This document shows positions 1-64,000 of a stretch of 64,000 nt of DNA, piece after piece. Made by a program: the position numbers and the translations under genes. Within the stretch, counting starts at the first letter, position 1. Every line of letters begins with the position of its first letter. The notes under the pieces are model-generated. The model did no database searches. It worked only from the letters and a program-made list of their open reading frames with translations, and was not told the DNA's origin. Source of the DNA: Bacteroidales bacterium (GTDB lineage Bacteria; Bacteroidota; Bacteroidia; Bacteroidales; JAADGE01); contig JAIORQ010000006.1 in assembly GCA_021108035.1 (NCBI GenBank), positions 1-64,000 of the forward strand, written 5' to 3'.

Positions 1-375
1 TTTGCCGGAACTGTTTTAAAATAATAGAACGAAGCATGCCGGAATTTGTGTTTTACCGTACATTCCCAAAAATAAAACAATACCTAAAGAACTATTACTC
101 CAACATTACTTGCACAAAAAAACTCATCCTCAATTACCCACAACATTTGTGTTGAAGTACTTGATGTATATACGTAACTAAAAAAACCATAGTGTTGTAT
201 ATATCTGTTATAATTATAAGTACATTTCATCAGTAAATGTATAATATTTTACTTAATATTCAATATTTGTATGTGCTTTTTAAGTTTGCTGAAAATTCAA
301 AACTCCGGCAAAGTTTAGAATAATAGTGAAATAAATAACTTTTAAGCGGTTCAAACCGCTAAAAAGCGAATGTAA
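1..375. other. non-coding left edge
   Basis: No credible gene lies here. The stretch is AT-rich and holds short hairpins (for example TACATTT...AAATGTA near 223-243) and two copies of a TGCCGGAA-like motif near positions 3 and 39, with the complementary CCGGCAAA near 305. The hairpin next to the oxidoreductase stop is listed separately. Confidence 0.5.
345..360 (-). terminator. hairpin after the oxidoreductase gene
   Basis: The 16 bases form AGCGGTT-CA-AACCGCT, a perfect 7-bp stem with a 2-base loop. It starts 15 bases beyond the stop of the minus-strand oxidoreductase and has T/A runs on both sides, so it could end transcription from either direction. Confidence 0.55.
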
Positions 376-1821
376 TTATTTTTGTCTGTTTTTTCTCATA
401 ATATCTAATGCACATAAATAACCACTGTAAATTGCACCGGAAAAACCGCCTCCGATTTTTGTCCAAGCAGAAGCAAAATGCAGATTATCAATTGATTGTA
501 TTTTGTCGAACATCATCCTTTGAGGGGTTTGTGCAAATCCGTAAACAGCTCCTTCAGGGTTCAAGGTATATCGTGCAACTGTTTTTGAGGTGCCGATTTC
601 ATAATACTCAATTTGATCTTTAATCCCCGGAATGAGCTTTTCTAATTTTTCTATATAAATTTCTCCTGCTTTCTTCTTTTTTGCCTTATATTCTTCTTTA
701 TTAAGTTTGTCCCAATCAGAATAATAATCTATGCAACAGATGACTCCTACACTTTTTCCTTTAGTTGTAAGTGCAGAATCAACCTGACTGTAATCTATAA
801 ATGTAAAACTGCGTTTATTAAAATCACCTCTGTTATTCTTTTTAATATCAGCTTGTGTTTTAATTGAATCATCGAAAACAAAAGTTGAATAATACTTACT
901 TCCGATATCTTTCAGGCTTTTCTTAAAACCAAAATATATTGTTAAAAGTGATGCACCTGTTTCAAGTTTAGTTATTTGTTGTTGTAATTTTTCGCCTTCT
1001 GCTTTTGGCAAAAGAATATTTGCAACATTCGGAACAGCAGCATTTGCAATTATTTCATCTGCAAACACTGAAATTGTTTCTGATGTATTTTTTTCAATAT
1101 ATTTAACACCTACAGCTTTATTATTTTCAGTAATAATATCAGTAACCATGTGTTTAAGGATCACTTTTCCTCCGTTTTTTGATATAAAATCAGAAAGATA
1201 ATCGGAAAGCTTTTGTGAGCCTCCTTTAATAAAATTACCGCCTCCTTGAAAATATCTTCCTTGAGCTACGGAATAATAGATCAGCGAAACTGAATACGGG
1301 TCGTCATGGAAATAGCCGAGATTACCGAGAAGGACAAGTTTTAAATCTTCGTTACTGATTATTGAATTAAGAAATTCGCCAAGTGAAATATCAATTTTTC
1401 CTTCGGATTCTTTAGCTTTCTTTTTTGCATTAAGAATTTGATCAAAATAAGCTTTTATACCGATTTCTTCATCAGGGAAATTTTCTGTTAAAATTTCAAC
1501 AGCTTTTTCCGGCTCATGCGGAATGGTGATTTCATGTCTATCATTAATAAAATGATAAAATTCAGGAACTTTCAAAAACTCAACATTATCAAACACACCA
1601 AGTTCGCGAAATATTTTTATTTTCATATCACTGCCGGCTAATCCGTCCATTTCGTGCAAACCAACTTCAAAAGTAAAATCTTTACGTTTAAATGTTGTTG
1701 CACATCCGCCCGGTCTGTCGTGTTGTTCTATCAATAAAACTTTCTTGCCTTCTTTTGCAAGTTTTGCTCCGGCAGTCAGTCCGCCGAGTCCGGCACCTAT
1801 TATGATTATATCGTATTTCAT
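376..1821 (-). CDS. FAD-dependent phytoene desaturase/retinol saturase-like oxidoreductase
   Basis: A 481-residue flavoprotein of the CrtI / carotenoid isomerase / retinol saturase superfamily. The N-terminus carries the FAD-binding GAGLGG at residues 9-14, followed by an acidic strand end (LLIEQHDRPGG). The C-terminus has the GGGFSGAIYSG motif (457-467) that closes the FAD site in this family. Length is normal. There is no signal peptide, and the enzyme is probably cytoplasmic or membrane-associated, acting on a polyene or other unsaturated lipid; the substrate cannot be read from sequence. No other carotenoid genes are in the window, so a carotenoid role is only one option. Its ATG overlaps the stop of the upstream RhuM gene (ATGA), so the two are probably co-transcribed. 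A short degenerate copy of this N-terminus lies at 2886-3002. Confidence 0.8.
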   Translation of the reverse strand: MKYDIIIIGAGLGGLTAGAKLAKEGKKVLLIEQHDRPGGCATTFKRKDFTFEVGLHEMDGLAGSDMKIKIFRELGVFDNVEFLKVPEFYHFINDRHEITIPHEPEKAVEILTENFPDEEIGIKAYFDQILNAKKKAKESEGKIDISLGEFLNSIISNEDLKLVLLGNLGYFHDDPYSVSLIYYSVAQGRYFQGGGNFIKGGSQKLSDYLSDFISKNGGKVILKHMVTDIITENNKAVGVKYIEKNTSETISVFADEIIANAAVPNVANILLPKAEGEKLQQQITKLETGASLLTIYFGFKKSLKDIGSKYYSTFVFDDSIKTQADIKKNNRGDFNKRSFTFIDYSQVDSALTTKGKSVGVICCIDYYSDWDKLNKEEYKAKKKKAGEIYIEKLEKLIPGIKDQIEYYEIGTSKTVARYTLNPEGAVYGFAQTPQRMMFDKIQSIDNLHFASAWTKIGGGFSGAIYSGYLCALDIMRKNRQK

Positions 1822-2828
1822 TTTTTATTTATAAACCTTTTAATATCTTGCTCTATCTCTTTTAAACTCATCTCTTTTTCTGTATTTTTTTGTTTTTTCT
1901 TATAATTTTCATATTCAGTTGATGATTTTTCAACTGCTTTTTTATGCGATATTTTGCCTGCATGTGATAAAAGCTCTTTTTTATTCATTTTCAAAATTGT
2001 GTCTAATTGTTCAATCCAATCTTTCATATACATTGGAGTATGTTGTTGTGCCATTGTTTCGGCAAATGAAAGAAATTGTTCAACAAGTAAACCAAGTAAT
2101 TTTATTTCATCTTCTTTAAGATAATTTTTTGCTGTGCTTACATCTGATTTTTTAATTTTAATATCATTTTTTTTATCATACGACTGCATGCCCATTAAAG
2201 GCAAAGAAGCATCTACTCTGCGATAAACAAGTTCTGCCGCTGTTTGCCTGCTTATTGCCCAAAGTAATTTATTTTGAACGATTTTAAAAAATTGTATGGT
2301 TTTATCATCTTTTGAATTGTAATCTATGCTAGTAGTATAAATATCTTTAATTTTTTGATAAAAAAAGCGTTCTGACAGGCGTATTTCACGAATTCTGTCT
2401 TGTAATTCATTAAAATAATTCATTGAATTACCGGATTTAAACCTATCATCATTAAGAGTAAACCCTTTAATTATATATTCTCTTAATCTTTGCGTAGCCC
2501 ATATCCTAAATTGTGTGCCTTGTTGTGATTTTACTCTGTAACCTACCGAAATAATTACATCAAGATTATAATATTTCACTTGTTTTGTTTGTGTTTTACC
2601 CTCTATTGCACCATGTTGGGTGGTGTGTGTATAAAATGCATACACCTGTTTTTCATTTAATTCACCTTCTTTAAAAATGTTATTGATGTGTCTGTTTATT
2701 GTCGTTCTGTCTTTATCAAACAATAATGCCATTTGTCTCTGATTCAGCCAGACCGTTTCATCTTCAAGCCTTACATCAATTTTTATTGTACCTTCTTGGT
2801 TTTTATATAAAAGCAGTTCACTATTCAT
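1818..2828 (-). CDS. RhuM-family protein
   Basis: A 336-residue protein of the virulence RhuM family, recognised from the N-terminal region with WLNQRQMALLFDKDRTTINR, which looks like a DNA-binding helix-turn-helix, followed by VKYYNLDVIISVGYRV and the FRIWATQRLREYIIKGF stretch. The C-terminal third is Lys/Glu-rich. Family members are common accessory genes near mobile or restriction loci; their biochemical function is not established. The stop codon overlaps the start of the oxidoreductase by four bases. Position suggests a late arrival: a broken copy of the oxidoreductase 5' end lies directly upstream of this gene, as if it had been inserted at that gene's start. Confidence 0.8.
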   Translation of the reverse strand: MNSELLLYKNQEGTIKIDVRLEDETVWLNQRQMALLFDKDRTTINRHINNIFKEGELNEKQVYAFYTHTTQHGAIEGKTQTKQVKYYNLDVIISVGYRVKSQQGTQFRIWATQRLREYIIKGFTLNDDRFKSGNSMNYFNELQDRIREIRLSERFFYQKIKDIYTTSIDYNSKDDKTIQFFKIVQNKLLWAISRQTAAELVYRRVDASLPLMGMQSYDKKNDIKIKKSDVSTAKNYLKEDEIKLLGLLVEQFLSFAETMAQQHTPMYMKDWIEQLDTILKMNKKELLSHAGKISHKKAVEKSSTEYENYKKKQKNTEKEMSLKEIEQDIKRFINKK

Positions 2829-2885
2829 AATTCTCTTATATAATGTTTAAATTTCAATATTTTCATCTTGTCATTTACAAACCGA

Positions 2886-3002
2886 TTATTCACACGGTAT
2901 GTTGTGTTGTTCAATTAATAAAACTTTTTTGCCTTGTTTTGAATTTTTTGCTCCGGATGTAAGTCTGCCGTGCTTGATACCTATTATTATATCGTATGGC
3001 AT
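2886..3002 (-). pseudogene. degenerate duplicate of the oxidoreductase N-terminus
   Basis: Reads as a 38-residue frame starting MPYDIIIG and ending LLIEQHNIPCE before TAA. It aligns base by base with the first ~37 codons of the intact oxidoreductase (1711-1821): MxYDIII, GxLTxGAK, KxGKKVLLIEQH are shared. One isoleucine codon is missing and the FAD-binding GAGLGG has become GIKHGR, which would destroy nucleotide binding. The frame then hits a stop where the intact gene continues with GGCATTF. This is a relic, not a working gene. It sits about 60 bases upstream of the RhuM start. Confidence 0.85.
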
Positions 3003-3060
3003 TTTACAGATTTATTTTTTTGTATTTTGAATAACTTTGTGTTTGCAATCGTTGTTTTAT

Positions 3061-3330
3061 TTATTGCCAAAATTCATAAAGGCTATCAGACTTCATAATT
3101 AGCATTTTTCCAAAAACAGTGTCTTTTGGTAAAAACTTGCCTTCATAATATAATTGTCCAAGTTCACTAATTGCTTGGCAATCTTCTTTCTCAACTGCAA
3201 TCTTTAAGTATCTTTAAATTAATGTTTCAGTTTGCATATTATTCCCTTTCCAAATTATGAAACAAAAAAATATGAATAAAGCAATAGTTATTGAAATTGA
3301 AATAATCCAAATTACTTTTTTTGCTTGCAT
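3061..3330 (-). pseudogene. membrane-anchored Sel1-like mini-gene with in-frame TAA
   Basis: One reading frame runs from ATG (3330) to TAA (3061) over 89 codons, interrupted only by TAA at codon 39 (3214-3216). Before the stop lies a single membrane segment (VIWIISISITIALFIFFCFI). After it comes a helical stretch with AVEKEDCQAISELGQLYYEG, which resembles one Sel1/TPR-like repeat. The frame is kept on both sides of the stop, so this is most likely a recent nonsense mutation or a sequencing error; programmed readthrough is possible but unsupported. I recognise no specific family. Confidence 0.5.
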
Positions 3331-3377
3331 TTTGTTTTTATTATTGCTAATATAAGAATATCAACACCTTAAACCCC

Positions 3378-4541
3378 TTACGACATAATTGGGCATCTTT
3401 TAAATTCAGCATTTCTGTCAAATAAATATCTGTAAGTTATATAATGCTTGACGGGAACACTTCCTACAGAGATAAATATTTTCCTCATTTTAGGATTAAA
3501 ATCACCAACCCATGAAAATTCTATTTCTTTATATTGAGGTTTTCTTTCAATTACTTTTTGTACTTCCATTATAAAGGCTGATTCAATTCCGCGATTTTGA
3601 AATTCGGGAATTACACCCATCAACACACCGCGTGCACGTGTCATTGTTTTTTTCTTTTTCAGATAAAGGAATTTCAACATATTCCAAAGATGCTTTTTAC
3701 CATTCAAGTGTTTCAAGATCATATTAACATCCGGGTACATCAGATAAATCGCAATCGGTTTACCGTCTTTATATGCCAACCAAATAAAATCTTCTTCAAG
3801 AATAATTTTAGCTTTTTTAAGTGTTTTACGGATATACTCAACTTTTAAAGGTTCAAAATTTTCCATAAAAGATTTCCACGCAATATTAAACACTTCAGCA
3901 AAATCTTTTGTAAATTTTTCTTCCTCTTTCCAAGTGAAATGTTTGAACTCGTAACCCGGCTTTTTTGCTACCCATTCAGCAATACGTAAAAATCTGTCGG
4001 ACAATTTTTTTGATACATCCAGATGAAAACCTTCTTGTTTAAAATATGTTTTGAATCCGTATGATTCGAACAATTGCTGATAATATTTGTGGTTATATGC
4101 AATTTCATAGGATGGGTGCGTAAATCCGTCAACAAGTAAACCCCAGTAACTGTCTCTTTCACCAAAGTTTATCGGACCGTCCATTGCCTGCATTTCTTTG
4201 CTCCTTAACCATTCTCTCGCAGTATCGAAAAGAAGATTTGCAGCTTCCTGATCATCAATGCATTCAAAAAATCCAATTCCTCCGGTAGGTTGGCTTTGTG
4301 TTTTTGATGTTTTATAATCAATGAATGCTGCAATACGACCTATTAGTTGATCTTCATCATCTTTTAATACCCAACGTTCGGCTGTACCATGATTATAGTA
4401 TGTATTTTGTTTCGGATCAAACACAGCATGTATTTGTTCATCAAGCGGACAAACCCAAACAGGATCATCTTTATAGATAATTTTAGCTGTTTTCAAAAAT
4501 TCTTTTCTTCCTTTTTTATCAATTACTTTAATAATTTTCAT
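3378..4541 (-). CDS. GNAT-like N-acetyltransferase, substrate unknown
   Basis: A 387-residue protein whose C-terminal half carries an acetyl-CoA-binding-like motif, VIPEFQNRGIESAF (QNRGI at 315-319), fitting motif A of GNAT acyltransferases. The N-terminal half is a conserved Bacteroidota-type region of unknown role. I start it at ATG 4541 rather than 4595: the later start follows the fadD-like stop by one base (TGATATG), a normal translational-coupling arrangement, and avoids a 53-base overlap. It is the last gene of an operon with the acyl-CoA ligase and the DUF695/RraB-like gene, which hints at a lipid or acyl-CoA substrate, but that is inference. Confidence 0.65.
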   Translation of the reverse strand: MKIIKVIDKKGRKEFLKTAKIIYKDDPVWVCPLDEQIHAVFDPKQNTYYNHGTAERWVLKDDEDQLIGRIAAFIDYKTSKTQSQPTGGIGFFECIDDQEAANLLFDTAREWLRSKEMQAMDGPINFGERDSYWGLLVDGFTHPSYEIAYNHKYYQQLFESYGFKTYFKQEGFHLDVSKKLSDRFLRIAEWVAKKPGYEFKHFTWKEEEKFTKDFAEVFNIAWKSFMENFEPLKVEYIRKTLKKAKIILEEDFIWLAYKDGKPIAIYLMYPDVNMILKHLNGKKHLWNMLKFLYLKKKKTMTRARGVLMGVIPEFQNRGIESAFIMEVQKVIERKPQYKEIEFSWVGDFNPKMRKIFISVGSVPVKHYITYRYLFDRNAEFKRCPIMS

Positions 4542-4542
4542 A

Positions 4543-6324
4543 TCAGACAATTTGTTTCGGATAAATCTGATCAATTTGATCTTGATATTTTTCACTGATA
4601 AATTTTCGTTTCAACTTCAAAGTCGGTGAAAGTTCACCTGTAGTCGGTGTCCATTCATCAGGAATTAACTTGAACCTCTTGATCTTTTCAAATTCGGATA
4701 CTGTTTTGTTAAATTTCTGTATCTCTTTATTGAAAACATCTATTAATTGATTGTTGTTTAAAAGTTCAGTATTGTTGTTTTCAGTAATATTATTTTCTTT
4801 ACACCAATCTTTAATGTATAAATAATCAGGAGCAATTATAGCACTTGCAAATTTCTCATGTTCACCGATTACCATCATATGTTCAATAAATAATGATTCT
4901 TTGTATTTGTTTTCAATTATTTGAGGGACAATAAATTTACCGCTTGACAGTTTAAAAATCTCTTTTTTACGGTCAGTTACTTTTAAAAATTTATTATCTT
5001 CTATTGTACCGATGTCCCCTGTACGAAACCATCCGTCTTCTGTAAATACTTGCTTTGTAAGTTCAGGGTTTTTATAATAACCCAGCATTACATTGTGGCC
5101 TTTGCACAGGATCTCTCCGTCATCAGCAATTTTCATTTCAACTCCGTCAATTAATGATCCGACAGTTCCGAGTTTTAAATCCGGCTTATGTTGTCTGTTA
5201 ATTGTTATAACAGGAGAGGTTTCAGTCAGTCCGTACATATTAAGTATTTTTATGCCGGCAGCCCAAAATATTCGTTCAACTCTGGGTTGTAATGCAGCTC
5301 CTCCACAACCAACTAATTTAACATTCCCGCCTATTGCTTCTCGCCATTTTGAAAAAATGAGTTTATCAGCAATGCTTAATTTTTTTCTGTAGAACCAATT
5401 ACTTTCTCCGACAGGTTTAAACTTCAATCCAACTTTTACAGCCCAAAAGAAGATTTTCTTTTTAACTCCTGTAAGCTGTTTCCCTTTTGAAATAATCGTA
5501 TCAAATATTTTTTCGAGAATACGCGGAACAGCATCAAAACCATGAGGTTTAATCTCTTTCATATCTCGGGCAATGGTACCCATATTTTCCGCATAATAAA
5601 TACTGCAACCGCTGTATTGTGTTTGGTAGTTTCCCATACGCCCACCAACATGACAAAGGGGTAAAATGCTTAAATATTTTTGATCCGGATTCAAATCAAA
5701 AATTTCAGCAGCAGCTAAAAAATTTTGAACCAAATTGTTGTGTGAAAGCATAACACCCTTTGATACCCCTGTTGTTCCTGAAGTATAAATTAAAGATGCA
5801 AAATCATTCGGTTTAATCTCTGATTTTATCTTTTCAACTTCATTCTTAAATTTATCGGTATCTTTTTTGCCTGCGGAAACTATTTCTGTCCAATGATTCT
5901 GACTGTCAATATCATCAAAAGTATAAGTTCCTTTAATATTATTTAATTTTTCAATTACCGGCATCAATTTTTTCAACAAAATTCTGTCGGAAACAAAAAC
6001 TAATCGGGAATCAGAATGCTTTAATATATTTTCATATTCATCAGAACTAAGAGAAGTATATAAAGGAACATGAACAACACCAATCATTGCCATTCCCATA
6101 TCAATACAATTCCATTCAGGTCGGTTATTTGAAATTGTAGCAATTTTATCTCCCTTTTTTAATCCCATCGCTAATAAACCACAGCTGAAATTATAAGAAT
6201 AATCAATGTATTCTTGTGTGCTGTATTTTATCCATTCCCTGTTCTGTTTAACTGCCAATGCATCATCTTTCATAAAATGATTCTGATATCTTTCTAACAA
6301 ATCAAAGGTTCTTGTAATTTCCAT
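4543..6324 (-). CDS. long-chain fatty acid--CoA ligase (AMP-forming)
   Basis: A 593-residue member of the ANL adenylate-forming superfamily. The phosphate-binding signature YTSGTTGVSKG lies at 180-190, followed by the A5-like MYGLTETSP and the GWFRTGDIG motif, and KLSSGKFIVP for the C-terminal hinge region. Length and motif order match FadD/FAA-type long-chain acyl-CoA synthetases: activation of a free fatty acid with ATP, then transfer to CoA at the inner face of the membrane. It lies 9 bases downstream of the DUF695/RraB-like gene and 1 base upstream of the GNAT-like gene. The chain-length preference cannot be read from the sequence. Confidence 0.9.
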   Translation of the reverse strand: MEITRTFDLLERYQNHFMKDDALAVKQNREWIKYSTQEYIDYSYNFSCGLLAMGLKKGDKIATISNNRPEWNCIDMGMAMIGVVHVPLYTSLSSDEYENILKHSDSRLVFVSDRILLKKLMPVIEKLNNIKGTYTFDDIDSQNHWTEIVSAGKKDTDKFKNEVEKIKSEIKPNDFASLIYTSGTTGVSKGVMLSHNNLVQNFLAAAEIFDLNPDQKYLSILPLCHVGGRMGNYQTQYSGCSIYYAENMGTIARDMKEIKPHGFDAVPRILEKIFDTIISKGKQLTGVKKKIFFWAVKVGLKFKPVGESNWFYRKKLSIADKLIFSKWREAIGGNVKLVGCGGAALQPRVERIFWAAGIKILNMYGLTETSPVITINRQHKPDLKLGTVGSLIDGVEMKIADDGEILCKGHNVMLGYYKNPELTKQVFTEDGWFRTGDIGTIEDNKFLKVTDRKKEIFKLSSGKFIVPQIIENKYKESLFIEHMMVIGEHEKFASAIIAPDYLYIKDWCKENNITENNNTELLNNNQLIDVFNKEIQKFNKTVSEFEKIKRFKLIPDEWTPTTGELSPTLKLKRKFISEKYQDQIDQIYPKQIV

Positions 6325-6333
6325 ATTAATTTT

Positions 6334-7140
6334 TTATTTTATTACAAATGTTTCCCATCCGTCATAATCTCCACCCAATTTTTTTGCTTTTCTTCTTATA
6401 TTTAATGACAACTTACTAATCGATTCCATGTCAATAAAATCTATACGAGAAATATGCAATTGATACAGCAAACCCGAATCATTAATTTTATCTTGACTTT
6501 CAATTTTAAAACCAATTTTTTTAACATCAATTATAAATAATTCCATTTTACTTTTATCAGGAAAATAAATCCAATGATCAACTTGTCTTTCCTTTGACAA
6601 ATCATCACCGGCAGATTGAAGTTGCACTAATATTTTTTGATTTGACATATATTCTTGTATCTCCTCATCCGGATATAAAAAATTCAGATAGGTTTCCCAT
6701 TTCCTGTCGGGCTCTATGTTAATGTAAAACTTATAATGTTTATATTTTTTATATAAATCTGTCAGTTTGGCTCGTATATTTATTGTATCACTAACATAGA
6801 TATAATTCAGTCTCTCACACTGATACGTAAATGTTCCGGCAAATTCAGAATTTGTTATGTTTGAAATGACAGATTCAACTTCATCGTCAATTTTGTAAAG
6901 TTTTTTTAACTCATCTTCATTTGGGAAACCATCGTCTCTGCAATTCTTGAAAGTCACACCTGTTATTACAATAAAAGGCAAATCCTTTTTAGGTGCAGAA
7001 TTAATCAAGTCCATGTTTAATAATGTAGAACCGGCACCGGCATCATACTGTACTATATAAAAATCCCGGTTCCCGTCTTGCGATTTAGAAGAATAACTAA
7101 TCAATATTGTTATTAAAAGTGTAATTAGATATTTTCGCAT
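6334..7140 (-). CDS. exported DUF695/RraB-like protein
   Basis: A 268-residue protein with an N-terminal hydrophobic signal (about residues 3-18). The middle resembles the DUF695 family (region around residues 25-160). The C-terminal ~100 residues resemble the RNase E inhibitor fold RraB: DHWIYFP at 188-194, a central I/G-rich strand, and GGDYDGWE at 256-263. RraB in proteobacteria is cytoplasmic, so an export signal on this architecture is unexpected. No lipobox cysteine is seen. It heads the operon with the acyl-CoA ligase, and a good Bacteroidota promoter lies at 7193-7223. Function is unknown; regulation of RNase activity should not be assumed. Confidence 0.6.
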   Translation of the reverse strand: MRKYLITLLITILISYSSKSQDGNRDFYIVQYDAGAGSTLLNMDLINSAPKKDLPFIVITGVTFKNCRDDGFPNEDELKKLYKIDDEVESVISNITNSEFAGTFTYQCERLNYIYVSDTINIRAKLTDLYKKYKHYKFYINIEPDRKWETYLNFLYPDEEIQEYMSNQKILVQLQSAGDDLSKERQVDHWIYFPDKSKMELFIIDVKKIGFKIESQDKINDSGLLYQLHISRIDFIDMESISKLSLNIRRKAKKLGGDYDGWETFVIK

Positions 7141-7535
7141 AAAATTAATTTTTTTAATGTCGCCTAATGTGCAAACTCCATAATATATTCTCCAAATATA
7201 AATATTAAGTATGATACTTCCAAATTAGAAAAGTCAAGTTTTACAAACAATATTTCAGCAACAGCAATTAATCTAAAGAGACTTAAAATGTTATATTTTA
7301 AAAAAATATCACTTTTTTCACAACACCTCAAAATGAGATTTAGCCTTTATTTTGTTTTATGTTGGAATAATATCAAATTTAAGTTTTAATAAACCGAATA
7401 TTTCTTATTTTTACAATATTAAAATTCGGTAATGAAACTTTCATGATGAAGTAAATATATTTTCACACACAAGGGGATGATTATATCATCATGTAAGTTC
7501 CGTCTGTCCTTTAAAAATAATTAAAAAATAAACAG
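7141..7535. other. divergent intergenic region
   Basis: This region lies between the minus-strand DUF695/RraB operon and the plus-strand phosphoesterase. It holds the minus-strand promoter at 7193-7223 and a small dyad GATGA-TTATA-TCATC at 7476-7490 upstream of the phosphoesterase. No ORF or RNA is apparent. Confidence 0.5.
7193..7223 (-). promoter_or_regulatory. Bacteroidota-type promoter, TTG-N20-TATATTTG
   Basis: On the minus strand the -33 element TTG (7221-7223) and the -7 element TATATTTG (7193-7200) are separated by exactly 20 bases, matching the Bacteroidota sigma-A consensus TAnnTTTG. It would start transcription near 7186, about 45 bases before the DUF695/RraB-like start. Confidence 0.7.
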
Positions 7536-8252
7536 ATGAAATATGCTGTTATTTCAGATATTCATGAAGATATTATTAGTCTTAGAAAGGTAATAAACCA
7601 AATTAACAAAACCAATGCAGATAAATTGGTTTGTCTCGGTGATATTACCGGATTCAGTGATTTGCACCATTCTCATAAAAATACTAAAGATGCTGATGCC
7701 TGTATTGATCTTTTGAAAAAAAATTTTGATATAATTATTGCAGGGAATCATGATCTTAATACACTTGATAAATTACCGTTGTATTTAAAACGTCATAAGA
7801 AAGCAAACAGTTTTCTGCCAAAACAAACTTGGGCTTATGAAGGAGAGGTTCATGCGTCATTAAGCAATGAAAGTATCAAACTTTTAAATCAACTTCCGGA
7901 ATATGTAATAGAAACAGTCGATAATATTAATATTTTATTCAGTCATTTTCTATTTCCTGATATAACCGGATCAACGATGATTATTCCTGAAATTAAAAAG
8001 GAACTTAAACCGCATTTCAATTTCATGGAACGTAATAATTGCTTATTGAGTATTGTCGGACATACACATATTGACGGATTTGCATTATCAAACGGAAGAA
8101 ATGTTCTTTTTAAAGAATTCGGGTTTAAACAATTATCCGAAAAACAACAGATCATATTCGGGCCTGCAGTTATGAAAGATGGTGAAAAAAGCGGTTTTAT
8201 GATCTTTGATACAGATACTTTTGAATTATCAACCATTAAAACTGATACTTAA
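7536..8252 (+). CDS. calcineurin-like metallophosphoesterase
   Basis: A 238-residue metallophosphoesterase with the metal-binding blocks in order: D8-x-H10, GD at 35-36, GNHD at 70-73 and GHTH at 175-178. No signal peptide, so cytoplasmic. The fold hydrolyses phosphomono- or diesters using two metal ions; relatives include YfcE-type phosphodiesterases and diadenosine tetraphosphatases, and the substrate is not predictable here. The next gene, 12 bases downstream on the same strand, is a membrane sensor with a nucleotidyltransferase domain. The pair may therefore make and remove the same nucleotide modification, which is inference from position. Confidence 0.8.
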   Translation: MKYAVISDIHEDIISLRKVINQINKTNADKLVCLGDITGFSDLHHSHKNTKDADACIDLLKKNFDIIIAGNHDLNTLDKLPLYLKRHKKANSFLPKQTWAYEGEVHASLSNESIKLLNQLPEYVIETVDNINILFSHFLFPDITGSTMIIPEIKKELKPHFNFMERNNCLLSIVGHTHIDGFALSNGRNVLFKEFGFKQLSEKQQIIFGPAVMKDGEKSGFMIFDTDTFELSTIKTDT

Positions 8253-8264
8253 AAATTCTAACTT

Positions 8265-11165
8265 ATGAATAAGATTCGATCGAAATTTTCTTTTAATATC
8301 ATTGTTCCTTCTGTTCTCAGTCTGATCCTTTTTGTTTTGCTTATCTTCTTGATCATCATACCGTATTTTGAAGAAAGTATATTTGAACGTAAAAAGGAGA
8401 TGATCAAAGAATTAACAAATTCAGCATGGAGCATATTAAAGGAAATGGATCAAGAAGTTCAAGACAGTATTATGACTTTAAAAGAAGCTCAGACAGAAGC
8501 TGTGATGATTATAAAAAATTTAAAGTACGGTAAAGAACATAAAGATTATTTTTGGATTACTGATATGCAACCGAAAATGATCATTCATCCGTACAGACCT
8601 GATTTGAAAGGAAGTGATCTTAGAGAATACTCTGATCCTAAAGGTAAAAAACTTTTTGTAGAATGTATTAATACAGTAAAAGACAAAGGAGAAGGTTTTG
8701 TAGATTATATGTGGCAATATAAGGAAGATTCAACACATATAGTTCCAAAATTGTCTTATGTAAAAGGGTTTGAGAATTGGGCTTGGGTAATAGGAACAGG
8801 CATTTATATCGAAGATGTTAAAGAACAAATTAGCGAATTGACAAAAAAATTAATATATATTTCATTAATTATCTCAATATTCATAGGATTGATACTTTAT
8901 TATTTGGTACATGTAAATATTATAACTGAACGCAGGCGTGTAAATATCAATAAAAAGTTAAATGAATCATACGATAAGTATAAAACTTTGGTAGAAGCAT
9001 CTACCGAAGGAATTGTTATGATTTTGGGAAACGAGAAAGCATTTTATAATACATACATTGTCAGCCTATTAGGATATACAGATGAAGAATTCAAAACATT
9101 GGGCATTTACGATATATTGTATGAAAAAAAGAAATTTTCCGACATATTAAATATTAACAAAACTGAAGGCAAATTTCCTAAAAACTTTGATACAAAACTA
9201 ATCAAAAAGAGCGGAGAATTACATGAAGCTTTTGTATCTTTCTCAAGGATAAACTTTCACGGAAAAGAAGGATTTATTTTAGCAGTTAAGGATATTAGTC
9301 CGAATAAAGATGTTGAAGAAGAATTGGATAAAAATATTGAAAAATTTAAAGCCATTACCAATAATATTGATATAGGTATCTTCAGAACAAGCATCGGACG
9401 CAACGGTAAATTTACAGAGATCAACAAAAGTGCTGCCGAAATTATAGGATGTACTGATCTTAACAATATCTATAATATCAATATCCTTGATCTGTTTTAC
9501 AGTTCAGAAGAAAAAAAAGAAGTAATTAATTTATTAAATCTGAAAAAAAACATCAACAGACAAAGCATGAAAATTAAGCGTCTTGACGGAACTGTTATTA
9601 CTGCAATGGTTTCATTGTTTTTGGTTACTGATGACAAAGGCATGGGTATTTTCTGTGACGGTATTATTCAGGACATTACAATGCAGAAAAAATTAGAGAC
9701 TGAAAAAGACAGTATTATCGAAGAATTGATGACTGCAAGTTTGTTTATGAATCAATCTGTGAAGAATATTGCCCGAAAAATACCGGCTTGCGATATCAAC
9801 ACATCTGTTCATTCTGCAGTGAAACTAATGGTTAAAAAGAATGCAGAGGCTTTGTTGGTACATATTGAAGAAGGCACACCGATAGGAATTATTACCAATA
9901 CTGATCTTGGTGAGCGTATTGTTTCAAGAAACATTGATCCTGAACTGCCGATTGCCAAGGTTATGAGTTCTCCGGTGATCACATTACCTGAAAGTGCCAT
10001 GTTATTTGAAGCTTTGATGATGATGAGGGAAAAGGACGTGAACCATATTTGTATAGAAAACTCTGACGGCAGTATTTCGGAAGCAGTTAATATTAAAGAA
10101 ATAGCTTATGCCAAATACCAAACTCATACTTTATTGATTCAACGCATAAAAATAGCCGATTCTTATGAGGAGTTGACAGATATTTTTAACTCAATACCTG
10201 TATTACTTCGAATGCTGATTAAAAGCGGTGCAAAAACCGATGTGATTACAAGGATTAACAGCAATTTTTCCGATGAAATTGTCTTAAGAATTATGGATAT
10301 GGTTATTCATGATATGGAAAAACCTCCTGTTGATTTTGCATTTATTACACTTGGAAGTGTTGGCAGAGGTGAGCAAACTTTTTTAACCGATCAAGATAAT
10401 GCGATTATTTATGATGATATGGAACTTGAAAAAGAGGATGAAGTCAAAGCATATTTTCTTAAATTAGGAGAGACACTTAACCTAAAACTTCATGAAGTAG
10501 GTTATAATTATTGCAAAGGGGAAATAATGGCCAAGAATCCAAAATGGTGCATGTCCGTTTCCGACTGGAAAAAGCAATTTAGAAAGTGGATAGTAAATTC
10601 TAATCCGCAAGACCTTTTAGAAGTCAACATCTTCTTTGACATTCGAGATTCAGGCAGAAATATTGAATTAACCAAAATTTTACGGGATTATATTTATCAG
10701 TTGGTAAAAAATGAAATGCTCTTTTTTTATCATTTGGCAGAAAATGTCTTATCAATAAAACCGCCCATAAGTTTCTTTGGTAATTTTATTGTTGAATCTA
10801 CTAAGGAAAATAAATCTGTCTTTGATATTAAGAAAGTCATTATGTTAATTACGAGTATAGCACGTTTGTATGCACTAAAAAATAATGTAAAAGAAACCAA
10901 TACTTTAAGACGTTTGAAAAAGTTGAATACTATTGGTGTTCTTACCGATAATCAATACAGTATGTTGTCTAAAAATTTAAACTATTTGATGCTGATGCGA
11001 ATAAATCATCAGTTAGAAGCCATCAATAAACATAAAGGTCCTAATAATTTAATCAATCCTAAGCATTTAACCGATCTTGAACGAACAAGCCTGAAAAAAA
11101 TATTTTCACAATTATCTGATTTCCACAATAAAATAAGTTTGGATTTTAAGGGAAGTATAAAATGA
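8265..11165 (+). CDS. membrane sensor: Cache-PAS-PAS-CBS-CBS-DUF294 nucleotidyltransferase
   Basis: A 966-residue fusion. Residues 12-34 form a membrane segment. Residues ~44-190 form a single Cache (sCache_2) extracytoplasmic sensor, with YFWITD, MIIHPYRPDLKG, GEGFVDYMW and WAWVIGTGIYI. A second membrane segment lies at ~195-217. Two PAS domains follow (~235-350 and ~360-480), then a CBS pair (~507-615). A DUF294 nucleotidyltransferase carries GSVGRGEQTFLTDQDN beginning near residue 695, matching the G-S...D-x-D metal/nucleotide site of GlnD-like enzymes. A DUF294_C-like helical region (~810-960) ends it. DUF294 proteins usually carry a cNMP/CBS front end; here the input is an external small-molecule sensor plus PAS. 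No kinase, cyclase or receiver domain is present. It probably forms an operon with the upstream phosphoesterase. Confidence 0.85.
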   Translation: MNKIRSKFSFNIIVPSVLSLILFVLLIFLIIIPYFEESIFERKKEMIKELTNSAWSILKEMDQEVQDSIMTLKEAQTEAVMIIKNLKYGKEHKDYFWITDMQPKMIIHPYRPDLKGSDLREYSDPKGKKLFVECINTVKDKGEGFVDYMWQYKEDSTHIVPKLSYVKGFENWAWVIGTGIYIEDVKEQISELTKKLIYISLIISIFIGLILYYLVHVNIITERRRVNINKKLNESYDKYKTLVEASTEGIVMILGNEKAFYNTYIVSLLGYTDEEFKTLGIYDILYEKKKFSDILNINKTEGKFPKNFDTKLIKKSGELHEAFVSFSRINFHGKEGFILAVKDISPNKDVEEELDKNIEKFKAITNNIDIGIFRTSIGRNGKFTEINKSAAEIIGCTDLNNIYNINILDLFYSSEEKKEVINLLNLKKNINRQSMKIKRLDGTVITAMVSLFLVTDDKGMGIFCDGIIQDITMQKKLETEKDSIIEELMTASLFMNQSVKNIARKIPACDINTSVHSAVKLMVKKNAEALLVHIEEGTPIGIITNTDLGERIVSRNIDPELPIAKVMSSPVITLPESAMLFEALMMMREKDVNHICIENSDGSISEAVNIKEIAYAKYQTHTLLIQRIKIADSYEELTDIFNSIPVLLRMLIKSGAKTDVITRINSNFSDEIVLRIMDMVIHDMEKPPVDFAFITLGSVGRGEQTFLTDQDNAIIYDDMELEKEDEVKAYFLKLGETLNLKLHEVGYNYCKGEIMAKNPKWCMSVSDWKKQFRKWIVNSNPQDLLEVNIFFDIRDSGRNIELTKILRDYIYQLVKNEMLFFYHLAENVLSIKPPISFFGNFIVESTKENKSVFDIKKVIMLITSIARLYALKNNVKETNTLRRLKKLNTIGVLTDNQYSMLSKNLNYLMLMRINHQLEAINKHKGPNNLINPKHLTDLERTSLKKIFSQLSDFHNKISLDFKGSIK

Positions 11166-11680
11166 ATTTGTAAATAATTATTTTGTTATACCCTTAAATC
11201 CGCAAGCGTGGCACGGATACTTCTGTTTCTTATTATAAGGGTTTTATGATGTTAAAATTCAGAAATCCTGACCTATTGCAGTTTAAACTGTTGTAAAAAT
11301 ATTGAATAATAAATATTGAATAACGAATATCGAAATGTTTATTATAGGTCAGAAGTTTACTTCATTATTCTACATTCAGTATTCATTATTCGTTATTTCA
11401 AATAAGACAACTGCGAAGTTCTCACTGAAAATAATTCCGGTTTACGAATAAACATCAATAACGAACAGATAACCATACTTTGGATCAGGAGTTCTGAAAT
11501 TAACATGTTCTAACATTTCGCAATCTCCAAAAATGTATTCTTTCTAAAAGAATAAATGTAATCTGTCACACAGATTTTCACAGAATTTTTTTCTGTGTTA
11601 TTCTGCGTAATCTGTGTGATATTATCCTTTTCAGCATGGTATGTAAAAAAAACGCTGTGTATAAAGGAGGTTAATAACAA

Positions 11681-11792
11681 TATGCGGTATAGTCAGTTGT
11701 CGATTTTGAGATAATTTTCTTTCAATTTGCAAAGCTGATTTACAAGCTGCAAACCTTATTTATACTACATCAACAATTACCTGTACCGCATA
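11681..11792. repeat. fold-back element, ~25-bp imperfect arms
   Basis: TATGCGGTA at 11681-11689 pairs perfectly with TACCGCATA at 11784-11792, and similarity extends inward to about 25 bases per arm. A second inner stem (TTTGCA...TGCAAA) sits at the centre. No ORF of useful size is present. It could be a small MITE-like element or a structured RNA. Confidence 0.55.
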
Positions 11793-11795
11793 GTA

Positions 11796-11964
11796 AGGCT
11801 TTGTAATGAAATAAGTTGGTCAGAATAAACGAAGTTATTTTGTGCGGTAACAAAGCTAAAAAACACAGTCATCCCGAACTTGCTTTGGGACGGCGAGGCT
11901 TTTTAGTGAAGTTAGCGTACAAAAGAACAAGCTTAAATGAGTAAATTATTTCATTACAAAGCCT
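11796..11964. repeat. fold-back element with perfect 19-bp terminal inverted repeats
   Basis: AGGCTTTGTAATGAAATAA at 11796-11814 is the exact reverse complement of 11946-11964. Nested inside is a smaller hairpin around TCCCGAACTTGCTTTGGGA. The 169-base unit carries no ORF, so it fits a MITE or similar non-autonomous element. It begins three bases after the neighbouring fold-back at 11681-11792. Confidence 0.7.
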
Positions 11965-11978
11965 AAGTTCTGTATTAA

Positions 11979-12374
11979 CTATTCTTTCTCACACTGCCAT
12001 TCATTGTTATTCTCATCCTCAAACCATAATTCTTTATTAGTTAATCTAAGTATATCAAATTCTTCTTTTTCTCCATCTACTGTTATTTCTATTGCTTCTT
12101 TTCCGCTTTCCCATTCCCAATCACCTTCATATGAATAGCTGTATCCATCATAAGAATAAGTAAAAGTAAAATCTCCGTCTTTTTCAAATTCTAAATATAA
12201 ACCATAAACATTTTCATTGTCAATTTCAATAACTTCCCATTCACCTGTCAATCTCATTGTTTTTGTCAGTAAACTAACTGCGGGCCCGTCATCATATTTG
12301 CAATTGCTGAAATTTAATAGAATTACTACTGCTGCTGCAAACATTAGTTTTTTACTAAATTTTTGTACCTTCAT
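11979..12374 (-). CDS. lipocalin-like lipoprotein
   Basis: A 131-residue protein with a lipoprotein signal peptide ending LLNFSNC, acylated Cys predicted at 26. The mature part is short, acidic and rich in aromatic beta-strand residues (TGEWEVIEID, FTFTYSYDG, GDWEWESG, ELWFEDENN), the pattern of a lipocalin-like (DUF4923/5004-type) beta-barrel. It probably sits in a membrane facing the periplasm; ligand unknown. It follows the TIGR03032 gene by 29 bases on the same strand and may share its promoter. A fold-back repeat lies directly downstream. Confidence 0.6.
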   Translation of the reverse strand: MKVQKFSKKLMFAAAVVILLNFSNCKYDDGPAVSLLTKTMRLTGEWEVIEIDNENVYGLYLEFEKDGDFTFTYSYDGYSYSYEGDWEWESGKEAIEITVDGEKEEFDILRLTNKELWFEDENNNEWQCEKE

Positions 12375-12403
12375 AACTTTTAAAATTTAATTAAACAAAA
12401 TAA

Positions 12404-13462
12404 TTATTTATTTTTCTTCCAAAAAGAAATATTTTTAGTTGTTACTGCTAATTTATGTCTTTCGTCATCAGGGCTGATTAATCCCGGTTTCAAAGTATTT
12501 GTCAATATTTGTACATCATAAATTTCTTCAACAGTCGTTTGATATGTTATTTCTCCAATTATTTTATTCGTCAGAAGATCTATTACAACAATCCCTGCAT
12601 AATTTGCCATTTCAGAAACAGGAAGTTTACTAAAAGTTTTACTTGTTTTTCTTACTTTTGAAAGACCTACAAACAGATAATTTTTATAAAATGCCATTCC
12701 GCGAATAAATCCGGAAATTTTAGTTAATACTTCATATTTTTTATTTTTAACATCACATCTTATTACTTCTCCTCTTGCCGATAATAACAAATAAAGTTCA
12801 TCATTAATTATCCTCGGAGAATGCGGCATTGCTAAATTATCTAAAATTATTTCACCACTCGGAACTTTTATTAAAACACCGTCTTTTGTAATATTATCTC
12901 TCCAACCTTCAGCTGTGTTTGTTTTGCTTAATGCCGTAACAAACGCAGGTGTTTTGTCAATCATTGCCATTCCGTTCAAATGACACCTGTCTTGAGGTGC
13001 CAATTCTGTGATAAATGAAGGTTTCCAACGCGGTATAAAACTATAATTTATATCAAAAGACGATATGCATGAAAAACGTGTATTAACAGCCCATAAACCT
13101 CCTTTTCCGAAACTTAAATCATGCAAATCTGTTAACCCGCAATAATATGTTGCACGAGGCAAATACAATGAATCAAATATTTCAGTATTATACGGAAATT
13201 TTTTTGCAAGTATTTTTGAATCAGAAAAAATTTGGATTTCATCTAATGTTGCAACAGCCATTTTATTGTCTGATAATGCAATACCCATAGGTTTTTTAAA
13301 AGTAATCGGTATTTGAAACAAAGAAGTATCATTTTCAGCACCAATAAAAATTACCTTACTTGCCTGATAAGTACTAATTGCAATTACTGATTTTATTTCA
13401 GTTAATACTTGAGCTACTGATCTGTCATATTTTATTTTAAATCTTTTTTCTTCTTTTTCCAT
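12404..13462 (-). CDS. TIGR03032/DUF4915 family beta-propeller-like protein
   Basis: A 352-residue protein recognised as the TIGR03032 family from CHLNGMAM at 160-167, TALSKTNTAEGWR at 177-189 and MPHSPRIINDELYLL beginning at 212. The repeated strand pattern suggests a beta-propeller, but family function is not known. No signal peptide, so probably cytoplasmic. A strong promoter (13530-13560) lies upstream, and the lipocalin-like gene follows 29 bases downstream. Confidence 0.75.
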   Translation of the reverse strand: MEKEEKRFKIKYDRSVAQVLTEIKSVIAISTYQASKVIFIGAENDTSLFQIPITFKKPMGIALSDNKMAVATLDEIQIFSDSKILAKKFPYNTEIFDSLYLPRATYYCGLTDLHDLSFGKGGLWAVNTRFSCISSFDINYSFIPRWKPSFITELAPQDRCHLNGMAMIDKTPAFVTALSKTNTAEGWRDNITKDGVLIKVPSGEIILDNLAMPHSPRIINDELYLLLSARGEVIRCDVKNKKYEVLTKISGFIRGMAFYKNYLFVGLSKVRKTSKTFSKLPVSEMANYAGIVVIDLLTNKIIGEITYQTTVEEIYDVQILTNTLKPGLISPDDERHKLAVTTKNISFWKKNK

Positions 13463-13529
13463 TGTAGCCTTTCAATAATTACAAAAAAAAATTGCTGTAT
13501 ATCAATATATTTACTTATTATTTAACAAT

Positions 13530-13560
13530 CAAATATATAATATTAAAATTATTTTTCCAA
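13530..13560 (-). promoter_or_regulatory. Bacteroidota-type promoter, TTG-N20-TATATTTG
   Basis: TTG at 13558-13560 and TATATTTG at 13530-13537 (minus strand) have a 20-base spacer, identical in layout to the promoters at 7193 and 57145. Transcription would start near 13523, about 60 bases before the TIGR03032 gene. Confidence 0.7.
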
Positions 13561-13561
13561 A

Positions 13562-14047
13562 TTATTTTATAAATCTTCCGTCATCCTTTGTTTTTGAAAG
13601 TTTATGTATATTTCTCTCAAGCCATCCTATTTTATCTGCCTTTCTAATATCAAATTCCGGTATATAAGGTTTTATATCCAAAAGAGGAGTTTTATCTATA
13701 ACGTCAACATCTCTGATATGCAGTATATTATCTTCAATCCTGACAAGTTGTACTACTGATATGCCTATTGGATTTGGTCTGCCCGGTCCTCGCATTGCAA
13801 AAACACCTCGTACTTTGTTATCCATAAACGGCTTCACTAATAAAGCAGCTTCCTTTGATAAATGAAAATGATATATCAAAAAAATATGAGAAAAGCCCTC
13901 TAAATCTTTTAAGCCCTCAGCATATTCCGAGAACAGTTCAACTGTTCCGTTAATATTTCCGGCACTTACAGGTTGAATAGGGCTTCCTTTAGGTTCCTTA
14001 TTAGGAGAATGAATAATACCGATTGGCTTATATTTTATTTCTTTCAT
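13562..14047 (-). CDS. trmO: tRNA (N6-threonylcarbamoyladenosine-37) N6-methyltransferase TrmO
   Basis: A 161-residue protein of the TrmO/YaeB (VirR) family. It has the N-terminal PIGIIHSPNKEPKGSPIQ and the family signature GVFAMRGPGRPNPIGIS at 81-97, which forms the S-adenosylmethionine site. TrmO adds an N6-methyl group to t6A37 in a subset of tRNAs decoding ACY threonine codons. Length is typical of the short form without the C-terminal extension found in E. coli. It lies 2 bases downstream of ywbE, so the two are translationally coupled. Confidence 0.9.
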   Translation of the reverse strand: MKEIKYKPIGIIHSPNKEPKGSPIQPVSAGNINGTVELFSEYAEGLKDLEGFSHIFLIYHFHLSKEAALLVKPFMDNKVRGVFAMRGPGRPNPIGISVVQLVRIEDNILHIRDVDVIDKTPLLDIKPYIPEFDIRKADKIGWLERNIHKLSKTKDDGRFIK

Positions 14048-14049
14048 AA

Positions 14050-14259
14050 TTATATTAAAACTTTTTTTACACGACCTACTTCTCCGGATTCTAACTGTAC
14101 TTTTATTCCGTGAGGGTGATTTGCCGATTTGGTGAGAATTCTCTTCACAACTCCCTCTGTTAATTTCCCGGTTTGTTGATCATGCTTCATTACAATTTCT
14201 ACATTCTGACCTATTTGGATATTTTTTCTGTTTCTGCCGGACTGCTTATCATTTTCCAT
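14050..14259 (-). CDS. YwbE family protein
   Basis: A 69-residue basic protein matching the YwbE (DUF2196) family: GQNVEIVMKHDQQTGKLTEG followed by ANHPHGIKVQLESGEVGRVK. The predicted fold is a small beta-barrel. The function of the family is unknown. The two-base gap to trmO suggests co-expression. Confidence 0.8.
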   Translation of the reverse strand: MENDKQSGRNRKNIQIGQNVEIVMKHDQQTGKLTEGVVKRILTKSANHPHGIKVQLESGEVGRVKKVLI

Positions 14260-14613
14260 TAATTCTTCGCTTTTAATTGATCTGTGTATAACTGATGAGG
14301 ACTCCTAAAAACTCAAATATTAAGGCTTTTTGAAATTTTAAAACCGGAGTTTACTGTTGTAAATGAGGACTTTAAAAATTTCAAAGTAACGCAAAGATTG
14401 GGGTTTTTAGGAGTCCCCTGATAATTTGTTCGTTATTATGTATCAAATGTAAAAATAATCAATTATTAAACATTGACTAATATATTTAAAAAAACATTCT
14501 TGATTATTTAAATATTTAACATAAATTTTTTAATTTTGAACATTCAAATTTTTTGGAAAGATTCTAAAAAAGTTTTCAAAATTTAACTTTATTAAAATAA
14601 AATATATAATATT
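14260..14613. other. intergenic region between ywbE and the ferredoxin operon
   Basis: No gene is seen. It holds a fold-back repeat (14299-14416) and a lone Bacteroidota -7 element TAATTTTG at 14531-14538 upstream of the ferredoxin subunit; no -33 TTG sits at the right distance from it. Confidence 0.5.
14299..14416. repeat. fold-back repeat with 14-bp perfect outer arms
   Basis: GGACTCCTAAAAAC at 14299-14312 pairs with GTTTTTAGGAGTCC at 14403-14416. Inside, TTTTTGAAATTTTAAAA and TTTAAAAATTTCAAAG form a second, imperfect stem, so the 118 bases can fold into one long hairpin. It has no ORF. It may be a MITE-like element or a bidirectional transcription stop between the divergent units. Confidence 0.65.
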
Positions 14614-14853
14614 ATGGCAAAAGTAAGAGGTGCAATAGTAGTAGATACAGAACGATGCAAAGGTTGTGATCTTTGTGTGGTTGCTTGTCCTACGGATGTT
14701 ATTGCCTTAAACACACAATTAAACGGGAAAGGGTTTAACCCTGCTTATCCGGCAAATCATGATGCTTGTACAGGATGTATGAGTTGTGCTTTGGTATGTC
14801 CTGATATGTGTATCACGGTTTACAGATATAAACCTCAAAAAGAAGCAGTATAA
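14614..14853 (+). CDS. 2-oxoacid:ferredoxin oxidoreductase, delta (ferredoxin) subunit
   Basis: A 79-residue bacterial-type 2[4Fe-4S] ferredoxin subunit. Two clusters are ligated by CKGCDLCVVACP (C15, C18, C21, C25) and CTGCMSCALVCP (C52, C55, C58, C62). As the first gene of the operon with alpha, beta and gamma subunits, it is the electron-transfer subunit passing electrons from the thiamine/Fe-S core to soluble ferredoxin. A -7 element TAATTTTG lies about 75 bases upstream. The alpha gene starts 21 bases downstream. Confidence 0.9.
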   Translation: MAKVRGAIVVDTERCKGCDLCVVACPTDVIALNTQLNGKGFNPAYPANHDACTGCMSCALVCPDMCITVYRYKPQKEAV

Positions 14854-14874
14854 CTTATTAAAACATCTAAGCGA

Positions 14875-15957
14875 ATGGAAGAAATTAAATTAATGAAAGG
14901 CAATGAAGCTGTTGCCGAAGCAGCTATAAGGGAGGGAGTTGACGGTTATTTCGGATATCCGATTACTCCTCAATCCGAAGTTATAGAATATTTAATGTTG
15001 GAAGAACCGCATAAAAAAACCGGAATGGTTGTATTGCAGGCCGAAAGTGAAATTGCTGCCATCAATATGGTATATGGTGCAGCAGCATGCGGAAAAAAAG
15101 CAATGACATCATCATCAAGCCCCGGAATCAGTTTAAAGCAAGAAGGCATTTCATATATGGCAGGTGCTGAATTACCATGTCTGATTGTAAATGTTGTAAG
15201 AGGTGGCCCCGGACTCGGAACAATTCAACCCTCACAAGCTGATTATTTTCAATCAGTAAAAGGCGGCGGACACGGAGATTACAAACTCATTGTTTTGGCT
15301 CCCGCATCTGTTCAAGAAATGTCTGATTTCGTAGAAGATGCTTTTGTTCTTGCTTTCAAATACAGAAACCCGGCTATGATCCTTTCCGATGGTTTGATCG
15401 GACAAATGATGGAAAAAGTCAAATTAAAACCTCAAAAAGAAAGACTTACTGAAAAAGAAATACGAGAAAAATATGACAGTTGGGCTACAATAGGAAAAAA
15501 AGAAACACGAGAACGCAACATCATAACTTCATTAGAATTAAAATCCGAACGTCAAGAAAAACACAATGATAAATTGCAGGCAAAATATCGGGAAATTGAA
15601 AAGAATGAAGTAAGATATGAAAAAATCAATTGTGAAAATGCTGATTATTTATTGGTTGCCTACGGTTCAAGTGCAAGAATTTGCCAAAAAACCATACAAC
15701 TCGGTAAAGAAAAAGGTATTAACATAGGTTTAATCAGACCAATTACACTTTGGCCTTTTCCGTCAGATGTTATAAATGAAGCAGCCGATAAAGTAAAAGG
15801 AATATTATCGGTTGAATTAAATGCCGGACAAATGGTTGAAGATGTAAAATTAGCTGTTAACGGAAAAATTAAAGTTGAACACTTCGGACGATACGGAGGT
15901 ATGATTCATTCTCCCGATGAAGTCCTTGAAGCATTAGAACAAAAAATAATAAAATAA
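14875..15957 (+). CDS. vorB: 2-oxoacid:ferredoxin oxidoreductase, alpha subunit (VorB/KorA-like)
   Basis: A 360-residue alpha subunit of the pyruvate:ferredoxin oxidoreductase superfamily, with GNEAVAEAAIREGVDGYFGYP at the N-terminus, SSPGISLKQEG and the C-terminal domain II. In Bacteroidota this type is usually annotated as 3-methyl-2-oxobutanoate (2-ketoisovalerate) dehydrogenase VorB, but closely related complexes use 2-oxoglutarate; sequence alone does not settle the substrate. The complex oxidatively decarboxylates a 2-oxoacid to acyl-CoA and reduces ferredoxin, a marker of anaerobic metabolism. Confidence 0.85.
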   Translation: MEEIKLMKGNEAVAEAAIREGVDGYFGYPITPQSEVIEYLMLEEPHKKTGMVVLQAESEIAAINMVYGAAACGKKAMTSSSSPGISLKQEGISYMAGAELPCLIVNVVRGGPGLGTIQPSQADYFQSVKGGGHGDYKLIVLAPASVQEMSDFVEDAFVLAFKYRNPAMILSDGLIGQMMEKVKLKPQKERLTEKEIREKYDSWATIGKKETRERNIITSLELKSERQEKHNDKLQAKYREIEKNEVRYEKINCENADYLLVAYGSSARICQKTIQLGKEKGINIGLIRPITLWPFPSDVINEAADKVKGILSVELNAGQMVEDVKLAVNGKIKVEHFGRYGGMIHSPDEVLEALEQKIIK

Positions 15958-15974
15958 CATTGTTAATTTGTTAC

Positions 15975-16032
15975 ATTGTTTCATTGCAGGCAGGCTGTTT
16001 TTAACAATTAAACAATACAGCAATGAAACAAT
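15975..16032. repeat. inverted repeat between alpha and beta subunit genes
   Basis: ATTGTTTCATTGC (15975-15987) is the exact reverse complement of GCAATGAAACAAT (16020-16032). It lies in the 97-base gap before the beta subunit start and could fold in the operon mRNA, perhaps adjusting subunit stoichiometry. It also resembles the AT-rich dispersed palindromes seen elsewhere in the window. Confidence 0.6.
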
Positions 16033-16054
16033 TGAATTTCTTAATATAAAAATT

Positions 16055-16825
16055 ATGTCAGAAATATTAACACCCGAAGAAATAATAAAAAAAGGAGAAC
16101 TTGTCTTTAAAAAGACGAAGTTCATGACAGATGCAAACTTATCATACTGTCCGGGGTGCGGACACGGAGTTGCTCATCGTATTACGATGGAAGTTATTGA
16201 AGAAATGGGCATAGGCGAGCAAACAATCGGTGTGGCACCGGTAGGTTGTTCCGTTTTAGCCTATGACTTTATGAATATTGATATGCAGCAAGCAGCACAC
16301 GGACGTGCACCTGCTGTTGCAACGGGAATTAAACGCGTATTTCCCGAAAAATATGTATTTACTTATCAAGGTGATGGTGATCTCGCTGCTATTGGTACTA
16401 ATGAAACCATACACGCATGCAACAGAGCTGAAAATATTGTTATCATTTTCATAAACAACGGTATTTACGGAATGACAGGAGGACAAATGGCTCCTACAAC
16501 TCTTGAAGGAATGAAGTCATCAACTTCTCCCTACGGACGTGATGTTTCATTAATGGGACATCCTATTAAAATTACCGAAATGGTAGCAACACTGCCGGGT
16601 GTTTGCTTTGCAAGCAGACATGCCGTTCATAAACCCGGTTTGGTACGTAAAGCAAAAAAAGCAATCAGAAAAGCTTTTGAAAACCAAAGAGATAAAAAAG
16701 GAACATCAATTGTTGAAATTGTTTCAAACTGTAATTCAGGATGGAAAATGACACCGGTTGATTCTAATATTTGGTTGGAAGAAAACATGCTTCCTGTATT
16801 TCCTCTTGGAGATATTAAAGGATAA
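16055..16825 (+). CDS. 2-oxoacid:ferredoxin oxidoreductase, beta subunit (TPP-binding)
   Basis: A 256-residue thiamine-pyrophosphate-binding subunit. CPGCGHG at 32-38 gives Fe-S/TPP-site cysteines. The TPP motif starts GDGDLAAIG at 106-114 and ends at NN 134-135, with TGGQMAPTT after it. I use the start at 16055 rather than 15968, because the extra 29 residues of the longer frame are encoded by the inverted repeat and lack family character. It forms the catalytic core with the upstream alpha subunit. Confidence 0.9.
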   Translation: MSEILTPEEIIKKGELVFKKTKFMTDANLSYCPGCGHGVAHRITMEVIEEMGIGEQTIGVAPVGCSVLAYDFMNIDMQQAAHGRAPAVATGIKRVFPEKYVFTYQGDGDLAAIGTNETIHACNRAENIVIIFINNGIYGMTGGQMAPTTLEGMKSSTSPYGRDVSLMGHPIKITEMVATLPGVCFASRHAVHKPGLVRKAKKAIRKAFENQRDKKGTSIVEIVSNCNSGWKMTPVDSNIWLEENMLPVFPLGDIKG

Positions 16826-16919
16826 TTTATTGTTAAATTATAAATTAGTACAAAGATTTTAGCTGCATAGTAAATATTACTTTCTAAAATCTAAATTCTA
16901 AATTCTAAATTCTAATAAA

Positions 16920-17471
16920 ATGACTGAAGAAATTATTATAGCCGGATTCGGCGGACAAGGCGTTCTCTCAATGGGAAAAATTCTCGCCTATTCCGGAATT
17001 ATGCAAGATCAAGAAGTAAGTTGGATGCCCTCATACGGACCCGAAATGAGAGGCGGTACAGCAAACGTTACCGTTATATTAAGTGATGAAAGAATAAGCT
17101 CCCCGGTTTTGCAATATTATGATACAGCAATTGTTTTAAACCAACCATCAATGGATAAATTTGAAGAAACTGTTAAACCGGGAGGTTTATTATTATACGA
17201 CCCCAACGGAATTATAAATCCCCCCATAAGAAAAGACATAAATATTTTCAAAATTGAAGGGGCTGCAGAAGCATCTAAAATGAAAAGTTCAAAAACTTTT
17301 AATATGATTGTTTTGGGTGCATATCTAAAAGTAAAACCAATTGTTGAAATGGAAAATGTACTTCAGGGATTGAAGAAATCATTACCGGAAAGGCATCACC
17401 ATCTAATCCCGCTCAATGAAGAAGCCATCAAGGTAGGACTGGAAAAGGTTGAAGAATTTCAAACAGTGTAA
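16920..17471 (+). CDS. 2-oxoacid:ferredoxin oxidoreductase, gamma subunit
   Basis: A 183-residue gamma subunit, with GFGGQGVLSMGKIL from residue 9 and SYGPEMRGGTANVTVILSD, both standard for this family. It completes the delta-alpha-beta-gamma set. The 94-base gap from the beta gene contains a run of TCTAAATTCTAA repeats just before the ATG. A good terminator follows immediately, so the operon ends here. Confidence 0.9.
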   Translation: MTEEIIIAGFGGQGVLSMGKILAYSGIMQDQEVSWMPSYGPEMRGGTANVTVILSDERISSPVLQYYDTAIVLNQPSMDKFEETVKPGGLLLYDPNGIINPPIRKDINIFKIEGAAEASKMKSSKTFNMIVLGAYLKVKPIVEMENVLQGLKKSLPERHHHLIPLNEEAIKVGLEKVEEFQTV

Positions 17472-17476
17472 TTAAA

Positions 17477-17508
17477 AAAGACTTGCAATTTGCAGGTCTT
17501 TTTTTTTA
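17477..17508 (+). terminator. Rho-independent terminator of the oxidoreductase operon
   Basis: AAAGACTTGCA pairs with TGCAGGTCTTT (one mismatch) and runs straight into a T tract, six bases after the gamma-subunit stop. Confidence 0.85.
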
Positions 17509-17557
17509 TTTGAATCACAACAAATCAGCATCTTTAAAAATAAACCATATAAAAATA

Positions 17558-17817
17558 ATGTTCGTAAAACATTAAATTATGGTAGAATGATATCAGATAA
17601 CAAGCAATTGATGTTCGTAGAACATCTAACTTTTTTGATAATGCAATTGTTTGATGTTCTACGAACATCTGTTATGAGCAACTTGTTTTTTACCATAATT
17701 TAAACATTCTACGAATGTTTTTAAATGCAACAAACTGAAATATTTTTATTAATGTTCGCAGAACATTATAACTATGGTAAAATAAATAATCTAACAATTA
17801 GGATGTTCGCAGAACAT
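17558..17817. repeat. cluster of six ATGTTC-NNN-GAACAT palindromes inside larger inverted repeats
   Basis: Copies of a 15-base palindrome, consensus ATGTTCGYAGAACAT, start at 17558, 17611, 17654, 17704 (inverted variant ACATTCTACGAATGT), 17752 and 17803. The first four sit in one long imperfect hairpin: TTAAATTATGGTA near 17571-17583 pairs with TACCATAATTTAA near 17691-17703, with CAAGCAATTG/CAATTG inside. The last two form a second, looser unit. There is no ORF. This may be a MITE family, a processed RNA, or binding sites for a dimeric regulator. The rest of 17472-17852 is empty. Confidence 0.65.
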
Positions 17818-17852
17818 CTAACTATAAATCATAACAAATCAGCGTCCGAACA

Positions 17853-18650
17853 ATGAAAAATAAACTATTAGAAAAAGCAAAAGACCCGAAATACATATCC
17901 GGCATATACAACTATTGCGACCGATGGTGCGAACGTTGTGCTTTCACCTCTAAATGCCTTAATTATTCTCAACTTGATGATAAAAATCTTCTTCATAAGG
18001 ATTTTGACACAGAAAATGAAGAATTTTGGGACGAACTTTCCGACATATATAAAGAAACTATTCAGTTAATTTATGATGTTGCAGAAGAACAAGGCATTGA
18101 TTTAAATGCTGTTGATGAAGAAGATGTTGAACTTGAAATGCAAAAAAGAAAGTCATTAAAAGAAGCTGCAACTAAAAAAAATTATATAAAACTTGCAAAG
18201 AAATATATTGATATCGGCAGAAATTGGCTTGAAAAATCTGAAAATGATTTCCTGAATAAAAAAGAAGAACTCATAAAACAACTTGAATTGCAATTACCTG
18301 AAAAAGACCCTATTAAAGAAGCAAAACAAATAAATAACTTTATTGAAATAATATCATGGTATCTTCATTTTATATATGTTAAATTTATGCGGGCAAGCAC
18401 AAGTAAAATGAATTATATTGAAGATAAAGAAGAAGAATTTTGGGCAAAAGACGACTCCGATGCAACTGCAAAAACAGCACTTATAGCCGTTGAACGTTCA
18501 ATCTCTGCTTGGGCAGTTTTGCTGAAGTTATTCAAAAATAATGAAAATGAAATACTGGACATTCTCGTAATACTAAAAAAAATTGAAAAATCAGCTAAAA
18601 ATGAATTTCCTGATGCAATGAAATTCATAAGGCCCGGATTAGATGAGTAA
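17853..18650 (+). CDS. conserved hypothetical with N-terminal CX3CX2CX5C motif
   Basis: A 265-residue cytoplasmic protein. Four cysteines cluster near the start: C22, C26, C29 and C35 (CDRWCERCAFTSKC), a likely zinc or Fe-S site. The rest is predicted almost all helical and rich in Lys and Glu, with no further conserved cysteines. The start ATG follows the palindrome cluster by 35 bases. I do not recognise a named family. The Cys spacing CX3CX2C matches radical SAM enzymes, but nothing else in the protein does. Confidence 0.6.
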   Translation: MKNKLLEKAKDPKYISGIYNYCDRWCERCAFTSKCLNYSQLDDKNLLHKDFDTENEEFWDELSDIYKETIQLIYDVAEEQGIDLNAVDEEDVELEMQKRKSLKEAATKKNYIKLAKKYIDIGRNWLEKSENDFLNKKEELIKQLELQLPEKDPIKEAKQINNFIEIISWYLHFIYVKFMRASTSKMNYIEDKEEEFWAKDDSDATAKTALIAVERSISAWAVLLKLFKNNENEILDILVILKKIEKSAKNEFPDAMKFIRPGLDE

Positions 18651-18788
18651 GTTAATGTGTTATTTGTTTTTTGCCGGTAAGAATTGTTATATTTAAATCA
18701 GTCAAAATCATTTTAAATCAGTTTCCTTAATTCCTGAAAAAATATTACCTTTACAAAAAATGATTTATTAACTCATAAATAAAAACAA

Positions 18789-19031
18789 ATGAAAAAACTT
18801 TTATTTGCAATTATTTTTGCTGCCTTTTTATTTGGTTGCAAATCTGAAGACAACAACGATAAGGATGATAATTCTGTTATTGATACAATAGTTGTCGAAA
18901 ATAATCCGGAAATATCAGATACAATTGAAATTATTCTGACAGAAGAAGAAGTTGCCTTAAAATCAGATGAAATATTACAAAAATCTGAAGATATTAATTC
19001 TAAATTAGACGATTTATTAAATAACCTATAA
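18789..19031 (+). CDS. small acidic lipoprotein
   Basis: An 80-residue protein with a lipoprotein signal ending AAFLFGCKSE, acylated Cys at 17. The mature part is acidic, beginning with an Asn/Asp-rich linker, and ends in a helix. It precedes the Lys/Glu-rich exported gene by 9 bases and is probably co-transcribed with it. No family recognised. Confidence 0.6.
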   Translation: MKKLLFAIIFAAFLFGCKSEDNNDKDDNSVIDTIVVENNPEISDTIEIILTEEEVALKSDEILQKSEDINSKLDDLLNNL

Positions 19032-19040
19032 TTAAATATC

Positions 19041-19571
19041 ATGAAAAAAATATTATCAATACTGTTAATCACTTGCTTCGTTTTTTTCGCAGGGCAAGCT
19101 ATGGCTCAAAAAACAAATGACAGTGGCGGAAGCGACACAAAAAAAGAACAAAAAATTGACCCTAAAAAAAATGATTTAGATAAAATTAAAGAAAAAGCAG
19201 AAAAAGAAAAGAGAGAAAAAGAAAAGAGAGAAAAGGAAAAAAAAGAAAAAGAAAAAAGAGAAAAGGATAAAAAAGAAAAGAAAGAAAAAGAAAAGAATGA
19301 AAAAAAACAAAAAGAAGAAGGAATAGATGTTGACGACGATAAAATGAAAGATCCTGATAAAAAGTTAGATAAAGCGGACGATAACATAGTAAGAGCAAAA
19401 GAAAAAATTAAAAAAGCATATGATCAACTTGAAAAACAAAAACAAACAAGTAAAATATCTGATGAAAAATATCAAAAGAAAAAAGCTGAAATAGAAGAGT
19501 TGGAAAAAGCCATAAAAGAACTGGAAAAAGAAAGATCAGATATTAAAAAGCATTATAAAAAAAATAAATAA
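19041..19571 (+). CDS. exported Lys/Glu-rich coiled-coil protein
   Basis: A 176-residue protein with a signal peptide (to about residue 22, AMAQ). Residues ~45-95 are an almost pure KEK/REK tract encoded by a purine-only DNA stretch. A DDD-containing linker follows, then a helical coiled coil (residues ~110-170, with EKIKKAYDQLEKQK). It is secreted or periplasmic; the alternating charge predicts a single stable alpha-helix used as a spacer. No enzymatic motif is present. It shares an operon with the small lipoprotein and ends at a strong terminator. Confidence 0.6.
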   Translation: MKKILSILLITCFVFFAGQAMAQKTNDSGGSDTKKEQKIDPKKNDLDKIKEKAEKEKREKEKREKEKKEKEKREKDKKEKKEKEKNEKKQKEEGIDVDDDKMKDPDKKLDKADDNIVRAKEKIKKAYDQLEKQKQTSKISDEKYQKKKAEIEELEKAIKELEKERSDIKKHYKKNK

Positions 19572-19974
19572 ATTATCTAATTGTTTCAAAATGAAAAAGA
19601 CTCATAATTTAAAAATTATGAGTCTTTTTTATAGACACTATCCTAAAAATAACATGAATGTTGATTTTTCTTGATATTAGCATTAATCTTCCTGCTTCAA
19701 TAATCAACACAATAAATTTACTCCGTAAAGATACATGTTTACCTTAATCCCTTTACTAATCTTTATTTCCTTATAAAAATCCTTCGGAAAAACACCTGTC
19801 ATATACAATAGGTATTAACACCCGTTTAAACAAATCAGGTGGTTTTACTCTTATACAGAAGTGTAAAACCCAATATTATTGTATTTTAAAAAAACAAATA
19901 ATTATTCGGGAAAAAGCCGAAAATCCTAACAAATTTGTAAAAAGAGTAGGCAAAAAATTTAAAAATATTAAATT
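19572..19974. other. intergenic region
   Basis: Apart from the terminator at 19594-19629, this 400-base stretch shows no gene, repeat or recognisable promoter. Confidence 0.5.
19594..19629 (+). terminator. Rho-independent terminator
   Basis: AAAAAGACTCATAATTT pairs perfectly with AAATTATGAGTCTTTTT around a 2-base loop, with a T run at the 3' side. It closes the lipoprotein/KE-rich operon. Confidence 0.85.
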
Positions 19975-20418
19975 ATGAAAAAATTTATTTTACTGTTAAC
20001 ATTGGCTTTCTTTATTTCAATCGGAGGAGTAAATGCACAATCTGTTGATGGTACTCTTAAAGTATTACAGGCATGTATAGACTTGCCTCAACTTCAGGAT
20101 TTGTATCCGAAAGCGGAAGACAATGTAACCAAACAAATTTATGTGATGCAACACGGTATATCTTTTCCGAAAGATAAAACTTTACAAATGGACGGCTATA
20201 AAATCATTTACTTGGATAAGTCAGAAATAGAAAGTAAAAATATCAGCAGCTATTTTTTATTTTGGACATTTAAAATAAATGAAAAAGAGGCTTTTGTTGA
20301 ATTTACGTATGAAAATAATTTAACATCAAATAAAGTAAGTCTGAATCTTGCAGAAGAAAACAAAGTTTGGACTGTTTTAGAAACTAAAATAAAAAAGGAG
20401 GATAATTATGAAAAATAA
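19975..20418 (+). CDS. small exported protein upstream of the T9SS adhesin
   Basis: A 147-residue protein with a clear signal peptide (cleavage after GGVNA, about residue 21). The mature part is mixed alpha/beta with no cysteine pattern beyond one Cys and no motif I recognise. Its last 11 bases overlap the start of the adhesin gene, and its 3' end carries the adhesin's strong Shine-Dalgarno, so the two are translationally coupled. It may be an accessory, chaperone or inhibitor of the adhesin. Confidence 0.6.
   Translation: MKKFILLLTLAFFISIGGVNAQSVDGTLKVLQACIDLPQLQDLYPKAEDNVTKQIYVMQHGISFPKDKTLQMDGYKIIYLDKSEIESKNISSYFLFWTFKINEKEAFVEFTYENNLTSNKVSLNLAEENKVWTVLETKIKKEDNYEK
20395..20401 (+). promoter_or_regulatory. 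strong Shine-Dalgarno AAGGAGG for the adhesin
   Basis: AAGGAGG lies 6 bases before ATG 20408. Such strong ribosome-binding sites are rare in Bacteroidota. It fixes 20408 rather than the ATG at 20420 as the start. Confidence 0.7.
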
Positions 20419-23400
20419 TATGAAAATTAAGAAAAGTTTACTCACAATTTTAATAATTGCCCTTACAGGGATGATATTTTTCCCGAAGATATTAAGTGCA
20501 CAAGAAATTATAAATAACGATAAACTAAGATTTGGTAACGGAAGCGAGCAATCAATAAACGTAACAGGAAATCTTCAACAACCATTTTATTATAACAGTA
20601 CATCTACTCTGTGGAGAAAATTGACATATTCAAGCTATCCTCTTGATAATGCTTTTGCTGTCGGGGGCGATGGTACAAACGAATGGAACCTGAACGGAAA
20701 CAGAGTTGATAATCCTTCCATGTCAGGACAAGTTATTGATAAAACAGGTTTTATTTATACTACCGGAGATAACGGATACGGAACAATAATTTCTACCGGA
20801 ACAGTAAACGTAGGAGGTGTTAACTTAGAAGTTGAAAACACATATGAATTAGAAGAAACAAAATCTTATATTACTATTACAAGTAAAGTTACAAATATCA
20901 GCGGAAGCAGTATTTCTAATGTTAGAATTTGGATTGGAACAAGAGATGATTATGTCGGCGGAACAGATTCGCCGCGGAAACAAAAAGGAAATCTTATAGA
21001 CGGATCTTTTGTCCAAATTTCTTCTCCGAGTGAACGAGCTGCTGCACTTTTAATAAAAACATCTGATGAAGGTGTGTTATTTTACACAAACTCTGATAAA
21101 GGTAACAATATTATACAAAGTTGTTGCTCTTGGACTAATGTAATTAATCAAGACCCGAATACAAGTACTATGGACGTAACTAATGACGGGTCTTATGGTT
21201 TTTACGTAAGAATGAATGATTTGGCTAATGGAGCGAGTGATGAATTTACATGGTATTACGCCTCAGGAGAATTAGCTGTTTTAGACGATATTATTGAAGA
21301 TGTTGCTTCAGCAAGCGGGGCTGTCAGCAATATAACTTATACATCTGCTGATTATACTGCAGAAGTTAGTGAAGACGCAACAGGTTATTATATAGTTGTA
21401 CCGGATGGTTCTGTTGCTCCGACTGAAGACCAAATTAAAGCCGGTGTTAATTACACAGGAGCAACAGTTGTCCTAAGCGGCTCTGCTGCAATGACAGCTG
21501 ATGTCGAACACATTTTCGAACTGACAGGCCTTACAGTCGGAACAGATTACGTTTTGTATTTTGTTGCTGAAGATGCTGTTCCTCAATATACAGCAATAAT
21601 TACATCTTCTTTTTCTACATTGCAATATCCTGCAACAGAGATAACTACTCATCCTGCAAATCATCTTAATGTTTGTTTAGCATCTTCTGTTACTTTTGTG
21701 GTAGAAGCCGACGGTCATAATTTAAGTTATCAATGGCAATTAAGCGGTAGTAATATCGGAACAGATTTGCCTTCATTAGCAGTTAACAATATTGAGATGT
21801 CAGATATGGGAGACTATACTTGTATTGTTACAGGGTCAAACGGAACTGTAACAAGCAATATTGCAACTTTATCATTAGATGCTGTAAATCCGACAGTTGT
21901 AACTCAAAACATTACTGTAAATCTTGACGAAACCGGTAATGTATCTATTGAAGCAAACGATATTGATAACGGCTCTTCTGATAATTGCGGAATAAATAGT
22001 ATATCATTGGATATTACAGATTTTACTTGTGCAAATATTGGAACAAATACAGTAAGTTTAAATGTTACTGATGTTTACGGAAATTCTGCTTCAAATACAG
22101 CAACTGTAACTGTTGAAGACGTTACAAATCCCGAAATACCGACTCTCGCAGACGTAACCGGCGAATGTTCAGCAACTGCAACTGCACCAACAACAACAGA
22201 TGTTTGTGCCGGAACAATCACAGGAACAACCTCAGATGCTTTAACTTATTCAACACAAGGAACTCACGTTATTACTTGGAACTTTGATGACGGTAACGGA
22301 AACAGCATTGATGTAACTCAAAATGTAGTTATTGACGATGTTACAAATCCCGAAACACCGACTCTCGAAGACATAACCGCCGAATGCTCTGCAACTGCAA
22401 CAGCACCGTCAACCACTGATAACTGTGCAGGAACAATCACAGGAACAACAACTGACCCCTTAACATATTCTACACAAGGTACTCATGTTATTACTTGGAA
22501 CTTTGACGACGGAAACGGAAACAGCATTGATGTTACACAAAATGTTATTGTTGATGACATTACAGCTCCTGTTCCTGATGTTGCTGAGTTGCCTGAGGTA
22601 ACAGACGAATGCTCTGTAACTCTCATTGCACCGACAGCAACAGATAATTGTGCCGGAACAATTACGGCTACCACAAATGATCCGATAACTTATACAGAAC
22701 AAGATAAATATTTAGTTACTTGGACTTATGATGACAGGAACGGTAACATTACAACACAAATTCAAAATGTTATTATTGAGGATATTACAGCTCCTGTTCC
22801 TGATGTTGCTGAGTTGCCTGAGGTAACAGACGAATGCTCTGTAACTCTCATTGCACCGACAGCAACAGATAATTGTGCCGGAACAATTACGGCTACCACA
22901 AATGATCCGATAACTTATACAGAACAAGATAAATATTTAGTTACTTGGACTTATGATGACAGGAACGGTAACATTACAACACAAATTCAAAATGTTATTA
23001 TTGAGGATATTACAGCTCCTGTTCCTGATGTTGCTGAGTTGCCTGAGGTAACAGACGAATGCTCTGTAACTCTCATTGCACCGACAGCAACAGATAATTG
23101 TGCCGGAACAATTACGGCTACCACAAATGATCCGATAATTTATACAGAACAAGATAAATATTTAGTTACTTGGACTTATGATGACGGGAATGGTAATATT
23201 ACAACACAAATTCAAAATGTTATTATTGAGGATATTACAAGTCCCAAAAATCCGGATCTAAGTGATTTAACTGACGAATGCTCCATAACTGCAACAGCTC
23301 CTACAACATCCGACAACTGTGCAGGAACAATCACAGGAACAACTTCAGATGCTTTAACTTATTCAACACAAGGAACTCACGTTATTACTTGGAACTTTGA

Positions 23401-23974
23401 TGACGGTAACGGAAACAGTATTAATGTTACTCAAAATGTTGTAATTGATGATGTTACTAACCCGACAATATCTTGTATTGAAAATAAGATTATTAGTTTA
23501 AGTAAAGGAGAAACAACTTACACTGTTTCAGGAACCGAGTTTGACCCGGTTTCAACAGATGATAATTGTAATGTGGCAAGCGTTATAAATGATTTTAACG
23601 AATTATCAACATTAGACGGAGCAATATTTCCTGTCGGCACAACAAAAATAGTTTGGACAGTTAAAGATGATGCCGAAAACACAAATACTTGCACCTTTAA
23701 AGTTACGGTAAATGAATATACCGATATTGAAAATTTACGTCAAAACGGAATTTCAATTTATCCTAACCCTACAAACGGAATAATTAACATAGAAACAGGA
23801 AACAACAATATTCAAAATATAAAAATTTCTGATATAACGGGTAAAACATTAATTAAAAAATCCGATATACAACAAAATGAAGCAATTGATTTATCTGAAA
23901 TCGAAAGCGGAATATATATCATCAGCATTCAAACAGATAAAGAAATTTTTACAACTAAAATAATAAAAAAATAA
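20408..23974 (+). CDS. large T9SS-secreted repeat adhesin
   Basis: A 1188-residue cell-surface protein. The signal peptide ends near residue 32 (KILSAQ). Residues ~35-290 form a unique N-terminal domain. A fibronectin-like beta domain follows (~295-410), then an immunoglobulin-like domain (~410-495, with YQWQLSGS and MGDYTCIV). At least six HYR-like repeats of about 75 residues run from ~560, each with DEC...APTxxDNCAGTI and YTEQDKYLVTWTYDD or close variants. Three of these (residues ~718-943) are near-identical at the DNA level. A final HYR-like unit (~1015-1105) precedes the type IX secretion sorting domain (~1108-1188) with ISIYPNPTNGIINI and SGIYIISI. The product is exported to the surface through T9SS, probably for adhesion. 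Ligand unknown. Confidence 0.85.
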   Translation: MKNNMKIKKSLLTILIIALTGMIFFPKILSAQEIINNDKLRFGNGSEQSINVTGNLQQPFYYNSTSTLWRKLTYSSYPLDNAFAVGGDGTNEWNLNGNRVDNPSMSGQVIDKTGFIYTTGDNGYGTIISTGTVNVGGVNLEVENTYELEETKSYITITSKVTNISGSSISNVRIWIGTRDDYVGGTDSPRKQKGNLIDGSFVQISSPSERAAALLIKTSDEGVLFYTNSDKGNNIIQSCCSWTNVINQDPNTSTMDVTNDGSYGFYVRMNDLANGASDEFTWYYASGELAVLDDIIEDVASASGAVSNITYTSADYTAEVSEDATGYYIVVPDGSVAPTEDQIKAGVNYTGATVVLSGSAAMTADVEHIFELTGLTVGTDYVLYFVAEDAVPQYTAIITSSFSTLQYPATEITTHPANHLNVCLASSVTFVVEADGHNLSYQWQLSGSNIGTDLPSLAVNNIEMSDMGDYTCIVTGSNGTVTSNIATLSLDAVNPTVVTQNITVNLDETGNVSIEANDIDNGSSDNCGINSISLDITDFTCANIGTNTVSLNVTDVYGNSASNTATVTVEDVTNPEIPTLADVTGECSATATAPTTTDVCAGTITGTTSDALTYSTQGTHVITWNFDDGNGNSIDVTQNVVIDDVTNPETPTLEDITAECSATATAPSTTDNCAGTITGTTTDPLTYSTQGTHVITWNFDDGNGNSIDVTQNVIVDDITAPVPDVAELPEVTDECSVTLIAPTATDNCAGTITATTNDPITYTEQDKYLVTWTYDDRNGNITTQIQNVIIEDITAPVPDVAELPEVTDECSVTLIAPTATDNCAGTITATTNDPITYTEQDKYLVTWTYDDRNGNITTQIQNVIIEDITAPVPDVAELPEVTDECSVTLIAPTATDNCAGTITATTNDPIIYTEQDKYLVTWTYDDGNGNITTQIQNVIIEDITSPKNPDLSDLTDECSITATAPTTSDNCAGTITGTTSDALTYSTQGTHVITWNFDDGNGNSINVTQNVVIDDVTNPTISCIENKIISLSKGETTYTVSGTEFDPVSTDDNCNVASVINDFNELSTLDGAIFPVGTTKIVWTVKDDAENTNTCTFKVTVNEYTDIENLRQNGISIYPNPTNGIINIETGNNNIQNIKISDITGKTLIKKSDIQQNEAIDLSEIESGIYIISIQTDKEIFTTKIIKK
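22561..23235 (+). repeat. three tandem 225-base repeats in the adhesin
   Basis: Units at 22561-22785, 22786-23010 and 23011-23235. Units 1 and 2 appear identical base for base; unit 3 differs at about four positions, all near its 3' half. Each encodes one 75-residue HYR-like domain. Flanking repeats encode the same fold but are much diverged, so this triplet is a recent amplification. Confidence 0.9.
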
Positions 23975-24007
23975 AGAGTTTCTCAGTTTTTTACAAGTCA
24001 ATTATTA

Positions 24008-24048
24008 AAAAGTTGTCAGACATATTAAATTTGTTTGACAACTTTTTT
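24008..24048 (+). terminator. Rho-independent terminator after the adhesin
   Basis: AAAAGTTGTCA pairs with TGACAACTTTT around a 17-base loop, followed by a run of T, 34 bases after the adhesin stop. Confidence 0.8.
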
Positions 24049-24078
24049 TTAGCTAATTTTATTTTAATTTTCCTTTAT

Positions 24079-24086
24079 TAATTTTG
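24079..24086 (+). promoter_or_regulatory. -7 element TAATTTTG
   Basis: Matches the Bacteroidota -7 consensus TAnnTTTG 79 bases upstream of the lipoprotein gene and just after the adhesin terminator. No TTG is found at the usual spacing, so confidence is limited. Confidence 0.35.
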
Positions 24087-24164
24087 TATAAAATATTATT
24101 TTTGAAAACTTATTAAAACTAATTCAAAAAACAGTTAAACAATTACCTTAATTTTATAAAACAG

Positions 24165-24728
24165 ATGAAACATACAAAAATTATTATCCTCGCATTAATT
24201 GTTACATTTTCTGCCTGTAAATCAGAGAAAACAAATGAATCGGAAAATAAAGAAGATTCAAATAACAAAACAGAAATTAATACCGATTTGTTAAATGCAA
24301 GTGATTCTGCTGTTGTTGTTGCAGACAGTATTATGTATATCACTAACGTAATAAATCCCGATCCTGCAGAAGACTACTATATGGACGAGTGGTTAAGCGG
24401 TGCAAAAACAGAAGTTTTGGCAAATTTCATTTTCAATGCTGTTTATAACAAACGTTTAAAAGCATATAATTATATTACAGGCGAAGAAATGTCCGTACAA
24501 GAAGTTGAAGATCTTGAAAAAGAATGGAAAAGAAAAAATATCGGTCAAATTTTATTTACGGAAGATTGGTATTTTGATGAAAAAGAATTAAAAATGTATA
24601 AACAAGTTAATTCAATAATGCTTGCATACTATACATACAGCGAGGACGGTTTTGTAAGAGGAAATAAAGCCGGTATAAGAATATATCTTAATAATACTAA
24701 ACCAATGAAAGGGGCCCAAGATTATTAA
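24165..24728 (+). CDS. lipoprotein of unknown function
   Basis: A 187-residue lipoprotein: the signal ends LIVTFSACKSE, acylated Cys at 18. An Asn/Glu-rich linker is followed by a compact domain with AYNYITGEEMSVQEVEDLEK and IGQILFTEDWYFDEKELKMY. The second motif faintly resembles GldN/PorN-type gliding or T9SS proteins (EDWYFD...), but the match is weak and no gld neighbours are present. It ends 3 bases before the SerA-like gene. Confidence 0.55.
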   Translation: MKHTKIIILALIVTFSACKSEKTNESENKEDSNNKTEINTDLLNASDSAVVVADSIMYITNVINPDPAEDYYMDEWLSGAKTEVLANFIFNAVYNKRLKAYNYITGEEMSVQEVEDLEKEWKRKNIGQILFTEDWYFDEKELKMYKQVNSIMLAYYTYSEDGFVRGNKAGIRIYLNNTKPMKGAQDY

Positions 24729-24731
24729 ACT

Positions 24732-25673
24732 ATGTTCAAAATTCTCATAGCTGAACCTACTCACGAGAACCTGCAAAATAAACTTAAATCAGCAGGCTTT
24801 ATTTGTGAATACAAACCTGAACTGTCTTTTTCGGAACTTGAAAAAATAATTCCGAACTGTGAAGGACTAATAATCAGAAGTAAATTTAAAATTGAAAAAA
24901 GTTTTATTGATATTGCAACTCAATTAAAATTTATTGCCAGAGCCGGTTCAGGTATGGAAAATATTGATATTGATTATGCTGAAAAGAAAGGCATTTCTTG
25001 CATTAACTCACCGGAAGGAAACAGAGATTCCGTCGGCGAACATACCTTGGGCATGTTGTTAAGTTTACTTCACAAAATCAATATTGCAAATAATGAAGTA
25101 AAAAAAGGAGAATGGAACAGAAAAGCAAATACCGGTGCTGAACTTCAAGGAAAAACTGTAGGTATTCTGGGATACGGAAATATGGGCAGTGCTTTTGCAC
25201 AAAGATTGCAAGGATTTGATATTAATGTTATTGCATACGATAAATACAAAACTCATTTCTCAGATAATATTATAAAAGAAGTTAACACCGAAACTTTTTT
25301 TGAAGAAACTGATATTTTAAGCATTCATGTTCCTTTAACAGAAGAAACAAGGTTTATGATTAATCGGGAATACATAAATAAGTTCAAAAAAAATATCTAC
25401 ATATTAAATACAGCAAGGGGCAAAGTTTTAAAAACTTCTGATCTTGTTTCAAACCTTAAATCAAAAAAAGTCATCGGTGCAGCTTTAGATGTATTAGAAT
25501 ATGAAAAAACACATTTTGAATCAATTATTTTAAATCAAAATTCAGATGATCTCAATTATTTAATACATGCAAACAACGTAATTCTCACTCCTCATGTTGC
25601 AGGAAGTTCCGATGCTTCATATCGTAAAATTGCAGAAGTTTTGGCTGATAAAATAATTAAATTGGAACTTTAA
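24732..25673 (+). CDS. D-2-hydroxyacid dehydrogenase, 3-phosphoglycerate dehydrogenase-like
   Basis: A 313-residue NAD-dependent dehydrogenase. The Rossmann motif GYGNMG lies at 147-152; active-site Arg229 is in NTARG, the acid in LDVLEYE (252-258) and His288 in TPHVAGSS. It has the short SerA form without an ACT domain, so serine feedback inhibition through ACT is not expected. It could be the first enzyme of serine synthesis or another 2-hydroxyacid dehydrogenase; no serB or serC is adjacent. Confidence 0.8.
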   Translation: MFKILIAEPTHENLQNKLKSAGFICEYKPELSFSELEKIIPNCEGLIIRSKFKIEKSFIDIATQLKFIARAGSGMENIDIDYAEKKGISCINSPEGNRDSVGEHTLGMLLSLLHKINIANNEVKKGEWNRKANTGAELQGKTVGILGYGNMGSAFAQRLQGFDINVIAYDKYKTHFSDNIIKEVNTETFFEETDILSIHVPLTEETRFMINREYINKFKKNIYILNTARGKVLKTSDLVSNLKSKKVIGAALDVLEYEKTHFESIILNQNSDDLNYLIHANNVILTPHVAGSSDASYRKIAEVLADKIIKLEL

Positions 25674-25809
25674 AAATAAATATTGCTACATTGCTAAATT
25701 GTTTTACGATTTTCTTTAAACTCACGAATTCGGGACAAGTTTTTACAACTATAACTTGTCGTTTATTATAAAATCTAATTTCTAAAAATACAGGTTACGG
25801 TGTTATTTA

Positions 25810-26634
25810 TTACTTCTTTTTAATAAACAATTTTCCAATATCATCACCAACAGAAAATAATATATAAATTATTACAATAAAAGGTATTGCAAGACATTGA
25901 AATATTGCAAAAAGCAATATTGCTAATATTATAAAGATGTATCTTGCTATATTCTTTTTGAAACTTAAACCGTCAAACTTTAAAGAGAACATCGGCAGTT
26001 CAATTAGTTGCATAACAGCAAAAAACATGACAGATATAACATATAACCAAAAATTGGTTAAAATATATACTTGGAGACCGATAATTGCAAGAACAAATTT
26101 AAAAGGTACTGCATCCATCCAATCCTTAAGAATAATTAATTTATAAGGATCATATACATCTAACAACGGCAATGAGGCAAAAAAGACGGCAGAAGCAGGT
26201 ATTGCCAGTCCTAAAAAATAATTTTTTTGACGATCATCTACATTGAATTTTGCCAATCTTAATGCACCTGCAACAACCAATAATATCGGTGATAATAAAA
26301 TTAAAATATCTGTATAAGGTAGATCTGCCGTAAAAACTTTAATTTCCATAGCGGTTTTCAACATTTGAAATATAATAACGGCAGGCGCAACTCCAAAACT
26401 GACAAGATCAGCCAAAGAATCAAGATTTTTCCCTATCTCTGAAAAAGATTTTGTTAATCGGGCAACAAAACCGTCTAAAAAATCAAAAAAAACAGAAATA
26501 AATACGAAAATTGAAGCTAAATATAATTTCTCCGGACTAAGTTCGAATGCATAAAATACTGCAAAAGATCCTGAAACCAAATTCATTAATGTGAACAAAT
26601 TCGGCAAAGTAAAATATGTTAATTTTTTATCCAT
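25810..26634 (-). CDS. pssA: CDP-diacylglycerol--serine O-phosphatidyltransferase
   Basis: A 274-residue integral membrane CDP-alcohol phosphatidyltransferase. The family signature D-x2-DG-x2-AR-x8-G-x3-D-x3-D is complete: D51, D54, G55, A58, R59, G68, D72 and D76. Several hydrophobic segments follow. The LDSLADLVSFGVAPA context is that of PssA (subclass II), which makes phosphatidylserine, the precursor of phosphatidylethanolamine, in the inner membrane. It is divergently oriented to the PorV-like gene. Its decarboxylase partner psd is not in the window. Confidence 0.9.
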   Translation of the reverse strand: MDKKLTYFTLPNLFTLMNLVSGSFAVFYAFELSPEKLYLASIFVFISVFFDFLDGFVARLTKSFSEIGKNLDSLADLVSFGVAPAVIIFQMLKTAMEIKVFTADLPYTDILILLSPILLVVAGALRLAKFNVDDRQKNYFLGLAIPASAVFFASLPLLDVYDPYKLIILKDWMDAVPFKFVLAIIGLQVYILTNFWLYVISVMFFAVMQLIELPMFSLKFDGLSFKKNIARYIFIILAILLFAIFQCLAIPFIVIIYILFSVGDDIGKLFIKKK

Positions 26635-26721
26635 AATTATTATATTTTTTAAAAAGGCAATATGTTTGCACTTTTTTAGTTTTAATTTTATGTTTGGTAA
26701 AAATATCTTAAATTTTGTGAA

Positions 26722-27798
26722 ATGCCAAAAATATTAATACTGTTTTTTCTGTTTTCATTTCATTTTTCAATATCTCAGGTAAGAATTTACAGCAATGAAT
26801 TCTTATCTGTAGGAATAGGTGCAAGAGCATTAGCCATGTCTAACTCCGTTACAGCATCAGTAAATGATGCAAGTTCCGGTTATTGGAATCCGGCAGCATT
26901 AAGTTCTCAAGTTAATAAATATGAAATATCAGCAATGCATTCTGAATATTTTGCAGGTATTGCTAAGTTTGATTATGTTGGTGCATCATACAGAACAAAT
27001 GATTCTGCGGTATTGGGTGCAACAATTATTCGATTCGGTGTTGATAATATACCAAATACACTTGAATTAATTGATGAAAACGGTAATGTTGATTACAGCA
27101 GAATAAGCATGTTTTCAGTTGCCGATTACGCCTTTATTCTCTCCTACTCAAAAAAAACAAAGATATCCGGATTATCATACGGTGCAAATGCAAAAATTAT
27201 ATACAGAAATCTGGGAGAATTTGCCTATGCATTCGGATTTGGGTTTGATGCAGCATTAAGTTATAAAAAAAACAAATGGTTGTTTGGTGTCAATATAAAA
27301 GATATAACAACAACATTTAATGCTTGGTTTTATAATACCGAAAATTTAGAAGATGTCTTTATCGAAACAGGTAATGAAATTCCGCAAAACAGTATTGAAA
27401 TTACAGCACCAAAATTACTGACAGGTATCGGCAGAAAGTTTAATATAAATGAAAAAATTAGTTTATTGTCGGAAATTGGTGCAGACATCAGCTTCGACGG
27501 ACAAAAACATGTTTTAATATCAAGCAAAGCATTTAATCTTGACCCACACATAGGTATTGAATTGGATTATAAAAACTTAATCTTTTTCAGAGCCGGTGCA
27601 GGAAATTACGCTTTAATTACCGATTTCGACAAAAAATCAATTAATTTTCAACCCGGCATAGGAATCGGCCTCAATATCTTTAAGCTTAAACTTGATTATG
27701 CCCTTACAGATATCGGTGATCAATCAATTGCACTCTATTCAAATATATTTTCTTTAAGTTATTCTTTTAACAGCTTCAAAAAAAATAAAAGAAATTAG
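26722..27798 (+). CDS. PorV/PorQ-family outer-membrane protein
   Basis: A 358-residue outer-membrane beta-barrel of the PorV/PorQ (UPF0164) family. After the signal peptide comes VGIGARALAMSNSVTASVND and SGYWNPAAL, the family hallmark, then about 14 amphipathic strands. PorV shuttles and attaches T9SS cargo, and PorQ is a related component. Which one this is cannot be decided, but a T9SS function fits the CTD-bearing adhesin 3 kb upstream. It is monocistronic or leads into bamD. Confidence 0.7.
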   Translation: MPKILILFFLFSFHFSISQVRIYSNEFLSVGIGARALAMSNSVTASVNDASSGYWNPAALSSQVNKYEISAMHSEYFAGIAKFDYVGASYRTNDSAVLGATIIRFGVDNIPNTLELIDENGNVDYSRISMFSVADYAFILSYSKKTKISGLSYGANAKIIYRNLGEFAYAFGFGFDAALSYKKNKWLFGVNIKDITTTFNAWFYNTENLEDVFIETGNEIPQNSIEITAPKLLTGIGRKFNINEKISLLSEIGADISFDGQKHVLISSKAFNLDPHIGIELDYKNLIFFRAGAGNYALITDFDKKSINFQPGIGIGLNIFKLKLDYALTDIGDQSIALYSNIFSLSYSFNSFKKNKRN

Positions 27799-27875
27799 TA
27801 ACATTTATAAGCTTTAATCGTTTAATTTCAAATAAATAATTCTTTATAAAAAGGATATTTTTCAGAATAAAATTT

Positions 27876-27883
27876 TAATTTTG
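27876..27883 (+). promoter_or_regulatory. -7 element TAATTTTG close to the bamD start
   Basis: A perfect TAnnTTTG ends only 4 bases before the bamD ATG. If it is functional, transcription would begin at or just before the start codon, giving a near-leaderless mRNA. No -33 TTG is visible. Confidence 0.3.
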
Positions 27884-27887
27884 CGCC

Positions 27888-28715
27888 ATGTTTAAAAATA
27901 AGTTGATTTTCATACTAATAAGTATACTTGTAGTTACTCTTTTTCAGTCATGTAGTTTTAATACATCCAAAAAAATACAAGACCCCAAAAAGAAATATGC
28001 TAAAGCCATGGATTATTATGAAGAAGGTAAATATGCAAAAACACAAATATTGCTTGAAGATATCATTCTTTCTTTAAGAATGACTACAGAAGGAAAAGAT
28101 GCATTATATAAATATGCTGATTCTTATTATCATATGAAAGACTACATTTTGGCCGGATATTATTTCAGAAAATATGTTGAAGATTATCCGAAAGAACAAA
28201 ATACCGAAATGTCTCAATTTATGAGTGCAAAATGTTATTATTTAGATTCACCTAAACCAAAATTGGATCAACAAGCAACACTAACGGCACTTCAAGAATT
28301 TGAATTATTTATCACAAAATATCCCGAAAGCCAAAAAATTAGCGAATGTAATGAATACGTTGATAAACTCAGAGATAAACTTGAAATAAAATCATATGAA
28401 AATGCAAAATTGTATTATGATATAGGATATTATAATGCGGCTACAATAGCTTTCAAAAACAATTTAAGAGATTTTCCGGATACAAAATTCAAAGAAAAAA
28501 TTCTTTATTATATCACACTTTCTAAATATGAATACGCAAAAAACAGTATAAAATCAAAACAAGCTGAAAGATACGAAGATGTGATAAAGGCATATGACAA
28601 ATTAGTTGAAAAGTATCCTGAATCAAAATACATAAAAGAAGTAAAAAACGTATATTCTGAATCAAAAAAAAATATAGCCAAATCAGAAAATAAAACAAAG
28701 CAGAACAACATCTGA
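27888..28715 (+). CDS. bamD: outer membrane protein assembly factor BamD
   Basis: A 275-residue TPR lipoprotein. The signal ends LFQSC with the acylated Cys at 22. Five TPR-like helix pairs follow, with AKAMDYYEEGKYAKTQILLE, YYFRKYVEDYP, LFITKYPES and YDKLVEKYPESKY. BamD is the essential lipoprotein of the BAM complex, positioned under the BamA barrel. Next is rpoZ, then coaBC and DUF4835, a standard Bacteroidota order. Confidence 0.85.
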   Translation: MFKNKLIFILISILVVTLFQSCSFNTSKKIQDPKKKYAKAMDYYEEGKYAKTQILLEDIILSLRMTTEGKDALYKYADSYYHMKDYILAGYYFRKYVEDYPKEQNTEMSQFMSAKCYYLDSPKPKLDQQATLTALQEFELFITKYPESQKISECNEYVDKLRDKLEIKSYENAKLYYDIGYYNAATIAFKNNLRDFPDTKFKEKILYYITLSKYEYAKNSIKSKQAERYEDVIKAYDKLVEKYPESKYIKEVKNVYSESKKNIAKSENKTKQNNI

Positions 28716-28745
28716 TATTAAGAAGAATTTAAAAAGCAAAAAAAA

Positions 28746-29072
28746 ATGGATTATAAAAAAACAAATGCACCTGATACAACTATTACAAGAGACTTTCCTG
28801 AACTTGAGGAACAAACAGGTAACATATATGAATCTATCACAATTATCAGCAAAAGATCAAAACAAATTCAAAAAGAAATAAAAGAAGAATTGGATAAAAA
28901 ACTAAAAGAATTTGCCTCATATACTGATAATTTAGAAGAAATATTTGAGAACAGAGAACAAATTGAGATATCAAAATTCTATGAAAGACTTCCTAAACCA
29001 ACACTAATAGCAATAAAAGAATTCTTAGACGAAAAAGTTTATTTCAGAAATCCCGATGAAGATGATGAATAA
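28746..29072 (+). CDS. rpoZ: DNA-directed RNA polymerase omega subunit, Bacteroidota type
   Basis: A 108-residue omega homologue of the Bacteroidota form: MDYKKTNAPDTTITRD, then GNIYESITIISKRSKQI, the conserved omega helix. It stabilises the beta' subunit. The C-terminal half (NLEEIFENREQIEISKFYE, then KPTLIAIKEF) is typical of the phylum. It starts 30 bases after bamD. Confidence 0.85.
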   Translation: MDYKKTNAPDTTITRDFPELEEQTGNIYESITIISKRSKQIQKEIKEELDKKLKEFASYTDNLEEIFENREQIEISKFYERLPKPTLIAIKEFLDEKVYFRNPDEDDE

Positions 29073-29140
29073 ATTAACTTTTTTATTATTATATTGGTTT
29101 TATATTTAAATACACGTAAAATAACTGTAGAGCCTTATTA

Positions 29141-30334
29141 ATGAAGGGGAAAAAAATAATTGTCGGAGTAACCGGAGGAATAGCTGCTTATAAAGTGGCT
29201 ATTCTTGTAAGACTATTGATGAAAAAAGGAGCGGAAATTCAAATTTTAATGACACCTTTTTCCGAAAAATTCATAACACCCTTAACGCTTGCGACACTTT
29301 CTAAAAGACCTGTATTAAAGATGTTTTACAATCCGGAAAACGGTGATTGGAACAGCCATGTCGATTTGGGATTATGGGCAGATGCGATGATAATTGCACC
29401 TGCAACTGCTAATACTATGGGCAAAGCAGCAAACGGAATTGCTGATAATTTACTGCTTACAGCATATTTGTCTGCAAAATGTCCTGTATTTTGGGCTCCT
29501 GCCATGGATTTGGATATGTTTCAGCATCCGGCAGTTCAAGCAAATATTTCTAAATTAAAATCTTTCGGAAATCACATTATTGATGCTGATACAGGCGAAC
29601 TTGCCAGCGGCTTGGAAGGCAAAGGCAGAATGGCAGAACCTGAAATCATTGTTAATGAATTGGAATACTTCTTTTCTTCAAAAAAAAAATTAAAAAATTT
29701 TAAAGTACTTATTACTGCCGGTCCTACATATGAAAAAATTGATCCTGTAAGATTTATCGGAAACAGATCAAGCGGTAAAATGGGATATGCTTTAGCCGAA
29801 ACTTTAGCTGAAAACGGTGCAGAAGTTAAATTAATATCCGGGCCTGTTTCGTTAAAACCTAAACATAAAAATATCAAACTAATATCAGTTGAATCAGCAG
29901 AAGAAATGTTCAATGCTGCTCATTCAATATTTCCGAAATGTGATATTGCAATTTTTGCAGCGGCAGTTTCTGACTATTCAGCAGCAAACACTTCTGAAAC
30001 AAAATTGAAAAAGAAACCGAATGACCTGATTTTGAAACTTATACCAACTAAAGATATTGCCGCTGAAGCGGGAAAACTTAAAAATGAAAACCAGATTACA
30101 ATAGGATTTGCTTTGGAAACTGATAATGAAATTCAAAATGCAGAAAAAAAAATTAATACCAAAAATTTTGATTTCATTGTATTAAATTCTTTAAGAGATA
30201 AAGGTGCCGGCTTTATATATGATACAAATAAAATTTCAATTATTGATAAATACAATAATATTGAAAGATTTGAGTTAAAATCAAAGAAAGAAGCAGCACA
30301 AGATATTGTAAACAAAATTTTAGAACTAGTATAA
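29141..30334 (+). CDS. coaBC: bifunctional phosphopantothenoylcysteine decarboxylase / phosphopantothenate--cysteine ligase
   Basis: A 397-residue fusion. CoaC part (1-~180): TGGIAAYKV at 11-19, active-site His73 in SHVDLG, the FMN-site PATANTMGK from 87, and APAMD at 119-123. CoaB part (~186-397): ITAGPTYEKIDPVRFI and NRSSGKMG, and a lysine-rich KLKKKPNDL near the CTP site. It makes 4'-phosphopantetheine from 4'-phosphopantothenate and cysteine for CoA synthesis. The DUF4835 gene follows after 2 bases. Confidence 0.95.
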   Translation: MKGKKIIVGVTGGIAAYKVAILVRLLMKKGAEIQILMTPFSEKFITPLTLATLSKRPVLKMFYNPENGDWNSHVDLGLWADAMIIAPATANTMGKAANGIADNLLLTAYLSAKCPVFWAPAMDLDMFQHPAVQANISKLKSFGNHIIDADTGELASGLEGKGRMAEPEIIVNELEYFFSSKKKLKNFKVLITAGPTYEKIDPVRFIGNRSSGKMGYALAETLAENGAEVKLISGPVSLKPKHKNIKLISVESAEEMFNAAHSIFPKCDIAIFAAAVSDYSAANTSETKLKKKPNDLILKLIPTKDIAAEAGKLKNENQITIGFALETDNEIQNAEKKINTKNFDFIVLNSLRDKGAGFIYDTNKISIIDKYNNIERFELKSKKEAAQDIVNKILELV

Positions 30335-30336
30335 CT

Positions 30337-31245
30337 ATGAAAAAAATAATTTTATTAATATTTATTATCACTTCTTCACTTCAAATTTTTTCACAAGAAT
30401 TAAATTGCAGAATCAGTTTAAACAGAAGTCAAATTCAAGGAACAAATGAAGATATGTTTCGTACAATGCAACAAGATTTGTATGAATTCATGAATAACAG
30501 GAAATGGACAAATCATGTATTTTCTAATAATGAAAGAATAGAATGTCAAATTCAACTCACTCTGTCAAGTTATAACGGAATTGATAAATATAAAGGGTCT
30601 ATTTCTGTTCAATCTACCAGAACTATCTTCAACACAAATTATAAATCTACACTGTTTAATTATAAAGAAGATAACGAATTTGAATTTACATATACAGAAG
30701 GCCAAGCACTGGAATTTAACGAAAACACGCATATAACAAATCTCACATCTGTATTGGCATTTTATGCATATATCATTATCGGTTTAGATTATGATTCATA
30801 CGGAATGATGGCAGGAACAGAATTTTTACAAAAAGCAAAGCAAATATTAAATAATGCTCAATCAGATACTGACCAAAGTTGGCAAGCATTCGGAACAAAT
30901 AATAAAAAAAATCGATTTTATCTTATCGAACATATGACGGATACCGATAATTCATCCATAAGAAAATTTTATTACAGATATCATCGATTAGGATTAGATA
31001 TAATGCATGAAAAAATGGTACAAGGAAGAACTGAAATTGCAAATTCATTTCAATTATTAAAAAAAGTCTATAACAGACAAGCCGATTCATATTTCTTAAG
31101 AATTCTTCTTTCTACAAAAGTTGATGAGATTGTAAAAATATTTTCCGAAGCACCAATGCAACAAAAAACATTGGTATATAATATTTTAAAAGAAATTGAC
31201 TCTACAAATCCTAAAATTGATAAAATAATGGAACGGCAGAATTAG
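30337..31245 (+). CDS. DUF4835 family exported protein
   Basis: A 302-residue protein with a signal peptide (to SQEL, about residue 20) and the family opening ELNCRISLNRSQIQGT. It is predicted periplasmic or outer-membrane associated. DUF4835 proteins follow coaBC across Bacteroidota; their role is unknown. In many relatives recN comes next, but here the following gene is udk after about 310 bases. Confidence 0.85.
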   Translation: MKKIILLIFIITSSLQIFSQELNCRISLNRSQIQGTNEDMFRTMQQDLYEFMNNRKWTNHVFSNNERIECQIQLTLSSYNGIDKYKGSISVQSTRTIFNTNYKSTLFNYKEDNEFEFTYTEGQALEFNENTHITNLTSVLAFYAYIIIGLDYDSYGMMAGTEFLQKAKQILNNAQSDTDQSWQAFGTNNKKNRFYLIEHMTDTDNSSIRKFYYRYHRLGLDIMHEKMVQGRTEIANSFQLLKKVYNRQADSYFLRILLSTKVDEIVKIFSEAPMQQKTLVYNILKEIDSTNPKIDKIMERQN

Positions 31246-31557
31246 TGATATATCAATAATGTAATAACGCACTCATCGCCCCTTCTGATTTGCAACTATT
31301 CTCACAACAGGTGCGTAATACAAAAAAAATATCTGCTCAATCTGTATCATAATCAACCATTACAAGATTTTCCTTTATTTTACCGATAAAAATCTGATAC
31401 CAAAACTTATTTGTCTGATAACTTGGAATGGTCTGACGGATTAGTATGATTTTCTTGCCTTAAATTTAAAACTTTAAACTTGATGTTTTAGGTGTAATGT
31501 TTAATATTTTTTATTAATTTTGAATGATGTTCTAAATCTCCCAAAAAATAATAAAAA
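31246..31557. other. intergenic region
   Basis: About 310 bases without a supported gene. Contains a -7 element TAATTTTG at 31515-31522, which may serve udk. A 39-codon open stretch on the minus strand (31339-31458) between two stops could be a gene relic but has no recognisable family. Confidence 0.45.
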
Positions 31558-32172
31558 ATGTTAATAATAGGTATCGCCGGAGGAACCGGGTCAGGAAAAA
31601 CAACAGTTGTTAAAAAGCTTATTGAACAACTTCCTAAAGGTGAAGTTGCAGTTCTTTCTCAAGATTCATATTATAAAGACAACAGTCATTTACAACTTGA
31701 AGAAAGACAGAAAATAAATTTTGATCATCCTAAATCAATCGAATTCGAATTATTGATTGACCACTTAAAAAAGCTTAAAAACGGAAAACCAATTGAAGAA
31801 CCGGTTTACTCATACCTAACTTGTACAAGAGAAAAAAAGACAAAAAAAATAGAACCTAAAGAGGTTGTAATTGTTGAAGGTATCCTAATTCTTACAAATG
31901 AAAAACTAAGAAACCTCTTCGATATTAAAATATTTGTATATGCAGATGATGATGACAGACTCGGAAGAGTTATAAGCAGAGATATGTCAGAACGAGGAAG
32001 ATCAGTTGAAAAAGTTCTGCAAAGATATTCAAAATCTGTAAAACCTATGCACCTGCAATTTATTGAGCCCTCAAAAATATATGCAGATTTAATAATTCCT
32101 CAAGGCGGACATAATAAAGTAGCTGTTGAAATTCTGTCAACCATCATTAAAAAAAACTTGAACACAATATAA
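31558..32172 (+). CDS. udk: uridine kinase
   Basis: A 204-residue P-loop kinase with GGTGSGKTT at 8-16, QDSYYKD, NFDHPKSIEF and the RDxxERGRS-type lid (RDMSERGRSVEKVLQRY). These are hallmark motifs of uridine kinase, which phosphorylates uridine or cytidine to the monophosphate in pyrimidine salvage. It fits with upp and the nucleoside permease 2-3 kb downstream. The exonuclease gene begins 2 bases after its stop. Confidence 0.95.
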   Translation: MLIIGIAGGTGSGKTTVVKKLIEQLPKGEVAVLSQDSYYKDNSHLQLEERQKINFDHPKSIEFELLIDHLKKLKNGKPIEEPVYSYLTCTREKKTKKIEPKEVVIVEGILILTNEKLRNLFDIKIFVYADDDDRLGRVISRDMSERGRSVEKVLQRYSKSVKPMHLQFIEPSKIYADLIIPQGGHNKVAVEILSTIIKKNLNTI

Positions 32173-32174
32173 TA

Positions 32175-32888
32175 ATGTTAAAAAACATAAAAAACACCAA
32201 TATCCTTTTTATAGACATTGAAACAGTACCTATATGCAAAAATATTAATGAGTTATCCGAAAAAATGAAATATTTATGGGATAAAAAATCCAAATATTTC
32301 AGAACCGAAAACCAAGATGCCGAAGATGTTTATGAAAGGGCAGGTATTTATGCCGAATTCGGAAAAATAATTTGTATTTCTGCAGGCTATTTAACTAAAG
32401 ACAGCTTCTTCAGAATAAAATCATTTTACAATGATGATGAAAAAATACTCTTAACTGAATTCAAATCAATGTTGCAAAAAGCATACAAAGGAACAGACAA
32501 ATACCTGTGTGCTCATAACGGTAAAGAATTTGATTATCCTTATATTGCACGCAGAATGCTTATTAACGGAATTGAAATACCTGACATATTAAATTTGGCA
32601 GGAAAAAAACCTTGGGAAGTTAAACATCTTGACACTATGGAATTATGGAAATTCGGTGACTATAAGAATTACACATCATTGGAACTGTTAACGGAAGTAT
32701 TTAACATTCCAACACCAAAAGATGATATTGACGGCAGTATGGTGGCAAAAGTTTATTGGGAAGAAAATGATCTTGACAGAATTGTAAACTATTGTGAAAA
32801 AGACGTACTTGCCGTAGTACAACTTTTTTTAAGGTATAAGAATGAAGACCTGATAATAACTGAAAATATAATTTCCGTTAAATCGTAA
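32175..32888 (+). CDS. DEDDy-type 3'-5' exonuclease (PolB-exonuclease-related)
   Basis: A 237-residue nuclease of the predicted 3'-5' exonuclease family related to the PolB exonuclease domain (PF10108). Catalytic residues: D14 and E16 in DIETVP, D120 in HNGKEFD, and Y206/D210 in YCEKD. No polymerase domain is attached. The substrate (DNA or RNA) is not known for this family. Translationally coupled to udk by a 2-base gap. Confidence 0.8.
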   Translation: MLKNIKNTNILFIDIETVPICKNINELSEKMKYLWDKKSKYFRTENQDAEDVYERAGIYAEFGKIICISAGYLTKDSFFRIKSFYNDDEKILLTEFKSMLQKAYKGTDKYLCAHNGKEFDYPYIARRMLINGIEIPDILNLAGKKPWEVKHLDTMELWKFGDYKNYTSLELLTEVFNIPTPKDDIDGSMVAKVYWEENDLDRIVNYCEKDVLAVVQLFLRYKNEDLIITENIISVKS

Positions 32889-32966
32889 ATTTCGCAAGTC
32901 AAGGCTTCACTTTTTAGAATAAGACATTAAAAAAAAATAAAAATTCGTATTTTATGAATCCTTTTT

Positions 32967-32974
32967 TAATTTTG
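32967..32974 (+). promoter_or_regulatory. -7 element TAATTTTG
   Basis: Matches TAnnTTTG about 62 bases before the bifunctional nuclease gene. The -33 position holds TTC rather than TTG. Confidence 0.4.
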
Positions 32975-33035
32975 TTTACTTAAACATTACATAAATTTAG
33001 GTATTAATTATTAGTTGAGTATTCAACTGTAACAT

Positions 33036-33626
33036 ATGAAAAAAATTCGATTAAAAATAGCCGGATTATCATACAGTCAAACTCGTGCGGGTGCATATGC
33101 TTTGATTTTGGAAGAAGAAGACGGTAAAAGAAGATTGCCGGTAATTATAGGAACAACTGAAGCTCAATCAATTGCCATTCAACTCGAAGGGCTTAAACCG
33201 TACAGACCATTAACTCATGACCTGTTTGTAAGTATGGCCTCATCTTTTCATATAGAAGTATTAGAAGTTAATATTGTTAGATTAGAAGAAGGTATATTTT
33301 ATTCAGAAATTATCTGTAAAAGAGAACACGCAAAAATTAAAATTGATTCCCGAACATCTGATGCCGTTGCTATTGCTCTCAGATTTAAAGCTCCAATTTT
33401 TGTCAAAGAAAGTATTATGACAAAAGCAGGAATGTTGTTTGATGAAGACAAAGGAAAATTAGTGGAAAATTCAGAAGACAGCAAAAGTGAAGATACGAAA
33501 AAAAAATATATTGATATGACAGATGATGAATTAAATAAATTAATGGAAGAATCTGTTAAAAACGAAGACTATGAAACAGCTTCATTAATACGTGATGAAT
33601 TAAACAAAAGAAAAGATAATAAATAA
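33036..33626 (+). CDS. bifunctional nuclease-family (DUF151) protein with UVR motif
   Basis: A 196-residue protein. Residues 1-~135 form a DUF151/bifunctional nuclease domain (LPVIIGTTEAQSIAIQLEG, then TSDAVAIALRFKAPIFV). A Lys/Ser linker leads to a UVR motif at ~163-192 (DELNKLMEESVKNEDYETAS), a UvrB/C interaction helix pair. DUF151 proteins have been reported to have DNase/RNase activity in plants; the bacterial role is uncertain. The domain pair is common in Bacteroidota. Confidence 0.85.
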   Translation: MKKIRLKIAGLSYSQTRAGAYALILEEEDGKRRLPVIIGTTEAQSIAIQLEGLKPYRPLTHDLFVSMASSFHIEVLEVNIVRLEEGIFYSEIICKREHAKIKIDSRTSDAVAIALRFKAPIFVKESIMTKAGMLFDEDKGKLVENSEDSKSEDTKKKYIDMTDDELNKLMEESVKNEDYETASLIRDELNKRKDNK

Positions 33627-33752
33627 ATACTGACTAATACCAAAATACTCTTAAAATGAAATTGGAAAATTGAAATTAGAATTTGTTTTAATCATACATT
33701 TCTTTTTTTCTAACATCTAATTTCTAATATCTAATTTCTAACTTATTAAAAT

Positions 33753-35012
33753 ATGGGAATAAAATTTCGACTGACAATAATGAACTTTATGCAATTTTTC
33801 GTATGGGGATCATGGTTGATAACTTTTGCAAACTATTGGTTTGGAACAATGGGTTGGGGGCCAACCGAATTTGGTGCTGTTTTTCTAACCTTGGGAATTG
33901 CATCCTTATTTATGCCGACTATAACAGGAATTATTGCAGACCGATGGGTTAATGCAGAAGTAGTTTATGCCGTTTCGCATATTTTAGCCGGTGCTGCAGT
34001 AGCAAGTTTTCCTTTTATCGGCGATACAAATACTTTTTTCTGGGTAATGCTGTTTGCCATGAGCTTTTATATGCCCACTATTGCTTTAACAAACACTATT
34101 GCATATAATGCTCTAAACTTAGCTAAGCTGGATGTTGTAAAAAGCTTTCCTCCGATACGTGTTTGGGGAACTATCGGTTTTATAGCTGCTATGTGGTTTA
34201 CTAACTTAACAGGAAACAAAGCAAGTGAAAATCAATTTTACATTTCAGCAATAGCCTCACTTATTTTAGGAATATATTCTTTCAGTTTGCCAAAGTGTCC
34301 GCCACAGCAAAAAGTTGCAGAAAAATCTTCTTTTGTAAAATTATTCGGATTAGAAGCTTTTAAATTATTCGGTAATTATAAAATGACTATTTTCTTTATT
34401 TTTTCCATGCTATTAGGTGCGTCTTTGCAACTAACAAATATGTACGGTGATCGTTTTCTTGATCATTTTAAAGATATACCTAAATATGCAGATTCATTTG
34501 TTGTTGAATATTCAACTATTGTTATGTCAATATCACAAATATCAGAAACCTTATTTATTCTTACAATTCCGTTTTTCTTAAAACGTTTCGGTATAAAAAA
34601 AGTTATGATATTTAGTATGATTGCGTGGGTTCTTAGATTTGGATTATTCGCAGTTGGTGAGCCGGAAGGATTTGGTCTTATTTTTATTATACTATCAATG
34701 ATAATTTACGGTATGGCATTTGATTTTTTCAACATTTCCGGTTCATTATTTATTGAAACAGAAACAGACAGTAAAATGCGTGGTAGTGCTCAAGGACTTT
34801 TTATGATGATGACCAACGGTTTCGGAACCATGATTGGTGCATTAGGAAGCGGTATTATTATTGATAAATTTTATGTGTCATCCGGTGGTATATGGGATTG
34901 GCATAATATCTGGATTGGCTTTGCATTTTATTCATTAATTGTTACATTTTTATTTATATTCTTATTTAAACATAAACACAATCCTGATAAAATCAAAAAT
35001 ATAAAACATTAA
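33753..35012 (+). CDS. NupG-family nucleoside:H+ symporter
   Basis: A 419-residue MFS transporter with about 12 membrane segments, of the nucleoside:H+ symporter (NHS, NupG/XapB) family: MGIKFRLTIMNFMQFFVWG, GIIADRW and KSFPPIRVWGTIGFI. Imports purine and/or pyrimidine nucleosides across the inner membrane. It lies 34 bases before upp and near udk, making a small nucleoside/uracil salvage group. Confidence 0.8.
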   Translation: MGIKFRLTIMNFMQFFVWGSWLITFANYWFGTMGWGPTEFGAVFLTLGIASLFMPTITGIIADRWVNAEVVYAVSHILAGAAVASFPFIGDTNTFFWVMLFAMSFYMPTIALTNTIAYNALNLAKLDVVKSFPPIRVWGTIGFIAAMWFTNLTGNKASENQFYISAIASLILGIYSFSLPKCPPQQKVAEKSSFVKLFGLEAFKLFGNYKMTIFFIFSMLLGASLQLTNMYGDRFLDHFKDIPKYADSFVVEYSTIVMSISQISETLFILTIPFFLKRFGIKKVMIFSMIAWVLRFGLFAVGEPEGFGLIFIILSMIIYGMAFDFFNISGSLFIETETDSKMRGSAQGLFMMMTNGFGTMIGALGSGIIIDKFYVSSGGIWDWHNIWIGFAFYSLIVTFLFIFLFKHKHNPDKIKNIKH

Positions 35013-35046
35013 CTCAAAAAATTAAACTGATTTAATTAAATAAAAT

Positions 35047-35697
35047 ATGATTAAAATATTAGGAGAAAAGAAATCAATTCTTAATAAGTTCATTGCTGAA
35101 TTAAGAGATATTAACATTCAAAACGACAGCCTGAGATTTCGCAGAAATTTGGAACGTATAGGAGAAATTTTTGCCTATGAAATCAGCAAAGAACTTGAAT
35201 ATGAAAAAAAAGAAGTAACAACACCTCTGGGAACTACCGAAATAAACATAATGAAAGATAATATCGTTCTGGCAACAGTATTACGTGCAGGTTTGCCGCT
35301 TCATCAAGGTTTATTAAATTATTTTGATCATGCCCAAAATGCTTTCGTAGGTTCGTTCAGAAAATATCATAAAGATAATTCTTTTGAAATTAAATCAGGA
35401 TATCTTTCATCTCCCTGTGCAGATGATAAGTTCTTAATCCTTTCCGACCCTATGCTTGCCAGTGGTTCATCAATGCTGTTGGCATATAAAGACCTAACCA
35501 AAGAATCAGATCCTAAACATGTTCATTTTGTTACAATTATTGCAGCGAGAGAAGGTGTTGAATACATTCAAGAAAACCTGCCCGAAAGTAAATATACCAT
35601 TTGGATAGGTGCTATGGATAATGAACTTACTGCAAAGTCTTATATTGTACCGGGTTTAGGCGATGCAGGAGATCTCGCATATGGAGGAAAAACCTGA
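35047..35697 (+). CDS. upp: uracil phosphoribosyltransferase
   Basis: A 216-residue type I phosphoribosyltransferase. The PRPP loop is ILSDPMLASGSSMLLAY; the uracil site lies in the C-terminal YIVPGLGDAGDLAYGG. It converts uracil plus PRPP to UMP. Co-oriented with the nucleoside permease and followed by a hairpin terminator. Confidence 0.95.
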   Translation: MIKILGEKKSILNKFIAELRDINIQNDSLRFRRNLERIGEIFAYEISKELEYEKKEVTTPLGTTEINIMKDNIVLATVLRAGLPLHQGLLNYFDHAQNAFVGSFRKYHKDNSFEIKSGYLSSPCADDKFLILSDPMLASGSSMLLAYKDLTKESDPKHVHFVTIIAAREGVEYIQENLPESKYTIWIGAMDNELTAKSYIVPGLGDAGDLAYGGKT

Positions 35698-35731
35698 TAT
35701 TTAATTGTTATTACCGGTATTTGAATATAAA

Positions 35732-35762
35732 AAAAGACTCCTCATTGTCTGAAAAGTCTTTT
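35732..35762 (+). terminator. terminator between upp and tRNA-Met
   Basis: AAAAGACT (35732-35739) pairs with AGTCTTTT (35755-35762). It lies between convergent genes, so it could act on both; its edge touches the 3' end of tRNA-Met. Confidence 0.7.
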
Positions 35763-35763
35763 G

Positions 35764-35837
35764 TGGCGAGAACGAGAATTGAACTCGTGACCTCCGGGTT
35801 ATGAATCCGACGCTCTAACCTTCTGAGCTACCTCGCC
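35764..35837 (-). tRNA. tRNA-Met (CAT)
   Basis: 74 bases on the minus strand. The acceptor arm GGCGAGG...CTCGCC plus discriminator A, the D loop AGCTCAGAAGGTTAGAGC, anticodon loop TTCATAA with anticodon CAT, and T loop GTTCAATTC all fit. CCA is not encoded. Elongator versus initiator: the 5' end pairs fully, so elongator is more likely. Confidence 0.9.
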
Positions 35838-35853
35838 TGTTTTTTAGCGGTCG

Positions 35854-35861
35854 CAAATATA
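35854..35861 (-). promoter_or_regulatory. -7 element TATATTTG for tRNA-Met
   Basis: TATATTTG on the minus strand lies 17 bases upstream of tRNA-Met. No clear TTG at the -33 position. Confidence 0.45.
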
Positions 35862-35945
35862 TAAATTTTACTTGAAACACAGATAAATTAAATTTTTTTA
35901 TTTGCTTTTTTTTCTTAAATTGCAAATCACATTAATTGTTAAGAT

Positions 35946-36326
35946 ATGCAGAATACAGAAAGAATTGAATTAGAATATTCAATAAATACTATTCCGAAGA
36001 TTTTATATTACAGACTAAGTAATCCGTCCGGTTTAGAAGAATGGTTTGCAAATAAAGTTAATTTAAAAAACGGAATTTACACCTTCAAATGGGATCACTC
36101 TGAACAAAAAGCTGAACTTCTGGAAAAGAAAAACGGCGAATATATCAGGTTCAAATGGTTAGGATCTGAAGAAGATACTTTTTTTGAATTTTCTGTACAT
36201 AAACAAGAACTTACAGGAGATGTTGCCCTTCATATAACAGACTATGCAGAGCCTGATGAAAAAGAAGATATTATTGAAATGTGGAATGAACAAGTTGAAG
36301 GATTGAAACATACCCTGGGAGTTTAA
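35946..36326 (+). CDS. START-like domain protein
   Basis: A 126-residue protein of the START/SRPBCC-like fold common in Bacteroidota: LEYSINTIPKILYYRLSNP, GLEEWFANKV and a C-terminal helix with WNEQVEGLKHTLGV. The fold binds hydrophobic ligands in a cavity or acts as an Aha1-like adaptor. No catalytic motif. Ligand unknown. Confidence 0.75.
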   Translation: MQNTERIELEYSINTIPKILYYRLSNPSGLEEWFANKVNLKNGIYTFKWDHSEQKAELLEKKNGEYIRFKWLGSEEDTFFEFSVHKQELTGDVALHITDYAEPDEKEDIIEMWNEQVEGLKHTLGV

Positions 36327-36426
36327 CAGCAGTTTCAAAGTAAAAAAATTCTTTTTATAATTTCATTTAACAATTTTTAAAAAACCTGATAAAAAATCAA
36401 GCTTTTATTAACTTAATTTATAGCAC

Positions 36427-36741
36427 ATTATCGTCATAACAAGTGAAACAATTGCAGGAAAAGAAATTATTGAATCATTAGGAATTGCAAGAGGAAGCAC
36501 AGTAAGAGCAAGGCATATCGGAAGAGATATTTTTGCCGGTTTAAAAAATATTGTCGGCGGAGAAATCAGTGAATATACAAAGTTGCTTGCAGATTCAAGA
36601 GAAGAAGCTATTCAACGATTAATTAAAGATGCTGAATCAATGGGTGCAGATGCCGTAATTAATGTCAGATTTACAACTTCTGCAGTCTCTCAAGGTGCAG
36701 CAGAGATATTAGCATTCGGAACTGCTGTTAAAATTAAGTAA
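36427..36741 (+). CDS. YbjQ family (UPF0145) protein with apparent ATT start
   Basis: A 104-residue frame with strong match to the YbjQ/DUF74 family: GKEIIESLGIARGSTVRARH, then GRDIFAGLKNIVGGEI, and GADAVINVRFTTSAVSQGAA. Members usually begin M-I-x-x-T. Here the frame opens right after TAG at 36421-36423, and only His-Ile-Ile-Val-Ile-Thr follows, so the family's first Met corresponds to ATT at 36427. Either ATT is the start, or one base was miscalled, or the gene is newly inactivated. The rest of the frame is intact. The family forms a pentamer and may bind metal. Confidence 0.7.
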   Translation: MIVITSETIAGKEIIESLGIARGSTVRARHIGRDIFAGLKNIVGGEISEYTKLLADSREEAIQRLIKDAESMGADAVINVRFTTSAVSQGAAEILAFGTAVKIK

Positions 36742-36962
36742 TATTTTGCATTTTTTTTGAAGTCCTGAAAAAACTAACTTCTTTAGAAATTAAAAATTGT
36801 TTTGGTTACAAATTGTTACAAGTTACGGGTTGCAAGTTAAAAAACCAAAATTTAAAAACTCACATCTGACTTGAAGTCTGCAATTTGTATGTTGGATTCT
36901 AAAAAAAAATTAAACACACAAGCAAAAAACTAATTACCAAAATTTTATAAGATAATAAAACT

Positions 36963-37082
36963 ATGATCATTATTGCATTTCAGCTCTTATCTTTCATAAT
37001 TGCTGTTATTATTATAATATTTCTTATCGCAAAAAGAATAAAAGACAAGAAAAAAGAAGATTTTGAAAATCGTAAATATTAA
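36963..37082 (+). CDS. 39-residue single-pass membrane peptide
   Basis: ATG to TAA encodes 39 residues: a hydrophobic N-terminal segment (about residues 2-22, rich in Ile) followed by a basic tail IAKRIKDKKKEDFENR. This fits a small membrane protein with its charged end in the cytoplasm. It lies 70 bases upstream of the LptF/G-like permease. No family recognised; it is short enough to be chance, but the hydrophobic-then-basic layout supports it. Confidence 0.45.
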   Translation: MIIIAFQLLSFIIAVIIIIFLIAKRIKDKKKEDFENRKY

Positions 37083-37125
37083 CCTTATTTAACTTTCATA
37101 ATAAAATAATTCATCAATATTTTTC

Positions 37126-37133
37126 TACTTTTG
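37126..37133 (+). promoter_or_regulatory. -7 element TACTTTTG
   Basis: Matches TAnnTTTG and lies 18 bases upstream of the GTG start of the LptF/G gene. No -33 TTG at normal spacing. Confidence 0.4.
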
Positions 37134-37151
37134 TATTGAAAAAACAAATAC

Positions 37152-38633
37152 GTGAAAAAAATACATCTGCTGATCATAAAATCATTCATCGGTCCTTTTA
37201 TAATTACATTTGCAATATCTATCTTCTTTTTATTAATGCAATTTATTTGGCTGTGGATTGAAGACCTTATCGGTAAAGGTTTAGACTGGACAATAATTGT
37301 CAAGATATTATATTATGCAGCTGCCAGTTTAGTACCTATGGCATTACCTCTCGCTGTATTACTTGCTTCTGTTATGACATTCGGAAACCTGGGTGAACAT
37401 TTTGAACTTACGGCAATGAAATCATCAGGTATTTCGTTATGGCGTATCATGAATCCGCTGATTATCTTTATGATAGCTCTAAGCGCAGGTGCATTTTTCT
37501 TTTCAAATAATGTACTTCCTTATACAACATTAAAGTATGCAAAATTGCTGTATGATGTTTCAAGAAAACGCCCTGAATTAAACATTAAAACAGGTGTGTT
37601 TAATAATGAGATTGACGGTTTCAGTATAAAAATTGACGATAAAGATATGAATACCGGAATGATGTACAGATTTATGATTTATGATCATACAAAACAAAAA
37701 GGAAATAAAGAAGTTACTGTGGCTGATTCCGGAGAAATCAGAATTACCGATGATCAAAAAAACATGATTGTAACCTTATATAACGGAAGTAACTTTACTG
37801 ATATGAAAGAAAAAAAAGGAAATAAAGAATATCCTTTCAGGCACGATCATTTTTCTAAACAAATGATTATATTTCAACTTCCGGATATCTCAATGAAAGA
37901 AAGTAATGAAAATTTATTTAAAAGACATTACGAGATTATGAACACTTCTCAACTGTCGATAGTTATAGATTCTTTAAAAAACGAATTCGATACGAGAACA
38001 GTCAATTTTCAAGATAAACTAATGAACTTTAATTACTTTAAACATGAAAAAAAAACATACGATAAAAAAGGAACAGATGATTATAAGACAGATTCCATAA
38101 ATAAATATAAAAATCCGGAAGAATTAATATCCTTAATAAATCTGGACAGTTTATACGAAAAAATGAGCAATAAAAACAAATTGCAGGTTTTAACAGAATC
38201 AATAAACTCAATAAAAAAAATAAGAGTTAATCTTGAAAATAACGATCAGTCATTATATAACAGGTTGAAATGGCTGAAAAAACATCAATTAGCATGGTAT
38301 AAGAAATTCTCTTTATCATTTGCTTGTTTAATTTTCTTCTTTATCGGAGCTCCCTTAGGTTCCATTATAAGAAAAGGCGGATTCGGATTACCTATTCTCG
38401 TTTCCGTTGTATTTTTTATGTTTTATTATGTTCTTTATATAATGGGTGAAAAAGCAGCCACAGAAGATGCTTTGCCGGTTTTCGTAGGTGCATGGCTTGC
38501 TTCCGGGATTTTATTTCCTCTCGGTGTATTTATTACTTATAAAGCTACGAAAGATTCTAAAATTGTCAGTACTCAAAAATTCCAAGAAATTCTGAAGACA
38601 ATTCAGCAATTTTTAAAACCGGGGCATAAGTAA
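37152..38633 (+). CDS. LptF/LptG family permease
   Basis: A 493-residue inner-membrane permease of the YjgP/YjgQ family, starting at GTG. Three membrane segments at the N-terminus (with MALPLAVLLASVMTFGNLG and ELTAMKSSGISLWRIM), a long periplasmic beta-jellyroll plus a helical insertion (~150-400), then three more segments at the C-terminus (FFFIGAPLGSIIRKGGFGLP). Together with LptB and LptC, such proteins extract LPS from the inner membrane. The helical insertion makes it longer than the E. coli proteins (about 360). Only one LptF/G gene is in the window. Confidence 0.85.
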   Translation: MKKIHLLIIKSFIGPFIITFAISIFFLLMQFIWLWIEDLIGKGLDWTIIVKILYYAAASLVPMALPLAVLLASVMTFGNLGEHFELTAMKSSGISLWRIMNPLIIFMIALSAGAFFFSNNVLPYTTLKYAKLLYDVSRKRPELNIKTGVFNNEIDGFSIKIDDKDMNTGMMYRFMIYDHTKQKGNKEVTVADSGEIRITDDQKNMIVTLYNGSNFTDMKEKKGNKEYPFRHDHFSKQMIIFQLPDISMKESNENLFKRHYEIMNTSQLSIVIDSLKNEFDTRTVNFQDKLMNFNYFKHEKKTYDKKGTDDYKTDSINKYKNPEELISLINLDSLYEKMSNKNKLQVLTESINSIKKIRVNLENNDQSLYNRLKWLKKHQLAWYKKFSLSFACLIFFFIGAPLGSIIRKGGFGLPILVSVVFFMFYYVLYIMGEKAATEDALPVFVGAWLASGILFPLGVFITYKATKDSKIVSTQKFQEILKTIQQFLKPGHK

Positions 38634-38730
38634 GGTTAAAGTTTAAAGTTTGTCCATTGACCTTGCCTGAATAAGGTATACTTTTTTAAGTGAAAATTAA
38701 TAATCAACAATAAAACTAAATTATTCTCGT

Positions 38731-39939
38731 ATGAGAATTCTTCAGATTCATAATAAAGTACCTTATCCGCCGAAAGACGGAGGTTCCATTGCAGTGTTTA
38801 ACTTAAGCGAGGGATTTGCAAAATTTGGTAATAAGGTTGATATACTTGCATTGAATACAAAAAAGCATTCTGTTAATTTACTCAAAATACAAAACAAATT
38901 ACCGAAAAACATTAACATTTATGCTGTTGATATTGATACTGATATCAAATTATTAAAAGCATTAAAAAACTTATTATTTTCAAGTTTACCTTATAATGCA
39001 GAAAGATTTATTAATAATAATTTTAAAACTAAACTTAAAGAAATATTAAAAGAAAACACATACGATATTGTTCAAATTGAAGGCTTATATATGATGCCTT
39101 ATATTGAAATTATTAAAGAAAATTCTAATTCCTGTGTAAGTTACAGAGCACATAATATTGAACATGAAATTTGGGAGAAAACTTATTTACAAGAAGAAAA
39201 TCTTCTGAAAAAAATATATCTGAAAAATCTATATAAGAGGATTAAAAAGTTTGAAACATCCTATATTAATAAATATGAATTGCTGATTCCTATCACAAAA
39301 AGAGATGCAGAGCATTTTAATCTATTGGGAAACACAAGAAAAATACATGTTAGTCCTACAGGAGTTGATTCAAATAAGTACAAAATAAAAGAACAAAATT
39401 TTGATGCTGCAAAATTATTTCATCTTGGATCTTTAGATTGGATTCCGAATCAAGAAGGGCTGATTTGGTTTTTGGAAAATATTTGGAACAAGATTATTGA
39501 AAAAAATAAAGAAATTATCTTCACAATAGCCGGAAGAAATTCACCTGACTACTTAATTGAAAAATTTAATACTTATAAGAATGTTAATTATATCGGTGAA
39601 ATTGAAGATGCTTTAAAATTTATTCACTCACAAACAACTATGATTGTTCCGTTACTGTCAGGAAGCGGTATGCGAATAAAGATTATTGAAGGAATGGCAG
39701 CCGGGAAAGTAATTTTAACAACATCTAAAGGAGCAGAAGGTATATCCGGAAAAAACGGCAGAGATTTTTTAATTGCTGATAGTGCAAAAGAATTTATTGA
39801 GCAAATTATAAAGATTTATAAGAATAATAACTTAATTCAAGAAATTTCATCTAATGCACAAAGCTTTATTTCAGATAATTTTGATAATTTTACAATCTCA
39901 AAAACATTAATTGAGTTTTACGAAACAATGATTGAATGA
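38731..39939 (+). CDS. glycosyltransferase family 4
   Basis: A 402-residue GT-B enzyme. The N-terminal glycine-rich loop PYPPKDGGSIAVFNLSEGF fits the acceptor domain, and the C-terminal donor site holds LSGSGMRIKIIEGMAAG and TTSKGAEGI (the E-x7-E region). It transfers a nucleotide-sugar-derived residue to an unknown acceptor, perhaps LPS or an exopolysaccharide, given the LptF/G gene upstream and the GT2 downstream. The last codons lie in one arm of a 37-base inverted repeat. Confidence 0.8.
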   Translation: MRILQIHNKVPYPPKDGGSIAVFNLSEGFAKFGNKVDILALNTKKHSVNLLKIQNKLPKNINIYAVDIDTDIKLLKALKNLLFSSLPYNAERFINNNFKTKLKEILKENTYDIVQIEGLYMMPYIEIIKENSNSCVSYRAHNIEHEIWEKTYLQEENLLKKIYLKNLYKRIKKFETSYINKYELLIPITKRDAEHFNLLGNTRKIHVSPTGVDSNKYKIKEQNFDAAKLFHLGSLDWIPNQEGLIWFLENIWNKIIEKNKEIIFTIAGRNSPDYLIEKFNTYKNVNYIGEIEDALKFIHSQTTMIVPLLSGSGMRIKIIEGMAAGKVILTTSKGAEGISGKNGRDFLIADSAKEFIEQIIKIYKNNNLIQEISSNAQSFISDNFDNFTISKTLIEFYETMIE

Positions 39940-40045
39940 TTAAATGCGAAAATGATTAAATAACTTGGATTTGCTGAATTTCTTAAGTTATTACCTCCCG
40001 ATGATATTAACATTTTAGCATTTTGTCATTTAAGCATTCAAGCAT
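39928..40045. repeat. AT-rich inverted repeat, 37-base arms
   Basis: Arms at 39928-39964 and 40009-40045 match at 28 of 37 positions when one is reversed and complemented. The unit is built from AATGNTTGAATG/TTAAATG-like words, which also occur at 42565-42610 and 48465-48480. The left arm overlaps the last four codons of the GT4 gene. It would form a long hairpin in the transcript between two glycosyltransferase genes. Confidence 0.7.
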
Positions 40046-40056
40046 TATATAAAAAA

Positions 40057-41253
40057 ATGGAATTATTTTTTCAAATACTGTTTTGGGCCTGTGTCTTTGC
40101 GATATTTCATTCCTATATGTTATTTCCGCTTATTTTAAAACTATTGGCAAAAAATAAATTTGAAAATTCAATAATTTTCAAGACATCAGATGATTTACCG
40201 TCTGTATCTGTATTAATGTCATTATATAATGAAGAAGAAGTTATTTCTGAAAAAATTAAATCAATCTATGCATCTTCATATCCTTCTGATAAGTTAGAGA
40301 TAATTATCGGCTCTGATAATTCTTCAGATAATACCAATAATCTTGTTATTGAATTATCTTCAAAATACAGTAATCTGCATTTTTTTGAATTTAATACAAG
40401 ACAAGGTAAACCAAATGTAATTAATCAATTATTTACTAAAGCAACCGGTAATATTTTGGTGCTGACAGATGCAAATGTAATGCTTGAAAAAAATACGATT
40501 TTCGAATTAGTCAAACATTTCAAAAACGAAAAAATCGGGCTGACTGACAGTAGAATGATTAATACAAAAGATTCAATCAGTATAAAAGGTATTTCTGTTC
40601 AGGAAAGTTCCTACATTTCAAGAGAAGTTGAAATAAAAAAAAACGAAGGCAAATTATGGGGAACTATGATGGGACCGTTCGGAGGATGTTATGCCATAAG
40701 GAAAGAACTCTATTCAATTGTTCCCGAAAATTTTCTGGTTGATGACTTTTTTATAAACATGAGTGTACTTGCTCAAAATAAAATGGCTGTTAATAATAAA
40801 GATGCAATTGTTTATGAAGATGTTTCAGACAATATTAAAGAGGAATTCAGAAGAAAAATCAGAATATCAACCGGAAACTTCCAAAATTTATCGACATTTT
40901 TCAAATTGCTGTTTTCTAAAAGAAAAGGTTTATCATTTTGTTTTCTGTCTCATAAAGTATTAAGATGGTTAGGCCCGTTTTTCATATTATTTGCTCTGTG
41001 CCTGAATATTATATTATCAGATATTATATTATATAAATATATTTTGTTTGTCTTTCTTTTTACATTTATTATTCCGGCAATTGATAATCTTTTTAAATTA
41101 TTTAAAATAAATTTGCCCCTTATTAGATATTTCACACATTTTTACGGTATGAATTCAGCACTGCTAATTGGATTTTTTAAATTTATATCAGGAGTTAAGA
41201 GCGGAATTTGGCATCCTACCGGAAGGAATCAGGCAAAATCAAAATATTCTTAA
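40057..41253 (+). CDS. membrane glycosyltransferase family 2
   Basis: A 398-residue processive-type GT2. A membrane segment near residues 5-25 precedes the GT-A domain: SVSVLMSLYNEEEVI, GSDNSSDNTNN, the metal-binding LVLTDANVM, GPFGGCYAIR, and the acid region VDDFFINMSVL. Two or three membrane segments close the C-terminus. It resembles hyaluronan- or cellulose-synthase-like enzymes, but the canonical QxxRW motif is not evident (RRKIRISTGNFQN instead), so processivity is uncertain. Substrate unknown. Confidence 0.8.
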   Translation: MELFFQILFWACVFAIFHSYMLFPLILKLLAKNKFENSIIFKTSDDLPSVSVLMSLYNEEEVISEKIKSIYASSYPSDKLEIIIGSDNSSDNTNNLVIELSSKYSNLHFFEFNTRQGKPNVINQLFTKATGNILVLTDANVMLEKNTIFELVKHFKNEKIGLTDSRMINTKDSISIKGISVQESSYISREVEIKKNEGKLWGTMMGPFGGCYAIRKELYSIVPENFLVDDFFINMSVLAQNKMAVNNKDAIVYEDVSDNIKEEFRRKIRISTGNFQNLSTFFKLLFSKRKGLSFCFLSHKVLRWLGPFFILFALCLNIILSDIILYKYILFVFLFTFIIPAIDNLFKLFKINLPLIRYFTHFYGMNSALLIGFFKFISGVKSGIWHPTGRNQAKSKYS

Positions 41254-41271
41254 TTATTTCAAATAAATAAA

Positions 41272-42504
41272 ATGTCAGAAAATACAATACAATCCCAACT
41301 AAATACAATAGAAGAAGCTATTGAAGCCATAAAAAACGGCGAAATTATTATCGTTGTTGATGATGAAGACAGAGAAAATGAAGGTGACTTTATAACATCT
41401 GCTGAATTGATTACAGCCGAGAAAGTTAATTTTATGGCAAAATACGGAAGAGGTCTGATTTGTGCTGCAATTCCTGAAACAAGATGTGTCGAATTAGACC
41501 TTGAATTAATGATCGGAAAACAAAACAACACATCATTACATGAAACACCTTTTACGGTTTCTGTTGATTTAATCGGACAAGGATGTACAACAGGAATTTC
41601 TGCAAGTGACCGAGCAAAAACTATAAAAGCTCTTGTTACTGAATCAACTCAAGCTCAAGATCTTGGTCGTCCCGGACATATTTTCCCGTTAAAATCAAAA
41701 AATCCGGGTGTTTTGAGACGTACCGGACATACTGAAGCTACTGTTGATATAACCCGTCTTGCAGGACTTGAACCGGGAGGTGCTTTAGTTGAAATCATGA
41801 ATGATGACGGTACAATGGCTCGCCTCCCCGATTTGCTTATAGTTGCCGAAAAATTTGATCTTAAAATTATTTCGATAAAAGACCTTATTGCATACAGATT
41901 AAAAACAGAATCGTTAATTGAAAGAGGTGAAAAAGTAAAAATGCCTACTGAATACGGTGATTTTGATCTGATCCCTTATAAGCAAATTTCTAACGGATTG
42001 GAGCACTCTGCTCTTATAAAAGGCAAATGGGAAAAAGATGAACCTATCTTGGTAAGGGTACATTCTTCTTGTGTTACAGGAGATATTTTCGGATCTAAAA
42101 GATGCGATTGCGGTGATCAATTGCATGAAGCTATGCGTATGGTTGAAAAAGAAGGGAAAGGATTGGTCTTATATATGAATCAAGAAGGCAGAGGAATAGG
42201 TTATTTCAATAAAATAAAAACATATAAACTGCAAGAACAAGGCTATGATACAGTAGAAGCCAATCATAAACTCGGTTTTGAAGATGATGAAAGAGATTAT
42301 GGTGTAGGCGCACAAATCCTCAGAGATTTAGGAATTTGCAAAATAAAATTAATGACTAATAATCCGGTAAAAAGAGCGGGGCTTGAGGGATACGGATTAA
42401 AAATCGTAGAAGCAGTTCCTATTGAGATAGATACTAATAAGTATAATCAATTTTATATGGAAACCAAAAAAATTAAAATGGGACATGATCTTAAAAAGGT
42501 TTAA
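41272..42504 (+). CDS. ribBA: bifunctional 3,4-dihydroxy-2-butanone-4-phosphate synthase / GTP cyclohydrolase II
   Basis: A 410-residue RibBA. The RibB part has [11 protein letters not shown] at 30-40 and the C-T-T-G-I-S substrate region. The RibA part (from ~215) has the zinc site [17 protein letters not shown] near 265-281 and EGRGIGY. It supplies both branches of riboflavin synthesis from ribulose 5-phosphate and GTP. Only 18 bases separate it from the GT2 gene, so there is no room for an FMN riboswitch. Confidence 0.95.
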
Positions 42505-42710
42505 TCATAAGTTAATAGCCGGCTTACATTACTATATTGGTTCTCCGCGAATTTAGCCGTACATTATCAAATGATAGAATGATAGAATGCTGCAATGCTA
42601 TAATAAATGTCTAATTCAAAAACATTATTTCTCAAAACAGACATCACATCGCCCAAGATGCTTATTATCAGCATATTAATTATCAAATAAAATAATAGCA
42701 GAACTACTAT

Positions 42711-43610
42711 ATGAAAAAATACGATGTAGTCATTTTAACAACGAAAGAATTTCATGATCCCAAAGATACTGATTGGTATATAAAACAAGTTCTTCAAGAA
42801 GATAAATTTGTTCAAAAGGCACTTGAAAAAAAAGGTCTTAAAGTTACACGCACTTATTGGGATAATCCTGATTTTGACTTTTCAACTTCAAAAATTACAC
42901 TTTTCAGATCAGTTTGGGATTATTTTCATCGTTTTGATGAATTTTCAAAATGGTTAGATAATGTTAATACCAAAACAAAATTGATTAACAGCCCTGAACT
43001 TATTTATTGGAACATTGATAAACATTACCTGAATGATTTATCTGAAAAGGGAATAAATATACCACCTACAATCTTTATGGAAAAAGGAGACAGAAGAAGT
43101 TTAAAAGACTTACATCTGAAAACGGGGTGGTCGGAAACGGTATTAAAACCGACTGTTTCAGGTGCGGGAAGACATACATATAAATTAAGTGTAAACAATA
43201 TTGATTCTCATGAAAATATCTACCGGGAATTAATTGATAATGAATCAATGATACTTCAAGAATATCAAAACAACATTACTGAAAAAGGAGAAGCTGCTTT
43301 TATTCTTTTCAACGGAAAATTCAGTCATTCACTCTTAAAAAAAGCAAAACCGGGTGATTTCAGGGTACAGGATGATTTTGGAGGTACTGTTCATACTTAT
43401 GATGCGAAACCTGAAGAAATAAAATTTGCAGAAAAAGTTGTATCAATATGCTCTCCCCTGCCTTTATACGCAAGAGTGGATATAATCAGGGATAACAATA
43501 ATAAATCGGCAATAGGGGAATTGGAATTAATTGAACCTGAATTGTGGTTCAGATATCATCCGTCTGCTGCTGATGTATTTGCTGATGCAATAATTGAAAT
43601 ACTTCAGTAA
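42711..43610 (+). CDS. ATP-grasp family protein
   Basis: A 299-residue protein with the three-part ATP-grasp layout. The N-terminal region (TKEFHDPKDTDWY, LFRSVWDYFHR) is typical of the uncharacterised RimK/glutathione-synthase-like group. The ATP-binding part has ETVLKPTVSGAGRHTY, MILQEYQ and a C-terminal IGELELIEPELWFRYHP that contributes the Mg-binding Glu residues. It would ligate a carboxylate to an amine with ATP; the substrates are not known. Confidence 0.75.
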   Translation: MKKYDVVILTTKEFHDPKDTDWYIKQVLQEDKFVQKALEKKGLKVTRTYWDNPDFDFSTSKITLFRSVWDYFHRFDEFSKWLDNVNTKTKLINSPELIYWNIDKHYLNDLSEKGINIPPTIFMEKGDRRSLKDLHLKTGWSETVLKPTVSGAGRHTYKLSVNNIDSHENIYRELIDNESMILQEYQNNITEKGEAAFILFNGKFSHSLLKKAKPGDFRVQDDFGGTVHTYDAKPEEIKFAEKVVSICSPLPLYARVDIIRDNNNKSAIGELELIEPELWFRYHPSAADVFADAIIEILQ

Positions 43611-43617
43611 GTACAAA

Positions 43618-43929
43618 TTAAGCTTTAGCTGTAGGCCCTCCGAAATTCATCGGTATTTTCGGTCCTTGATGGTCTTTGATCTCTCCAAAAGTTTTTTCAT
43701 ACTTTTTTACATTTTCATTTAATGCTTTTAATAATCTTTTAGCATTATCAGGTGATAAGATTATTCTTGATTTTACCGGAGCTTTTGGAATACCCGGCAT
43801 CATTCTTACAAAATCAATAATAAATTCTGAAGTAGAATGAGAAATTACTGCGAGATTTGCATAAGTACCTTGTGCAACTTCGTCATTAAGTTCAATGTTT
43901 AAACCGCCTTTATTTTCTTTATTTTCCAT
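43618..43929 (-). CDS. DUF3467 family protein
   Basis: A 103-residue protein matching DUF3467: GTYANLAVISHSTSEFIIDF and RIILSPDNAKRLLKALNEN. It follows rpoC in many Bacteroidota. Function unknown; cytoplasmic. It is separated from rpoC by 244 bases that contain a hairpin and therefore may be expressed separately. Confidence 0.85.
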   Translation of the reverse strand: MENKENKGGLNIELNDEVAQGTYANLAVISHSTSEFIIDFVRMMPGIPKAPVKSRIILSPDNAKRLLKALNENVKKYEKTFGEIKDHQGPKIPMNFGGPTAKA

Positions 43930-44026
43930 AATATATTATCTTTTTATTATATAGCATTATAGCATTTATCAATGTTCCTTTTAATTCATAGCAGAACCTT
44001 TATTATTAATGAATTGTTACAAATTA

Positions 44027-44093
44027 AGGGTTACGAGTTACAAGTTATAAGATGTTGATTTATTAACTTAAAAAACTTGAAACCTGTAACCCT
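44027..44093. repeat. imperfect hairpin between rpoC and DUF3467
   Basis: AGGGTTACGAGTTACAAGTT (44027-44046) pairs with AACTTGAAACCTGTAACCCT (44074-44093) at 17 of 20 positions. A close relative of one arm occurs at about 36808-36833 (GTTACAAGTTACGGGTTGC), so this is a dispersed element. It may end or process the rpoBC transcript. The rest of the gap 43930-44173 is AT-rich and empty. Confidence 0.6.
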
Positions 44094-44173
44094 CAACTCG
44101 AAATTTAATAAAAAGATTTTTCTCTCTTGTATGAGAACTAACAAAAATATTAAAAGACCTAACTCATAAATTC

Positions 44174-47100
44174 TTATTCATTATCTTCTTGAGTCAAGCT
44201 TTCGTATTCTTCATTAGAACCGATAATCATTTTATCATATTTCCTCATACCTGTCCCTGCAGGTATCTTATGCCCTACTATTACATTTTCTTTCAATCCC
44301 AACAAGTAATCGGATTTTCCGGAAATAGCAGCCATATTCAATACTTTGGTTGTTTCTTGGAATGATGCTGCAGAAAGGAAACTTTTTGTTGCCAACGAAG
44401 CTTTAGTGATTCCTTGCAATACCGGCCTTGATGTAGCTTGAATGGTATCTCTTGCAACCATTAGTTTCTTATCTTTTCTTTTCAGTATTGAATTCTCATT
44501 ACTTAATTTTCTGTTTGAAATAATCTCTCCTGCTCTGTAATTTTCAGAATCACCTGTATCTTCAATTACTTTCATTCTGAAAACATTATCATTTCCATCA
44601 ATAAAATCCCATTTATCAATAATTTGTTTCTCTCTGAACAATGTATCTCCTGCATCTTCTATCTCAACTTTTTTCATCATTTGACGAACAATAACTTCAA
44701 AATGTTTATCGTTTATCTTCACACCTTGCATTCTATATACTTCTTGAACTTCATTAACAATATGTTCTTGAACTTTTGTAGCACCCATAATATCAAGGAT
44801 ATCTTTAGGTGTAACAGCTCCGTCAGATAACGGCATTCCTGCTTTCACAAAATCACCCTGTTGCACTAAAATCTGTTTTGAAAGAGAAATATAATATTTT
44901 TTACTTTCACCGGTTTTTGAAGTAATAACTACACCTTTTTTGCCTCTTTTAATCTTATCGAATGATACAATACCGTCAATTTCAGAAACAGCAGCAGGAT
45001 TTGAAGGATTTCTGGCTTCAACAAGTTCTGTAACTCGAGGCAAACCTCCGGTAATATCACCGGCTTTTCCTGAAATTCTCGGAATTTTTGCAATAATATC
45101 ACCCTGAGTTATTGAATCTCCGTTATCAACAGACAAATGAGCATCTGCAGGTATGTTATAAGACCTTAATTCTTCACCGGTTTTATCTAATACGGCAATT
45201 TCAGGATTCATACGTTTATCCTTGGTTTCAATTATTACCTTTTCAATATAATTTGTTTGCTCGTCTTTCTCAATCTTATAGGTTACACCCTCTGAAAGAT
45301 GTTTGAAATCTACTTTACCTGTAAATTCTGAAATAATTAAAGCATTATAAGGATCCCATTCACAAATTACTTGTCCTTTAGACACTTCTCCGTCTTTAAT
45401 ATGTATTCTTGCACCGTACGGAATAGAATAATTAGTCAACATAATATCAGTATTTTTATCATGTATTTTTAATTCCGTCATACGGCTTACAACTATATCA
45501 AATTTTTCACCTTTTCTGTCAGCCTCAACAGTTCTAAGTTCTTCAAATTTTGCAATACCATCATATTTTGCAACAATACAGTTTTCAGAAGCAGCACCTC
45601 CCGCAACACCACCAACGTGGAATGTACGAAGTGTCAGCTGAGTTCCGGGTTCACCTATTGATTGAGCGGCAATAACACCAACAGCTTCTCCTTTTTGAAC
45701 CATTCTTCCTGTTGATAAGTTTCTTCCGTAACATTTTGCACAAACTCCTTGTCGTGCCTCGCAAGTTAAAACTGATCTTACTTCAACTCTTTCAATTGGA
45801 GATTCTTCAATTAACTTTGCTACTTCTTCAGTAACTTCTCCACCAGCTTCAACAATTATACTGTTATCGCTCGGATGGTAAATATCATGAACAGTTGTTC
45901 GACCCAAAATTCTTTCATAAAGAGTCTCTACAACTTCATCTTTATTCATTATAGTACTTGCTGCCAAACCTCTTAATGTTCCGCAATCTTCTCCTGTTAT
46001 TACTACATCTTGAGCAACATCAACTAATCTTCTTGTTAAATAACCTGCATCGGCTGTTTTAAGTGCTGTATCTGCCAAACCTTTTCTTGCACCGTGAGTA
46101 GATATAAAATATTCCAATACAGATAATCCTTCTTTAAAGTTTGAAAGAATCGGGTTTTCAATAATTTGCCCGGTTGTTGCACCGGATTTTTGAGGTTTAG
46201 CCATAAGGCCTCTCATACCTGAAAGCTGTCTGATTTGCTCTCGTGAACCCCTTGCTCCTGAATCTAACATCATGTAAACAGAATTAAATCCTTGTTTGTC
46301 AGAACTAATCTCGTTCATAACTTGTTGGGTTAATTTTGCATTAGCATGTGTCCATATGTCAATAATCTGATTATATCTTTCATTATTAGCAATGAAACCC
46401 ATATTAAAGTTGTTCATCACTTCTTCAACTTGCTCATATCCTTCTTCGAGCAATTCAGATTTTGTTGCAGGTACGATAACATCACTCAAATTAAACGATA
46501 AACCACCTTCAAAAGCAGTTTTATAACCTAAAGCTTTAATATCATCAAGGAATTTTGCTGTTTTTGAAATCCCGCAAATTTGCAGGACATTACCAATAAT
46601 TCCTCTTAAAGATTTTTTTGTTAATAATTCATTAATATAACCTACTTCATCAGGTACAAGTTTATTAAAAATTACTCTGCCTACAGTTGTTTCAATTAAT
46701 TCATCATTTACCTTAACTTTTATTATTGCATGAAGATCAACAGCATCTTCGTTGTAAGCAATAATAACTTCTTCGGGAGAATAAAAAGACAAGCCTTCTC
46801 CTTTTACTTTATATTCATCAGAATTTCTTCTGGATTTAGTAATATAATACAATCCTAAAACCATATCTTGTGAAGGTACTGTAATAGGAGCTCCGTTTGC
46901 CGGATTAAGAATATTATGAGATGCCAACATCAACATTTGTGCTTCAATTACGGCATCATTTCCGAGAGGTAAATGTACCGCCATCTGGTCACCGTCAAAG
47001 TCAGCATTAAAAGCCGTACATACAAGCGGGTGTAATTGAATTGCTTTTCCTTCGATCAGTTTCGGTTGAAAAGCTTGAATCCCCAGCCTATGCAATGTAG

Positions 47101-48415
47101 GTGCACGGTTTAATAATACCGGATGTCCTTTTAATATATTTTCAAGAATATCCCAAACAACAGCATCTCTTCTGTCAACAATCTTTTTTGCTGATTTAAC
47201 CGTTTTTACTATACCTCTTTCTATTAATTTTCTTATGATAAAAGGTTTATATAACTCAGCAGCCATTTCTTTAGGCAAACCGCATTCGTGTAATTTAAGT
47301 TCCGGTCCTACAACAATAACAGAACGTGCAGAATAATCAACACGTTTACCCAATAGGTTTTGACGAAATCGCCCCTGCTTACCTTTAAGGCTGTCACTCA
47401 ACGATTTAAGAGGTCTGTTTGCATCTGTTTTAACAGCACTTGATTTTCTTGAATTATCAAATAATGAATCAACTGCTTCTTGAAGCATCCTTTTTTCATT
47501 TCTAAGAATCACTTCAGGTGCTTTAATCTCAATAAGTCTTTTTAATCTGTTATTTCTGATGATAACTCTTCTGTACAGATCATTTAAATCTGATGTAGCA
47601 AATCTGCCCCCGTCAAGCGGAACCAAAGGTCTCAATTCAGGAGGAATAACCGGCAAAACTTTTATAATCATCCATTCCGGTTTATTAATATTTTTAGATG
47701 CTTGAAGAGCTTGAACAACTTGAAGCCTTTTTAATGCTTGACTTTTTCTTTGTTGAGATGTTTCGTTATTTGCTCTGTCTTTTAACTCATATGATAATTC
47801 ATCAAGGTTAATCCTTTTTAATAAATCCTCTACTGCATCAGCACCCATTTTTGCTACAAATTTGTTAGGATCATCATCTTCCAACAAATGATTATCTTTA
47901 GGCAAAGTCTCAAGAATATCAATATATTCTTCTTCTGTTAAAAAATCTAAAAAATTAATACCGTCTTCCTGTTTTACACCCGGTTGAACAACAAGATACT
48001 TCTCATAATAAATAATTGAATTAAGTTTCTTTGTAGGTATTCCGAGCAAATAACCCAATTTATTCGGTAATGATCTGAAATACCACAAATGAACAACAGG
48101 AACTACCAAAGATATATGTCCTACTCTTTCTCTTCTAACCTTTTTTTCGGTTACTTCAACACCACATCTGTCACAAACGATTCCTTTATATCTGATTCTT
48201 TTGTATTTACCGCAATGACATTCGTAATCTTTTACAGGTCCGAAAATTCTTTCACAAAACAATCCGTCTCTCTCCGGCTTATACGTTCTGTAATTAATAG
48301 TTTCGGGTTTTAGAACTTCACCGCTTGAACGTTCTAATATTTCTTCGGGAGAAGATAAACTAATTACAACTTTTGAAAAATCAATAGTAGCTTTTGTTTT
48401 TTGTCTGAAAGCCAT
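44174..48415 (-). CDS. rpoC: DNA-directed RNA polymerase subunit beta'
   Basis: A 1413-residue beta' subunit, full length for Bacteroidota. The zinc site is C66-x-C68...C81-x2-C84; the catalytic [12 protein letters not shown] lies near 468-481 and binds the active-site Mg; trigger-loop and bridge-helix regions follow. It ends the rplKAJL-rpoBC cluster. The rpoB stop lies 71 bases upstream. Confidence 0.98.
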
Positions 48416-48486
48416 ATTACTTTTATTTATATAATATTAAAAGTTCTACTTTAATACAATTCTGCAATGCTTGAATGATATAATAA

Positions 48487-51400
48487 TTATTCTAAACTAA
48501 TACGTAAGCCTAAGCCTCTTAACTCATGTAAAATGACTTTGAATGATTCAGGCACACCCGGTTTAGGCAATGTTTTACCTTTTACAATAGATTCATATGC
48601 TTTAGCTCTTCCGATAACATCATCAGATTTTACAGTCAGCATTTCTTGTAAAATATTTGCTGCCCCAAATGCTTCAAGTGCCCAAACTTCCATTTCACCA
48701 AATCTTTGTCCTCCAAATTGAGCTTTACCTCCGAGAGGTTGTTGTGTAATCAATGAATACGGTCCTATTGAACGAGCATGCATTTTATCGTCAACCATAT
48801 GTCCTAATTTCAACATATAAATAACACCGACAGTAGCCGGTTGATGGAAACGTTTTCCTGTTCCGCCGTCATATAAATATGTTTTCCCGTAACGAGTAAG
48901 GCCTGCTTTATCTGTATATTTATTTATGTCATCAATTGTAGCACCGTCAAAAATCGGTGTAAAGAACTTTACACCTAATTTTAAACCTGCCCAACCGAGA
49001 ACAGTTTCATAAATTTGTCCTAAGTTCATCCTTGAAGGTACACCAAGCGGGTTTAAAACTATATCAACAGGAGTACCGTCTTCTAAGAAAGGCATATCTT
49101 CATCTCTGACAATTCTTGCAACAATACCTTTGTTTCCGTGACGTCCCGCCATTTTATCTCCAACTTTAACCTTACGTTTCTTTGCAATATAAACCTTTGC
49201 TAATTGTACTATACCAATAGGTAATTCATCCCCGACAGTGATGCTGTATTTCTTACGTTTATAATGACTTTGAATTTTTTTATAACGAATTGAGTAGTTA
49301 TGAAGTAAACGTTCGATAAGTCTGTTTGCTTTTTGCTCAGTAGTCCAATCCGACTGATAAATTGTCATATAATCAATCTCTTTCAACTTTTTGAGAGCAA
49401 ATTTCTTTCCTTTTGCAACTATTTCAGTATCAAGAAAATCATGAACACCTTGTGATGTTTTTCCGTTTACTAATATAAATAATTTATCAATTAATTTATC
49501 TGTTAAAATTGATATTTCTCTTTCAAGTTCAAAATCAATCTTATCTAATAAAGGTTTATCTGCATTTTTCATTTTCCTGTTTTTCAAGGAACGAGAAAAC
49601 AATTTTTTATTAATAACAACACCTTTTAATGATGGAGTTGCTTTTAATGAAGCATCTTTTACATCACCGGCTTTATCGCCGAAAATTGCTCTTAAGAGTT
49701 TCTCTTCAGGTGAAGGATCAGATTCTCCTTTTGGTGTAATTTTGCCGATTAATATATCACCGGGATTAACATGAGCCCCAATTCTGATCATTCCGTTTTC
49801 ATCAAGTTGTCTTGTTGCTTCTTCGCTTACATTAGGAATATCCGGTGTTAATTCTTCCATTCCTCTTTTTGTATCTCTAACTTGCAATAAGTGCTCTTCA
49901 ACATGAATAGAAGTAAATACATCTTCCCTGACAACTCTTTGAGAAATAACAATTGCATCTTCAAAGTTATACCCTTTCCAAGGCATAAATGCAACTTTAA
50001 GATTTTTTCCGAGTGCTAATTCAGCTTTATCAGTTGAGTAACCGTCGGTCAATATTTGGTCTTTAGTAACTTTATCGCCTTTTCTGACAACAGGAAACAA
50101 GTTAACAGTAGTATTTTGATTTGTTTTTTTGAATTTCGGCAGATTATATCTTACTGTATCATCATCAAAACTAACAAATTTTTCATCTTCTGATCTCGAA
50201 TATCTTATAACAATTTCGTTAGCATCAACATACTCAACCACTCCTTCACCTTCAGCAAATATTTGATTTCGACCGTCTCGAACTACCATTGGTTCAATAC
50301 CTGTACCCACAATAGGAGAATCACAAGTAATTAATGGTACTGCTTGTCGCATCATGTTTGAACCCATTAAAGCCCTGTTCGCATCATTATGTTCTAAAAA
50401 TGGAATTAATGAAGCTGCAATGGATGCAATTTGATTTGGAGCAACGTCCATGTAATCAAGCTTTTCCTTCTCAATATTCGGAAAATCACCATGTGATCTG
50501 GCTTTTATCCTTTCTGACTGCAATTCACCCTTTTCATCATAGTTTGAATTTGCTTGACCGATGATTTTATTATCTTCTTCTTCAGCACTTAAATAGACAA
50601 CACCTTTACTACTAATATCAACTTTTCCGGAAACAACTTTTCTGTAAGGAGTTTCAATAAACCCGAGAACATTAATTTTTGCATATACACAAAGAGACGA
50701 AATCAAACCGATATTCGGTCCTTCCGGTGTTTCAATCGGGCATAATCTTCCGTAATGTGTATAGTGAACATCTCTTACCTCAAATCCGGCTCTTTCTCTT
50801 GATAAACCACCCGGTCCAAGTGCAGACATTCTTCTTTTATGAGTCATCTCTGCTAATGGATTTGTTTGATCCATAAATTGAGATAACTGATTTGTTCCGA
50901 AGAATGAATTAATAACAGATGATAAGGTCTTAGCATTTATCAAATCAATCGGTGTAAAAACCTCATTATCTCTTACATTCATTCTTTCCCTGATTGTTCT
51001 TGCCATTCTGGCCAAGCCAACACCAAATTGATTTGCCAATTGTTCTCCTACAGTTCTAACCCTTCTGTTACTTAGATGGTCAATATCATCAACATCAATC
51101 TTAGAATTAATCAATTCAATAAGATACTTAATAATTGCAATGATATCTTCTTTAGTTAAAACCCTTGTTTCTTGCGGTATATCAAGATTTAATTTTTTAT
51201 TCATTTTATACCGCCCTACATCTCCGAGATCATATCTTTTATCAGAAAAGAATAAATTCTCAATAACATCTCTTGCAGTGGATTCATCCGGAGGTTCAGC
51301 ACTTCTTAATTGCCTGTAGATATATAAGACAGCTTCTTTTTCAGAGTTACAAGGATCTTTTTGAAGTGTACTGTAAATTAATGCATAATCAATGGGGCTT

Positions 51401-52293
51401 TTTGTTTCTCTGTGTAACAAAATAGTTTTTGTCCCTGAATCAAAAATTTCATTAACATGACTTTCTTCAATAATAGTTTCCCTGTCAATAATAACTTCAT
51501 TTCTTTCAATAGATACAACCTCACCTGTATCTTCATCTACAAAATCTTCAATCCATGACTTTAAAACCCTTGCAGCTAATTTCTTACCGACTGATTCTTT
51601 TAAAGAAGCTTTCGTAACTTTAATTTCATCAGCGAGATCAAAAATCTCAAGAATTTCTTTATCACTTTCATAGCCGATAGCTCTTAAAAGTGTAGTTACC
51701 GGCAGCTTCTTTTTTCTGTCGATATATGCAAACATGACATTATTAATATCTGTTGCAAATTCAATCCAAGAACCTTTAAAAGGTATAATTCGAGCTGAAT
51801 ATAATTTACTTCCGTTTGCATGAATGCTTTGACTGAAAAAGACACCGGGAGACCTGTGAAGTTGAGAAACTACAGCCCTTTCCGCACCATTAATAATAAA
51901 TGTTCCTTTGGGTGTCATATAAGGAACTTGGTCAAGATAAACATCTTGTATTACAGTATCAAAATCTTCATGTTCCGGATCGGTACAATAAAGTTTTAAT
52001 TTAGCTCTAAAAGGCAAGCTGTATGAAAGACCTCTTTCAAGACATTCATCTGTTGTATATCTTGGAGGATCTAAACTATAATCAAGAAATTCCAGAACAA
52101 AATTATTCCTTGTATCAGTAATAGGAAAATTATCTTCAAAAACGTTATATAAACCTTCCTTTTTCCTTTCTTTATGAGTTGAATTTAATTGAAAAAATTC
52201 CTGAAATGATTTTAGCTGAACTTCTAAAAAATCAGGATATTCAAGGGTTTTGCCGGTTGAAGCAAAATTTATTCTTTCTGTTGGAGATGTCAT
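48487..52293 (-). CDS. rpoB: DNA-directed RNA polymerase subunit beta
   Basis: A 1268-residue beta subunit. The rifampicin region ([20 protein letters not shown], then [11 protein letters not shown]) has the sensitive-type residues by inspection. The C-terminal clamp has [20 protein letters not shown]. It starts 95 bases after rplL, with an intervening terminator-like hairpin that may set its level relative to the ribosomal proteins. Confidence 0.98.
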
Positions 52294-52329
52294 CGGCTTA
52301 AAGATTAAATAATTGTTTGTTAATTACAA

Positions 52330-52367
52330 TAAAAGGTTTAGAGTTAAAAACCTTCAACTCTAAACCC
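52330..52367 (-). terminator. attenuator-like hairpin between rplL and rpoB
   Basis: On the minus strand GGTTTAGAGTT pairs perfectly with AACTCTAAACC (11 bp, 10-base loop) and is followed by TTTTATTG. This is the form of an intrinsic terminator placed between two essential genes, so partial termination is expected. The rplL-rpoB gap in E. coli also contains an attenuator. Confidence 0.7.
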
Positions 52368-52388
52368 TGCTTGACCGAAATTTATTTA

Positions 52389-52766
52389 TTATTTCAGTTC
52401 TACTTCAGCTCCTTCTCCTTCCAATTCAGTTTTTAAAGCTTCAGCTTCTTCTTTAGATACACCTTCTTTAATAGCAGAAGGAGCACTGTCAACAATTTCT
52501 TTTGCTTCTTTTAAGCCGAGGCTTGTTAATTCTTTAACTTTTTTAACAACTTTTAATTTAGCAGGTCCTGCTGATTTTAAGATTACATCAAATTCAGTTT
52601 TTTCTTCTTCACTACCACCATCACCGGCAGCACCGGCAACAGCTACAGCTACAGGAGCAGCTGCAGGTTCAATTCCATATTCATCTTTAAGAATATCTGC
52701 TAATTCTTTAACTTCTTTTACAGTTAAATTAACTAATTGCTCTGCAAAATCTTTAATATTTGCCAT
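52389..52766 (-). CDS. rplL: 50S ribosomal protein L7/L12
   Basis: A 125-residue L7/L12. The N-terminal dimerisation helix is followed by the Ala/Val/Gly-rich hinge ([19 protein letters not shown]) and the C-terminal domain with [19 protein letters not shown], which recruits translation factors. 34 bases downstream of rplJ. Confidence 0.97.
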
Positions 52767-52800
52767 TTTATTAAATTTTAAACTGTTTTATTTACTTTAA

Positions 52801-53325
52801 TTATTTTTTTTCTTCAAGAGTTTTTAATACTCCCGTAAGAGTATTACCTCCTGATTGTAATGCTGAAAGCACATTTACGACAGGTGCTTGTAATAAGCTT
52901 ATTACATCTGCTATTAACTCATTTTTAGATTTAATTGAAGCCAAAGTATCTACTTGATCATTACCAATATAAATATCTTCTTCTACAAATGCACCCTTTA
53001 AAAGGGGTTTCTCAAGATTATTTTTCTCCCTGAAATCTTTTATAAGTTTAGCAGGTATATTTCCAACTTCTGTAAACATAACAGAAGTTGTTCCTGTCAG
53101 TGCTTCAAACAATTCTGATAAGTCTTTATCAGACTTTTCAATCGCTTTTTTTAATAAGGTATTTTTAGCAACAACTAACTCGACCTCATTTTTAAAACAT
53201 TGTCTTCTCAATTCTACAGTATCGCCGGCATTTAAACCTAATGTATCTGTAATATAAATATGAGATGAGCTGTTAATTTGATCAGCTAATTTGTCGATTA
53301 CCTGATTTTTTTCTTCACGTGTCAT
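52801..53325 (-). CDS. rplJ: 50S ribosomal protein L10
   Basis: A 174-residue L10 that anchors L7/L12 dimers to 23S rRNA. The N-terminal MTREEKNQVIDKLADQI and the AKNTLLKKAI region are family typical. Only 24 bases separate it from rplA, which leaves little space for a classical L10 leader. Confidence 0.95.
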   Translation of the reverse strand: MTREEKNQVIDKLADQINSSSHIYITDTLGLNAGDTVELRRQCFKNEVELVVAKNTLLKKAIEKSDKDLSELFEALTGTTSVMFTEVGNIPAKLIKDFREKNNLEKPLLKGAFVEEDIYIGNDQVDTLASIKSKNELIADVISLLQAPVVNVLSALQSGGNTLTGVLKTLEEKK

Positions 53326-53349
53326 AATCAGATTATTTGAAAATAATTT

Positions 53350-54051
53350 TTACTTATCATCAGTAAATGATTTTTCATCTACTCTGATACTCGGACTCAT
53401 TGTACCGGACATATAGATAGTTTCCATATATCCTCCTTTAGCCGATGCCGGACGTAATTTTAAAATAGTTTTTAAGAATTCTTTTGCATTATCTGCAATT
53501 TGCGAAGCATCAAAAGAAACTTTTCCGACAGACGAATGAATAATTCCATATTTATCTACTTTAAAGTCTATTTTACCTTGCTTCAATTCTTTAACCGTTT
53601 TTTCGATATCCATAGTAACTGTTCCTATCTTTGGGTTAGGCATAAGTCCTCTGGGACCTAATATACGTCCTAAAGGTCCTACTTTGCCCATAACAGAAGG
53701 CGTAGCTACTATAACATCAATATCCGTCCAACCGCCTTTTATCTTGTCGACATATTCATCTAATCCTACAAAATCAGCACCTCCTGATTTTGCTTCTTCT
53801 TCTTTGTCAGGTGTACACAGAACCAATACTTTTACATCTTTCCCGGTACCGTGAGGAAGAGAAACTGTTCCTCTTACCATTTGGTCGGCTTTTCTTGGAT
53901 CAACACCTAATTTTACATTAATATCAACAGATGAATCAAATTTAGTATAAGAAATTTCTTTTACTAAAGCTGCAGCTTCGGTCAATGAGTACTTTTTACC
54001 TTTTTCAACTTTTTCTAAAGCTGACTTTGCATTTTTTGTAATTCTTGCCAT
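53350..54051 (-). CDS. rplA: 50S ribosomal protein L1
   Basis: A 233-residue L1 with the domain II signature [19 protein letters not shown]. It binds 23S rRNA at the L1 stalk and in other bacteria represses its own rplKA mRNA. 27 bases downstream of rplK. Confidence 0.97.
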
Positions 54052-54078
54052 TTGTTTGGATGATTTAATAATTCATCT

Positions 54079-54516
54079 TTAACCGGGGAATTCACCTTTT
54101 ACGATAATTCCCATACTTCTCGCTGTTCCTGCAATCATTTTCATTGCTGATTCAACTTTAAAGGCATTTAAATCTGCCATTTTATCCTCAGCAATTTTTT
54201 TGACTTGATCCCAAGTTACAGAAGCTACTTTATCTCTGTTAGGTTCACCTGAACCCGACTTGATTTTAGCAGCTTGCAATAATTGGACAGCAGCCGGAGA
54301 AGTTTTTGTTACAAATTCAAAAGACTTGTCTTTGTAAACCGAAATCTCAACAGGTATCACTTGTCCTGCTTTATCTTGTGTACGGGCATTAAACTGCTTA
54401 CAGAATTCCATAATGTTAACGCCTGCTGCACCAAGAGCCGGACCTACCGGTGGAGACGGGTTTGCAGCACCGCCCCTGATTTGTAACTTAACAACTTTTG
54501 TTACTTCTTTAGCCAT
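54079..54516 (-). CDS. rplK: 50S ribosomal protein L11
   Basis: A 145-residue L11 with the N-terminal [20 protein letters not shown] and C-terminal GTARSMGI. It sits at the GTPase centre and is needed for RelA-type signalling. 58 bases downstream of nusG. Confidence 0.97.
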
Positions 54517-54574
54517 TTTCTTTCTTTTTGAAAGTGTTTAAAACGTGGAAGCATTTATAAAATAAACGTAACAG

Positions 54575-55132
54575 CTATCCTTTTTCAACTTGCATAAAAC
54601 TTAATTCAAGAGGAGTTTTTCGTCCGAAAATCTTAACCATAACTTTAAGCTTTTTCTTTTCTTCGTTTACCTCTTCAATAACTCCTGTAAAACCGTTAAA
54701 GGGTCCGTCAGTAACTTTAACATTTTCTCCGACAAAATAAGGAATAGATATTGATTCTTGACTTTCTGTCAATTCATCAACTTTACCTAACATCCTGTTA
54801 ACTTCGCTTGGTCTTAAAGGAACCGGATCACCTCCTTTTGTTTCGCTTAAAAAACTAATAACATTCGGAACACCTTTAAGAATATGTGGTATCTCACCTA
54901 CCAATATTGCCTCAACAAAAACATATCCGGGAAAATAGTTTCTTTCTCTACTAATCTTCTTCCCGTTTCTTACTTGATATACTTTTTCTGTTGGTATGAC
55001 AACCTGAATTATAAAATCTTCAAGTTTTAATCGAGCAATTTCACTTTCAATATAGGTTTTTACTTTTTTCTCTTTACCTCCTATTGCTCTCAGAACATAC
55101 CATTGTGCCTTATTATTTATAGTTTCACTCAT
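54575..55132 (-). CDS. nusG: transcription termination/antitermination protein NusG
   Basis: A 185-residue NusG. The NGN domain opens [28 protein letters not shown] is characteristic; the C-terminal KOW domain has [17 protein letters not shown]. Starts 6 bases after secE. Confidence 0.95.
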
Positions 55133-55138
55133 ATCTTT

Positions 55139-55327
55139 CTATACAAACTTATATATATTTTCCATTAAGAAACTGAAAAAGATATCCATCAGATATATCA
55201 TCATTGCAATAATAAATGATGCTATCATTACAACAATTGCACTATTCTGCAATTCTGACCAAGCGGGCCAAGTTACTTTGTTTACGAGTTCATTATATGA
55301 CTCCTTTACATAACCTTTAATTTTCAT
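55139..55327 (-). CDS. secE: preprotein translocase subunit SecE
   Basis: A 62-residue SecE with the conserved amphipathic stretch YVKESYNELVNKVTWPAWSE followed by a single membrane segment. It is the short one-segment form. It sits between tRNA-Trp and nusG, the standard place. Confidence 0.95.
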   Translation of the reverse strand: MKIKGYVKESYNELVNKVTWPAWSELQNSAIVVMIASFIIAMMIYLMDIFFSFLMENIYKFV

Positions 55328-55341
55328 AACTGAAATTTAAG

Positions 55342-55414
55342 CACGGGAGGAGAGACTCGAACTCCCGGCACTCGGTTTTGGAGACCGATGCTCTACCAAC
55401 TGAGCTACTCCCGT
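55342..55414 (-). tRNA. tRNA-Trp (CCA)
   Basis: 73 bases. Acceptor ACGGGAG...CTCCCGT with discriminator G, D loop AGCTCAGTTGGTAGAGC, anticodon loop CTCCAAA (anticodon CCA), T loop GTTCGAGTC. CCA end not encoded. It lies between tuf and secE. Confidence 0.95.
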
Positions 55415-55425
55415 TTGTTATACAA

Positions 55426-55460
55426 ATTAATTCGGCAGTCTGAAAAACTGCCGAATTAAT
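55426..55460 (-). terminator. hairpin after tuf
   Basis: ATTAATTCGGCAGT pairs perfectly with ACTGCCGAATTAAT (14 bp, 7-base loop) between tuf and tRNA-Trp. The T tract after it on the minus strand is weak (TTTGTATAAC), so it may be a processing site or partial terminator that separates tuf from the secE-nusG operon. Confidence 0.6.
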
Positions 55461-55478
55461 ATTAAATCTAATCAGCAA

Positions 55479-56666
55479 TTATTTAACTACCTCAACTACT
55501 TGACCGGCACCAACTGTCCTACCGCCTTCGCGAATAGCAAAAGTTAAACCTTTATCAAGAGCAACAGGATATATCAAACTTACTTCAATAGTTACATTAT
55601 CACCGGGCATTACCATTTCTGTTCCTTCCGGCAACATAATTTCACCTGTTACATCCAGAGTTCTTAAATAAAATTGAGGTCTGTAGTTATTATGGAACGG
55701 TGTATGACGTCCGCCTTCTTCTTTTTTCAATACATAAACCTCAGCTTTAAATTTTGTATGAGGCTCAACTGAGTTTGGTTTACAGATAACCATTCCTCTT
55801 GAAATTTCTTCTTTCTTAACACCTCTAAGAAGTAAACCGACATTATCACCTGCTTGACCGTCATCAAGAATTTTACGGAACATTTCAACACCTGTTACAA
55901 CGGATTTCATTTTTTCAGCACCAAGACCGATAATTTGAACTTCATCTCCTGTGTGAATAAGACCGGCTTCAATTCTTCCGGTTGCAACTGTACCTCTACC
56001 TGTAATTGAGAATACATCTTCAACAGGCATTAAGAAGTCTTTATCTACATCTCTGGGAGGAAGCGGAATCCATGTATCAACAGCATCCATAAGCTCCATT
56101 ACTTTATCTTCCCACTTTTCTTCACCATTTAATGCTCCAAGTGCAGAACCAAGAATAACAGGCGTATTATCACCGTCATATTTATAGAATTCAAGAAGCT
56201 CTCTCATTTCCATTTCAACTAACTCAAGAAGTTCGTCATCGTCAACCATATCAATTTTATTGATAAATACAACGAGTTGAGGAACATTAACTTGACGAGC
56301 TAAAAGTATATGTTCGCGAGTTTGAGGCATAGGACCGTCAGTACCTGCAACAACGATAATTGCACCGTCCATTTGAGCAGCACCTGTTACCATATTCTTA
56401 ACATAGTCAGCATGTCCCGGACAGTCAACGTGTGCATAATGTCTTTTATCAGTTTCATATTCTACATGAGCAGTATTAATTGTAATACCTCTTTCTTTTT
56501 CTTCAGGAGCATTATCAATTGAATCAAAATCTTTGATTTCACATAACCCTTTTTTACTGAGTACCATAGTAATAGCAGCAGTTAAAGTAGTTTTTCCGTG
56601 GTCAACGTGACCAATTGTACCAATATTTACGTGTGGTTTCGTCCTGTCAAATTTTTCTTTAGCCAT
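55479..56666 (-). CDS. tuf: elongation factor Tu
   Basis: A 395-residue EF-Tu with GHVDHGKTT at 19-27, [12 protein letters not shown], and NKIDMVDD for guanine recognition. It delivers aminoacyl-tRNA to the ribosome. Flanked by tRNA genes on both sides. Confidence 0.99.
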
Positions 56667-56719
56667 GATTAAATTATTTTAATATAAAGTGAATGAAAAA
56701 ATTCTTTCACAAAAAAATG

Positions 56720-56791
56720 AGCCGATGATGAGAATTGAACTCATGACCTCTTCCTTACCAAGGAAACGCTCTACCCCTGAGCTACATCGGC
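56720..56791 (-). tRNA. tRNA-Thr (GGT)
   Basis: 72 bases. Acceptor GCCGATG...CATCGGC with discriminator T, anticodon loop TTGGTAA (anticodon GGT), T loop GTTCAATTC. CCA not encoded. Directly upstream of tuf. Confidence 0.95.
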
Positions 56792-56802
56792 TTTCAAAAA
56801 AG

Positions 56803-56875
56803 AGCGGAAGACGAGGCTCGAACCCGCGACCTGCAGCTTGGAAGGCTGCCGCTCTACCAACTGAGCTACTCCCGC
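56803..56875 (-). tRNA. tRNA-Gly (TCC)
   Basis: 73 bases. Acceptor GCGGGAG...CTTCCGC with discriminator T (one G-T pair), anticodon loop CTTCCAA (anticodon TCC), T loop GTTCGAGCC. 11 bases from tRNA-Thr (GGT). Confidence 0.95.
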
Positions 56876-56901
56876 TTTTTTAAAATCTCTTTTTTGATTT
56901 G

Positions 56902-56983
56902 TGGGGGGAGGAGGATTCGAACCTCCGAAGGCTATGCCAACAGATTTACAGTCTGCCCCGTTTGACCGCTCCGGAATCCCCCC
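56902..56983 (-). tRNA. tRNA-Tyr (GTA)
   Basis: 82 bases, class II with a long variable arm (GGCATAGCC). Acceptor GGGGGGA...TCCCCCC with discriminator A, anticodon loop CTGTAAA (anticodon GTA), T loop GTTCGAATC. Confidence 0.95.
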
Positions 56984-56999
56984 TATTATCAAAAAAAAG

Positions 57000-57073
57000 A
57001 GCCGATAGACGGATTCGAACCGCCGACCGGCTGATTACAAATCAGCTGCTCTGGCCAACTGAGCTATATCGGC
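57000..57073 (-). tRNA. tRNA-Thr (TGT)
   Basis: 74 bases. Acceptor GCCGATA...TATCGGC with discriminator T, anticodon loop TTTGTAA (anticodon TGT), T loop GTTCGAATC. It is the first gene of the tRNA-tuf transcript, below the promoter at 57145-57175. Confidence 0.95.
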
Positions 57074-57144
57074 AACACTTAATTTAGAGATAAACTATTT
57101 CCTTAAAGAACTATCATGATTTTTACGTCTCAAAAATCGGGTTG

Positions 57145-57175
57145 CAAATGTATAAAATTAAAATTTACTAAACAA
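57145..57175 (-). promoter_or_regulatory. Bacteroidota-type promoter, TTG-N20-TACATTTG, of the tRNA-tuf operon
   Basis: TTG at 57173-57175 and TACATTTG at 57145-57152 with a 20-base spacer on the minus strand. A start near 57138 gives a 64-base leader before tRNA-Thr (TGT). This promoter probably drives the four tRNAs and tuf, and perhaps the whole ribosomal-rpo block. Confidence 0.75.
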
Positions 57176-57204
57176 AATGTTTTTTAAAGTTTTTTATCTT
57201 TTTA

Positions 57205-57507
57205 TTAAGGTCTCATTTTGCTTTTATATTTCTTAACTTGTTTTTCTAATGCATCTACTGTCAAATCAACAGCTTCTTCAAAAGATGTTGCTTCTTTTTC
57301 TGCAAATAAATCATTACCGGGTATTTCAATTTTAATTTTTGCTTCTTTGTTATCAGTAAATTTCTTTTTTGATCTATTAAAATTCAAAACGACTTCGGAT
57401 CGGATAATTCCGTCAAAATATTTATCTAATTTATTTACTTTACCATTAACAAACTCTATTAATTTTTTGTCTGCATCGAAATTTGTTACTTTTACGTTTA
57501 TATCCAT
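57205..57507 (-). CDS. hpf: ribosome hibernation promoting factor (short HPF)
   Basis: A 100-residue HPF/RaiA-type protein: MDINVKVTNFDADKKLIEFV, YFDGIIRSEV and the C-terminal TVDALEKQVKKYKSK. The short form lacks the C-terminal dimerisation domain. It binds the 30S decoding region in stationary phase. It starts 2 bases after xerC, a common Bacteroidota pairing. Confidence 0.9.
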   Translation of the reverse strand: MDINVKVTNFDADKKLIEFVNGKVNKLDKYFDGIIRSEVVLNFNRSKKKFTDNKEAKIKIEIPGNDLFAEKEATSFEEAVDLTVDALEKQVKKYKSKMRP

Positions 57508-57509
57508 AG

Positions 57510-58406
57510 TTATTTATTTTTTTTTGCTCTGGGATGAGCTTGTTTATATATTTTGTTTAACTTCTCAAATGTATTGTGTGTGTATATTTGTGTAGCAGAT
57601 AAATTTGCGTGTCCTAATAACTCTTTAACTGCATTGATGTCTGCTCCGTTATTTAATAGATGTGTAGCAAAAGTATGTCTCAAAATATGAGGGCTTTTTT
57701 TCTTAACAGATGAAAAAAATGAAATATATTTGTTTACAACCCTGTAAACCAGTTTCGGATAAATTTGTTTTCCTGAATTTGTCAACAACAAATGCTCTGA
57801 ATCGGTATATATTTCTTCTTTTTTTATTAAATATTCTTTCAATAGATTATTTAACGTTTTAGGATAAGGTATTATTCTTTGTTTATTTCTTTTACCTGTA
57901 ACTTTTATTGTATTATAAACAAAATCAAGGTCTTTTATTCTTAATCCAATGAGTTCTGCTCTTCTGATACCTGTGCAATATAACAGTTCGATAATCAACC
58001 TGTCTCTGATGCCTTCAAAATCGTCAGAAAAAATATCTGAATCAAGCAAAAGATTTATATTATCATTACTGATAAATTCAGGAATATTTTGTTTTGTTTT
58101 CGGCCGGATTATTTTTGATACAGGATTATTTTGTATTAAACCCTCTCTGATTAAAAAATTATAATAAGTTTTTAATGAAGACAATTTACGGTTTATTGTT
58201 CTTGAAGATATATTATCAGAAGAAAGCACAGCAATCCATTTTCTTAATACTTTATAATCAGATACTATTTCATCTTCAGATAAAATAAATTTATTTTCTG
58301 TACAAAAGTATTGAAATTGTTCAATATCGCAGGCATAGGAATTAATTGTATGGAGTGAATATTTTTTTTGGAATTCCAAATATTTCAAGAATTTCTTCCT
58401 ATGCAT
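57510..58406 (-). CDS. xerC: tyrosine recombinase XerC-like
   Basis: A 298-residue tyrosine recombinase. N-terminal SAM-like core-binding domain (1-~95), then the catalytic domain: Arg148 (TGIRRAEL), Lys172 (GKRNKQR), His240 and Arg243 (HILRH), His266 (LGHANL) and nucleophile Tyr275 (IYTH). It probably works with a second Xer at dif to resolve chromosome dimers. Its location between rpsU and hpf is the usual housekeeping place, so it is not an integron or island integrase. A -7-like TAAGTTTG ends 6 bases before its ATG. Confidence 0.85.
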   Translation of the reverse strand: MHRKKFLKYLEFQKKYSLHTINSYACDIEQFQYFCTENKFILSEDEIVSDYKVLRKWIAVLSSDNISSRTINRKLSSLKTYYNFLIREGLIQNNPVSKIIRPKTKQNIPEFISNDNINLLLDSDIFSDDFEGIRDRLIIELLYCTGIRRAELIGLRIKDLDFVYNTIKVTGKRNKQRIIPYPKTLNNLLKEYLIKKEEIYTDSEHLLLTNSGKQIYPKLVYRVVNKYISFFSSVKKKSPHILRHTFATHLLNNGADINAVKELLGHANLSATQIYTHNTFEKLNKIYKQAHPRAKKNK

Positions 58407-58411
58407 TAATC

Positions 58412-58419
58412 CAAACTTA
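58412..58419 (-). promoter_or_regulatory. -7-like element TAAGTTTG next to the xerC start
   Basis: On the minus strand TAAGTTTG lies 5 bases from the xerC ATG, which would give a transcript with almost no leader. No -33 TTG is found at the right distance. Confidence 0.25.
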
Positions 58420-58535
58420 AATATAATTTGAATGAAATAACTGTAAATTTAATAAAATGCAGAACGAAAAACAAATATATAAACCTAAAAATACCGATTA
58501 TTTACTTCGATAAACATCAATCTTTTATATCTAAA

Positions 58536-58566
58536 ACTTTTCCGAAGATATCTTCTTCGGAAAAGT
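58536..58566 (-). terminator. terminator between rpsU and xerC
   Basis: CTTTTCCGAAGA pairs perfectly with TCTTCGGAAAAG (12 bp, 5-base loop), with T/A-rich sequence on the downstream side in the minus direction. It lies 21 bases after the rpsU stop. Confidence 0.75.
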
Positions 58567-58586
58567 AAAATAAAGATCAAATAATA

Positions 58587-58781
58587 CTATTCGTTTTCTT
58601 CTCTTCTGAGTTGCTCAACATACTTAGCTTTAATAAGTTGTTGGCGTTTTATGACAGAGGGTTTCAGATATGCTTTTCTTGTTCTAATCTCTTTAATGAC
58701 ACCTGTTCTGTCAGTTTTTCTCTTTAATCTTTTCAAAGCTCTTTCGATGCTTTCTCCTTCTTTAACGGGTATTTTGATCAT
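58587..58781 (-). CDS. rpsU: 30S ribosomal protein S21
   Basis: A 64-residue bS21 beginning MIKIPVKEGESIERALKRLK. I use the start at 58781: it has AAGGAG 7 bases upstream and matches the family, whereas an extension to 58871 adds a hydrophobic tail foreign to S21. The perfect ribosome-binding site is unusual for the phylum, but Bacteroidota rpsU is known to keep a good one because S21 helps occlude the anti-SD. Confidence 0.95.
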   Translation of the reverse strand: MIKIPVKEGESIERALKRLKRKTDRTGVIKEIRTRKAYLKPSVIKRQQLIKAKYVEQLRREENE

Positions 58782-58822
58782 AAAAAACTCCTTTTTTAAA
58801 TAGTAGAAAAAAATTTGAACGG

Positions 58823-58830
58823 CAAAAGTA
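58823..58830 (-). promoter_or_regulatory. -7 element TACTTTTG for rpsU
   Basis: TACTTTTG on the minus strand lies 41 bases upstream of the rpsU start. The -33 TTG is not at the normal spacing. Confidence 0.4.
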
Positions 58831-58886
58831 GTAATTAGTATAAATATAAAAAAATTATTTGTAAAAAACAACTATTTTAATATAAA

Positions 58887-60032
58887 TTATTGTAAAATTT
58901 TTCTGGAAATAACAAGTTTTTGTATTTCAGATGTCCCTTCTCCTATTTGTAACAGTCTTTGGTCTCTGTAAAATCTTTCAATCGGATAATCTTTCATTAA
59001 ACCGTAACCTCCGTGAATTTGAACAGCATCATCCGCTACTTCTTTTGCAATCTCAGAGCAATATAATTTTGACATAGCTGCTTCTAAACCAAAAGGTTTA
59101 TTATTGTCTTTCAACCAACATGCTTTATATAATAAATTTCTTGCTAACTCAACTTTTGTAGCCATATCAGCCAATCTGAAAGAAATTGCTTGAAATTTGT
59201 GAATCGGTCTTCCAAACTGGTGTCTTTCTTTTGAATATTGAACAGCCATTTCAAAAGCACCTTGAGCTAAACCCAATCCCATTGCTGCAATGGATAATCT
59301 TCCGTTATCTAATGTGCTGAGCATAATTTTTGAACCTTCCCCTTTACTTCCCAAAATGTTTTCTTCAGGGACTTTACAATTATCAAAATACAATTCAGCT
59401 GTATCTGATGCTCTCCACATCATTTTATCATGCATTGGAATTTGTTCAAATCCTTTGGTACCTCTTTCGACTAATATTGTAGTAAATATTTTTTTGTTTT
59501 CTTTAACTTCTGATACAGCTTGTACGGTTGCTCCTGCTGCTAATTCAGAAGCACCGTTAGTAATAAATATCTTTGAACCATTTATTATCCATTCTCCTGC
59601 GGATAACTTTGCGGTAGTTTTTGTTGCTCTGGAATCTGAACCGGCATCAGGTTCTGTTAATCCGAATGCCCACAGGTTTTCTCCGTTGCATAATTTTGGT
59701 AAATATTTTTGTTTTTGTTCTTCTGTTCCGAAATAATATATGGGGCCAATTCCCAAAGAATTATGGGCAGCGAGTGTTGCTGCTTGGGAACTGTCAACTC
59801 TTGCTAATTCTTCTACGGCAATTATGTATGACAGTGTATCAAGATCTTGTCCGCCGTATTTTTCCGGCAGACACATTCCGAAAAGTCCCAATTCTCCCAT
59901 TTTTTTTGTAAGATCAATTGAAAATTCTCCTTTTTCATCTAATTCTTTTGCTGCGGGTTTTATTTCTCTTTCTGCAAAATCTTTTACTGTTTGTCTTATT
60001 AATTTTTGTTCTTCTGAAAGGTCAAAATTCAT
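58887..60032 (-). CDS. acyl-CoA dehydrogenase
   Basis: A 381-residue FAD acyl-CoA dehydrogenase. N-terminal helical domain (FDLSEEQKLIRQTVKDFAER), FAD/substrate region FGLTEPDAGSD, and the C-terminal QIHGGYGLMKDYPIERFYRD. The catalytic Glu lies in IGEGTSEIQ (365 or 369, by comparison with butyryl-CoA dehydrogenases). It oxidises an acyl-CoA to trans-2-enoyl-CoA and passes electrons to ETF; the closest type appears to be short-chain/butyryl-CoA, but chain length is uncertain. No etf genes are nearby. Confidence 0.9.
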   Translation of the reverse strand: MNFDLSEEQKLIRQTVKDFAEREIKPAAKELDEKGEFSIDLTKKMGELGLFGMCLPEKYGGQDLDTLSYIIAVEELARVDSSQAATLAAHNSLGIGPIYYFGTEEQKQKYLPKLCNGENLWAFGLTEPDAGSDSRATKTTAKLSAGEWIINGSKIFITNGASELAAGATVQAVSEVKENKKIFTTILVERGTKGFEQIPMHDKMMWRASDTAELYFDNCKVPEENILGSKGEGSKIMLSTLDNGRLSIAAMGLGLAQGAFEMAVQYSKERHQFGRPIHKFQAISFRLADMATKVELARNLLYKACWLKDNNKPFGLEAAMSKLYCSEIAKEVADDAVQIHGGYGLMKDYPIERFYRDQRLLQIGEGTSEIQKLVISRKILQ

Positions 60033-60212
60033 TTTATAATATTTAATTCAGATTATTAATAAATTTAAAGCTGATATTACAAACCAATGTGTAAATTTAA
60101 TAAAATTAAACAAAATAAAGCAATATAATAAATGCAATAATATTAATAATTGTTGTTTTTATAATTCAGTTTTAATAAATTTCAAATTTCACCGGATAAT
60201 AATATCATAGAT

Positions 60213-61391
60213 TTATTTTACTTTTAAATAAGGGCTAATCTTATTATATAAACTTTTTGAAACAATATTCATACTAACTATATCATTAAGTTGCTTAAAA
60301 GAACCGTTTTTATTTCTGTATTCAAGAATTTTTTTTGCTTCTTCGTAAGAAATATACGGATGCCTGCCGAGTTCAGATACTTCAGCAAAATTTATGTTTA
60401 TTTTTTCTAATTTTGATTTATCTATAATAATATCATCTGCAACTTTTACGTAATATTCTTTTTTCATTCCGTAAACTTCGAGAAGTTGCTCTTTCTTGTA
60501 ATAACCACCGAGCAAATTTCTGTATTTTACAATTCGTGTTGCATTATATTGCCAAAACTTGCCGAGTTCTTTCATTTCTTCTGCTGATAAGTTATTTATA
60601 TCAACTTTTGAATTAGATTTGATTTCTTTTTCAGGGCTTTCAGTTTTATCTTTTTTTTCAGGCAACTTTATATAATCCTTAATTCTTTCATATTGAAAAT
60701 CTTGTATACCGTAAATCTTTTTAATGTCTTCTTTTTTGTAGAATTTGCCTCCTTTGTTCAAATAATTCCTAATTATCGCTGTTTGTTTTTGTGAAAAGCC
60801 GAGTTTTTGCCATTCAGTATCGGAAATTTCATTTGGGTTAAATTCAAAATATTGCTCTACATCCGGAATTTTGTATTCTGACTTATCTCTTTTAGAAGTT
60901 TTATCATAACTCTTATAATCAACATTTTGGGCGTAGGTCTTCTTTTCGGGCAAATCAATATACGGATATAATTTTTGACATTGAGTTTCCGAAATTCCGT
61001 AAATTCTTTTAAAATCATTTTTGTATATAAACTTTCCGCCTTTGCTTTGCCAGTTATTAATTGTTTTAATTTGTTTATCTGACAAGCCGAGAAGTTTCCA
61101 GTCTTTTTTTGAAGTATTATTCGGATTGAAAGAAAATAATTGAAGTGTATCATACTTTTTATCGTAGTATGAATTTTTATTGTATTTTTCTTCTTTGGGA
61201 GTTAATGATTTTTCAAATTCTGCAATTTCTTTTTCAAATTTTGAAAAATTGCAATCTTCCTTTTTTGTAAAAATATCTGAATAAATATTTACAAAAATTG
61301 CAAAAATTATCACAAAAATTAAAACCAGTATTCCGTCTCTTTCTCCTTTGGTAAATATAAAATATTCCTTTAACTGTTCTTTTCTTGACAT
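60213..61391 (-). CDS. membrane-anchored protein with four helix-hairpin-helix modules
   Basis: A 392-residue protein. A membrane segment at ~20-40 is followed by a charged linker and four ComEA-like helix-hairpin-helix modules at about 70-135, 165-230, 250-315 and 325-392. The first two are close internal repeats (F-x-F-N-P-N...W-x-x-L-G-x-S-x-K-Q and G-G-K-F-x-K-x-D). The HHH fold binds DNA without sequence preference; ComEA has one copy. The positive-inside rule suggests the HHH part is outside the cytoplasm, like ComEA, so a role in DNA uptake is possible but not shown. Confidence 0.75.
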   Translation of the reverse strand: MSRKEQLKEYFIFTKGERDGILVLIFVIIFAIFVNIYSDIFTKKEDCNFSKFEKEIAEFEKSLTPKEEKYNKNSYYDKKYDTLQLFSFNPNNTSKKDWKLLGLSDKQIKTINNWQSKGGKFIYKNDFKRIYGISETQCQKLYPYIDLPEKKTYAQNVDYKSYDKTSKRDKSEYKIPDVEQYFEFNPNEISDTEWQKLGFSQKQTAIIRNYLNKGGKFYKKEDIKKIYGIQDFQYERIKDYIKLPEKKDKTESPEKEIKSNSKVDINNLSAEEMKELGKFWQYNATRIVKYRNLLGGYYKKEQLLEVYGMKKEYYVKVADDIIIDKSKLEKININFAEVSELGRHPYISYEEAKKILEYRNKNGSFKQLNDIVSMNIVSKSLYNKISPYLKVK

Positions 61392-61470
61392 GTTTTTTAT
61401 GAACTGTTTTTGACATTTCTATGCTCTTCGTACGCCGGAATGTCTTGCTGTTCCGGAAAGTTTTGCCAAC

Positions 61471-61842
61471 TTATTTTCTGTCAGTAATTATTGTAATACC
61501 ATCACAACTAATTTCAACATAACATTCTTCATTATTATTATAAAGTTCAACTAATTTTTCAAAATATTTTTCAAAAACAGATATTAGCTCTTTTGTAGTA
61601 ATATTTCCTAAATTTACTTTAATAAGTTTTTTTGGAGTTTTATTAATGAAATGGCTATTTTTGAAGTCGGCATCTTTTGTGATAAGAGTAAAATTATTTG
61701 CATCTGCATAAATACAAACATCACTGTCGCTTGTATTCCATTTATCAAGAATTCTATTAACATGCTCAGTATCAAGTCCTCTTTCTGAAAAATACTTCGC
61801 AACTTTTATTGCAATATGTACATCACATAATATTTTCATCAA
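61471..61842 (-). CDS. DUF5615 PIN-like toxin candidate
   Basis: A 123-residue PIN-like protein of the DUF5615 family: LCDVHIAIKVAKYFSERGLD at the N-terminus, SDSDVCIYADANNFTLITKDADF in the middle. Acidic residues D8 and the KDADF pair fit the PIN-type metal site. Its ATG overlaps the DUF433 stop by 4 bases. In this family pairing it is the likely toxin (RNase). Confidence 0.75.
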   Translation of the reverse strand: MMKILCDVHIAIKVAKYFSERGLDTEHVNRILDKWNTSDSDVCIYADANNFTLITKDADFKNSHFINKTPKKLIKVNLGNITTKELISVFEKYFEKLVELYNNNEECYVEISCDGITIITDRK

Positions 61843-62072
61843 GCAGCAAAATTAATATTACTTCCGCTTGATAATAATTGTGCATAATTAAGGCATGCAA
61901 TTACATCTTCTTTTTCAAGTTCAGGATGGTCTTCAATAATTTGAGTAATAGTCATTTCTGATGACAATAAATCAAGAACTACTTCAACCGGCCATCTCAT
62001 ATTTCTTATACATGGTTTACCGTGGCAAATTTCGGGATTTACAGTAATACGATCTAAATATTTAACTTCCAT
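61839..62072 (-). CDS. DUF433 antitoxin-like protein
   Basis: A 77-residue DUF433 protein: ITVNPEICHGKPCIRNMRWP, then VVLDLLSSEMTITQIIEDHP and LEKEDVIACLNYA. The fold has a winged-helix-like DNA-binding part. It lies directly upstream of the DUF5615 gene with a 4-base overlap, the usual antitoxin-then-toxin order. A strong promoter lies 31 bases upstream. Confidence 0.8.
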   Translation of the reverse strand: MEVKYLDRITVNPEICHGKPCIRNMRWPVEVVLDLLSSEMTITQIIEDHPELEKEDVIACLNYAQLLSSGSNINFAA

Positions 62073-62102
62073 AATGTATCTTTTAATCAGTCAAACTATA
62101 AA

Positions 62103-62133
62103 CAAAGTTAATATATTTATTCCACTTCTGCAA
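62103..62133 (-). promoter_or_regulatory. Bacteroidota-type promoter, TTG-N20-TAACTTTG, of the DUF433/DUF5615 pair
   Basis: TTG at 62131-62133 and TAACTTTG at 62103-62110 with a 20-base spacer on the minus strand. Transcription would start near 62096, 24 bases before the DUF433 ATG. It lies partly against the 3' end of the symporter gene. Confidence 0.7.
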
Positions 62134-62180
62134 AATTATGACTTTGATGTATTCCTTATGATATCGGAAAATCTTGTTGT

Positions 62181-64000
62181 TTACTTAAATTTCTTAATAA
62201 CACCGTCTTTAATATCTTGCATATATTTTTTCATGTCTTGTTTTACTTCGGGTGCCAGTATTATTAATCCCAGAACATTCGGAAATGCCATGCTCAATAT
62301 CATAAAATCAGAAAAATCTACAACTGCTCCAAGACTTGACGCAGAACCTATTATAATAAAAATCAAAAATATGAAATAATAAACCAATGAACTTAAATAT
62401 AAGTTTTTAGTAACTTTTCTGAATCCGAACCATTTCCCGAATAAATATTTGAACCCGTTTAGTCCGTAATAAGACCAAGAGATCATTGTAGAAAAAGCAA
62501 AAAGCAATACTGCTATAACCAATATCCATGAGAACCAAGGGAATACACTCTCAAATGCTTTTGAAGTCAGTTCCACACCGGCAAATCCACCGCCGACAGC
62601 AGGATCATAATAACCTGTAAAAATAATTACAAGAGCCGTCATAGTACAAATTATTACAGTATCAATAAAGGGTTCAAGAAGTGCTACAAACCCCTCACTA
62701 ACAGGCCGATTGGTCTTTACTGCTGAATGAGCAATTGAAGCTGAACCTATACCGGCTTCATTAGAAAATGCCGCTCTTTGAAATCCGACAATTAAGACAC
62801 CTATTATACCACCTTTCATGGCATCAGATGCAAAAGCACCTTCAAAGATTAATCCGAATGCATTTCCTATTTCAGTAATATTAACACTTATAATAATAAG
62901 TGCAGTAGTTACATATAATACAGCCATAAACGGAACTATTTTCTCAGTTACGTTTGCAATACTTTTAATACCGCCAATCACAACAATACCTACAAAAATC
63001 GCAACTAATACTCCGAAATATGCACCATATCCTTCAATTCCCATTACATACGGAGCCAATTTACTTGACAATTGAGAAAAAGCTTGATTTGCCTGAAACA
63101 TATTACCTCCTCCGAGAGAACCTCCGATTACAAGAACAGCAAATATTCCTGCTAATATTTTCCCTAACATTCCGAGGTTTCTTTTTTTCAAAGCTTTACT
63201 AAGGTAATACATAGGTCCTCCGGCAACTTGTCCGTCCTCATCAATATTTCTGTACTTAACACCAAGTGTTACTTCTGTAAATTTTGAAGCCATACCAAGC
63301 AAACCTGCAATAATCATCCAAAAAGTTGCTCCCGGTCCGCCTATTGTAATCGCAATTGCTACACCTGCAATATTTCCAAGCCCCACTGTTGCCGATAATG
63401 CCGTAGTTAATGCCTGAAAATGCGATACTTCTCCTTTGTGCTCCGGATCATCATATTTCCCCCTGATCAACTGAATAGCATGCTTAAATCCTTTGAAATT
63501 AATAAATCTCATTTTAATCGTAAAAAATATTGCACCTATTATAAGCCAAACAACTACAAAGGGGATTTTCATTTTTTTGGAATCGCCGTTGGGATGATAT
63601 AATACTTCTCCGGTATCATCCTTTAAAACAGGATCGTATATATTTAAAGTAGCAAATATATCAAACATTAAAACTTTTTCAATTCCTGCAACAACGGGAA
63701 CAAAAAACGAATTAATCTTTTCATCAACAGATTCTGCCGGGATAGTAAAACTAATATCATTTTTCAATCCGTTTGCATCTGTAACTTTAACTGAATATTC
63801 TTTACCTTCTGACAGTTCATCGGCGATTAATGATATTAATGATGTTGATTGATCTGACCATTTGTATGTATAAGGTTCTGTTCCCCCTTCAACAATAATT
63901 CTTGCAACGCCGGTATTAATTTTTTTTGACTGATTGGATATTTTTACTTGAATTTCTAAATTCTGACTAAATAATAAAGATGTCAGCAAAACAAAAACAA
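62181..64000 (-). CDS. alanine/sodium symporter (AGCS) with exported Ig-like N-terminal domain, 5' end outside window
   Basis: At least 602 residues; the frame stays open to the window edge past TTG 63989 (reading VFVLLTSLLFSQN), so the true start lies beyond 64000 and includes a signal peptide. Residues ~5-80 form a beta domain like SprB/PKD repeats (GGTEPYTYKWSD, EGKEYSVKVTDANGL). A membrane segment at ~140-160 begins the AGCS transporter with about 11 segments, including GPGATFWMIIAGLLGMASKF and NEAGIGSASIAHSAV. AGCS proteins import alanine or glycine with sodium. The extra periplasmic Ig-like domain and signal peptide are not part of the standard AGCS architecture. Confidence 0.85.
   Translation of the reverse strand, partial: VFVLLTSLLFSQNLEIQVKISNQSKKINTGVARIIVEGGTEPYTYKWSDQSTSLISLIADELSEGKEYSVKVTDANGLKNDISFTIPAESVDEKINSFFVPVVAGIEKVLMFDIFATLNIYDPVLKDDTGEVLYHPNGDSKKMKIPFVVVWLIIGAIFFTIKMRFINFKGFKHAIQLIRGKYDDPEHKGEVSHFQALTTALSATVGLGNIAGVAIAITIGGPGATFWMIIAGLLGMASKFTEVTLGVKYRNIDEDGQVAGGPMYYLSKALKKRNLGMLGKILAGIFAVLVIGGSLGGGNMFQANQAFSQLSSKLAPYVMGIEGYGAYFGVLVAIFVGIVVIGGIKSIANVTEKIVPFMAVLYVTTALIIISVNITEIGNAFGLIFEGAFASDAMKGGIIGVLIVGFQRAAFSNEAGIGSASIAHSAVKTNRPVSEGFVALLEPFIDTVIICTMTALVIIFTGYYDPAVGGGFAGVELTSKAFESVFPWFSWILVIAVLLFAFSTMISWSYYGLNGFKYLFGKWFGFRKVTKNLYLSSLVYYFIFLIFIIIGSASSLGAVVDFSDFMILSMAFPNVLGLIILAPEVKQDMKKYMQDIKDGVIKKFK

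Follow-up and report, generated by a model that had tools for sequence, protein, structure and literature searches.

A Cache-linked DUF294 nucleotidyltransferase and its neighbouring metallophosphoesterase as a candidate carboxylate-responsive module

Two closely spaced genes near the start of the window (the whole 64,000-nucleotide stretch of DNA analysed here) raise the question of what a membrane sensor fused to a DUF294 nucleotidyltransferase detects, what its output acts on, and whether the metallophosphoesterase (MPE) gene upstream opposes it. A preliminary description of this DNA had placed a Cache-PAS-PAS-CBS-DUF294 protein with a nucleotidyltransferase motif at 8265..11165, behind an MPE gene that ends 12 bases before the sensor ATG. 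Open reading frame and Pfam analysis confirmed the coordinates, domain order, motif and spacing; the sensor frame is complete, and its coordinates and reading frame are correct. The features are as follows.

7536..8252, + strand: calcineurin-like metallophosphoesterase (MPE), 238 aa (PF00149, E 3e-13)
8265..11165, + strand: membrane Cache-PAS-PAS-CBS-DUF294 sensor/nucleotidyltransferase, 966 aa (open reading frame and Pfam)
8280..8387, + strand: first hydrophobic (transmembrane) stretch, about residues 6-41 (hydropathy)
8385..8840, + strand: sCache_2 sensor domain, residues 41-192 (Pfam E 8e-42, PDB matches, residue comparison)
8838..8927, + strand: second hydrophobic (transmembrane) stretch, about residues 192-221 (hydropathy)
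8958..9701, + strand: two PAS domains, about residues 232-352 (approximate limits) and 359-479 (PF13426/PF13188; TIGR00229, two stretches)
9759..10106, + strand: CBS pair, about residues 499-614 (PF00571, two stretches, best 499-548)
10194..10607, + strand: DUF294 nucleotidyltransferase core, residues 644-781, GSVGRGEQT...DQDN (PF03445, E 8e-45)
10719..11147, + strand: DUF294_C, GlnD/GlnE-like helical substrate-binding domain, residues 819-961 (PF10335, E 7e-38)

Predicted ligand and output of the sensor

The sensor is the only DUF294 match found in its own genome, and it scores 152.5 bits against a curated cut-off of 21 for PF03445 and 130.2 against 22.5 for PF10335. PAS_9 matches it in two stretches, the best at residues 380-472, and the motif columns of the CBS pair show G-x-x-T-x-x-D intact in the first CBS domain and degenerate in the second. 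Hydrophobic stretches flank the Cache domain on both sides, which should therefore be extracytoplasmic.

Among solved structures, the Cache domain matches 4k08 (E 7e-33) and 5g4y (E 3e-29), described in passages of PMC5062169 as an acetate-holding sensor and native PscD, respectively. According to the same passages, glycolate, acetate, propionate and pyruvate are ligands of PscD, which contacts them through Y90, W92, H103, F126, Y143, W145 and K156 (PMC5062169). The window equivalents of these seven residues, Y95, W97, H108, F131, Y148, W150 and K162, are all identical (7/7). Across the alignment of Cache-type proteins (n = 63, window included) the first four contacts are unchanged in 62/63 and the last three in 63/63; the sole exception, L104, is a late-starting frame from which the first four contact columns are absent. 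These results suggest that the ligand is probably a C2/C3 carboxylate of the acetate, propionate, pyruvate or glycolate type. The ActP/MctC-like symporter genes close to many Cache loci, described below, fit such a ligand. The sCache type and the seven-residue carboxylate pocket are shared with the single-Cache chemoreceptors PscD, Adeh_3718 and McpP, whose output is a methyl-accepting chemotaxis domain, whereas that of the window sensor is a nucleotidyltransferase.

Within the output domain, GSVGRGEQT...DQDN spans residues 697-712, and D792, another acidic residue that is conserved, lies just past the Pfam match. G697, S698, R701, E703, D709 and D792 are kept in 61/61 aligned Cache types, and D711 in 60/61 (near-duplicate L032 included), despite a mean identity of about 38% over the enzyme parts of the 41 proteins compared. 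The degenerate active site that the preliminary description had considered as a possible objection was thus not seen among these relatives. Passages of PMC3710099 group DUF294_C with the helical domain of GlnD/GlnE, in which, as in the window sensor, a polymerase-beta type nucleotidyltransferase is combined with a related helical C-terminal domain. We infer that the DUF294 domain would perform nucleotidyl transfer to a target. Its profile returned from the PDB only a meaningless match to a designed helical bundle (E 0.06), and AlphaFold models of the CBS-DUF294 part (4 sequences) reached a mean pLDDT of 43.1, too low for fold-level evidence. GlnD and GlnE follow a write/erase logic, and GlnD is defined by its HD uridylyl-removing and ACT domains. 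In contrast, the window sensor has no HD, ACT or GlnD/GlnE Pfam match, and its eraser would be encoded by a second gene and differ in fold; GlnD- and GlnE-type matches among the Cache types scanned were weak and listed for 1/52 relatives each.

Distribution of the sensor and its coupling to the phosphoesterase gene

Pfam searches revealed DUF294 matches in 125/395 genomes of a phylum sample and in 63/393 genomes of an order sample; the match is strong in 104 of the former (best E < 1e-20) and in 59 of the latter. The family is absent from the three same-genus genomes and the one same-family genome of the order sample, and the sensor gene is therefore patchy. The search for Cache plus DUF294 across genomes that the preliminary description had proposed yielded 63 distinct loci, window included, in at least two classes of the phylum. 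This set combines every Cache-type match from the order sample with the long-frame matches (≥800 aa) from the phylum sample; L098, which shares a contig with L034, and L032, which is cut by a contig end and 98% similar to the window, were dropped before loci were counted. All 52 Cache types scanned with Pfam contain sCache_2, DUF294 and DUF294_C (52/52), with CBS in 51 and PAS_9 in 45, so that the architecture recurs far beyond chance. A cNMP_binding match was found neither in the window sensor nor among the families listed for these 52. A search of further genome contigs yielded three genuine relatives, among them L032, which is almost identical to the window; the Aliarcobacter locus L035 was excluded as an ordinary Cache chemoreceptor without DUF294.

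For comparison we took 28 other DUF294 loci: the order sample supplied 9, and the remaining 19 were selected among 109 strong matches with shorter frames in the phylum sample. Some of the 28 (L115, L122 and L145) may be cut Cache forms. L115 and L122 begin at contig ends and group among the Cache forms in the tree. In this tree (89 rows, midpoint root; L098, L032, L116, L114, the 398-aa L145 and the 3'-cut frames L111 and L148 left out), the Cache forms all fall on one side of a moderately supported split (91/82), and three PAS-only forms and the long-branched L080 fall among them.

The MPE contains all of the metal-binding motifs D-x-H, GDxxG, GNHD, H and GHxH, and these motifs and residues D8, H10, D36, N71, H72, H137, H176 and H178 are invariant in 41/41 sequences, window included. 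The window MPE scores below every NCBIfam curated cut-off (best 28 bits against 117), those of the YfcE, PdeM and ApaH families among them, and its profile retrieves from the PDB only 3rqz (E 4e-10, positions 1-101) and 3qfm (E 3e-6, positions 2-38), the latter of which we take to be a dinucleoside polyphosphate hydrolase. AlphaFold models of three MPE sequences had a mean pLDDT of 42.9, again too low for fold-level evidence. In the order sample the MPE profile gave a clean split at E 1e-15, with nearly all members at 245-345 bits and, below this main group, three fragments at 116-131 bits and then one at 63. By residues and profile scores, the MPE is a discrete subfamily linked to Cache-DUF294.

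This MPE is the commonest immediate neighbour of the Cache-DUF294 sensor. At 42/63 Cache loci, from at least 29 genome families, a homologue is encoded on the same strand no more than 300 bp upstream (44/63 counting anywhere in the fetched stretch), and the gap is below 60 bp in 34/42, 11 of these being overlaps. The concern raised at the outset that the phosphoesterase might not be conserved next to the sensor is thereby answered. None of the 28 other DUF294 loci has this adjacency (42/63 versus 0/28; Fisher p about 2e-10, uncorrected for kinship). Across the order sample (n = 393), 43 genomes carry both families, 16 DUF294 only, 10 MPE only and 324 neither (Fisher p 2e-34, also uncorrected for kinship; the weak-DUF294 genomes G435, G576, G664 and G716 were not counted as carriers). 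Three of the 10 MPE-only genomes are contig-end artefacts in which a Cache protein begins (L190-L192), which leaves 7/393 with an MPE and no DUF294 found, one of these at a contig end. Nucleotidyltransferase and MPE distances correlate over 41 pairs (r 0.83, with 0/5000 permutations as high), a result that kinship alone could yield. The MPE is also present beside three of three PAS-CBS-DUF294 proteins that lack Cache and have two hydrophobic stretches near their start (one family, contigs partly short).

Twenty-one of the 63 Cache loci have no adjacent MPE, two of which carry one farther off in the same locus. When the remaining 19 genomes were searched whole, 13 contained no member of the MPE family (E 1e-6), one gave a weak match and five had an MPE elsewhere, which in G697 takes the form of fragments partly beside a second DUF294 gene. 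In a clade of five loci (100/100 in the tree; sensor cut in L115), a different calcineurin-like protein lies tail-to-tail downstream, and in L069, L070, L146 and L147 (one family) and several single loci neither calcineurin-like protein is nearby. The 13 sensor genomes without MPE and the seven MPE genomes in which DUF294 was not found speak against strict coupling; an eraser, if the MPE is one, must therefore be replaceable or dispensable.

Soluble DUF294 forms and their exonuclease partner

Ordinary DUF294 proteins had been described as soluble with a cNMP/CBS front end, and our samples bear this out. Among 25 of the 31 Cache-less loci scanned with Pfam (the six outside the scan being three PAS-CBS forms, L145 and the contig-cut L115 and L122), cNMP_binding was found in 22 and CBS in 23, and a hydrophobic stretch is absent from 26/28 other DUF294 proteins. 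At 17/28 of these other loci, versus 0/63 Cache loci, a DnaQ-like exonuclease gene is encoded on the same strand no more than 200 bp away (Fisher p about 2e-11, uncorrected for kinship). This partner is a DnaQ/RNase_T-type 3'-5' exonuclease whose DEDDh residues D38, E40, D124, H181 and D186 are kept in 17-18/18. The MPE accompanies membrane-bound DUF294 forms, and the exonuclease accompanies soluble-looking ones. DUF294 thus pairs with either of two unrelated phosphodiester hydrolases, both of which retain their catalytic residues.

The soluble pairing has precedents in print. In P. putida, passages of PMC9927547 describe pp_0354 and pp_0353 as an operon under MxtR/ErdR whose exonuclease gene matters for pyruvate use, and report no growth defect of the pp_0354 deletion on acetate or succinate; they call PP_0354 a CBS-domain protein, and we infer that it is a DUF294 protein. 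Pflu5625 of P. fluorescens, for which no exonuclease neighbour was seen, is presented in part of PMC5715377 as a cAMP-CBS-nucleotidyltransferase with predicted nucleotidylation, its mutant being without phenotype there. Both sources link the Pseudomonas soluble form to acetate/pyruvate uptake genes (PMC9927547, PMC5715377), and a Bacilli operon joins a DUF294 gene to dnaQ (passages of PMC3412718). The soluble cNMP-CBS-DUF294 proteins with their exonuclease share with the window pair the CBS-DUF294-DUF294_C output and an adjoining phosphodiester hydrolase. They differ in input, which is cytoplasmic cNMP binding rather than a transmembrane Cache domain, and in partner, a DEDDh exonuclease unrelated to the calcineurin-like MPE. 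The linkage of soluble DUF294 to an exonuclease is already published, which makes the general idea only partly new. A Cache-DUF294 protein or its MPE pairing was not described in the literature searched (mostly without subscription papers). The claim of an undescribed two-gene module may thus hold for the Cache-MPE version; the fusion did prove fairly widespread in the phylum, as the preliminary description had feared, but no paper characterising it was found in that literature.

A proposed nucleotidylation module and its alternatives

On a balance that tips only just in its favour, we read the two genes as a carboxylate-responsive nucleotidylation module in which the MPE would reset the target. 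The periplasmic Cache domain would bind a C2/C3 carboxylate of the kind named above. Binding would be relayed across the membrane and along the PAS segments to the DUF294 nucleotidyltransferase, which would also receive an adenine-nucleotide input from the CBS pair. The nucleotidyltransferase would attach one or several NMPs to its target, which is most likely a protein that takes part in carboxylate uptake or assimilation, and the MPE, probably the opposing hydrolase, would cleave the phosphodiester link. By sequence, the module is based on domain order, intact catalytic and ligand residues, gene coupling and a symporter neighbourhood in many relatives; its predicted steps are topology, signal direction, CBS ligand, NMP transfer, a protein target and the MPE as eraser. 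The preliminary description had proposed that a Cache ligand controls nucleotide transfer and that the MPE could reverse it or hydrolyse its product; the ligand has since been narrowed, and transfer and reversal stay predictions.

We posit reversible nucleotidylation with an MPE eraser because of the DUF294_C grouping, Pflu5625, the pp_0354/pp_0353 and Bacilli operons, and the HEPN-MNT toxin-antitoxin system. According to passages of PMC11586414, the HEPN-MNT nucleotidyltransferase attaches AMPs to its partner; in vitro, AMP could be freed from the modified toxin by phosphodiesterase I, and the involvement of a cellular phosphodiesterase has been proposed. Unlike that system, the window sensor has no adjoining HEPN toxin gene, the MPE lying upstream and, 813 bp downstream on the other strand, an open reading frame whose lipocalin/NlpE-like matches all stay below threshold; what is found instead is a set of sensor domains in metabolic surroundings. 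The strongest argument for the module is that each DUF294 form pairs almost exclusively with its own one of the two unrelated hydrolases. This pairing rests on few evolutionary switches, and it is therefore suggestive, short of proof.

An alternative that we consider rather unlikely retains the carboxylate sensor and nucleotidyltransferase but has the MPE act on a nucleotide by-product or an unrelated operon substrate, the linkage reflecting co-regulation only. The sensor genomes without MPE (13) and the MPE genomes without DUF294 (7/393) are in line with it, as are the porin-like and symporter genes of the same clusters. An ActP/MctC-like symporter lies within 5 kb at 37/63 Cache loci (the one example scanned matched MctC at E 3e-131 and ActP at E 4e-118, below curated cut-offs), and a porin-like protein, labelled from sequence and without a Pfam match in two examples, near 24/63. 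However, the MPE-sensor order is constant with symporter genes either upstream or downstream, and the MPE stays with the sensor where the symporter is on the other side or unseen. It is also kept by the three Cache-less PAS-CBS-DUF294 proteins (3/3), near which no symporter was seen, and an unrelated hydrolase adjoins the other DUF294 forms.

It is improbable that the nucleotidyltransferase instead modifies the 3' ends of RNA or synthesises a small nucleotide signal, with the exonuclease or MPE trimming or degrading the product. Such a role would suit the DnaQ/RNase_T-type exonuclease that accompanies the soluble form and belongs to a type known to act on nucleic acids, and the nearest solved MPEs by profile, 3rqz and 3qfm; Pfam scans of the window sensor and 52 Cache types nevertheless found no RNA-binding domain, and the helical C-terminal domain is grouped with that of GlnD/GlnE, whose known targets are proteins (passages of PMC3710099). 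A catalytically silent or scaffold role, in which the DUF294 part merely binds nucleotide, is very improbable given the retention of metal-ligand and phosphate-loop residues at such low overall identity, although the literature searched described no biochemical activity for any DUF294 protein.

Several findings weigh against the nucleotidylation module: no constant target gene lies beside the Cache-DUF294 loci, and in Pseudomonas neither the pp_0354 deletion on acetate or succinate nor the pflu5625 mutation had an effect. A DUF485 protein was seen near 14/63 of them, and a DUF4212 or TPR protein near some. Nor does a symporter lie near the window sensor, and the SSF matches of that genome sit on other contigs. 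A defence-system reading was rejected, PADLOC giving one weak match for the MPE (E 6e-6) and none for the sensor.

More tentatively, at somewhat less than even confidence, these genes may represent a bacterial transmembrane signalling class whose output is reversible nucleotidylation in place of phosphorylation, methylation or the synthesis of cyclic nucleotides, with a periplasmic carboxylate receptor fused to the writer and an interchangeable eraser gene. Membrane sensors would use a calcineurin-type phosphoesterase as eraser, soluble cNMP sensors a DEDDh exonuclease, and one clade perhaps a second phosphoesterase. If true, the outputs of one-component membrane receptors would extend beyond kinases, cyclases and chemoreceptors, and the same writer would be served by erasers from two unrelated hydrolase families; for testing this, the Cache-MPE version offers a ligand prediction, a minimal system of two genes and an enzyme that is a candidate for the opposing role. 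DUF294 genes also occur on plasmids, for which a search returned 63 records. In the four plasmid loci inspected, the gene has 606-634 codons, too short for a Cache form; none of the genes annotated in one of these loci is a 3'-5' exonuclease, and in the other three such a gene is annotated adjacent or one gene away.

Variants of the phosphoesterase–sensor pair

In three loci of one genome family (L087, L121 and L128, all f70), the calcineurin-like phosphoesterase lies upstream of a gene encoding a PAS-CBS-DUF294 protein, in which two N-terminal hydrophobic stretches are present and a Cache match is absent. These proteins represent a membrane form with either another external sensor or none. 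One clade (L086, L094, L096, L140 and L115) carries a different, second calcineurin-like protein of 251 aa, whose gene replaces the usual upstream phosphoesterase and is located downstream of the Cache-DUF294 gene, tail-to-tail with it. In three further loci, L107 (genome G627), L142 (G446) and L120 (G749), the phosphoesterase frame is interrupted by in-frame stops, reflecting either assembly error or decay, and the adjoining sensor frame is open.

Solo phosphoesterases and other window genes

Solo copies of the module-type phosphoesterase were identified in three genomes, in none of which DUF294 was found:

L184 (genome G496), 5461-6210
L187 (genome G563), 5397-6182
L189 (genome G607), 5184-5939

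A PolB-type 3'-5' exonuclease (PF10108) adjoins each solo copy or lies at most ~1.5 kb away, and a porin-like gene is also nearby in two of the three loci. Two other genes of the window were recorded:

32175-32888, exonuclease of the same Pfam family (PF10108), far from the module
6334-7140 (-), gene for a fusion protein of DUF695 and an RraB-like domain, adjoining the module on the opposite strand

Plasmid-borne soluble pairs

The soluble exonuclease-DUF294 pair is also plasmid-borne:

L201, Hymenobacter plasmid
L202, Vibrio penaeicida plasmid

The neighbours of these pairs include genes for arabinofuranosidase/GH43 enzymes and one for a polysaccharide lyase, and the soluble pair may therefore serve carbon sources other than acetate.
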